Origin: a virus
Virus record (IMG/VR): IMGVR_UViG_3300046000_007893
Span: 1-26,360 of that record
Length of the DNA: 26,360 nt
Direction: 5' to 3' (one strand)
This document shows positions 1-26,360 of this stretch, piece after piece. How positions within the stretch are numbered: the first letter of the stretch is position 1; each line of letters opens with the position of its first letter. Below the pieces are notes generated by a model, which worked only from the letters and a program-made list of their open reading frames with translations, was not told the origin of the DNA and did no database searches. A program made the position numbers and the translations under genes.

Positions 1-44
1 GAGGTCTACACTAGTCCCAGAACTTGAGAAAGGAGAACTGTCCC

Positions 45-389
45 GTGCCTAAAGTGTATGTCGTTTCCGAGACCTTGCAGCACAATATCGCAAGTGCTTT
101 GGATTACGGCCAAATCGAGACCATTCTGCCGCCCAATGCGCAGATTGCGTTTTCCGTCGTACCAACGGTATGGCGAATCCAGCGTAAGCTGGACAAATTC
201 ACCGATGACGACTATTTGTTGTTGATCGGGGATCCATCCGCAATAGGTATCTGTTGCGCGGTGGCGGCGTTCAAAAACAATGGACGCTTCAAGTGCCTGA
301 AGTGGGATAAGCGGGAACGCCGCTATATTCCCCTTGAGGTTGATCTTTTCAAGAAAGGAGAATCCAATGAGCCTAACGAGTTTATTTGA
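45..389 (+). CDS. Conserved hypothetical phage protein, 114 aa
   Basis: Function unknown. The start is taken as GTG at 45 because AAAGGAG lies at 29-35 with a 9-base spacer; an in-frame TTG at 24 would place that ribosome binding site inside the gene. The protein begins VPKVYVVSE and has a central hydrophobic segment, DDYLLLIGDPSAIGICCAVA, followed by a basic stretch, FKCLKWDKRERRY, and a charged tail. There is no signal peptide and no catalytic motif I can name. From memory, proteins with a similar LLIGDP core and a KCLKWD stretch occur at the head of replication modules in many environmental phages; I cannot confirm that here. It ends inside the next gene (shared bases 367-389) and is probably cotranscribed with the replication genes behind it. 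Confidence 0.8.
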   Translation: MPKVYVVSETLQHNIASALDYGQIETILPPNAQIAFSVVPTVWRIQRKLDKFTDDDYLLLIGDPSAIGICCAVAAFKNNGRFKCLKWDKRERRYIPLEVDLFKKGESNEPNEFI

Positions 390-918
390 GAACGAAGCCG
401 ATGCGCTGCGCGTCAATGACGATCAGATCACCGGAATAGCTGCCCTTGCCCGTCGCGCCAAGTCACTGGAAAAGCAGATTGACGACGCGGAAGACATCCT
501 CAAAGGGCACAAAGAGCAATACCGCAAGCTGACCGAGGAGACGATCCCGGAAGCGCTGGCCGAGCTCGGAATGTCGTCCTTCCGTATGGAAGACGGCAGC
601 TCGATCGAGGTGAAGCCCTTCTACAGCGCCTCGATCACTGAAGCCCGACGCGCTGAGGCCTTCCAATGGCTCAGGGACCACGGCTTTGACGACATCATCA
701 AGAACACCGTCAGCGTGCGCTTCGGGCGCGGCGAGGACGAGCTGTGCAACCGTCTCCTCGGGATGCTTGGTCAGCAGGGTTTCCCTGTCGAGCAGTCCGA
801 GAAAGTAGAACCTTCGACCCTCAAGGCCTGGGTCAAGGAGCGGGTGACACGCGGCGAGCAGTTCCCAATGGAACTCTTCGGCGCGTACATCGGTAAAAAG
901 GCCTCGATCAAATCATAA
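367..918 (+). CDS. Conserved hypothetical phage protein with N-terminal coiled coil, 183 aa
   Basis: Function unknown. The start is ATG 367, preceded by AAAGGAG at 354-360; it overlaps the previous gene by 23 bases, so translation is likely coupled. Residues about 25-60 are a charged heptad-like helix (RRAKSLEKQIDDAEDILKGH) predicted to form a coiled coil. A compact domain follows with a SSFRMEDGSSIEVKPFY strand pair and the segment FQWLRDHGFDDIIKN. Position between an unknown gene and the ssDNA-binding candidate suggests a replication or recombination accessory role, but this is inference from neighbours only. The family is recognisable as one recurring in phage replication modules without an assigned activity. 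Confidence 0.85.
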   Translation: MSLTSLFENEADALRVNDDQITGIAALARRAKSLEKQIDDAEDILKGHKEQYRKLTEETIPEALAELGMSSFRMEDGSSIEVKPFYSASITEARRAEAFQWLRDHGFDDIIKNTVSVRFGRGEDELCNRLLGMLGQQGFPVEQSEKVEPSTLKAWVKERVTRGEQFPMELFGAYIGKKASIKS

Positions 919-931
919 AGGACCACGAACC

Positions 932-1705
932 ATGGCTAAAACAGCACTTGCAGAAAAATCCCAAGCCTCGACCGCCTTGGCAATTGCCTCGGCTTTTGAG
1001 GAGGATGCCGGTAGCAGCTTTGCGGGAATGAATCAGGACGATTTCGCCCTGCCGTTCCTGCGCTTGCTCACCAATACTTCGCCCGAAGTCGGTGAGCTCG
1101 ACGGAGCGCTGCCCGGCATGATCCTGAACTCCGTTACGAACCAACTCTATGACGGCAAGAAGGGCATCACGGTTGTTCCGTGCGCCTACGTGCGTCAGTA
1201 CATTGAGTGGGCTCCGCGGGGCAGTGGATCTGGCGCGCCCATTCACATCTACCCGGCAACCAGTGACATCCTGTCCAAGACTCATCGGGAACCCGGTGAC
1301 AACAAGGATTACTTGGACAACGGTAACTACATCGAAAACACGGCCAACCACTACATCATGGTCATCGGCGAAGACGGCACCCCCGCGCCGGCCCTTGTCG
1401 TGATGAAGTCCACACAGCTCAAGAAGAGCCGCAAGTGGAACAGCATGATGCAAGCGGTTAAGCTCCAGGGTAAGAACGGCCTGTTCACGCCCCCGATGTA
1501 CAGTCAGATGTATCGGCTTTCCACGCAGCCTGAGTCAAACGACAAGGGCAAGTGGTTCGGCTGGGAAGTCGAGCGTATCGGTACTGTCGAAGACGAGAGC
1601 ATTTACGCTATTTGTAAGAGCTTTGCGGCATCGGTGTCATCCGGTGCGGTGAAGACCAAGCACGATAGCGACGGTGAAGGAGCCTCTGGCGCCACACCGT
1701 TCTGA
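932..1705 (+). CDS. Candidate phage single-stranded DNA-binding protein, 257 aa
   Basis: Probably coats single-stranded DNA during phage replication. Visible support: it lies directly before primase, helicase and polymerase genes; the last about 15 residues are acidic and small (HDSDGEGASGATPF) and end in Pro-Phe, the signature of the SSB C-terminal tip that docks partner proteins; and the body is beta-rich with aromatic residues. The body includes GITVVPCAYVRQYIEWAPRG near residues 78-97 and a basic KKSRKWNSMM near 170-180. AAAGG at 917-921 and ATG 932 define the start, 13 bases after the upstream stop. No OB-fold signature can be proven by eye, so the role is inferred from tail plus context. 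Alternative: a DNA-binding replication accessory of another fold. Confidence 0.6.
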   Translation: MAKTALAEKSQASTALAIASAFEEDAGSSFAGMNQDDFALPFLRLLTNTSPEVGELDGALPGMILNSVTNQLYDGKKGITVVPCAYVRQYIEWAPRGSGSGAPIHIYPATSDILSKTHREPGDNKDYLDNGNYIENTANHYIMVIGEDGTPAPALVVMKSTQLKKSRKWNSMMQAVKLQGKNGLFTPPMYSQMYRLSTQPESNDKGKWFGWEVERIGTVEDESIYAICKSFAASVSSGAVKTKHDSDGEGASGATPF

Positions 1706-1713
1706 TGTTTCCC

Positions 1714-1762
1714 GGGGCCGAAAGCAATATTTTCCCCCACTTACATGTTGCAAGTAGGCCCC
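1714..1762 (+). other. Interrupted inverted repeat in the leader of the primase gene
   Basis: The 76-base gap between the SSB candidate and the primase holds GGGGCC at 1714-1719 and its complement GGCCCC at 1757-1762. Between them lie ACTT (1739-1742) and AAGT (1752-1755). The RNA could fold into a long stem-loop just before the primase ribosome binding site. There is no T-tract, so it is not a standard terminator. It could tune translation or RNA stability, but chance pairing is possible. Confidence 0.3.
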
Positions 1763-1781
1763 ATCTTTCGAGAAAGCAGAA

Positions 1782-3314
1782 ATGACCGATATTTCACGTT
1801 TCAAGGCAATCTTTTCGGGCTTGGATATTGCCTATGGGACGTACAAGATCGAAGGCGACAAAGGTAATGGCAAGCAAGCCGGTAAAGCCGTTGTCGTCCG
1901 CAAGCCGCCGACTGATGATCTTTGGCAGAAGCACATCGAGGGCGTTGAGCCGTCGCTGGGCATCATCCCCATTCGTGCCGATAACTCCTGCATCTGGGGA
2001 TGTATTGATATTGATCAGTATCCTCTCGATCACGCGGGGTTGATCAAAAAGATTCGTAGCCTCGAGCTGCCCCTTGTCGTGTGCCGCAGCAAGTCAGGCG
2101 GCGCACACGTATTCCTGTTCGTCAAAGAACCGATCCCCGCTGCCGAGATGCAGCGGTATCTGAAAGCCTCCGCGGCGCTTCTTGGTGAAGCCGGTCGCGA
2201 GATCTTCCCGAAGCAAGCCGAGATCCTCGTCGAGCGAGGCGATACCGGCAACTTCCTGAACTTGCCGTACTTCGGCGGCGACGACACGATGCGGTATGCC
2301 TTCAAAGATGATGGCAAAGCCGCGACGATGGAAGAGTTCTACGCCCTGTACGACCAGTTCGTGCAGGACAAGGCGCTCAAGTTCCCCGAAGAGCCAAAGG
2401 CCCCCGACGCCCCCGTTAAGGATGGTCCTCCATGCCTACAGGCTATCTGCGCACAAGGCGTGCCCGAAGGCACACGGAACAATGCGCTGTTCAACATCGG
2501 CCTCTACCTGAAGCGCGCGCACCCGGCGACGTGGGACAACCTGATCGTCGAGTACAACTACAAGTACGTGAGCCCTCCGCTTCCGAACAACGAAGTGCAG
2601 ATGTTGATCAAGCAGATCAACAAGAAGGAGTATCGGTACAAGTGCAAGGACGCGCCGCTCAATAGCTTCTGCAATAGCGGCCTGTGCAGGACTCGCAAGT
2701 TTGGGATCGGGGCCCACGGGCCAGACTCCCCGCAGCTCTCTGCGCTCTCGAAGTACGCGAGCGAACCGCCACTTTGGTTTCTCGACGTCAACGGCAAGCG
2801 CATCGAGCTTGACACTGAGAGCCTGTTCAACCAGATGGCCTTCCAGAAGTCTTGCGTCGAGAAGCTCAACCTGTTGCCCCCGGCGGTGAAGAAGCCCGAC
2901 TGGGAACAGCTCCTGAACGCACTGCTCACCGAGATGGTTGAGACGGAGCAGATCACGGTCGCGAGTGAAGACACCACCGTCACGGGCCGCTTCAACGACC
3001 TCCTCGAGGAGTTCTGCACACACTTGCAGCAGGCCCTCGATCGGGACGAGATTCTGCTCGGCCGGCCGTGGACCAACGACGAGGAAGGCCGCACATATTT
3101 CCGCATGAAGGACCTCGAGGCACACCTCACGCGCAACAACTTCAAGGGCATGACTCTGCCAAAAATGGCACAGCGCATGCGCGACATCGGCGGCGAGCCG
3201 ATTAGCCTCTTCCTCAAGAACCGCGCAACACGGTGTTGGCGCATCCCACGCTTCGAGCGACAGGATTCGCCGTTCGAGACCCCGGAACAGAAGAAAGGCA
3301 GGAGTCCATTCTAA
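1782..3314 (+). CDS. Archaeo-eukaryotic-type (AEP, TOTE-like) DNA primase, 510 aa
   Basis: Makes primers for phage DNA synthesis. The N-terminal domain shows the AEP catalytic signatures: a CIDIDQY acidic pair (Asp76, Asp78) and SKSGGAHVFLF (His109), then EILVERGDTGNFLNLPYF around residues 147-164. This arrangement matches the AEP subfamily also found in TOTE conflict systems. A second domain, residues about 217-310, has EGTRNNALFNIGLYLKR, typical of primase C-terminal (PriCT-type) helical domains, and cysteines at 218, 288, 297 and 302 that could bind zinc or an Fe-S cluster. The remaining about 200 residues are probably a helical helicase- or DNA-interaction region. ATG 1782 follows a weak GAGAAAG. 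The stop overlaps the next start (TAATG), so the replication genes form one operon. Confidence 0.85.
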   Translation: MTDISRFKAIFSGLDIAYGTYKIEGDKGNGKQAGKAVVVRKPPTDDLWQKHIEGVEPSLGIIPIRADNSCIWGCIDIDQYPLDHAGLIKKIRSLELPLVVCRSKSGGAHVFLFVKEPIPAAEMQRYLKASAALLGEAGREIFPKQAEILVERGDTGNFLNLPYFGGDDTMRYAFKDDGKAATMEEFYALYDQFVQDKALKFPEEPKAPDAPVKDGPPCLQAICAQGVPEGTRNNALFNIGLYLKRAHPATWDNLIVEYNYKYVSPPLPNNEVQMLIKQINKKEYRYKCKDAPLNSFCNSGLCRTRKFGIGAHGPDSPQLSALSKYASEPPLWFLDVNGKRIELDTESLFNQMAFQKSCVEKLNLLPPAVKKPDWEQLLNALLTEMVETEQITVASEDTTVTGRFNDLLEEFCTHLQQALDRDEILLGRPWTNDEEGRTYFRMKDLEAHLTRNNFKGMTLPKMAQRMRDIGGEPISLFLKNRATRCWRIPRFERQDSPFETPEQKKGRSPF

Positions 3315-3490
3315 TGAACCATCACCAACGTATGGTGTTCGTGGTCTATTGGATCAAGCCCGATCGCCCGGTCTCAATCGTCGGCGTGTTTGATGACTAC
3401 CGCGACGCGCAGGAGAAGCAAGCCGAACAGCCTGAGCAGTTCGCGATCCACATCGCCCCCTACTACCCAGCCCCGCCCCTCGAACCATGA
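3314..3490 (+). CDS. Small hypothetical protein, 58 aa
   Basis: Function unknown. It starts at ATG 3314, sharing one base with the primase stop, and ends 3488-3490 overlapping the helicase start at 3487 as ATGA. The purine-rich AAAGGCAGGAG before the start (about 3294-3304) serves as ribosome binding site. The protein is a single small domain, MVFVVYWIKPDRPVSIVGVF, then an acidic/Gln-rich helix, RDAQEKQAEQPEQF, and a Pro-rich end. Overlaps on both sides argue that it is a real, coupled gene and perhaps a subunit or modulator of the replication proteins. No motif was recognised. Confidence 0.75.
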   Translation: MNHHQRMVFVVYWIKPDRPVSIVGVFDDYRDAQEKQAEQPEQFAIHIAPYYPAPPLEP

Positions 3491-4986
3491 GCGTCGAAAA
3501 GGTATTCGGCCCTCCGGGCGCAGGCAAGACGACCTATCTGCTCTCGGTGGTACAAAACGAACTCGCGGCGGACGTCCATCCGACGCAGATCGGCTACTTT
3601 GCGTTCACCCGCAAGGCGGCAACCGAAGCCCGTGACCGCGCGATTCAGAAGTTCCCGGCTCTGAACCCCGACCTAGACTTCCCGTGGTTCCGTACCCTGC
3701 ACTCGCTCGCCTACCGATGTCTCGGCATCACCAGCAAGGACATGATGGGCCCCGAGCACTACGCAGAGTTCGCTAAAGAGGCGGGGATTGAGCTGGGCGT
3801 TGAGCAGGGTGAAGAGGAGTTTGCCGTCAAGGCGGATCACCCCATCCTGAACGAGGTCAACATCGCGCGGATCAAGGGCAAGGATCTTCGCCAACATTAC
3901 AACGAGAGCCGGATGACGATCGAGTGGCATCACTTCGAATATGTTGATCGGGCCTACAGACATTACAAAGCCTCACGCGGGCTCCTGGACTTCACGGACT
4001 TGTTAGAGAAAGTTCTAGACGAACCTGACAGACTTCCGTCATTAAAAACATTAATTATTGACGAAGCTCAGGATTTATCGCAATTACAGTGGCGTCTCGT
4101 TAAAGAACTTATCGAACGCGCCGAGCGCACCTACATCGCCGGCGACGACGATCAAGCAGTCTACACATGGGCCGGTGCGGACGTTGACTCCTTTCTCACT
4201 CTTGGCGGGGAGATCCGCGTCCTCGAGCAATCCTACCGCGTCCCCTCCAAGATCCACGCGCTCGCCGATCAAGTCGTCAATCGCATCCGCAAGCGTCAGC
4301 CCAAGGTCTGGAAGCCTCGCACCGAAGGCGGCGCGATCGTCTACTACAACGACTTCCATCACGTAGACATCACCCAAGGCGAGTGGCTAGTGCTCGCCGC
4401 AGCGAACTACATGCTCACCGAGATGCACGAGTGGATCAAATCCCAAGGGCTGCTCTTCGAGCGTCACGGACAACGGAGCATCCCCGAGTCCGTCCTCCAT
4501 GCCGTCACCGGCTGGGAGCGCCTGCGCAAGGGCGGTGAAATCCCCTTTGAGACAGTCAAAACCATCTACAAGTTCCTCGATCCCAGCGCCGTCAAGCGTG
4601 GCCACAAGGGGCTGAAGACGGCGAGCGTAGAAGCTATGTATACCCATGCCTCGCTGACCAAGGACCACGGCCTACAGACCGATGCCATCTGGCACGAGGC
4701 GCTGACCAAGATCGCCGAAGACAAGCGCAACTACCTCATCGCGCTCCTGCGCCGTGGCGTGAAGGTCACCGGCAAGGTGCCGATCAAACTGTCCACGATT
4801 CACGGCGCTAAGGGCGGCGAGGCGGACAACGTCCTCCTCATCGGCGACCTTTCGACCAAGTTCGCGCAGGAGTACGACAAGAACTCCGATGACATCAACC
4901 GGCTGCTCTACGTCGGCATTACCCGCGCCAAGCAGTCTTTGCATTTTGTTTTACCCAAGAATTCTTACAAGGGGTTTCGACTTTGA
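3487..4986 (+). CDS. UvrD/Rep-like superfamily 1 DNA helicase, 499 aa
   Basis: ATP-driven 3'-5' DNA unwinding enzyme, probably the phage replicative or recombination helicase. All SF1A motifs are visible: Walker A GPPGAGKTT (residues 8-16); motif Ia YFAFTRKAATEA; motif II LIIDEAQD with Asp192 and Glu193; motif III IAGDDDQAVYTWAGAD; motif IV LEQSYRVPSKI; motif V STIHGAKGGEADNV; and motif VI LLYVGITRAKQSL near the C-terminus. At 499 residues it is shorter than cellular UvrD/Rep (about 670-720), with reduced 1B/2B insertions and no C-terminal extension. The start overlaps the preceding stop (ATGA) and the end overlaps the polymerase start. An AT-rich patch at 4000-4110 spans motif II and uses TTA leucine codons unlike the rest. 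Confidence 0.95.
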   Translation: MSVEKVFGPPGAGKTTYLLSVVQNELAADVHPTQIGYFAFTRKAATEARDRAIQKFPALNPDLDFPWFRTLHSLAYRCLGITSKDMMGPEHYAEFAKEAGIELGVEQGEEEFAVKADHPILNEVNIARIKGKDLRQHYNESRMTIEWHHFEYVDRAYRHYKASRGLLDFTDLLEKVLDEPDRLPSLKTLIIDEAQDLSQLQWRLVKELIERAERTYIAGDDDQAVYTWAGADVDSFLTLGGEIRVLEQSYRVPSKIHALADQVVNRIRKRQPKVWKPRTEGGAIVYYNDFHHVDITQGEWLVLAAANYMLTEMHEWIKSQGLLFERHGQRSIPESVLHAVTGWERLRKGGEIPFETVKTIYKFLDPSAVKRGHKGLKTASVEAMYTHASLTKDHGLQTDAIWHEALTKIAEDKRNYLIALLRRGVKVTGKVPIKLSTIHGAKGGEADNVLLIGDLSTKFAQEYDKNSDDINRLLYVGITRAKQSLHFVLPKNSYKGFRL

Positions 4987-6851
4987 GCACCATGCCTATG
5001 TTTCAGCGGCCCTCGGAGTGGGTGCCGCCCGCCAACTTTCCCGATCTTTCCGCCGCAACGGAGATTGCGATCGACCTTGAAACGTGTGACCCCCACATGG
5101 AGTCGATGGGGCCAGGATGGCCCCGGAAGGACGGATTCATCGTCGGGTACGCCGTCGCGGTAGACGGATGGAAGGGCTACTTCCCGATCGCCCACCAGGG
5201 CGGCGGCAACCTCGATGAGCGCATCGTTAATCGATGGATGAAGAAAGTCCTCGAGTTGCCGTGCGACAAGATCATGCACAACGCCGCGTACGATCTTGGC
5301 TGGCTGCGAGCTTCGGGCTTCATGGTCAACGGCACAGTCTACGACACCATGCTCGCGGCGCCTCTCATCGACGAGAACCGCTTCAGCTACGCCCTCAACA
5401 GCCTCGGCTTCGATTACCTCAAAGAGGTCAAGTCAGAGCAGGGGCTGAAGGACGCCGCCTCCGACTTCGGCGTGCACGCCAAGAAAGAGCTTTGGAAGCT
5501 TCCCGCGATGTATGTCGGCGAGTACGCTGAACAGGACGCGGCGCTCACGCTCAAGCTTTGGCATCACCTCAAGACGCTTATCAAGAAAGAAGAAGTCGAG
5601 TCGATCTTCACGCTCGAGACCGAGCTGCTGCCGGTGCTGATCAACCTCACGTTCCAAGGCATCCGCTTCAACCGCGACAAGTGCGAGCAACTCATCGCCG
5701 ACTTCAAGCGCAAGGAAGCCGAGCACATTAAGCAGATCAAAGCCCTCTCCGGCGAGAAGGTCGACATCTGGGCCGCGGCGAGCATCGCCAAGGCCTTCGA
5801 CAAACTCGGGATTCTTTACCCCAAGACGACGACTGGCTTGCCAAGCTTCACCAAGACGTTCCTCGATGGCCATCCGCACGAGATCGCCAAGCTCATCATC
5901 GAAGCACGTGAGTTCAACAAGACCCACGGCACATTCCTCGAGCCTTACATGAACCACAGCGCCGCCGATGGGCGCATCCACCCGCACATCAACCAGATGC
6001 GATCCGAAGACGGTGGTACCGTTACCGGGCGTCTCTCGATGAACAACCCTAACCTACAACAGGTACCCGCGCGTCATGAAATTATCGGCCCGATGGTTCG
6101 CTCGCTTTTCTTCCCCGAAGAAGGACAACTTTGGGCAGCAAACGACTTCAGCTCACAGGAGCCTCGGCTTCTCGTCCACTACGCTACCCTCCTCGATCTA
6201 CCAGGAGCGGAGCGCATGGCGGAAGCATATCGCAGCAGCCCAGACACCGACTTCCACCAAATGGTGGCAGATATGGCGGGGATCCAGCGCAAAGCCGCAA
6301 AGACCATCGGACTCGGATTGATGTACGGGATGGGCAAGCAGAAGCTTGCCAACTCGCTCGATCTGCCGCTCGATGAAGCCGCGGAGCTCATCCAAAGCTT
6401 CCACATGAACGTCCCGTTCCTCAAGGGCACGGTCAACGCCGTGATGAAGCGCATCGAACACCCCGCCTCGGGCGGCTCGATCCGTACGCTGCTGGGCCGC
6501 AAATGCCGCTTCCCGCTCTGGGAACCCGTGGAGTACGGCATCAACAAGGCGCTGCCGCGCGAACAAGCCGTCATTGAATACGGACCACGGATCAAGCGTG
6601 CGATGACGTACAAAGGTCTTAATCGCCTCATTCAAGGCTCGGCCGCGGATCAGACCAAGGCCGCGATGGTCGCGCTCAACAAGGCCGGCTTCCGCCTTCT
6701 CTTGCAAGTGCACGATGAAATCGCCGTGAGCGTCGAGAACAAAGAACAGGCGCAGGAAGCCGCACGGATCATGGCCGAAGCCGTCTCCCTCGAAGTCCCC
6801 TCCCGTGTTGACGTCGAGGTTGGTCCTTCATGGGGAGAGGCGGCGAAGTAA
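4983..6851 (+). CDS. polA: Family A DNA polymerase with 3'-5' exonuclease, 622 aa
   Basis: Replicates the phage genome. The exonuclease domain has ExoI DLE (Asp31, Glu33), ExoII HNAAYD (Asp104) and ExoIII YAEQD (Tyr181, Asp185), so proofreading should be active. The polymerase domain has GTVTGRLSMNNPNLQQVP, motif A NDFSSQEPR (Asp388), motif B RKAAKTIGLGLMYG (Arg436, Lys440, Leu444, Tyr448) and motif C QVHDE (Asp578). There is no 5'-3' exonuclease domain, as in most phage enzymes. Leu444 aligns with E. coli Pol I Phe762. TTG 4983 is preferred because AAGGGG at 4969-4974 has an 8-base spacer and the start overlaps the helicase stop; ATG 4992 is the alternative. Confidence 0.96.
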   Translation: MSTMPMFQRPSEWVPPANFPDLSAATEIAIDLETCDPHMESMGPGWPRKDGFIVGYAVAVDGWKGYFPIAHQGGGNLDERIVNRWMKKVLELPCDKIMHNAAYDLGWLRASGFMVNGTVYDTMLAAPLIDENRFSYALNSLGFDYLKEVKSEQGLKDAASDFGVHAKKELWKLPAMYVGEYAEQDAALTLKLWHHLKTLIKKEEVESIFTLETELLPVLINLTFQGIRFNRDKCEQLIADFKRKEAEHIKQIKALSGEKVDIWAAASIAKAFDKLGILYPKTTTGLPSFTKTFLDGHPHEIAKLIIEAREFNKTHGTFLEPYMNHSAADGRIHPHINQMRSEDGGTVTGRLSMNNPNLQQVPARHEIIGPMVRSLFFPEEGQLWAANDFSSQEPRLLVHYATLLDLPGAERMAEAYRSSPDTDFHQMVADMAGIQRKAAKTIGLGLMYGMGKQKLANSLDLPLDEAAELIQSFHMNVPFLKGTVNAVMKRIEHPASGGSIRTLLGRKCRFPLWEPVEYGINKALPREQAVIEYGPRIKRAMTYKGLNRLIQGSAADQTKAAMVALNKAGFRLLLQVHDEIAVSVENKEQAQEAARIMAEAVSLEVPSRVDVEVGPSWGEAAK

Positions 6852-6903
6852 TTGCGTTTTGGGTATCTAGCGCGTAAAGTCAAGACGGAAGAAAGGAGAA
6901 CCC

Positions 6904-7377
6904 ATGGCTAAAGCAAAGACATCTGCAGAGAAGAAGCCGCTGCCCAAGGGGCTTAAGTGGAAGAACTTAAATTACGACGATTTTAATTTTACGTTTCCGA
7001 GGATTGGCGTGAGGCGGTTAACGGAACGCGTTAAGGCCGGTGACAAGTCCGCCGAACCCAAGCTTGCGGAACTAAAAGAGTACGTTTGGCGCAATCGACG
7101 GAAGCGCAAGTACCGCTATCCAGGTCGCTACTCACCCGAGAAGCGTCGGGGATCGAAGTTCAAGACGATCATCATCCCTCTTGAGACCTACCACAAGATC
7201 AAAGAGATCCAGAAGTTCTACAAGGCGGGGATGGGATCGATCATCGCCCCGTTGATCGACGAGCTCTTTGACAAGACGTACAAGGAAGCGGAGCTCCTCG
7301 CCCGCATCGAGGCCAACAGGAAGAAAGAAAGTGAAACATCGGACACAACTAAGCCTAGACGTCGAACTCACTTTTGA
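6904..7377 (+). CDS. Basic protein with ribbon-helix-helix-like segment, 157 aa
   Basis: Possibly a DNA-binding regulator. AAAGGAG at 6893-6899 precedes ATG 6904. The N-terminal half is strongly basic (VWRNRRKRKYRYPGRY near residues 61-76). Residues 85-126 read as strand-helix-turn-helix, FKTIIIPLETYHKIKEIQ then GMGSIIAPLIDELFDKTY, the pattern of ribbon-helix-helix repressors. The C-terminus is again basic (RRRTHF). The early part, 6964-6998, is locally AT-rich. This is the first gene after the polymerase, a common place for a regulator. The fold assignment is from pattern only; a nucleoid- or host-binding protein is another possibility. Its last 47 bases overlap the next gene. Confidence 0.7.
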   Translation: MAKAKTSAEKKPLPKGLKWKNLNYDDFNFTFPRIGVRRLTERVKAGDKSAEPKLAELKEYVWRNRRKRKYRYPGRYSPEKRRGSKFKTIIIPLETYHKIKEIQKFYKAGMGSIIAPLIDELFDKTYKEAELLARIEANRKKESETSDTTKPRRRTHF

Positions 7378-7579
7378 GGTACTTGCGCCCATGGACGTCA
7401 ACGGCGTTACGCTGCCCCCGATGGTCGATATCCAAGCCGCTTATGTATCGCTCGAGAAGCCAGACGGCAAAGTCTCTCGCGTAAACATACTCAAGGTACT
7501 GAGTGAATCTCAGCGAATCTTGCTCGAGGATCAGATCATCGATGAATTTACTGTAGAAGACGACGGAGACTTCGAATGA
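7331..7579 (+). CDS. Hypothetical protein, 82 aa
   Basis: Function unknown. The chosen start is GTG 7331 because AGGAAG lies at 7318-7323 with 7 bases between; ATG 7391 would give a 62-residue form with no visible ribosome binding site. The gene overlaps the preceding one by 47 bases in another frame. The product appears to be a small beta-rich domain: LDVELTFEVLAPMDVNG, then VDIQAAYVSLEKPDGKVSRV, with an acidic C-terminus DEFTVEDDGDFE. It ends overlapping the next start as ATGA (7576). No family recognised. Confidence 0.65.
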   Translation: MKHRTQLSLDVELTFEVLAPMDVNGVTLPPMVDIQAAYVSLEKPDGKVSRVNILKVLSESQRILLEDQIIDEFTVEDDGDFE

Positions 7580-7776
7580 GCCAGGTATTCCCCGATCGGG
7601 TAGTGAACGACGAAGGCGATGCTCGGATCCGAGGGGGTCTCACGCTACGCGACTACTTCGCGGCACAGGCGCTCTTAGGGCTGTTGGCCTCTTCTCGCGG
7701 GATGTACTCCGCGAAAGTGCTTGCCGATGAAGCCTACGAGATGGCCGATACAATGCTCGAGGCCCGCGGGTCATGA
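7576..7776 (+). CDS. Small conserved phage protein, 66 aa
   Basis: Function unknown. ATG 7576 overlaps the upstream stop (ATGA), and the stop overlaps the next start (7773). A GGAG at about 7564-7567 can act as ribosome binding site. The core GGLTLRDYFAAQALLGLLAS followed by a helix, LADEAYEMADTMLEA, is a pattern I recognise from many small phage and prophage proteins with a LRDYFAAQAL motif, none with a proven role. It is predicted all-helical and soluble. Confidence 0.8.
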   Translation: MSQVFPDRVVNDEGDARIRGGLTLRDYFAAQALLGLLASSRGMYSAKVLADEAYEMADTMLEARGS

Positions 7777-7958
7777 CCGTTCCCAAGATCCGCCGCTGCG
7801 CCGAATGCAAACAAGTCTTTGCCACGCCCGAAAGTTTTCGCAGCCACAAGCGCGTTGACGGGGCTTGCCGCTCAGTCGAGGCGCTTCATGCGGTAGGCTT
7901 TCGACAGATGCCGCAAGGGTGGAAAATAGCGCCGCCCGACCGGAAGTCCAAAAGATGA
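7773..7958 (+). CDS. Small zinc-finger-like protein (FDXHR-type), 61 aa
   Basis: Probable zinc-binding mini-protein. The sequence RRCAECKQVF then FRSHKRVDGAC gives a C-x2-C pair and a following His and Cys, the layout of the FDXHR family of putative phage zinc-binding proteins, which resemble a single C2H2/C2HC finger. The tail GFRQMPQGWKI is also typical of that family. Such proteins may bind nucleic acid or a host protein; no activity is established. ATG 7773 and the stop at 7958 overlap both neighbours as ATGA, so it is translationally coupled. Confidence 0.75.
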   Translation: MTVPKIRRCAECKQVFATPESFRSHKRVDGACRSVEALHAVGFRQMPQGWKIAPPDRKSKR

Positions 7959-8296
7959 AGAAGCGAAAAGTTACCGATCGACTATCGGGGGTTAACATGA
8001 GCCGCAAAGCCGTACTCGAACGCACACTCGGCAAGAAAGCCGCCAAGCGCTTCCTCGACAAACAACCCAAACCAGAGTCCATCACCCTGGAACTCCCCAC
8101 CGACCTTCTCGATCAGATCGTCGTCGCGGAACTCGTCAGGATGCACGAATCGCTGACCACGGACCTCGCCGCCCGCAAGAAGGGCAAGGGCACGGCGATC
8201 TTCGAGCTCGACAAGGAACTCGACATCAAGACCCTGGAAGGCCATTTGTTCTGCTTTGAAACAGTCTTAAAGTATTACGGCGCGTCGTTGAAATAG
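7955..8296 (+). CDS. Hypothetical helical protein, 113 aa
   Basis: Function unknown. ATG 7955 overlaps the preceding stop (ATGA) and is preferred; ATG 7997 is an in-frame alternative without a clear ribosome binding site. The N-terminus is basic (MKKRKVTDRL, RKAVLERTLGKKAAKRF), followed by ITLELPTDLLDQIVVAELVRMHE and a mostly helical C-terminus with LDKELDIKTLEGHLFCFETVLKYYG. The last segment resembles short phage proteins that pair an 'ELVRMHESL' helix with a 'HLFCFE' helix; I have no activity for them. It closes the 7331-8296 run of coupled genes. Confidence 0.7.
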   Translation: MKKRKVTDRLSGVNMSRKAVLERTLGKKAAKRFLDKQPKPESITLELPTDLLDQIVVAELVRMHESLTTDLAARKKGKGTAIFELDKELDIKTLEGHLFCFETVLKYYGASLK

Positions 8297-8315
8297 CACG
8301 GATCTTCCGTACACT
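8288..8315 (+). promoter_or_regulatory. Possible sigma70-type promoter before the acetyltransferase gene
   Basis: TTGAAA (8288-8293) and TACACT (8310-8315) are separated by 16 bases. The likely transcription start would fall at about 8322, almost at ATG 8324, giving a leaderless or very short leader message. That fits the absence of a strong ribosome binding site before this gene. The match to the -10 consensus is only partial. Confidence 0.35.
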
Positions 8316-8323
8316 GGCGGCCT

Positions 8324-8749
8324 ATGAAGGTCGTCTGTGAAAAGGTCGATCCTTCGAACCCGGAAGTCGAAGAGACACTCATCGAGCTGCAACGGGCTTG
8401 TCTGCCGCACGATGCTTTGTACTTCCCGGAAGAGGGGGTCTGGTGGATCGCTTACCACCGCCGCACGCCGGTCGCGTTCGCGTGTCTGTCTCCTTCCCAA
8501 CAAATCCCCGATGGGGTCTACCTCGGCCGCTGCGGCGTCACGCCACTTGCTCGAGGGGGCGGCATCCAACGCCGTCTGATCCGCGCGCGGCTGCTCTGGG
8601 CCAAGCGGCAGGGGTATAACTGGGCGGTTTCAGACACCACGGATAACGTCCCAAGCGCCAATAACCTCATCACCTGTGGCTTTCGGCTCTACGAGCCCGC
8701 CATCCCCTACTCCTTTGCACGAGCCCTCTACTGGAAACGACGGCTCTAG
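8324..8749 (+). CDS. GNAT-family N-acetyltransferase, 141 aa
   Basis: Transfers an acetyl group from acetyl-CoA to an amine; the substrate is unknown. Motif A, the pyrophosphate-binding loop, is seen as GVTPLARGGGIQRRLI (Arg77-Gly78-Gly79-Gly80-Ile81-Gln82). It is followed by helix RARLLWAKRQGYNWAVSDTTDNVPSANNLITCGFRLY, the usual motif B region with an Asn-rich turn and a GF strand. The length is normal for a single-domain GNAT. Phage enzymes of this kind may modify host proteins or inactivate toxins; nothing here identifies the target. The stop TAG shares a base with the GTG of the next gene. Confidence 0.88.
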   Translation: MKVVCEKVDPSNPEVEETLIELQRACLPHDALYFPEEGVWWIAYHRRTPVAFACLSPSQQIPDGVYLGRCGVTPLARGGGIQRRLIRARLLWAKRQGYNWAVSDTTDNVPSANNLITCGFRLYEPAIPYSFARALYWKRRL

Positions 8750-9123
8750 TGCCGTTCAAGGACGCCAAGGTCCGAGCGGCACGCCAGCGCGAGTACTCGC
8801 GTCGCTGGTATTTGAAGAACGCCCAGCAAGTCATCAAACAAAGCGGCACCCGCCGCGCCTCGGTCAAGAAGGCGTGGCTCGACTACCGATCCAAACAGTC
8901 CTGTTCGCACTGCGGTTTCTCCCATCCCGCGGTGATCGACTTCCACCACGTGATCCGCCATAACAAGCGTTCCGTGAACGATCTCATCCTCAAGCAAAAC
9001 AACCTCAAGGAGGCCATTAAGGAGGCGGAGGAGAAGTGCATCCCCCTCTGCGCGAATTGCCACCGGATCTTGCACTTCGAGGAAAGGCGGGTTATAAGGG
9101 TGAGGAGAAAGAAGAAAGCATGA
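8749..9123 (+). CDS. HNH endonuclease, 124 aa
   Basis: A probable metal-dependent DNA nuclease with a beta-beta-alpha-metal fold. SCSHCGF gives a zinc-binding Cys52/Cys55 pair, VIDFHHV gives the catalytic His66/His67, and IPLCANCHRILHF gives the second Cys101/Cys104 pair with His105 and His109. The N-terminus is basic (RAARQREYSRRWYLKN), suited to DNA contact, and the C-terminus is a run of Arg/Lys. GTG 8749 overlaps the acetyltransferase stop as TAGTG. It is small and could be a free-standing homing-type endonuclease. A packaging HNH protein is less likely because the terminase lies elsewhere. Confidence 0.88.
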   Translation: MPFKDAKVRAARQREYSRRWYLKNAQQVIKQSGTRRASVKKAWLDYRSKQSCSHCGFSHPAVIDFHHVIRHNKRSVNDLILKQNNLKEAIKEAEEKCIPLCANCHRILHFEERRVIRVRRKKKA

Positions 9124-9134
9124 AGGAGATCATC

Positions 9135-9275
9135 ATGTCTGGATTAGGTTTAGTCTTGTTTTTTAGCCTAGTCATGGGTATAACTTGGTTTCTGCGCAAT
9201 AGGCGCAGGCCCATCGACCCGCATGTTCCAAGACCCAATTGGAGATGCTCGAGGGGCGGAAGAGAATACTTTTAA
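9135..9275 (+). CDS. Small single-pass membrane protein, 46 aa
   Basis: ATG 9135 is preferred because AAGGAG at 9123-9128 sits 6 bases upstream; ATG 9120 overlapping the HNH stop would add five residues. Residues about 3-19 (GLGLVLFFSLVMGITWF) form one hydrophobic helix, followed at once by RNRRR, so the N-terminus should face out and the basic tail should stay in the cytoplasm. The tail is Pro/Arg-rich. Function is unknown. Candidates include a lysis accessory or a superinfection-exclusion protein, neither shown by sequence. Confidence 0.65.
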   Translation: MSGLGLVLFFSLVMGITWFLRNRRRPIDPHVPRPNWRCSRGGREYF

Positions 9276-9304
9276 TCGTTAGAAAGCCTAGAAAGGAGAT
9301 TGAA

Positions 9305-9535
9305 ATGGAAAGTGATACAAAGTTTTTTGTTGCTGTCTGCGGCGTGCTTGGCTCTATTCTTCTCAGTGTTTTTGCGTACTGCGTGTACGACTTGCATCTG
9401 AGAACAGAGTACATCAACAGCGCCTCCGACCCGATCGCCGCAGCCTGTGCCTACGACTCACAAGAGGCGGCTTTCCCGCCTTCTTGCGTCGCTCACCTCT
9501 ATCAACAGAAGGAGACCCTCAATGCCCTCCAGTAA
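9305..9535 (+). CDS. Small single-pass membrane protein with Cys-containing tail, 76 aa
   Basis: AAAGGAG at 9292-9298 precedes ATG 9305. A hydrophobic helix at about residues 7-27 (KFFVAVCGVLGSILLSVFAY) is followed by about 48 residues carrying two more cysteines (AACAYD, PPSCVA) and a Gln-rich end. If the tail is periplasmic, those cysteines could form a disulfide. The arrangement of two adjacent one-helix proteins (this and 9135-9275) recalls lysis or envelope-modifying gene pairs, but no holin or spanin signature is evident. It overlaps the next gene start at 9522 by 14 bases. Confidence 0.7.
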   Translation: MESDTKFFVAVCGVLGSILLSVFAYCVYDLHLRTEYINSASDPIAAACAYDSQEAAFPPSCVAHLYQQKETLNALQ

Positions 9536-10049
9536 AAAACTCAAGAAGTCGGGCGCCGCTCAACGCGCCATCAACTGGTTCCACGACAGCCCTGGCGCCA
9601 AGGTCAGCGGCGTCGCCAAGCGTTTCGGGATCTCCATCCCCTACGCCTACAAGCTTCGCGAGAAGGCCGCAGGGAACGCTGAAGTCGCCGCGCCCACGTG
9701 GCGTGAGCAGATGGATAAGCCACTTCTCACGAACGACGAAGTGGATACGCTGTTCGGGGATCGAGACTCACGGACCACGGGCCTCGATGGCATCCTCGAC
9801 ACCCGCGCGAGTGACTACGGCACGTTCGCGGACAACGCCCGGCTTGCCCAGGCATTGAAGCGCGCCATGGCCGAGCATGCCGAAGATCACGGCCGCACGT
9901 TCACCGACGACCAATGGGAAGCCCTCGAGATGATCGCGACCAAGATGTCCCGCATCGTCAACGGCAACCCCAACAAGGCCGATTCGTGGGACGACATCGC
10001 CGGCTACGCCAAGCTTGTATCCGATAGGATACGGGGGAGGGTCCGGTAA
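9522..10049 (+). CDS. HTH domain fused to a DUF6378/MazG-like domain, 175 aa
   Basis: AAGGAG just upstream of ATG 9522 sets the start inside the preceding gene. Residues about 12-48 look like a helix-turn-helix: AQRAINWFHDSPGAKVSGVAKRFGISIPYAYKLREK. Residues about 88-170 (LDTRASDYGTFADNARLAQ, then DQWEALEMIATKMSRIVNG and DSWDDIAGYAKLV) match DUF6378, a helical phage domain resembling MazG nucleotide pyrophosphohydrolases; Glu133, Glu136, Asp154 and Asp157/158 are possible metal ligands. It may cleave a nucleotide signal or non-canonical NTP, with the HTH giving DNA targeting; this is inference. The stop overlaps the next start (TAATG). Confidence 0.75.
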   Translation: MPSSKKLKKSGAAQRAINWFHDSPGAKVSGVAKRFGISIPYAYKLREKAAGNAEVAAPTWREQMDKPLLTNDEVDTLFGDRDSRTTGLDGILDTRASDYGTFADNARLAQALKRAMAEHAEDHGRTFTDDQWEALEMIATKMSRIVNGNPNKADSWDDIAGYAKLVSDRIRGRVR

Positions 10050-10147
10050 TGGCCATCCTAACCAGAGCCCAGCACGGAAGCCAAGTGAATTACTGTCCAG
10101 TATGTGGCGCGAAAGCACCGAAACAGATAGAGGAGGACAAGCCATGA
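10049..10147 (+). CDS. Zinc-knuckle-like mini-protein, 32 aa
   Basis: A very small gene supported by context. ATG 10049 shares a base with the upstream TAA (TAATG), the purine-rich GGGGGAGGG at about 10033-10041 lies at ribosome-binding distance, and the stop overlaps the next ATG (10144) as ATGA. The product reads MAILTRAQHG, then SQVNYCPVCG, then AKAPKQIEEDKP: one C-x2-C pair in a CPVCG setting, as in rubredoxin-type zinc knuckles. A single pair would need a partner or dimer for full zinc binding. Function unknown. Confidence 0.65.
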   Translation: MAILTRAQHGSQVNYCPVCGAKAPKQIEEDKP

Positions 10148-10386
10148 CCCGCGACCACATAAACATGCTTCTGAACGTAGCCATTACCGCAAGCAACACG
10201 CAGGTATGGACTATTACTCAGGAACAGTTAGAAAAGTTTGCAGAACTCGTTACCGCAGCCGAGCGCGAGGCGTGTGCGAAGGTGTGCGATTCGGAAGTTG
10301 AAAAACTGACGCAATGGCATCCACGCGAGGCGAGGGCTGTAGGAGTTTGCGCCGACACCATCCGTGCGAGGGGAGAAAGCAAATGA
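10144..10386 (+). CDS. Small conserved phage protein, 80 aa
   Basis: Function unknown. AGAGGAGG at about 10131-10138 precedes ATG 10144, which overlaps the mini-gene stop. The sequence has a helical segment with TITQEQLEKFAELVTAAEREACAKVCD and ends CADTIRARGESK. The 'AEREACAKVC ... IRARGE' pattern is one I recognise from many phage and prophage small proteins, none with proven function. Three cysteines are spaced along the helices. Its QLEKF segment resembles the C-terminus of the next gene's product. The stop overlaps the next start (ATGA, 10383). Confidence 0.78.
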   Translation: MTRDHINMLLNVAITASNTQVWTITQEQLEKFAELVTAAEREACAKVCDSEVEKLTQWHPREARAVGVCADTIRARGESK

Positions 10387-10742
10387 CATCTGTGCATCAG
10401 AAGAAAGAACTAGGCCGTTGGCTACTGCCGGGGGCGGAGGGTGTCCAGCAGTTTGGAGTAACCCGAAAACCCCACGCATTCCACCGCGCCATGATGCGGA
10501 TATGTTTTGGCTGGCAGTGGATGGACAAGGAACTGACTTGTGACTACTGCAACCTCTACCCACGGCTACGCAAGAAAACACACTGCGAAGAGTGCGCCCG
10601 TTCACTGGAAGGCGGCGAGTTATATAACGTGATCAAACTTGCCGAGAAAGCCGGGATCGTATTCGGAATGAGCAGCACGGAAATCACAGTGCAAAAATTG
10701 GAAAAGTTTTTCGCTCTAGCACAGGGGATCAAGAAGACATGA
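10383..10742 (+). CDS. Zinc-ribbon-containing hypothetical protein, 119 aa
   Basis: ATG 10383 overlaps the previous stop, with GGGGAGAAAG just before it. Residues about 50-72 carry TCDYCNLYP and HCEECARS, two C-x2-C pairs 15 residues apart, forming a treble-clef or ribbon zinc site. The N-terminal half contains aromatic-rich MMRICFGWQWMDKE. The C-terminal about 30 residues, FGMSSTEITVQKLEKFFALA, resemble the N-terminal half of the upstream 80-residue protein, pointing to a shared module. Probably nucleic-acid or protein binding; no specific role is visible. The stop overlaps the next start (10739). Confidence 0.7.
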   Translation: MTSVHQKKELGRWLLPGAEGVQQFGVTRKPHAFHRAMMRICFGWQWMDKELTCDYCNLYPRLRKKTHCEECARSLEGGELYNVIKLAEKAGIVFGMSSTEITVQKLEKFFALAQGIKKT

Positions 10743-10945
10743 ACCGCAAAGACACACTCCTCGCGCTTCACGAGGCCAACATGGCGCTCCAAGGGCTCAC
10801 GCTCGAGCTCACAGGGGGCTATAACCACGAGCCACGGACCAAGGCCCTGCGTCCTCTGGTCGAGGACGCCCTCGCCGCTGAGAGCATGGTACGCGCCATC
10901 TTGAACCAAGAAGGCTACTACGAGAGGGAGACCGCAACATGCTAG
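10739..10945 (+). CDS. Hypothetical helical protein, 68 aa
   Basis: Function unknown. ATG 10739 overlaps the upstream stop as ATGA. The product is acidic to neutral and predicted helical: TLLALHEANMALQGLTLELTGG, then a KALRPLVEDALAAESMVRAIL helix. It ends in a Cys next to the stop. It shares its last seven bases with the next gene (ATGCTAG at 10939). No motif was recognised. Confidence 0.65.
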   Translation: MNRKDTLLALHEANMALQGLTLELTGGYNHEPRTKALRPLVEDALAAESMVRAILNQEGYYERETATC

Positions 10946-11175
10946 TCCCTGCGATCAACTCGACCGACGACCCGCCCATCCCGATCCACGACCTCCAGCT
11001 CCGGGAGTATGTCTTCGCCCTGCGCCGACGCATCGAAGTCCAAAACGTCCTCCTCGAGTCCCTCGCAGAGGAAGTCAAAGGGCTCAAACAGGAACGCGAC
11101 GGGCTCACCACGCATATCGAGCGGCTCTTGCTCGATTTGCATTGGTACGAGTCCGGGCGCAACATGAGGGAATGA
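10939..11175 (+). CDS. Coiled-coil hypothetical protein, 78 aa
   Basis: ATG 10939 lies within ATGCTAG, overlapping the previous stop; GAGAGGGAG at about 10922-10930 provides ribosome binding. After a Pro-rich N-terminus (DDPPIPIHD), nearly the whole chain is a heptad-like helix, LREYVFALRRRIEVQNVLLE, continuing through LAEEVKGLKQERDGLTTHIERLLLDL. It is likely to form dimers or to attach to another coiled coil. Function unknown. The stop overlaps the next ATG (11172). Confidence 0.68.
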   Translation: MLVPAINSTDDPPIPIHDLQLREYVFALRRRIEVQNVLLESLAEEVKGLKQERDGLTTHIERLLLDLHWYESGRNMRE

Positions 11176-11420
11176 ACGACATGGACGACCTAAGCCTCGA
11201 GGAACCGGACCGCGCCCCACTCGTGCAGATGATCACCCTCACGATCAACGGCACACGCTACGGGCTCGTCGGGCCCGTGGTCGTCGTTCCTGGACTCGTC
11301 CCCGGCCCCCTCGAGGTCGATATCTCCGAAATCGAATTCGGCGAGATCATGACCGTCCGCACCGCGGCCCGTATGCTTGAAGGAGACTTCAAGAAGGCCA
11401 TGGGCGCGGGGGTCCAGTAA
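11172..11420 (+). CDS. Hypothetical protein, 82 aa
   Basis: Function unknown. ATG 11172 overlaps the upstream stop (ATGA); ATG 11181 is a close alternative. The middle is beta-rich, MITLTINGTRYGLVGPVVVV, followed by a helix, RTAARMLEGDFKKAMGAG. It is the last gene of the plus-strand accessory run and is followed 45 bases later by an intrinsic terminator at 11466-11494, which supports its being the operon's last gene. Confidence 0.65.
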   Translation: MNDMDDLSLEEPDRAPLVQMITLTINGTRYGLVGPVVVVPGLVPGPLEVDISEIEFGEIMTVRTAARMLEGDFKKAMGAGVQ

Positions 11421-11465
11421 GTTTGTCGCGGCGCTTTTCCAGCACTCCAACCCCTTTGCCGCGGA

Positions 11466-11494
11466 CCCCGGGTCGATGAGGCCCGGGGGTTTTT
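11466..11494 (+). terminator. Intrinsic terminator ending the accessory gene run
   Basis: CCCCGGG (11466-11472) pairs with CCCGGGG (11482-11488) over a 9-base loop, followed by TTTTT at 11490-11494. It lies 45 bases after the stop at 11420 and faces the convergent minus-strand gene. Confidence 0.8.
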
Positions 11495-11501
11495 ACAAAG
11501 C

Positions 11502-11531
11502 AAAAGGCCCCGGGGATCACTCCCCGGGGCC
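11502..11531 (-). terminator. Intrinsic terminator of the minus-strand gene
   Basis: A perfect 10-base inverted repeat, GGCCCCGGGG (11506-11515) and CCCCGGGGCC (11522-11531), with a 6-base loop. Read on the minus strand it is followed by TTTTG (complement of 11501-11505). It begins 6 bases after the minus-strand stop codon at 11538. Together with the plus-strand terminator it forms a tight back-to-back pair. Confidence 0.85.
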
Positions 11532-11537
11532 CTCGGA

Positions 11538-11831
11538 TCACGCCGTGGTGACCGCGTACCAACGAACCCCCTCCTGGTCCGTATGGTCGAAGCTGTTGTC
11601 CCGACCACAGGGCGCCCCGTGGTACCAGCCCCCGTTGTACGTATCGCCCGCCTTTTCAACGAGCTTGGCGAACTTGTCTGCGTCCTTCTCGACCGTGAAA
11701 TACATCAGGCCGAAACAGATCCGAGACTCCGGTTTGTACCGGCCGACTGGAGCACCCTTCTTCCAGTAGATCCGAAGAATGAACTCCCCAGGCACCGTAC
11801 ACTCACGCGGGGCAGCTTTGGTCTTTGCCAT
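11538..11831 (-). CDS. Hypothetical protein on the minus strand, 97 aa
   Basis: The only minus-strand gene in the window. It has all parts of an independent unit: a consensus promoter (11888-11916), AAAGGAG (complement of 11838-11844) 6 bases before ATG 11831, and a perfect terminator just behind its stop. The product starts MAKTKAAPRECTVPG and is a compact domain rich in Tyr/Trp/Gly: FILRIYWKKGAPVG, RICFGLMYFTVEKDADKFAKLV, GGWYHGAPCG, GVRWYAVTTA. No HTH, signal peptide or catalytic motif is visible. Divergent, autonomous expression suggests an early or maintenance function such as host takeover, counter-defence or a moron, but the family is not recognised. Confidence 0.85.
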   Translation of the reverse strand: MAKTKAAPRECTVPGEFILRIYWKKGAPVGRYKPESRICFGLMYFTVEKDADKFAKLVEKAGDTYNGGWYHGAPCGRDNSFDHTDQEGVRWYAVTTA

Positions 11832-11887
11832 AACTTTCTCCTTTCTGGTTGTTAAAGAACGCCGGCACCGTGAAGGGCCGACAACAT

Positions 11888-11916
11888 ATTATCTCATAGA
11901 CTAGTCAACGAGTCAA
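11888..11916 (-). promoter_or_regulatory. Sigma70-type promoter of the minus-strand gene
   Basis: On the minus strand, TTGACT (complement of 11911-11916) and GATAAT (complement of 11888-11893) are separated by exactly 17 bases: 5 of 6 consensus matches in each box. The start would be near 11881, leaving a leader of about 50 bases. The -35 box lies inside a tandem GTTGAC repeat that may be an operator. Confidence 0.8.
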
Positions 11917-11917
11917 C
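11904..11917 (-). repeat. Tandem GTTGAC boxes (operator-like), site A
   Basis: Read on the minus strand, GTTGAC occurs twice with an 8-base period (complements of 11912-11917 and 11904-11909). The first copy forms the -35 box of the minus-strand promoter, so a protein bound here would block RNA polymerase. Related tandem boxes occur at 14294-14317 and 18614-18631. Confidence 0.45.
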
Positions 11918-12052
11918 TAAATTAACTTGTTAAGAATCAAGGGGTTAAGTTGTTGGGTCTTGGGTAGGGGTGTTGTTTTGATGCAACATGGATCACGGAC
12001 CACGGGACAGCAAATGACCGGCTGATGGCCAAAAAGCGCCAAAAACGCACAG

Positions 12053-12099
12053 TAGTAGGACTCCAGAGGGGTCTACTATGTTTTTGTTTTTATTTTTTC
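12053..12099 (+). terminator. Orphan intrinsic terminator, possible end of a small RNA
   Basis: An 11-base-pair stem with one bulged G (12053-12064 with 12068-12078) and a 3-base loop, followed by a long T-rich tract at 12081-12099. It is a strong plus-strand terminator, yet no plus-strand gene ends upstream before 11420, which already has a terminator. It may end an untranslated RNA starting in 11900-12050, or insulate the region from read-through. Confidence 0.65.
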
Positions 12100-12240
12100 A
12101 AAAAATGGCGTAATAGACGTAATGGTGTAAGAAGTGTTGTAGATCAGTGAGTTATAGCTACACGGTACATTACAGGGGGTCAATAGGTGTAATTTCTCTG
12201 GGGTGCGCGCGCGGGATGATTTTTTGAAAAAGAAAAATGT
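12081..12240. other. AT-rich non-coding zone with GTAAT repeats; possible origin region
   Basis: This gene-free stretch (the gap runs from 11832 to 12317) holds a T/A-rich tract at 12081-12106. It then carries GTAAT at 12110-12114, 12119-12123 and 12189-12193, a related GTAAG at 12127-12131 and an inverted ATTAC at 12169-12173. Next come an alternating GC run (about 12204-12213) and a second A/T tract (about 12219-12238). Short iterated boxes beside easily melted DNA are usual for origins or complex regulatory regions. No DnaA box was found. Confidence 0.35.
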
Positions 12241-12317
12241 GTTGACCCTAAAAAAGTCTAACTAAAGTGGCTTCAAAGGCTGGACGGCAAGGAATTGTCA
12301 GCAGTAGACTTGCTGGT

Positions 12318-12533
12318 ATGTTAAGAGTTGATTCGGGCATCCCTATCCCCGCCGAAGCCCAGCGGGAGAAGTACCCCTTCCCTGTGATGGCCGTGGGGGA
12401 CAGTTTCCTGTTGGCCGATGCTGAGTCGGCGAAGAACGCTCGCAGCGCCGCGTGGATGTACTCCAAGCGCCACGGGACGAAGTTCTCGTGTCGGAAGGTT
12501 GAGGACGGTTGGCGGGTCTGGAGAGTCGCATGA
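12318..12533 (+). CDS. Small conserved phage protein (DUF7303-like), 71 aa
   Basis: Function unknown. The reading frame is open from GTG 12267, but ATG 12318 gives the start that fits the family pattern: MLRVDSGIPIPAEA, then YPFPVMAVGDSFLL, then helix AKNARSAAWMYSKRHGTKF and a VEDGWRVWRV end. Small phage proteins with 'GIPIP ... YPF ... VGDSF ... RVWR' are common and lack a known role. They are plausible regulators, since the gene sits alone between the origin-like region and the terminase. No good ribosome binding site precedes either start, so the start is uncertain. The stop overlaps the terminase ATG (12530). Confidence 0.7.
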   Translation: MLRVDSGIPIPAEAQREKYPFPVMAVGDSFLLADAESAKNARSAAWMYSKRHGTKFSCRKVEDGWRVWRVA

Positions 12534-13234
12534 AGATGCGGACCAAGGCCGACCAGGAATTCAGCAAGAAGGTTGGCAGGGGAATCAGCACCCCGACGTT
12601 GGAGAGGTTGGCGCGGCCCGTGAAGCCACACAAGAACCGTGAGCTGACGACGCAGGAATGGAAGTTCGTCAACGAGTTCGTCGCGGGGGACGGGCACGTT
12701 ACGCTTAAAGAGGCCGTGGTCCGTGCGGGGTGGCCCGAGAAGAACGCCAAGCGCAAGGCCGAGGACTTAACCAACCCCGACATTAACCCGCACATTGTCG
12801 CGGCGATCCAGAAAGCCCGAGCGGAGATGGCCGAGAAGTACGGCACGACCTACGAACGGCACATGAGAGACCTACAGGTCATTCGTGACCAGGCTTTGGC
12901 CGCGGGAGCCTATGGCGCGGCGGTGCAGGCCGAGTACCGTCGAGGGCAGGCCCTCGGCACGATCTACATCGACCGTAAGGAGATTCGGCACGGCACGATC
13001 GACTCCATGAGCAAGGAGGAGGTCATGCGCAAACTCGAGGAGATCAAAAAGCTCTACGGCAACGGCAGCCCGATCATCGACGTAACGCCGCAGCAGGTAG
13101 AGGAGAGCCTTGAGGAGCCGATCCAGTTAGAGCACGACGACCCCGAGGAGGAAGAGGATGCCGTCGAAGCCCGAGACGAGCCTGTATCAAAGGCTAAAGG
13201 AAAACCTCCCAAACTGCCTTATTACCCGGATTGA
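12530..13234 (+). CDS. terS: Terminase small subunit, 234 aa
   Basis: Binds the packaging site on phage DNA and delivers it to the large subunit. Residues about 38-85 have ELTTQEWKFVNEFV followed by LKEAVVRAGWPEKNAKRKAEDL, the helix-turn-helix arrangement of the Terminase_2 family. A helical oligomerisation segment follows (RAEMAEKYGTTYERHMRDLQ, AVQAEYRRGQALGTIYIDRKE). The C-terminal about 50 residues are very acidic then basic (DDPEEEEDAVEA, KAKGKPPK). ATG 12530 overlaps the previous stop. The last 77 bases overlap the nuclease gene in another frame. The large subunit gene lies 5.4 kb further on, separated by an acquired cassette, whereas the two are usually adjacent. Confidence 0.82.
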   Translation: MKMRTKADQEFSKKVGRGISTPTLERLARPVKPHKNRELTTQEWKFVNEFVAGDGHVTLKEAVVRAGWPEKNAKRKAEDLTNPDINPHIVAAIQKARAEMAEKYGTTYERHMRDLQVIRDQALAAGAYGAAVQAEYRRGQALGTIYIDRKEIRHGTIDSMSKEEVMRKLEEIKKLYGNGSPIIDVTPQQVEESLEEPIQLEHDDPEEEEDAVEARDEPVSKAKGKPPKLPYYPD

Positions 13235-13580
13235 GTCGCGAGTCGGGCTAGGTATCCCAGACTGTTTCATCGCGTTCAAGCAAACGGGTGAGTTTGTCCC
13301 GGTTGAGCTCAAGGTGGTGAAGAAGGGCCGCAAGGTCAATCTGTCGCCGCATCAGATTGCTTTCCATGCGCGCCATGCGGAGCTCGGAGTGCGGACGTTC
13401 GTCTTGGTGTTGTACGTCCCACCTGGGAAGGTCGCATCGAAAGAGGGAAAGCTATTACTGTATTCGGGCGCACAGATTTTTGAATTAGTGAAGTCGGGCG
13501 TGGATACTGATCCTGTTGCGAGTTATCACTACGGTGCGGTTCCGTGGAATATGTTGATGTTCACACTTGCAGAGGCGTGA
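13158..13580 (+). CDS. PD-(D/E)xK (VRR-NUC-like) nuclease, 140 aa
   Basis: A predicted Holliday-junction-resolvase-like or structure-specific DNA nuclease. Motifs in order: RIESRVGLGIPDCFIAF with Glu26 and the catalytic Pro34-Asp35, then VPVELKVVKKGRKVNLSPHQ with Glu50-x-Lys52 and Gln66, matching the PD-(D/E)xK core. ATG 13158 follows GAGGAG at about 13145-13150. It starts 77 bases inside the terminase small-subunit gene, a long overlap that couples the two. This suggests a role in resolving branched replication intermediates before packaging. Length is typical for a single-domain member of this group. Confidence 0.88.
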   Translation: MPSKPETSLYQRLKENLPNCLITRIESRVGLGIPDCFIAFKQTGEFVPVELKVVKKGRKVNLSPHQIAFHARHAELGVRTFVLVLYVPPGKVASKEGKLLLYSGAQIFELVKSGVDTDPVASYHYGAVPWNMLMFTLAEA

Positions 13581-13637
13581 GCCGTTGGTATAGATTCGGG
13601 TTGCTGGGATGTTCCAGCGTAGAAAGTGAGAAAGAAG

Positions 13638-13877
13638 ATGAAAACGAAATTTTACGTCGGCGCGATGGAATCCGACTACGCAACAATCCACGGGGAGCGT
13701 AGAGAAGTGGAGTTTCTGACTCGCCTTGACTGCGTACTGACCGCAAATGACGAGAAAGAAGCCGAACTCATCGACGGTCTATTACGCGCCACAGAAGACA
13801 AGGAGTTCATACGATCAGACAGTAAGACGCTGACGCTTGTCGCCTTGAGCATTTTGAACCAGAGGGAGGCAGCATGA
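13638..13877 (+). CDS. Hypothetical protein, 79 aa
   Basis: Function unknown. ATG 13638 is chosen, with GAGAAAG at 13628-13634 close before it; GTG 13626 is an alternative adding four residues. The product begins MKTKFYVGAMESDYATIHG and continues as VEFLTRLDCVLTANDEKEAELIDGLLRA, an alpha/beta pattern with many acidic residues. It is followed by an ATGA overlap with the next gene at 13874. No family recognised. Confidence 0.65.
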   Translation: MKTKFYVGAMESDYATIHGERREVEFLTRLDCVLTANDEKEAELIDGLLRATEDKEFIRSDSKTLTLVALSILNQREAA

Positions 13878-14131
13878 ACGCCCCTATTGATGACCAGGTT
13901 GTAAACCATTGGGAAAAGAAAGCTGCTCAAGTGTTGGTGGGCAGAACGATAAAGGCCGTCCGCTATTTGCACCCCGAGGAAGTCGAGAACCTTGGTTGGT
14001 ACAGTAGGTCGGTTGTTTTTGAACTGGACAACGGGACGCTCGTTTGGCCTTCGGCTGATGATGAAGGCAACGATGCCGGGGCGTTATTTACTACCGATGG
14101 ACGGGCCGATACGTTGCCTGTGATCCGTTAG
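13874..14131 (+). CDS. Small conserved phage protein, 85 aa
   Basis: Function unknown. ATG 13874 overlaps the previous stop. A helix (HWEKKAAQVLVGRTI) leads to a beta-rich part with VRYLHPEEVENLGWYSRSVV, then FELDNGTLVWPSADDEGND, AGALFTT and LPVIR. I recognise the 'GWY ... DDEGNDAGAL ... LPVI' pattern from many small environmental phage proteins, without an assigned role. Soluble, no membrane segment. Confidence 0.78.
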   Translation: MNAPIDDQVVNHWEKKAAQVLVGRTIKAVRYLHPEEVENLGWYSRSVVFELDNGTLVWPSADDEGNDAGALFTTDGRADTLPVIR

Positions 14132-14139
14132 GGGGTCGT

Positions 14140-14298
14140 ATGGCAGCAGCTAGGCGAGGCCAACGTCGCCGACCGTCAACGCTTAAGCCGCCCCCACTTG
14201 AGCCCCAACCATCGAAGGATAAAAAGGAGTTCTTGAGCACAATCGGAAAACTGATTTGGTTCATCGTGCTTCATCAAATTTTCAATGGAAAGAGTTGA
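14140..14298 (+). CDS. Small basic, possibly membrane-associated protein, 52 aa
   Basis: ATG 14140 is preceded by GGGGG (14131-14135) and lies 8 bases after the upstream stop. The product has a basic start, MAAARRGQRRRPSTLKPPPL, a Pro/Lys-rich linker and a hydrophobic C-terminal helix, FLSTIGKLIWFIVLHQIF, compatible with a tail anchor or an amphipathic membrane helix. It ends within the -35 box of the promoter that drives the next gene. Function unknown; a membrane-acting peptide is possible but unproven. Confidence 0.55.
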   Translation: MAAARRGQRRRPSTLKPPPLEPQPSKDKKEFLSTIGKLIWFIVLHQIFNGKS

Positions 14299-14317
14299 CA
14301 ACGGTTGACGAGTTGAT
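14294..14317 (+). repeat. Tandem GTTGAC/GTTGAT boxes (operator-like), site B
   Basis: GTTGAC at 14294-14299 and 14304-14309 and GTTGAT at 14312-14317, spaced 10 and 8 bases. They cover the -35 box and spacer of the promoter for the DUF932 gene. The placement mirrors site A at 11904-11917 and suggests a common regulator. Confidence 0.45.
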
Positions 14318-14322
14318 AGGAT
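14295..14322 (+). promoter_or_regulatory. Sigma70-type promoter of the DUF932 gene
   Basis: A perfect -35 TTGACA (14295-14300), a 16-base spacer and TAGGAT (14317-14322). The leader would be about 35 bases, containing the AAAGGAG at 14348-14354 for the GTG at 14363. The overlap with GTTGAC boxes suggests repression. Confidence 0.65.
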
Positions 14323-14362
14323 TCACTTCGGGCATCGTGCCCATCAGAAAGGAGAAAGGATC

Positions 14363-15451
14363 GTGACAAATCTCATGCAAGCATCGAAACAATGGGCCAC
14401 GCGCCCACCCGAGGAGCGTTTCACAAGTCTGCCCTCGATGCGTGAAAAGCTCGAAACACTCCGCGCCAATTCTCGCGCCTCGGTCGTGAGTTCGCGGCAG
14501 CTCGGCGCGGTTCCGACCGATGACAATCGAGGCATTCTCATCGAGGGCCCCGGCGGTCATACCGCGGCCCCGACTAACTGGGCCTTCGGACAGCTCGCGA
14601 ATCTGTCGGGAGCCCCGGCCCATTATTTGCGAACACTCCCGGCCCCACTCGCTGCGGACTGCTTGAACTACGGCCTCAAGGTCGAGCGCGATGCAATCGA
14701 CACGGGCGTTCTGCTCACTCGCGGATCGGACGGGATCGAATTACGGGCAGCGACCGGGCCTCGATATGGTCGCATTTGGAATGTCGATGTCGTTCGAGCC
14801 CTCGAAGATCGTTTCGGCGATGGCGTGTCGGGTGATTTTCGCGTTCCCGGTATTTTTGGAAAGGCCCTCGATGCCGTGACGAGTGGGAATACGACGTTAT
14901 TCGCAGGGGATCGCGATATGTTCGTTTTCCTCGCTGATGAGGTGAATCGGATCGAACTGCCCAATCGCCGAGACGGTCAGACGGGGCAGCTCGCGCGCGG
15001 ATTTTTCGTCACCAATTCCGAAACGGGCGCGGGTGCGTTGAAAATAAAAACCTTTCTTTTCGATTACGTCTGTGCCAATCGGATCGTTTGGGGGGCTCAC
15101 GAGTTGGATGAGATTTCGATCCGTCATACGGCCTCGGCCCCGGATCGGTTCATCGAGGAAGCGGCCCCGGCCTTGCTCGCGTATGCGAATGCGTCTGCAT
15201 CGTCGGTGTCGGACGTTCTGCGATCCGCGCAATCTGCAAAGCTCGAAAAGGTGGACGCATTTTTGGCGGCACGTTTCGGGCCTCGCGTCGCGGATCGAAT
15301 CAAGGCGGTGCATGTTGCCGAGGAAGGCCGCCCCATCGAGACGGTATTCGATGCCGTCACGGGTGCGACGGCCTACGCTCGCTCGATCCCGTGGACGGCG
15401 GATCGCGTCGAATTTGAAGAGCTCGCCGGGGAGATGCTCGAAGGGGTCTAG
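14363..15451 (+). CDS. DUF932 (phage/plasmid-like) protein, 362 aa
   Basis: A member of the DUF932 phage/plasmid protein group by overall pattern: QLGAVPTDDNRG near residue 47, a central TGPRYGRIWNVDVVRAL, then GFFVTNSETGAGALKIKTFLFDYVCANRIVWG, and a helical C-terminal region ending in LAGEMLEG. The biochemical role of the family is not established. GTG 14363 is supported by AAAGGAG at 14348-14354. It is the first gene of the cassette, with its own promoter upstream and a strong terminator after it. Codon use (GCC-TCG pairs, CTC leucine, TCG serine) differs from the replication genes and matches the next two genes, suggesting they were acquired together. Confidence 0.8.
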   Translation: MTNLMQASKQWATRPPEERFTSLPSMREKLETLRANSRASVVSSRQLGAVPTDDNRGILIEGPGGHTAAPTNWAFGQLANLSGAPAHYLRTLPAPLAADCLNYGLKVERDAIDTGVLLTRGSDGIELRAATGPRYGRIWNVDVVRALEDRFGDGVSGDFRVPGIFGKALDAVTSGNTTLFAGDRDMFVFLADEVNRIELPNRRDGQTGQLARGFFVTNSETGAGALKIKTFLFDYVCANRIVWGAHELDEISIRHTASAPDRFIEEAAPALLAYANASASSVSDVLRSAQSAKLEKVDAFLAARFGPRVADRIKAVHVAEEGRPIETVFDAVTGATAYARSIPWTADRVEFEELAGEMLEGV

Positions 15452-15479
15452 CCGTTCGTTCTGGTGGTGATCTGATCGA

Positions 15480-15514
15480 GGCCGGGAGGGGTTGCACTCT
15501 CCCGGCCTTTTTTT
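15480..15514 (+). terminator. Intrinsic terminator after the DUF932 gene
   Basis: GGCCGGGAG (15480-15488) pairs perfectly with CTCCCGGCC (15499-15507), followed by seven T's (15508-15514). It lies 28 bases after the stop at 15451. The T-tract runs straight into the next gene's extended -10 promoter element. Confidence 0.92.
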
Positions 15515-15522
15515 GCTATGAT
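15514..15522 (+). promoter_or_regulatory. Extended -10 promoter of the amidoligase gene
   Basis: TGCTATGAT (15514-15522) is an extended -10 element (TG-n-TATGAT). A weak -35, TTGCAC, lies at 15492-15497 with a 19-base spacer; extended -10 promoters tolerate poor -35 boxes. The start would be near 15529, giving a leader of about 46 bases with AAGAGG at 15561-15566 before ATG 15575. Confidence 0.6.
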
Positions 15523-15574
15523 CGGAGCGCGGCCCGTTGTGGGTCGCCTAGAAAGTTAGAAAGAGGTCGAAAAC

Positions 15575-17020
15575 ATGGTCATGTTTGATTCTGTTTTTTT
15601 TCGTTCTCGCGTCTCTGATCCTGCTCGTATCGGGCCGTTCGCCGAGCTCATCGCCGAGCGTCTCGATGCTGCCGGAACGTCTCGCGATTTCTCCCGATGG
15701 ATGGCGTCGTTTTCTCGATGCGTCGAGCGCGGATTCTCTCGCGTGGGCGATGCTCCTACTGATGACAATCTCGCTGCGTTCGCGGGGCTCGTCGCGGAAG
15801 CGGCGACTCGTCGCGGGATTCATTCTCCCGAGATGGTGCGGACGTTCTGGGAACAGGGCGACCGTTTATATCGCACCATTTCGACGGATACGCTGCGCGA
15901 ATGGCTCGACGTTGCGGAGGATGCGTCGAACGATTTTGACCGCGAGTTCATGCTTGAGGAAATAAACGAGCGCGGATCGCGTAGCGCGTGTGAGTGTTGC
16001 GGCGAGATGTTCTTCGATGACGATCTCGAACGGGCCTATGGAGACGATCTCGTCTGTGAGCGTTGCCGGGATCGTTCCTATCAATACTCGGAGCGATATG
16101 GCGCATGGATTCACGATGAGTATGCGCGGCGAGCTCTCAACGAACGGGGTCGGCCTTGCGTCATCCATTGCGACGATGAGGATTTCAGCTATGACGAGGA
16201 CGAGGACGAATACGTTCATCAAGACTATGAGAGCCCGTCGCGCTCGATCATCCGCGACTATCACGCCTCGAAGCGTTCGCAGGTTCCCATTTCGGACGAT
16301 TGGACGGTCGCGGCAAATCGCCATCTAGGGGTCGAGCTCGAAGTCGAGTGCACAGGGGCGCGGGATCGCACGACGATCGCGGCGGGAATCCATGAGGCCG
16401 TCAACGGGGGCGTATACGGTCATCGCATGTTCTTCGAGCGCGATGGGTCGCTCGCTGACGGGTTCGAGATGATCTCGCAGCCCATGAGTCTCCCGGCCTT
16501 GCGCGAGGTGTTCTCGTTTCTGCGTCGGCCCGAACTGGTCGCGGGGATTCGTTCGCATCGGACGAGCACATGCGGGCTGCATGTTCATGTATCGCGGACG
16601 GGCCTCTCGAATCTCACCATCGCTCGGGCGGTCACGTTCGTGAACGATCCGGGAAACGATGCGTTCATTACCGCAATCGCTCGACGCTACAACACGGGGT
16701 TCTGTCGGTATGTCGAAAAGGTCGTCGAGACGGCCCACTTGCCGGGGGATCGGTACGAGGCTGTCAACCTCACCAATGCGAACACCATCGAGTTTCGTAT
16801 CTTTCGCGGGTCGCTCAAGTACGAGGCCGTGGTCGCGGCCATGGAGTTCTGTCACGCGCTGCTCGAATTCTGCGCTCGCGAGAGTACGACGGCCTCGGGC
16901 CTCAATGCTCGGGCGTTCTTGGCGTTCTGCGCGGCCTCGATGTCTGACGAGACGGCGACGATGCGGCGGTATGTCTCGGAGCGAACGGCGGGTCTATTTC
17001 AACACTCAGAAGCGGCCTAA
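15575..17020 (+). CDS. Amidoligase-family protein with zinc ribbon, 481 aa
   Basis: Predicted ATP-dependent carboxylate-amine ligase of the putative amidoligase family (glutamine-synthetase-like fold), forming an amide or peptide bond on an unknown substrate. Domains in order: a helical N-terminal region (1-130); a zinc ribbon with C139/C142 and C161/C164; an acidic linker (200-220, DEDEDEYV); and the ligase core. The core shows GVELEVE (Glu254, Glu256, Glu258), ERDGS (290-292), GFEMISQP (Glu298), CGLHVHVS (His336, His338), NLTNANTIEFRIFRGS (Glu406, Arg408, Arg411). These are the metal- and ATP-binding positions expected for the family. A class II glutamine amidotransferase gene follows 20 bases later, suggesting an ammonia supply. 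The ribosome binding site is AAGAGG at 15561-15566. Target unknown. Confidence 0.85.
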   Translation: MVMFDSVFFRSRVSDPARIGPFAELIAERLDAAGTSRDFSRWMASFSRCVERGFSRVGDAPTDDNLAAFAGLVAEAATRRGIHSPEMVRTFWEQGDRLYRTISTDTLREWLDVAEDASNDFDREFMLEEINERGSRSACECCGEMFFDDDLERAYGDDLVCERCRDRSYQYSERYGAWIHDEYARRALNERGRPCVIHCDDEDFSYDEDEDEYVHQDYESPSRSIIRDYHASKRSQVPISDDWTVAANRHLGVELEVECTGARDRTTIAAGIHEAVNGGVYGHRMFFERDGSLADGFEMISQPMSLPALREVFSFLRRPELVAGIRSHRTSTCGLHVHVSRTGLSNLTIARAVTFVNDPGNDAFITAIARRYNTGFCRYVEKVVETAHLPGDRYEAVNLTNANTIEFRIFRGSLKYEAVVAAMEFCHALLEFCARESTTASGLNARAFLAFCAASMSDETATMRRYVSERTAGLFQHSEAA

Positions 17021-17040
17021 CGGCCTCGGAGGTTTTCATC

Positions 17041-17961
17041 ATGTGCTTACTAGTTCATCAGCCGGCCTCGACTCGTTTCTCTGACGAGTTTTTGGTCGAT
17101 GTCTACTCGGCGAATCGCGACGGTCTCGGGGTCATGTTCTCGGAGGGCGGCAAGCTGCACGTTCACAAGGTGCTGCCGAAAACGTCTAGCGAATTTGTCG
17201 ATTTCTATCGGGCCCATGCGGAGGGCCGCGAGTGCGTGTGGCACGCTCGGATGATGACTCACGGCGATATCAATTTCGACAACTGTCACCCCTACCGGGT
17301 GACGGATCGGGTTTATCTCGCGCACAACGGCATCCTTTCGACGGGTAACGATTGGGACAAGTCGCGCTCGGATACTTGGCATTTCATCCGTAACGTCATC
17401 GGCCCGGTCATCGAGGCGCGTGAGTCGTTGCTACTTGATAACGAGTGGCTCTCGTTCGTCGGTGATCTCATCGGAAGCGGTAACAAGTTCGGCATGATGA
17501 GCGCGGACGGTACGGTCGCAATCATCAACCGGAAGTCGGGTGTTACCTATGCCGGGGCGTGGTTGTCGAATACCTACGCATGGTCGGCCCATCGTTTCGG
17601 CGTGGCCTCGGCCCCTGCGCGTTCGTATTCGAGCTCGCCGATCTGGTCGAGTGCTTACGGCTACGGCCTCGACGATGACGAGCTCGATGCGTACTCGCTG
17701 ACGAGCTCGCGGTCGAGCTCGAAGGCCTCGCGCTCGGGCGGTGATTCTCTTTTGAAAATCACTCGGGCGGCCCGTAACTCTTACGAGCGCGGGACGCTCG
17801 CTCAATGGGTGCAGGACGCGCCATCGAAGGCCTCGCGGTTACTCTCTGCCATCGAGGATGACCCCACGGGCGCGACAGGTGAGCGCGTCTACAAAAATCC
17901 CGATTGGGTGGTTGAGTGCATCGGCGAATACTTCGACGCGGAGGCTTCGGCGTTTCAGTAG
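17041..17961 (+). CDS. Class II glutamine amidotransferase (Ntn hydrolase), 306 aa
   Basis: Predicted to hydrolyse glutamine and release ammonia. The chain starts Met-Cys, so removal of Met exposes Cys2 as N-terminal nucleophile. Family motifs follow: HARMMTHG (Arg70, Thr73, Gly75), NCHPY (81-85), LAHNGIL (His95, Asn96, Gly97) and SDT (110-112). The Ntn domain covers about residues 1-190. A Ser-rich linker (SSSKASRSGG) and a helical C-terminal segment follow and have no clear match. GGAGG at 17030-17034 precedes ATG 17041. It is cotranscribed with the amidoligase and ends at a terminator at 17986. Together they resemble predicted amide-forming modification pairs. Alone it could be a stand-alone glutaminase. 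Confidence 0.9.
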   Translation: MCLLVHQPASTRFSDEFLVDVYSANRDGLGVMFSEGGKLHVHKVLPKTSSEFVDFYRAHAEGRECVWHARMMTHGDINFDNCHPYRVTDRVYLAHNGILSTGNDWDKSRSDTWHFIRNVIGPVIEARESLLLDNEWLSFVGDLIGSGNKFGMMSADGTVAIINRKSGVTYAGAWLSNTYAWSAHRFGVASAPARSYSSSPIWSSAYGYGLDDDELDAYSLTSSRSSSKASRSGGDSLLKITRAARNSYERGTLAQWVQDAPSKASRLLSAIEDDPTGATGERVYKNPDWVVECIGEYFDAEASAFQ

Positions 17962-17985
17962 TCGAGCTCGATGTCGAGCGCGGAG

Positions 17986-18008
17986 ACGGCCCCATTCGGG
18001 GCCGTTTT
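17986..18008 (+). terminator. Intrinsic terminator of the amidoligase-glutaminase operon
   Basis: ACGGCCCC (17986-17993) pairs perfectly with GGGGCCGT (17998-18005) across a 4-base loop, followed by TTTT and TTT (to about 18013). It lies 24 bases after the stop at 17961. Confidence 0.88.
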
Positions 18009-18013
18009 CGTTT

Positions 18014-18480
18014 CTAGGGGTGCGTCATGCTCCCGGCGCGGTCGCGTCTCTGCGGCCTTCTCTGTGCGTCGGGTATTCATTCTCCGGTCTCGGTTCTCGG
18101 TGCTCGATGACGAGCTCGGGCGCGTCGGCCTCCCGTTGTCGGCCTCGATCTCTGGGCCCGGTCGTACTTGGCCTCGGCCCGTGGGCCGTGGTTCGTGCGG
18201 CGGTGCTCGCGGTATTCACTCCCGGCCCGTGGCGCGTGAGCTGCTGCGCGTCGGCCTTCGAGCGCGGCCCGTGGGCCGTGTTGCGTTGACCAGGTACTCG
18301 CTCGAGCTCGCCGATCCTGGCCTCGAGTTTGACCAGGTACTCGCTCGAGCTCGCCGATCCGTGGGCCGTGGCGCGTGGTTCGCGGGCCGTGGTTCGCGGG
18401 TTGCGGGCCTTCGAGCTCGGGCCGTGGGCCGTGGCTTGCGGGCCTTCGCTCACGATCGCCGACGAACGTCGGCAGCTTGC
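18014..18480. repeat. Repeat-rich GC-biased non-coding stretch
   Basis: No credible gene. The decamer GTGGGCCGTG occurs at 18181, 18271, 18361 and 18424, the first three exactly 90 bases apart. CGGGCCGTGG-like words are scattered between them. GAGCTCG and GGCCTCG recur, the same word bias as in the upstream cassette genes. The longest open frames on either strand change repeat phase between frames, start without ribosome binding sites and encode only low-complexity Arg/Pro/Gly/His. It may be decayed cassette DNA or a replication/recombination hotspot. Confidence 0.6.
18286..18360 (+). repeat. Exact 32-base direct repeat, two copies with 43-base period
   Basis: Bases 18286-18317 are repeated exactly at 18329-18360. 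Each copy starts TTGACCAGGTACTCG and ends GCTCGCCGATCC. The 11-base spacer is not repeated. A 43-base period is not a multiple of three, so the duplication does not preserve a reading frame, which argues against a coding origin. Confidence 0.95.
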
Positions 18481-18527
18481 CGCCCCAAAAAACGCGGCGC
18501 TTCACAAAGGCAAGGGCTTTTGCCCGA

Positions 18528-18553
18528 TTTCACACAGCCAATATGCTGTGAAA
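18528..18553. other. Inverted repeat resembling separated parS half-sites
   Basis: TTTCACACAGC (18528-18538) and GCTGTGAAA (18545-18553) pair with a 2-base bulge around CAATAT. The outer parts, TTTCAC and GTGAAAC, equal the arms of a Bacillus-type parS site pulled apart by 14 bases. It lies 7 bases before a complete parS-like palindrome. It might be a secondary ParB contact or just a hairpin. Confidence 0.35.
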
Positions 18554-18560
18554 CACTTTT

Positions 18561-18576
18561 GGTTCCACGTGGAACA
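18561..18576. promoter_or_regulatory. parS-like centromere site (ParB binding)
   Basis: The 16 bases on the minus strand read TGTTCCACGTGGAACC. This is the chromosomal parS sequence as I know it from Pseudomonas and one base from TGTTCCACGTGGAACA. The inner 14 bases, 18562-18575, are a perfect palindrome. It sits in the intergenic region about 100 bases before the terminase large-subunit gene. No other copy was seen in the window and no parA or parB gene is present, so host ParB would be the natural partner. Confidence 0.75.
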
Positions 18577-18613
18577 TGACCCCCGGCCCCCGCCGGTAGA
18601 AAAACAGGCCCGG

Positions 18614-18631
18614 GTTGATCAACTTGTCAAC
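18614..18631. repeat. GTTGATCAAC palindrome plus GTCAAC (operator-like), site C
   Basis: GTTGATCAAC (18614-18623) is a perfect palindrome and is followed by GTCAAC (18626-18631). Read on the minus strand this gives GTTGAC then GTTGAT at an 8-base period, the same layout as sites A and B. It lies 42 bases before the terminase start. No clear promoter was found here. Confidence 0.4.
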
Positions 18632-18635
18632 TCGT

Positions 18636-18648
18636 GCAAAAATTTTGC
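18636..18648. other. GCAAAAATTTTGC palindrome before the terminase gene
   Basis: A 13-base near-perfect palindrome (arms GCAAAA and TTTTGC about one central A) 24 bases before ATG 18673. It could be a protein-binding site or part of the leader structure. There is no direct evidence for either. Confidence 0.3.
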
Positions 18649-18672
18649 GCATATGAAAAGCAATTGGACCCC

Positions 18673-20136
18673 ATGAGCGCCGTTCCGAAGGAGATCGAGG
18701 AGGAGCGTCTGCGGCTGGAATACCGGCTAATGCTGCTCGAGACGCAGGACAAGGCGCGCAAGAACTTCATCGATTTCGTGCGGTACGTGTGGCCGGCCGC
18801 GATCCTTGGTGAGCATCACCGCCGCATGGCAAGTGCATTCGATCGCATTGCCAACGGGACGCTGAAGCGGCTGATCGTGAACATGCCGCCCCGGCATACG
18901 AAGTCAGAGTTCGCGTCGTATCTGCTTCCCGCGTATCTCATGGGCCGCAACCCGAATCTCCAAGCCCTTGAAGCGACACACACGGCAGAACTAGCCGTCA
19001 AATTTGGCCGTAAAGTCCGCGACCTGATGGATTCTGACCGCTACAAGGAGCTGTTCCCGGACGTCGTGCTGAAGCAGGACAGCAAAGCAGCCGGACGCTG
19101 GGATACGAACGCAGGCGGTAGTTACTTCGCCGTCGGTGTCGGCGGTGCCGTGACCGGCCGTGGTGCGGATATCTTGATCATCGACGACCCGCACTCGGAG
19201 CAGGACGCACTGTCGGAACTGGCCTTGGACAATGCGTGGGACTGGTACCAGGGCGGTCCGCGTACCCGTTTGCAACCGGGCGGTGCGATCGTGATGGTGA
19301 TGACGCGTTGGGGCACGAAGGATCTAACCGCCCGTTTGCTCAAGGCACAGGCGAGCCGCGGGGCGGATAAATGGGAAGTGATTGAGTTCCCGGCGATCTT
19401 GCCGAGTGGTAAGCCGCTGTGGCCGGAGTTCTGGAAGCTTGAGGAGTTAGAAGCCGTCAAGGCATCGCTGTCGGTCCAGAAGTGGAACGCGATGTACCAG
19501 CAACAGCCGACGAACGATGAGGGCGCGATCCTGAAGCGTGAGTGGTGGCGCATCTGGCCTCATGAGGCCCCGCCGATCGTGAACTACATCATCCAGAGCT
19601 ATGACACTGCCTACAGCAAAAAGGAAACGGCCGACTACTCGGTGATCACGACTTGGGGCGTGTTTTACCCGGACCAAGACTCAGGGCCCAACATTGTGCT
19701 GCTCGATGTCACGCGTGGTCGGTGGGACTTTCCTGAACTGAAACGGATCGCGAAGGACGAGTACAAACGTTGGAATCCTGATAACGTATTGATCGAAGCG
19801 AAGGCGACGGGCGTGACGCTCCAGCAGGAACTGCGGCGCGTCGGTATTCCTGTCACCATGTACACACCGGGCGGCAGACGATCGGGGACGGACAAGATCA
19901 GTCGCGCGAACGCGGTCGCGCCGATCTTGGAGTCGGGGATGGTCTGGGCCCCGGACACCGATTGGGCGGAAGAGCTGGTCGAGGAGTGCGCCGCGTTCCC
20001 GAACGGCGACAATGACGACATGGTGGACTCGACGACCCAGGCGCTGATGCGGTTCCGTCAAGGGAACTTCGTGACGTTGAACACCGACGAGAAGCCGGAG
20101 CCGTCTGGACGCACGCTTGCTCCCGAATACTACTGA
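18673..20136 (+). CDS. terL: Terminase large subunit, 487 aa
   Basis: The packaging motor ATPase and nuclease that cuts and pumps phage DNA into the prohead. ATPase domain: Walker-A-like NMPPRHTKS (70-78), Walker B ILIIDDP (167-173), coupling motif MTRWG (210-214). RNase-H-like nuclease: SYDTAYSKK (Asp311), LIEAKATG (Glu375) and DNDDMVDS (Asp448/449/452) supply the metal-binding acids. Length and motif order fit the Terminase_6 family. ATG 18673 is chosen because the family starts near here; the frame is open from GTG 18634. No strong ribosome binding site is visible. The gene follows a palindrome cluster with a parS site, and the small subunit is 5.4 kb upstream. Confidence 0.96.
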   Translation: MSAVPKEIEEERLRLEYRLMLLETQDKARKNFIDFVRYVWPAAILGEHHRRMASAFDRIANGTLKRLIVNMPPRHTKSEFASYLLPAYLMGRNPNLQALEATHTAELAVKFGRKVRDLMDSDRYKELFPDVVLKQDSKAAGRWDTNAGGSYFAVGVGGAVTGRGADILIIDDPHSEQDALSELALDNAWDWYQGGPRTRLQPGGAIVMVMTRWGTKDLTARLLKAQASRGADKWEVIEFPAILPSGKPLWPEFWKLEELEAVKASLSVQKWNAMYQQQPTNDEGAILKREWWRIWPHEAPPIVNYIIQSYDTAYSKKETADYSVITTWGVFYPDQDSGPNIVLLDVTRGRWDFPELKRIAKDEYKRWNPDNVLIEAKATGVTLQQELRRVGIPVTMYTPGGRRSGTDKISRANAVAPILESGMVWAPDTDWAEELVEECAAFPNGDNDDMVDSTTQALMRFRQGNFVTLNTDEKPEPSGRTLAPEYY

Positions 20137-20146
20137 GGCCTAGAAT
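20117..20146 (+). promoter_or_regulatory. Possible promoter at the end of terL
   Basis: TAGAAT (20141-20146, 5 of 6 to the -10 consensus) with TTGCTC 18 bases upstream (20117-20122), inside the last codons of the terminase gene. The short gap then has TCAAGG (20152-20157) and CCTTGA (20168-20173) as an inverted repeat before ATG 20178. It could give the structural genes separate expression. Confidence 0.35.
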
Positions 20147-20177
20147 GTCAAGGCCACTCCTCTGGGGACCTTGAGCC

Positions 20178-23159
20178 ATGGCCAAAGCCAAGAAGTTAGC
20201 GGACAAAGACATTGCATCGTTTATCAAGAAGGTTGCGTCCGCGGGCCGTGGCGGCGACACGGAGTTGGCGTTTCTCAGCGCCAGTGCTCGGGATCTACTG
20301 AAGAAGCTCGGCGGCGCGGGGACCAAGAACCCTAAGACGGGGTTGAGGGAATACAAGGCGGCTTCTCGGTTTGCAAAGGCACGTGCGGAAGAAGCCGAGC
20401 CGGTAGGGCTGTTCGGCAACACCCCTGTTACTCCGACCGCCCCGATCGGCCCCTCGCCTTTTTCTGTTGCGCCGGCTTCTCCGTTCTCGATGGCACCGGA
20501 CACGATCGCCCCGCAGGCGGAACCTGAAAGGGAGCCTGCTCGTGGTTCGGCTGCGGCGGACTTACAGCAACTCAGCGTGGCTCCTCCTGCACGGCCCACG
20601 GAACAGGCTCAGGTAGAGCCGGAGTCCGAGCCGATTCGTCCGCAGCCGGGATCTGCTGCGGCGGATCTTCAGCAGTTCACTAATCCGCCCGCACAGCCGC
20701 AGGCCGCGCAGCCCCCTGCTTCCGTACCGACGAATCTCAATGCGGCGGCAGCGTCGTTTAACGCTGCAATGGCTGCGAACGCCGGGCAGAACACTCCGCA
20801 GATGGCGGATGCCGCAGAGCGTGCTCGTCTACGAAAGGAAGCGCGGGAGAGGGAAGACCTTTACGTTCGACCGATTGACTCCGGCATTGGTGATCGCCCT
20901 GGCATGGGCAAGACGGGAGGCCGTCCCGGTGGTTTTAACCCGTATGACGATGAAGCCGATCGTCGTGCGCAAGAAGAAGCTGCTCGCCGAGCAGCAGAGG
21001 AGGAAGCCCGTCGTGCAGCAGAAGCAGAAGCCGCCCGTAGAGCCGCGGAAGAGGAAGCTCGTCGTAAGGCCGAAGAAGACGCCAGACGTGCAGCAGAAGC
21101 AGAAGCCGCCCGTAGAGCCGCTGAAGAGCAGGCTCGTAGGGCTGCTGAAGAGGAAGCTCGACGACGTGCGGAGCAAGACGCGGCTGCTGCTCGAGCGGCT
21201 GAGGAAGCCCGTCGACTAGCGGAAGAGAACGCGCGCCGCGCAGCAGAGGAAGAGGCAAGACGTAGGGCCGAAGAAGCCCGGCGTGCTGCGGAAGAAGAGG
21301 CGCGTCGCAAGGCCGAGGAGGACAAGAAGAACAAGCCTCCTGGCGGTGGCGACACAGGCAAGCCCGGTCCGGGAACCGGCACCGTGACTGCTCCGCCGGG
21401 GTTGATTGACAGCAAGTTGCCGGTGAATCCTCCGCCTACCACTACTCTGCCCCCGGGCGGTGGCGGCATTACGTTCCCGCCGTCTTCTCCTCCGCCCCCG
21501 GAGAAAGAGAAGCCGATCCGTACGGCGGACTTTATCGATCAAAACTTAAACGGTATTGACGATCGGGACGAGGAGTTTCGCAATCCCCGGACCATGGAAT
21601 TCCGAGATCGCAATCGTAACGGCATCGACGATCGGGACGAGAAGCCTGATACGGGCAAGCCCTCACGTGGGCAGTTTAATTTCAACTGGAACGCGATTGA
21701 CCCGAACAGCGATCTTGGTCGGTTGATCGGTCGGATTGGAAGACCTCCGGGCAGTAAAAAGCCTTCCCCGGGGCGAGGAACTCCTGGTGGCGACAAGACG
21801 CCTCCCCCGCAGACGGGCCGCGGGCTGCCTTCGCGTCCTCCACCGACGACGATTCCGATCAGCCCCCCGACCGCGGGCCCTCCGACCACGAGTCCTCCGG
21901 GCGATGGCGGCTACACGCCGGGTCCAATCCCTGTCACGACGCTGCCAAAGCCGGGGTACGTTGCTAATCCATTGCCCACGGCCCCGGGCCGTGGTACGTC
22001 AACCCCGTACTTTACGCCAACGCCTGGTAGCCTGACTCCGGGAACCGTACCGGCGAACATTAATCTGCCGAGTTTGCAGACGAGCAATCTGCCGCAGCAG
22101 GCGCTTGCGCAGAACCCGAACCTCGGGCCGGGGATGTTGGGTGGGGCGCAGAACGCGGGGTACTACACGGATCGTTTTGGCAATGTGATTCTCTCGCCCG
22201 CGGCGGTGCGTCCGCCTGGTCGCGCGAAGGGCGGTCCGGCTTCGGATAAGGAGTTGCTCGCGCTTTTGAAGGGTGAGAACAAGGAAGCCTATGCCGAGTC
22301 GATGAAGAACATTGATTCCGCGCGGGCCATGCTTGAGAACCTGTCTGACATGCCTGGCGAGACGACGACCGAGTATAGTTCGACGCCGATCTCGCAGACC
22401 GTGCGCCGCGCGACGCGGCAACCGATCCGTCAAGAGACGGACAGGGGGACAGCACGCGGTATGGCCATGGAGCTTGAGTCGTTGACCACGGCCCAAGGGC
22501 CCAAGCGCGCGCCTGACACGCTCGCGGAGCTTTTGAAGATGTCGGAGTCCGTACGTTCGCGTGATGCGATGTCGGCGAAGGATTTGATGCGTGATACGTT
22601 TGGCGAGGGCCGGCTGACCAAGAAGCAGTTATCGCGGCTCGGGGATCTGATGACGCGTCGCTTTGCTGAGGGCGGGGAGGTCGACGAAACAGACGAGCGG
22701 ATGATCCCGCTCCATCTACGTACGTACCTTGCCTCCATGCTTGGCGGTAAGACCAGAGAACCGATTACGGAAGAGAACCTGTCTGGTGCGGAGTTAGCGA
22801 AGCTTCGTCGGTTGATTGAGCTTGCCAAGAGCCAGCCTGTATCAAGCAAGAAGACGGGCAAGGCGTTGCCGGGTGTGGTGACGTACGCGCATCATGACGC
22901 ATACAAGAACAAGTACGAGCGTCTCGGTGGGCTGCCCGGCCCTGACACGGACAAGACGTTGTACTCGACGGCGAACCTGCGTAATACGTTAGGGACGTTT
23001 TCGTTCAAGGAGATGCCTGATGGATCGTACGTGATCAACGACACGTATGACTTCACGGGGGATGTTGGCGAGAAGGACAACTGGCTCATCAAGCAGGCGA
23101 ACAAGGCGGGCGTGAATCGTCCGGTGGAAATTCGACTGCCTCCAAAAAAGAAGAAGTAG
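20178..23159 (+). CDS. Large coiled-coil, proline-rich, EF-hand-like protein, 993 aa
   Basis: Unrecognised; its place between terminase and portal suggests a virion or packaging-associated protein. Visible architecture: a lysine-rich helical N-terminus (1-75); a Pro/Ala linker with two GSAAADLQQ copies (about 120-165); a long Ala/Glu/Arg coiled coil (about 215-385), TolA-like, with exact DNA duplications; and a Pro/Gly stretch. Then come two calcium-loop-like repeats, DQNLNGIDDRDE and DRNRNGIDDRDE, 23 residues apart (about 454-490). A second Pro-rich region follows, then RFAEGGEVDETDERM and a folded C-terminal domain (about 850-985). That last domain contains DGSYVINDTYDFTGDVG, with a basic KKKK end. 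No signal peptide. Start ATG 20178 has only a weak GGGGA upstream. Confidence 0.85.
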   Translation: MAKAKKLADKDIASFIKKVASAGRGGDTELAFLSASARDLLKKLGGAGTKNPKTGLREYKAASRFAKARAEEAEPVGLFGNTPVTPTAPIGPSPFSVAPASPFSMAPDTIAPQAEPEREPARGSAAADLQQLSVAPPARPTEQAQVEPESEPIRPQPGSAAADLQQFTNPPAQPQAAQPPASVPTNLNAAAASFNAAMAANAGQNTPQMADAAERARLRKEAREREDLYVRPIDSGIGDRPGMGKTGGRPGGFNPYDDEADRRAQEEAARRAAEEEARRAAEAEAARRAAEEEARRKAEEDARRAAEAEAARRAAEEQARRAAEEEARRRAEQDAAAARAAEEARRLAEENARRAAEEEARRRAEEARRAAEEEARRKAEEDKKNKPPGGGDTGKPGPGTGTVTAPPGLIDSKLPVNPPPTTTLPPGGGGITFPPSSPPPPEKEKPIRTADFIDQNLNGIDDRDEEFRNPRTMEFRDRNRNGIDDRDEKPDTGKPSRGQFNFNWNAIDPNSDLGRLIGRIGRPPGSKKPSPGRGTPGGDKTPPPQTGRGLPSRPPPTTIPISPPTAGPPTTSPPGDGGYTPGPIPVTTLPKPGYVANPLPTAPGRGTSTPYFTPTPGSLTPGTVPANINLPSLQTSNLPQQALAQNPNLGPGMLGGAQNAGYYTDRFGNVILSPAAVRPPGRAKGGPASDKELLALLKGENKEAYAESMKNIDSARAMLENLSDMPGETTTEYSSTPISQTVRRATRQPIRQETDRGTARGMAMELESLTTAQGPKRAPDTLAELLKMSESVRSRDAMSAKDLMRDTFGEGRLTKKQLSRLGDLMTRRFAEGGEVDETDERMIPLHLRTYLASMLGGKTREPITEENLSGAELAKLRRLIELAKSQPVSSKKTGKALPGVVTYAHHDAYKNKYERLGGLPGPDTDKTLYSTANLRNTLGTFSFKEMPDGSYVINDTYDFTGDVGEKDNWLIKQANKAGVNRPVEIRLPPKKKK
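21012..21121 (+). repeat. Exact 35-base internal duplication in the coiled-coil region
   Basis: Bases 21012-21046 recur exactly at 21087-21121, period 75 bases (25 codons), preserving the reading frame. Each copy starts CGTGCAGCAGAAGCAG and codes for part of the RRAAEAEAARRA pattern. The wider 20960-21330 stretch is made of related degenerate units, so slippage could change coiled-coil length. Confidence 0.9.
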
Positions 23160-23162
23160 GCC

Positions 23163-25337
23163 ATGACACGCAAAGCAAAACAGTATCTAAGCGGCGTGAA
23201 GAAGGTAGGCGTTGTGCGCCGTGCCGAAGGCAGTCCTCCGCGCGGGGAAGGAAAGGTTGGGCCGGGGAAGATGACCTCTGTTGGTTCGCGGTTTATCTCA
23301 GAGTTGTTCAACCCTAAGAAAGCCGCGGAAGACGTTGAGAACGTCGGACGCTCGTACCTTGACATGTTGAGTGCCTACAACACGTTCCTCTACAAGCAAT
23401 CGCCGGAAGAGCAAGCGGCGTTTGTAACGTCGCTTCCGTCAAAGACTCGTGAGGCGATAGGCTCGGCGGCAACAGCGCTACGTGATTTACCGCAGACCGC
23501 GAAGCGAGCGGTAGAGGAAGCCACCCCGGAATCCACCGCTGCCGCCGTGCGTCGTTTTGGCGTGGAGTCGGCGATGGATCCGACGCGGCTGATCAAGGGC
23601 ACAGCGCCGGCCACTTCGCAGGTTGTTCGGCCGAGAGGCGAGGGCGTGGTATTGGATTACCCGGATGCGCCAGAAGTTACCCTAACAACGTCTTCTGCCG
23701 AAAGACGCTACAAGACCACAAGAGCTCCGAGGGGGTATCTTGTTGAGGCGATTGAGCGTGGCAAGAGGCGGATAGATCCGACCTTAGCGCCGGAGCACCG
23801 TCAGGCTATTGAAAACTTTTTGGATACCAAGGTACGGAACTACTACAAGAACCAGTACGCCACCAAAGACGATCCTATCTTCAAGGCCATTAAGGAAGGC
23901 CGAATATCGACTGAGAAGTTGAGAGCTCCGGGCGGCATACGAGAGTACATGCCTGCCGATGTCGCTGAGGGTAAAACTCGCGTCAATCCAGAGACGGGGG
24001 AGTCTACGTTCTATCCAAGCAAGCGAGCGCTTGCCGCGCTTGAGGACGTTAATCGTATCTATGACGAGATGACGGGAATGGGCGGAAACATCTTCACGTC
24101 CAAAACCATAGGTCGACCCGACTATGAAAGCCTACCGTTGGACATTGAAAAGCAACGGCTGGAAGATTTTCGCGACATAACCACGCAGCGTTTGATAGAC
24201 GAGGGGATTCGCCCAACAGAGATCAACCCCAGGTTGGCCTTGGTCGGTTACAAGGATCCTAAGTATATCAACCCTGAGTTTCCCGGCCGCAATGTCATGC
24301 GAATGGGCGACTATTCAAGTGAGTCGGGGAATGTCGCCGCATTGGCGCTATCCGATAAAACTATATTTCCAAAAGAACTTGCGACGACTATCCAAAAACA
24401 ACAGCCCGTTTATGATCCAGCCCCAATAGGACCGCTCAGAGAGATCTTGAGCGAAGAAACCCTAGTTGATTACCTCAACACTCTGCCTACGAGAGAAATC
24501 AAGAATCTTCGTTATGAAGACGCTATCAGGGGTTCCGTAAAAGCCGCAGCGTCGATACGGACCCGTGAGGCGTTGGCCGAACGAATCAGGAAAAATCAGC
24601 CCGTTGACCCCAAGGTGTTTTTGGAGGGGGTTAGCGCGCCTTTGATTTCTTATGCCGAAGACTCGCCTTTTGCTGGGCTTACTTGGCGCAGAATTACTAA
24701 CCCAGAAGCAACGGCGATCGAAGGCGCGTATATCGGGCACTCTGTTGGCGGATATGCCAAGGGCGGGGGCTACGGGCCCGAGCTGCACAAAGAATTTTTA
24801 GAAGGCAAGTCGCAGGCGTATACCCTGCGAGACAAACGTGGTCGCCCGATTACGACTGTGGAAGTTAAAGACAATAGTTCAGATTATCCCGACTATGGTG
24901 GTCCTGTTGTCACGCAGGTCAAGGGCGCGGGGCGCGCAACAGGAAACGTCCAGCCGTCGGGGTATGATTCGGCACTAGTAGATTTATTCAAGAAACTCGG
25001 CGTTGTGCGAGTCTTAGAAAGCGACACGTATCTGCCGCCTCTTGCACGGGATTTTAAGAACGAACTTCGCCAAACCTCGCGTACCCAAGGGCCGACCCGA
25101 CTTCCCCCACAGCCTCTACCAGTGCGGCAACCGTTGCCTGAGCAGCGTCCACTTGAGCAACAGGGCATTGGCCAATTACCACAGCCCCCGCAACCTCCGA
25201 TCAATATCATGGGGCCGGATGGAAGACCTCTGCCCCGTCGACAAGAGCCTGCCCCAGACGCCGAAAACTTTGCGCGCGGCATGAACAACCAACAGCTCGT
25301 AGAATTTGTTCGTCGGCTGTTCCGCGATCAGGACTAA
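23163..25337 (+). CDS. Large protein with C-terminal PcfJ-like domain, 724 aa
   Basis: Unrecognised as a whole. Residues about 522-615 (IEGAYIGHSVGGYAKGGGY, FLEGKSQAYTLRDKRGRPIT, TVEVK, VTQVKGAGRATG) match the PcfJ-like domain pattern seen in mobile-element and phage proteins, whose role is unclear. The usual 'GHCVG' reads GHSVG here. N-terminal features are a basic start (MTRKAKQYLSGVKK) and helical segments (GRSYLDMLSAYNTFLYKQS). The middle is folded alpha/beta, for example GGIREYMPADVAEGKTRVNP. The tail is Pro/Gln-rich and ends in a helix, NNQQLVEFVRRLFRDQD. It starts 3 bases after the 993-residue gene and precedes the portal, so it may be a virion-carried protein. Codon usage around 23690-24720 is more AT-rich than in its ends. 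Confidence 0.8.
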   Translation: MTRKAKQYLSGVKKVGVVRRAEGSPPRGEGKVGPGKMTSVGSRFISELFNPKKAAEDVENVGRSYLDMLSAYNTFLYKQSPEEQAAFVTSLPSKTREAIGSAATALRDLPQTAKRAVEEATPESTAAAVRRFGVESAMDPTRLIKGTAPATSQVVRPRGEGVVLDYPDAPEVTLTTSSAERRYKTTRAPRGYLVEAIERGKRRIDPTLAPEHRQAIENFLDTKVRNYYKNQYATKDDPIFKAIKEGRISTEKLRAPGGIREYMPADVAEGKTRVNPETGESTFYPSKRALAALEDVNRIYDEMTGMGGNIFTSKTIGRPDYESLPLDIEKQRLEDFRDITTQRLIDEGIRPTEINPRLALVGYKDPKYINPEFPGRNVMRMGDYSSESGNVAALALSDKTIFPKELATTIQKQQPVYDPAPIGPLREILSEETLVDYLNTLPTREIKNLRYEDAIRGSVKAAASIRTREALAERIRKNQPVDPKVFLEGVSAPLISYAEDSPFAGLTWRRITNPEATAIEGAYIGHSVGGYAKGGGYGPELHKEFLEGKSQAYTLRDKRGRPITTVEVKDNSSDYPDYGGPVVTQVKGAGRATGNVQPSGYDSALVDLFKKLGVVRVLESDTYLPPLARDFKNELRQTSRTQGPTRLPPQPLPVRQPLPEQRPLEQQGIGQLPQPPQPPINIMGPDGRPLPRRQEPAPDAENFARGMNNQQLVEFVRRLFRDQD

Positions 25338-25340
25338 CCT

Positions 25341-25358
25341 GAGTTGTTTTAACAACTC
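25341..25358. other. Perfect inverted repeat before the portal gene
   Basis: GAGTTGTT (25341-25348) and AACAACTC (25351-25358) around TT, starting 4 bases after the stop at 25337 and ending 20 bases before ATG 25379. There is no T-tract, so it is not a canonical terminator. It may be an RNA-processing stem or a protein-binding site that sets portal expression. Confidence 0.45.
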
Positions 25359-25378
25359 TGATCCACTAGGATATCAAC

Positions 25379-26360
25379 ATGCCAATTGATAAAGCGATCA
25401 ACCAAGCCCCTGACGCAGGCATCTTGGTCATTGCCGAGGGTGCGCCAGAGGAGGCGCCGGAGATCGAGATCGTTCTGGAGCCGGATGGCGGGGCGGTTGT
25501 GGAGATTGGCCCGGAGGCCGCGAAGGAAGTTGACTTCTACGCGAACCTTGCGGAGGTTGTAGACCCGGATGACCTCGGTCGGATTGCCATCGATGTCTCG
25601 GCGATGTTCGAGGCGGACAAGGGATCGCGGTCGGATTGGGAGCAGATGTACGCCAAGGGCCTGGAATTGCTGGGCCTACGCATGGAAGAGCGCACCAAGC
25701 CCTTCCGTGGCGCCTCTGGCGCGACGCATCCGATGCTGCAAGAGGCGATCATCCAGTTCCAGTCGCAGGCGTTCAAGGAGTTGATGCCCGCGGGCGGCCC
25801 GGTTCGCACGCAGGTATTGGGAAAAGAGACCGTCGACAAGTTCCAGCAGGCCGCGCGCGTGCAGGACTTCATGAACTATCAGCTCACGACGGTGATGGAG
25901 GAGTACACCCCGGAGTTCGACCAGCTCCTGTACTACACCGGATACGGCGGATCGACCTTCAAGAAGGTCTATTACGACTTTCAGCTCGGTCGGATGGTCT
26001 CCCGCCTGTGTCTGGCGGACGATGTGTACATCCCGTACAACGGTTCGAGCGTTGTTTCGCAGTGTTCGCGGCTGACGCACCGCATTGCGATGGACTCAAA
26101 CGAGTTCCGCAAGCGCGTTTTGATCGGCGAATATCTCGATATTGCGGTTGATCTTGAGCCGACGCCCGCGGACCCGAGCAAAATCCAGGCGGCAATCGAC
26201 AAAGTGACGGGTGTGCAGCCGACGGACCAGGCTGGCGAGGTGTTTTTGCTCGAAATGCTGGTCGATTTGGACCTGCCGGGCTTTGAAGAGATTGGCGAAG
26301 ACGGCGAACCGACGGGAATTAAGCTTCCGTATGTCGTAACGCTTGCCGAAGACTCGTCTC
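25379..26360 (+). CDS. Portal protein, N-terminal part (runs off the window)
   Basis: Forms the dodecameric ring through which DNA enters and leaves the capsid. The frame is open from ATG 25379 to the window end, giving 327 codons without a stop, so the gene is truncated by the window. AGGA at 25368-25371 precedes the start. After an acidic leader (IEIVLEPDGG) it reads SDWEQMYAKGLELLGLRMEE, then TKPFRGASGATHPMLQEAI, QSQAFKELMPAGGPVRTQV, VQDFMNYQLTTVMEEYTPE, YTGYGGSTFKKVYYD. These segments I recognise as those of the portal family of environmental podovirus-like and siphovirus-like phages. It follows terL and two large unknown genes, consistent with a head-assembly block continuing downstream. 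Confidence 0.85.
   Translation, partial: MPIDKAINQAPDAGILVIAEGAPEEAPEIEIVLEPDGGAVVEIGPEAAKEVDFYANLAEVVDPDDLGRIAIDVSAMFEADKGSRSDWEQMYAKGLELLGLRMEERTKPFRGASGATHPMLQEAIIQFQSQAFKELMPAGGPVRTQVLGKETVDKFQQAARVQDFMNYQLTTVMEEYTPEFDQLLYYTGYGGSTFKKVYYDFQLGRMVSRLCLADDVYIPYNGSSVVSQCSRLTHRIAMDSNEFRKRVLIGEYLDIAVDLEPTPADPSKIQAAIDKVTGVQPTDQAGEVFLLEMLVDLDLPGFEEIGEDGEPTGIKLPYVVTLAEDSS

Follow-up and report, generated by a model that had tools for sequence, protein, structure and literature searches.

A zinc-ribbon amidoligase and a class II glutaminase form a two-gene accessory module between the terminase genes of a phage

Amidoligase modules are known from LUZ24-like phages and phiEco32, for which a change to peptidoglycan and a block to superinfection have been predicted, citing Iyer et al. 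2009 (PMC11945000, PMC10580990, PMC11318856). Phage amidoligases have repeatedly been annotated as superinfection-blocking wall modifiers with reference to this comparative-genomics prediction, and the accessible parts of these three papers contain no biochemical test of wall modification. In another described system, the class II glutaminase fold of EgtC cleaves gamma-glutamyl bonds instead of supplying ammonia (PMC4621440).

The locus analyzed here lies in a 26,360-base virus record (IMG/VR record IMGVR_UViG_3300046000_007893, analyzed over its whole length and called the window below). UFV-P2 (LUZ24-like, ORFs 21-29), phiEco32, and the window have in common a PF12224 ligase gene near a class II glutamine amidotransferase (GATase) gene in the early region of a tailed phage. 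The UFV-P2 module is larger, with additional genes for a COOH-NH2 ligase, an ATP-grasp protein, and GGCT (AIG2), whereas that of the window consists of two genes and its ligase carries a zinc ribbon. The ligases of the window and UFV-P2 are remotely related (hhalign probability of 33%), and the glutaminases are more clearly so (89%). GGCT (PF06094) was found in none of 22 long pair-bearing virus records, which may be fragments, compared to 9 of 14 genomes in the positive control; the COOH-NH2 ligase (PF14395) was likewise found in none of the 22 records, with the control genomes also negative.

Gene layout and expression signals

The left half of the window contains replication genes for a primase (AEP-TOTE), a UvrD-like helicase, and a family A DNA polymerase. 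Genes for a DUF932 protein, an amidoligase, and a class II GATase follow, as the preliminary description of this DNA had reported. All three are open, intact, identifiable by Pfam or PHROG matches, and located between the terminase subunit genes.

12509-13234: terminase small subunit gene (weak match)
14363-15451, plus strand: DUF932 protein, 362 aa, GTG start (PF06067, 2.5e-7; phrog_1362, 5e-42)
15478-15515, plus strand: strong intrinsic terminator closing the DUF932 unit, with a 13-bp stem and a T run
15514-15523, plus strand: candidate extended -10 element TGCTATGATC for the enzyme pair, conserved in several relatives (L002-L014 type)
15549-15566, plus strand: leader/ribosome-binding segment TAGAAAGTTAGAAAGAGG, strongly conserved in 12 relatives
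15575-17020, plus strand: amidoligase, 481 aa (PF12224, Amidoligase_2, 3.9e-8)
17041-17961, plus strand: class II GATase, 306 aa, nucleophile Cys2 (PF13230, 1e-5)
17984-18013, plus strand: probable terminator of the pair, ACGGCCCC-ATTC-GGGGCCGT followed by a T-rich tail, by direct reading
18634-20136: terminase large subunit (TerL) gene

The gap of 20 bases previously noted between the ligase and GATase genes can be read directly from the coordinates. Relatives also have a stem-loop at the position of the DUF932 terminator, with a varying sequence. The preliminary description had further proposed that the enzymes have their own promoter and terminator. The promoter site proposed at 14295 was not confirmed: it scores 10/12, but chance alone would give 1.6 sites of this quality in the region, it lies upstream of DUF932 rather than the enzymes, and L004 has not kept it. 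The extended -10 element, whose only exact match in the window is at 15514-15523 and for which no -35 element was recognized, is a better candidate promoter element for the pair. For the terminator, the stem-loop with its T-rich tail 3' of the GATase gene was confirmed and is identical in three near relatives (L002-L004). A mechanical terminator scan did not list it.

Several other observations were made within the window. A 15-base leader motif, TAGAAAGTNAGAAAG, occurs exactly at both 15549-15563 and 13620-13634, preceding the ligase gene and the gene at 13626, and is possibly a phage-specific translation or promoter element. Imperfect tandem repeats with a period of 24-27 at 20961-21160, inside the large gene after TerL, probably encode a charged repeat region. 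Rfam gave no match within the window, and PADLOC anti-phage defense models gave no hit for any protein examined.

Linkage of the enzyme pair and its relationship to DUF932

We gathered relatives with each gene in turn as query and counted neighbors with profiles built in this analysis; the viral samples derive from a single query family with related contigs included, and the same contig can recur across samples. Of 88 testable viral loci anchored on the ligase, 87 had the glutaminase gene immediately downstream of the ligase gene and on the same strand. Likewise, all 79 glutaminase-anchored viral loci with usable flanks had the ligase upstream on the same strand, 78 of them within 300 bp (one further locus with too short a flank is left out of this count). 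Bacterial loci carried the pair on the same strand within a few kilobases in 75 of 76 testable cases, with the two genes within 300 bp of each other in 72 and the glutaminase downstream in 74. When the two viral searches are taken together with the bacterial one, ~99% of testable loci had the ligase gene directly upstream of that of the glutaminase and in the same orientation. Divergence of the ligase correlated with that of the glutaminase (Mantel rho of 0.76; best of 500 permutations, 0.15), as would be expected for partners that travel together, with a contribution from shared ancestry. The ligase and glutaminase are a true two-gene module, and this co-occurrence in relatives supports the earlier proposal that the two enzymes act together. 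One locus (L294) has a single 723-aa ORF joining ligase and GATase, in which an internal ATG with GGAGG before MetCys remains; this may represent a lost stop codon or an assembly error, and we set it aside as Rosetta-stone evidence.

Phages with several different backbones (L015, L017, L018, and L020) contain the pair, as do bacterial genomes, mostly those of Oscillospiraceae and relatives along with Polynucleobacter, and 50 of 79 bacterial loci have an integrase, resolvase, or relaxase gene within 8 kb. This wide spread over phage backbones, together with the mobility genes, suggests that the pair benefits mobile elements in general and that the modification pays for mobile DNA. In 34 bacterial loci (L272 at 6132-6419 and 33 others), the gene immediately before that of the zinc-ribbon amidoligase encodes DUF960, a possible third partner of the pair in Firmicutes integrative elements.

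The preliminary description had considered DUF932 and the enzymes as one acquired cassette, while allowing that DUF932 might be an independent unit. Acquisition of the three genes as one unit, with DUF932 as a functional partner of the enzymes, would be consistent with their location on the same strand, their common composition shift, and the adjacency of DUF932 to the pair in ~20 related contigs, but the pair was absent from 42 of 49 complete DUF932-to-TerL intervals in DUF932-anchored loci, leaving the three-gene neighborhood in 7. Furthermore, a terminator separates DUF932 from the pair, four contigs of the window's phage group (L006, L008, L009, and L010) contain the pair with no DUF932 seen, and DUF932 was near the pair in none of 80 bacterial loci. 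Near-identical phages also lack the pair: L181 and L198 have a TerL 99% identical to that of the window and matching parts of the next protein, with a short ORF (81 aa as read in L181) occupying the site where the pair would be. The pair is likewise missing from DSL-LC04 (TerL 75%), in which a DUF932 protein gene immediately precedes that of TerL. Because DUF932 mostly occurs without the pair, some contigs contain only the pair, and near-identical phages lack it, the enzyme pair alone is the accessory element and DUF932 is a resident backbone gene of the window's phage group that does not belong to the enzyme module. We rejected the three-gene cassette on these co-occurrence counts; it is largely refuted, and we regard it as very improbable. 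DUF932 as an independent unit was the correct alternative, since the three genes rarely occur together among DUF932 phages. An AlphaFold model of DUF932 (pLDDT of 82.5) had no match below an E value of 0.1 in a fold search of the PDB; DUF932 is a conserved phage protein for which this search found no solved relative.

A negative AT skew and a preference for serine TCG and leucine CTC codons mark the stretch from 14.4 to 18.6 kb, and acquisition was considered on the basis of this composition. Both DUF932, a backbone gene, and the spacer ahead of TerL fall within the shift, and in phages lacking the pair that spacer is filled with GC-rich words of the same kind. Because of this shared bias, we did not use composition as evidence for recent acquisition and rejected it as proof of acquisition.

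The spacer itself (17962-18634) is a 670-base GC-rich, repeat-rich, noncoding stretch with CGAGCTCG and GGGCCGTGG words, and a spacer of the same kind precedes TerL in phages without the pair; it could hold packaging or partition signals. A parS-like palindrome, GGTTCCACGTGGAACA, is present at 18561-18576, ~75 bp upstream of TerL, and such a palindrome also occurs upstream of TerL in L205, L214, L217, L223, L006, L186, and others. Within the window's phage group, the TTNCACGTGNAA palindrome was located 24-120 bp upstream of TerL in 22 of 54 distinct TerL-upstream stretches, and the core in the divergent members L205, L214, L217, and L223 is the canonical one of bacterial parS, TGTTTCACGTGAAACA. 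A search of 19 records, including some fragments, for a ParB_N gene found none, and host ParB may be drawn to the phage genome by the parS-like site. Adjoining it is an inverted repeat, TTTCACACAGC...GCTGTGAAA (18530-18556), that is identical in L002-L004 and is a possible operator.

Conservation and predicted folds of the ligase and glutaminase

The ligase scored 33.9 bits against PF12224 (gathering cut-off of 22) and had no match in NCBIfam. Its parts are as follows.

Residues 1-135: helical N-terminal region
Residues 139-164 (15989-16066, plus strand): zinc ribbon, C139-x2-C142 ... C161-x2-C164
Residues 171-240: linker
Residues 241-481: glutamine-synthetase-fold core

An AlphaFold model of the ligase, built with 70 sequences from an alignment whose rows are the window and IMG/VR or genome loci (mean pLDDT of 91.6), matched glutamine synthetases in Foldseek (E value of 2.3e-5, probability of 1.00), with further matches to gamma-glutamylmethylamide synthetase (GmaS), YbdK, and PafA/Dop (Pup ligase/depupylase); whole-chain TM scores were low (~0.3), partly due to the extra N-terminal region. 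On this model, the ligase belongs to the glutamine synthetase (GS) superfamily, which includes GS, YbdK, and PafA/Dop. The GxExE, DGS, HxH, and ExR motifs and residues E298, R371, R393, and N398 were invariant in 70 ligases, and by likeness to GS these residues would function in binding metal, ATP, and substrate.

As previously described, the ligase contains a zinc ribbon (C139, C142, C161, and C164) and an acidic linker. C142, C161, and C164 were present in all 70 relatives and C139 in 58. Compared to the L002 ligase, that of the window has 16 amino acid changes, all in residues 1-240, and residues 241-481 contain 24 synonymous changes with no amino acid change. In comparison to the L005 ligase, identity is 72% in the core and only 24% in residues 1-135. 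The lack of amino acid changes and the high identity in the core point to strong purifying selection on the catalytic part. It is in the N-terminal part of the ligase that lineages differ; the rapid change of this half may stem from relaxed constraint instead of selection. For the suggestion that the zinc ribbon is a docking part, near invariance of the ribbon within the fast-evolving half was observed, and docking itself is plausible.

The glutaminase profile matched the glutaminase domains of GlmS (1xff, 4.6e-11) and PurF. Among 50 relatives, Cys2, Arg70, and Gly97 were found in all, Thr73, His83, and Asn96 in 49, and Asp111 in 48; His68 is also retained in the alignment to 1xff. Together with the invariant ligase residues, these counts show that active-site residues are kept across the 70 ligases and 50 glutaminases rather than lost in most relatives. 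In NCBIfam, the window GATase had weak matches to GlmS only and no hit to the EgtC model (TIGR03442), and a bacterial relative matched GlmS at 1e-19 and EgtC at 0.0066. By sequence, the glutaminase is nearest to ammonia-producing GlmS and PurF, and its lack of a match to the EgtC model makes a role as an ammonia donor likelier.

Proposed mechanism, alternatives, and comparison with known systems

We propose, with a probability of roughly 0.55, that the pair acts as a glutamine-dependent amidoligase of two components and travels as a mobile accessory module, predicted to amidate a carboxylate with the target chosen by the N-terminal part of the ligase. The analysis establishes gene content, adjacency, fold class, invariant residues, and the independence of the pair from DUF932, and we infer glutamine-derived ammonia, amidation through an acyl-phosphate, N-terminal target choice, and use in conflict. 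Given its intact GlmS-type residues, the class II glutaminase would hydrolyze glutamine via Cys2 and release ammonia. The GS-fold ligase, considering its fold and invariant residues, would bind ATP and metal and phosphorylate a substrate carboxylate, after which ammonia would attack the acyl-phosphate to yield an amide. The helical N-terminal region and zinc ribbon, changing fast around a frozen core, may choose the substrate, the most likely candidates being a cell-wall peptide or a protein of the host or the phage. The benefit to the element that carries the pair would most likely lie in conflict with its host or with rival elements, where the pair could, for instance, change the envelope or a targeted protein. 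A further reading, in which phages and conjugative or integrative elements use the pair as a conflict module to amidate a specific host or phage protein via a rapidly diversifying helical and zinc-ribbon reader, is tentative and rather unlikely. If true, it would represent an ammonia-ligating post-translational modification between mobile elements and their hosts.

We know of no wall-peptide ligase that carries a zinc ribbon, which counts against a role for the pair in amidating or otherwise altering host peptidoglycan stem peptides to block superinfection or prepare lysis. Such a role is the published prediction for the LUZ24-like and phiEco32 modules (PMC11945000, PMC10580990, PMC11318856). 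Considering also the remoteness of the ligase from the UFV-P2 enzyme and the absence of the module partner GGCT from the 22 long pair-bearing records, we find cell-wall modification possible but doubtful. The pair might instead perform a gamma-glutamyl cycle, in which an amine or peptide receives glutamate or an amino acid from the ligase and the glutaminase-like protein hydrolyzes a gamma-glutamyl bond. A precedent is provided by EgtA, which acts as gamma-glutamylcysteine synthetase, and EgtC, a glutamate-releasing GATase (PMC4621440), and the fold matches of the ligase include YbdK, a glutamate-cysteine ligase of the GS superfamily. Because the window GATase matches GlmS and not EgtC, and its bacterial relative matches GlmS far better, we consider this cycle unlikely. 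The pair is a minimal version with two genes, keeps its residues intact, and is missing from near-identical phages, which makes it well suited to finding amidoligase targets.

Adjacent amidoligase and GATase genes in the same order as in the window are found in the OM43 phages MEP401 and MEP402, which belong to another phage family (Zobellviridae) and show ~28% identity over the core only. Mycobacteriophage Marvin gp105-gp106 and relatives also form an adjacent amidoligase/GATase pair, with an intact Cys2 and a cysteine-rich N-terminal region, but the Marvin pair has ~25-30% identity to that of the window and lies at the far right genome end. The window GATase has the Cys nucleophile and the HxR, THG, HNG, and Asp motifs of the GlmS and PurF glutaminase domains, but differs from them as a stand-alone protein with an extra C-terminal region. 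Similarly, the ligase has the fold common to the GS/YbdK/PafA-Dop superfamily and conserves acidic, histidine, and arginine residues as expected, but unlike these enzymes, it has a separate glutaminase gene as its partner and contains a zinc ribbon and a helical N-terminal region. The pair is a two-gene, zinc-ribbon variant of the phage amidoligase modules already predicted in LUZ24 and phiEco32.

Follow-up and report, generated by a model that had tools for sequence, protein, structure and literature searches.

Two groups of aquatic phages often carry a chromosomal-type parS site before their packaging genes and may borrow host ParB there

The viral DNA analyzed here (the window, a record of 26,360 bases taken at its full length) belongs to a phage that encodes a pol A-type DNA polymerase, a primase, a UvrD-type helicase and a terminase. 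The features on which the analysis centers are the following.

12533..13234, plus strand: terS-like gene (terminase small subunit); PHROG 51, E 2.5e-6; Pfam Terminase_2, E 0.0033, under its cut-off
13158..13580, plus strand: small nuclease-like protein; PHROG 2165, E 7.2e-14 (annotated as DNA helicase); PHROG 5702, Holliday junction resolvase, E 0.0029; no Pfam match
17962..18672, no strand assigned: stretch of 711 bp before terL, following an open reading frame that ends at 17961; holds the site and GC-rich repeats; no family match found
18561..18576, minus strand: parS-type site TGTTCCACGTGGAACC with a 14-bp perfect palindrome at 18562-18575; assigned from its sequence and from its occurrence at the same place in relatives
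18577..18672, plus strand: spacer from the site to the terL ATG, with a TTGATCAACTTGTCAACTCGTGCAAAAATTT block; partly conserved in an alignment of relatives
18673..20136, plus strand: terL, terminase large subunit, 487 aa; PHROG 38, E 1.8e-115; Pfam Terminase_6C, E 2.4e-14

The neighboring genes at 15575-17961 gave weak matches to Amidoligase_2 and to class-II glutamine amidotransferases. The stretch that follows them contains GC-rich direct repeats (GGCCGTGGGCCGTGG-like units at 18112-18454, before terL), including two exact 32-nt copies 43 bp apart, and an inverted repeat, CACAGC-N6-GCTGTG, for which a hairpin is predicted, lies just 5' of the site at 18533-18550. Two open reading frames overlap the site (17971-18579 and 18329-18676); neither had a Pfam match, the former had no PHROG match either, and we did not take them as genes. 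The spacer is possibly a late promoter; a sigma-70 scan of positions 17800-18900 returned no promoter-like site.

The minus strand at 18561-18576 can be read directly from the window as the parS-type site TGTTCCACGTGGAACC, within which the 14-mer GTTCCACGTGGAAC is a perfect palindrome. The 16-mer differs from the symmetric form TGTTCCACGTGGAACA at one outer base, and it matches 15 of 16 bases of the M. xanthus consensus TGTTCCACGTGGAACG (PMC3899335). Chromosomal parS sites share a 16-bp consensus with the core GTTYCACGTGRAAC, and the window site fits both. It starts 111-112 bp upstream of the terL ATG, its center lying about 105 bp upstream. A preliminary description of this DNA had claimed a parS site adjoining the terminase gene and a 14-base perfect palindrome within it, and both claims are confirmed at these positions; the search for further copies that it had proposed yielded none, as the whole record contains no second parS-like match when up to two mismatches are allowed. 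Palindromy alone is unremarkable in the window, because two more 14-bp perfect palindromes occur there (8788-8801 and 19556-19569); the parS identity is the remarkable part. A simple calculation that assumes equal base frequencies gives about 4e-4 expected occurrences per 26 kb for the four sequences covered by GTTYCACGTGRAAC, and the family-wide evidence against chance is much stronger than this expectation.

The nearest named relatives by TerL identity are DSL-LC04 (76%), 023Pt_psg01 (61%) and the Pelagibacter phages HTVC027P (60%) and HTVC023P (56%). TerL relatives were collected in four viral scans, seeded with the TerL of the window (best 80 of 347), HTVC027P (best 80 of 519), DSL-LC04 (best 80 of 86) and L088 (best 80 of at least 600); 302 loci, out of 323 sequences searched, had a TerL match of at least 300 bits, with a few contigs represented twice. 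Across these 302 loci the exact motif GTTYCACGTGRAAC was found 82 times in the 82,377 bp that make up the 300 bp before terL and 15 times in 2,871,767 bp elsewhere, an enrichment of about 190-fold that must be read with the knowledge that the window and L088 were chosen as seeds because they bear the site. These counts bear out the earlier claim that a chance occurrence is very unlikely. When loci with at least 150 bp of upstream sequence were clustered at 92% DNA identity, 52 of 141 terL clusters, distributed over two phage clades, had at least one member with an upstream site and 89 had none, so that conservation in the same place among related phages, which the preliminary description had proposed to check, is indeed observed. 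With a single representative per cluster, the site was present in 50 or 49 of the 141, depending on the representative chosen. As a control, we permuted the half-sites: 1,255 of 1,260 permuted palindromes scored zero, and the remaining five were parS itself (50/141 representatives) and four of its sub-variants, indicating selection on the parS motif rather than on any palindrome, with the caveat that two seed queries were site-bearing.

The position of the site relative to terL was -34 to -136 in nearly all cases, with one at -257. Duplicated sites, spaced 23-24 bp apart, occur in nine marine loci, and in L373 one of the two copies is intact and the other decayed. Among 35 whole records, the motif occurred in 13, in one place each, and a backward control pattern in none. 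The seeds differed in their yield: none of the 80 loci found with HTVC027P had an upstream site and five had sites elsewhere, and the DSL-LC04 set had an upstream site in L293 and in L163, the latter already recovered with the window seed. Conservation within five hand-picked groups is not taken as proof, since their rows were chosen as site-bearing; in one of them, marine55, the site scored 0.49 against 0.82 for its surroundings because the single-copy rows gap the second copy, which is the one measured.

Variation within the motif was assessed in 59 CACGTG-centered 16-mers that lie no more than 160 bp from terL; the cluster representatives from which they come had been picked with a preference for site-bearing members. 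An exact fit to GTTY..RAAC is seen in 55 of these, and of the other four, three have two mismatches and one has a single mismatch; in the reverse search the center of GTTY-N6-RAAC was CACGTG in 55 of 56. The variable arm positions pair as C-G in 18 sites, as T-A in 35 and as mixed pairs in six (four C-A, two T-G), and 36 of the 59 have T..A as their outer pair. The arms are GTTTCAC or GTTCCAC, and this set of accepted variants coincides with the half-sites most preferred by P. aeruginosa ParB, GTTCCAC and GTTTCAC (PMC10419367). For M. xanthus, one 16-bp site suffices for ParB binding in a gel shift, and a mutated site is barely bound (PMC3899335).

The site is not universal among close relatives. 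L123 and L125-L127, with 99% identical TerL, have no site there, the block that holds it being replaced by other sequence, and for L123 and L125 a search of the complete contig gave no site anywhere. Before terL, no site is present in DSL-LC04 and three other named relatives (L202-L205), which make up all the named family genomes that were examined in this region. The preliminary description had held that absence from close relatives would speak against its reading; such absence is found in L123 and L125-L127, and the site is kept in many other relatives. Because relatives with 99% identical TerL do without the site, it is both polymorphic and dispensable. In a quick TerL tree that was built from 141 representatives with a short search, and in which some long branches may be misplaced, the site occurs in 18 of 39 rows of the window clade and 31 of 56 rows of the L088 clade, but in none of the 46 remaining rows. 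The distribution requires at least 20 changes on this tree, compared to 40.9 in shuffles (0 of 500 shuffles were as low), so the site is inherited within clades, yet often lost or regained.

The 15 sites found elsewhere comprise six in the nuclease-like gene, four upstream at 1,040-1,042 bp, three behind the terL start and two left over (L310, L340). Those at 1,040-1,042 bp upstream of terL belong to L412, L416, L417 and L418; in the two of these four that were inspected, the marine L412 and L417, a terS-like and a nuclease-like gene lie between the site and terL, and therefore the site still heads the packaging genes. The terS-like homologue directly follows the site in both (PHROG 51, E 9.3e-9 for L412), and the window's own copy is situated about 5 kb upstream. 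In L159, L160 and L165, which have no upstream site, an open reading frame contains an exact TGTTTCACGTGAAACA, read in frame as EGGDVSRET and situated 1.9-3.4 kb past the start of terL; this fits a less place-bound role. The six matches in the nuclease-like gene (L204:15832, L226, L250, L252, L254 and L262) are exact and lie in pelagiphage homologues of the protein encoded at 13158..13580. We had considered HTVC027P as an example with a named host and set it aside: the exact site of this cultured pelagiphage, inside the small nuclease-like gene (AFHVKH), looks like a coding coincidence because homologues encode the same residues, FHVKH, with other codons, and the same applies to L226, L250, L252, L254 and L262.

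An HNH-like endonuclease gene stands right before terL, where other phages have parS, in L158, L161, L180, L182-L186, L139 and L294, of which L183 and L294 are one contig; the L158 protein matches PHROG 2340, which we take to be an HNH family. No link between this gene and absence of the site is claimed: all 10 loci with the gene within 700 bp of terL lack an exact site, but at the level of clusters p = 0.34.

For a wider view, at least 120 viral contigs (L002-L121) were fetched with the 15-mer TGTTCCACGTGGAAC, and hence represent a sample chosen for the site. In these parS-selected contigs, of the 95 sites whose left end is T, 73 have the 16th base that makes the palindrome complete, compared to a quarter by chance, and 38 of 122 sites fall in stretches without a 100-codon open reading frame, compared to 297 of 2,400 random places. 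Eleven of 120 parS-selected contigs encode a TerL with 55% or more identity to a family query, and in 7 of these 11 the site precedes the TerL match. Many of the other sites in this sample may be coding coincidences. Because ParB genes are rare in the parS-selected contigs (ParB_N in 2 of 100 checked), phages that have parS but no ParB may be more widespread.

Within the family, we found no ParB_N match in 12 records and no match to ParA-type AAA_31 or to HTH_ParB in 35 records, the window being included in each set and several records being fragments. These results agree with the earlier statement that no parA or parB lies in the window, and they extend it, as the preliminary description had proposed, to related records. 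A tyrosine integrase was found in 0 of 35 records, many of which are fragments, and no tRNA genes were found in 30 loci scanned. A genome scan for relatives (best 80 of 116) returned mostly MAG contigs from many phyla. An upstream site was present in three of these 80 loci, namely L456 and L509 (binned as Verrucomicrobiota or Verrucomicrobiales) and L504 (Rhodospirillales), which are too few and too loosely binned for either group to be named as the host. The Pelagibacteraceae genome AG-404-L13, presumably a single-cell genome, has one parS 1.5 kb from its ParB gene, and its phage contig has no site upstream of terL; the two other genomes checked beside it, both small, had no parS and no ParB_N match.

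Its sequence identity, its pattern of variation and its conserved place suggest that the site is very probably a chromosomal-type parS, at which host ParB would bind and load. With parS conserved in place and no parA or parB found in the records checked, the natural interpretation is that host ParB is recruited. The preliminary description had proposed such recruitment together with four possible roles, namely stable inheritance as an episome, a position near the segregating host origin, organization of DNA before packaging, and a decoy; the parS sequence, its constant place and the lack of parA/parB matches make the recruitment probable, and none of the roles is singled out. As a whole, the explanation that we consider best has about an even chance of being correct: host ParB would be loaded at the head of the terminase genes and would act locally. 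The role that we favor, with somewhat less than even confidence, is an action of ParB at the site on late or packaging genes. Host ParB would load at the phage parS, and ParB-CTP clamps would slide onto the neighboring DNA, as is established for ParB clamps (PMC12704722), where they would either dampen the transcription of terL and of the genes that follow it, or serve to mark or organize the packaging end of the genome. In a timer form of this mechanism, each genome having one or two parS and the pool of ParB being limited, the number of clamps per genome would fall as copies accumulate, and late genes would be released after replication. It is conceivable, if rather doubtful, that lytic aquatic phages use the host ParB-CTP clamp as a copy-number sensor: while genomes are few, ParB at parS would silence the terminase and late genes, and replication would then dilute ParB, so that silencing is released and packaging begins only once there are genomes to be packed. 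Local repression near parS has been described for the parS3 and parS4 promoters of P. aeruginosa (PMC5521831), and the ParB-like clamp KorB represses up to 1.5 kb away (PMC11790492). However, half-parS changes in P. aeruginosa gave no dominant effect on local transcription (PMC10419367), which would count against a general local transcription effect.

Other roles for a ParB-binding site must be weighed against local action. Replicating phage genomes could draw ParB off the host origin and upset host segregation and division timing to the profit of the phage. A site without parAB in the records checked agrees with this, and by the same logic parS on a multiplying SGI1 destabilizes the helper plasmid (PMC10954446); however, such a sponge would gain from many copies anywhere, whereas the 13 site-bearing records of 35 have one site each and none has two, and the place is fixed near terL, even if nine marine loci have two copies. 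We consider it unlikely. Our estimate is similarly low, if not lower, for a carrier state in which the phage genome rides host ParABS as an episome or passenger. Only parS in cis would be needed, and the parS mimics of SGI1 do so with a plasmid ParABS (PMC10954446), yet DSL-LC04, the nearest named genome, is predicted to be virulent (PMC10611076), and a stable episome is made less likely by the finding of no integrase (0/35) and no Par genes (ParA and HTH_ParB, each 0/35). Nor would segregation need a place before terL. Both a pure decoy and pure segregation are disfavored because neither needs the pre-terminase place, yet the site is about 190 times denser there.

A role in packaging would account for that place. 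Packaging often starts near terminase genes, and the site stands before terL, or before the terS-nuclease-terL series in L412 and L417, where ParB at parS might load SMC or bridge DNA and help to resolve or present concatemers near the terminase genes; we nevertheless hold this to be improbable, as site-less relatives presumably package normally. Finally, the site could resemble parS and yet have nothing to do with ParB, being an operator for some other regulator of the phage or the host, or else an RNA hairpin; this seems to us very unlikely. Its place before an operon suits an operator, and the predicted RNA fold of 18480-18672 contains the hairpin GUUCC-ACGU-GGAAC with five pairs. Yet a hairpin would let its loop vary, whereas the would-be loop CACGTG is invariant (55/56); four of 59 sites with a stem-breaking C-A pair still fit parS, no T-run terminator was found at the site, and an Rfam search of the window gave no match, on which grounds we rejected a structured RNA or intrinsic terminator. 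The accepted variants, moreover, are ParB half-sites (PMC10419367), and in alignments of relatives the site occurs on either side of possible promoter blocks recognized by eye, a variability that favors a loading site rather than a fixed operator. Local action of host ParB at the terminase genes, the reading that we prefer, has its own points against it, namely the site-less close relatives, the displaced sites of L159, L160 and L165, and the result of the sigma-70 scan, which found no promoter-like site between the site and terL.

Searches of one open-access library listed no paper that describes lytic phages with parS but no ParB, and none that describes Par-less phages in which a chromosomal-type parS is conserved at the terminase genes; the main text of a survey of HTVC023P-type phages contains neither 'parS' nor 'ParB' (PMC9599517). 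Orphan parS mimics on a mobile element are already known from SGI1 (PMC10954446). Taken together, the sequence comparisons suggest that two groups of aquatic phages, including that of the window, often carry parS before their packaging genes and may borrow host ParB there. parS is the best known bacterial centromere, and if this reading is true, its repeated occurrence before the packaging genes of Par-less phages in two clades would link host segregation to late gene control or packaging. A single 14-bp site can be mutated, so this link can be put to the test.

Among phages, a centromere-like site is also present in the genomes of parABS phages such as the mycobacteriophage RedRock and P1. 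RedRock encodes its own ParA and ParB and has eight repeats of an 8-bp motif (PMC7157519), whereas no Par genes were found in the present phages (0/12 and 0/35 records, several of them fragments). The chromosomal parS of M. xanthus and P. aeruginosa shares with the phage site its palindrome of 14-16 bp and both half-site variants (PMC3899335, PMC10419367), and typically belongs near oriC and parAB; the window, in contrast, is a virus record with no Par match, and the phage site lies away from any oriC or parAB, mostly as a single copy before terL. Silencing by KorB at OB in RK2 provides a parallel for local action, in that a ParB-type CTP clamp acts on promoters up to 1.5 kb off (PMC11790492), with the differences that KorB is plasmid-encoded and has KorA as a partner, while in the present phages the site alone is known. 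SGI1 mimics a plasmid parS in order to be partitioned, whereas the phage site is of the chromosomal type and is situated at terminase genes in phages for which no integrase was found. SGI1 is still the closest precedent: like these phages, it is a mobile element that carries parS without parAB of its own, and its parS-like elements bind the ParB of another replicon, a plasmid, and hijack the IncC ParABS system (PMC10954446).
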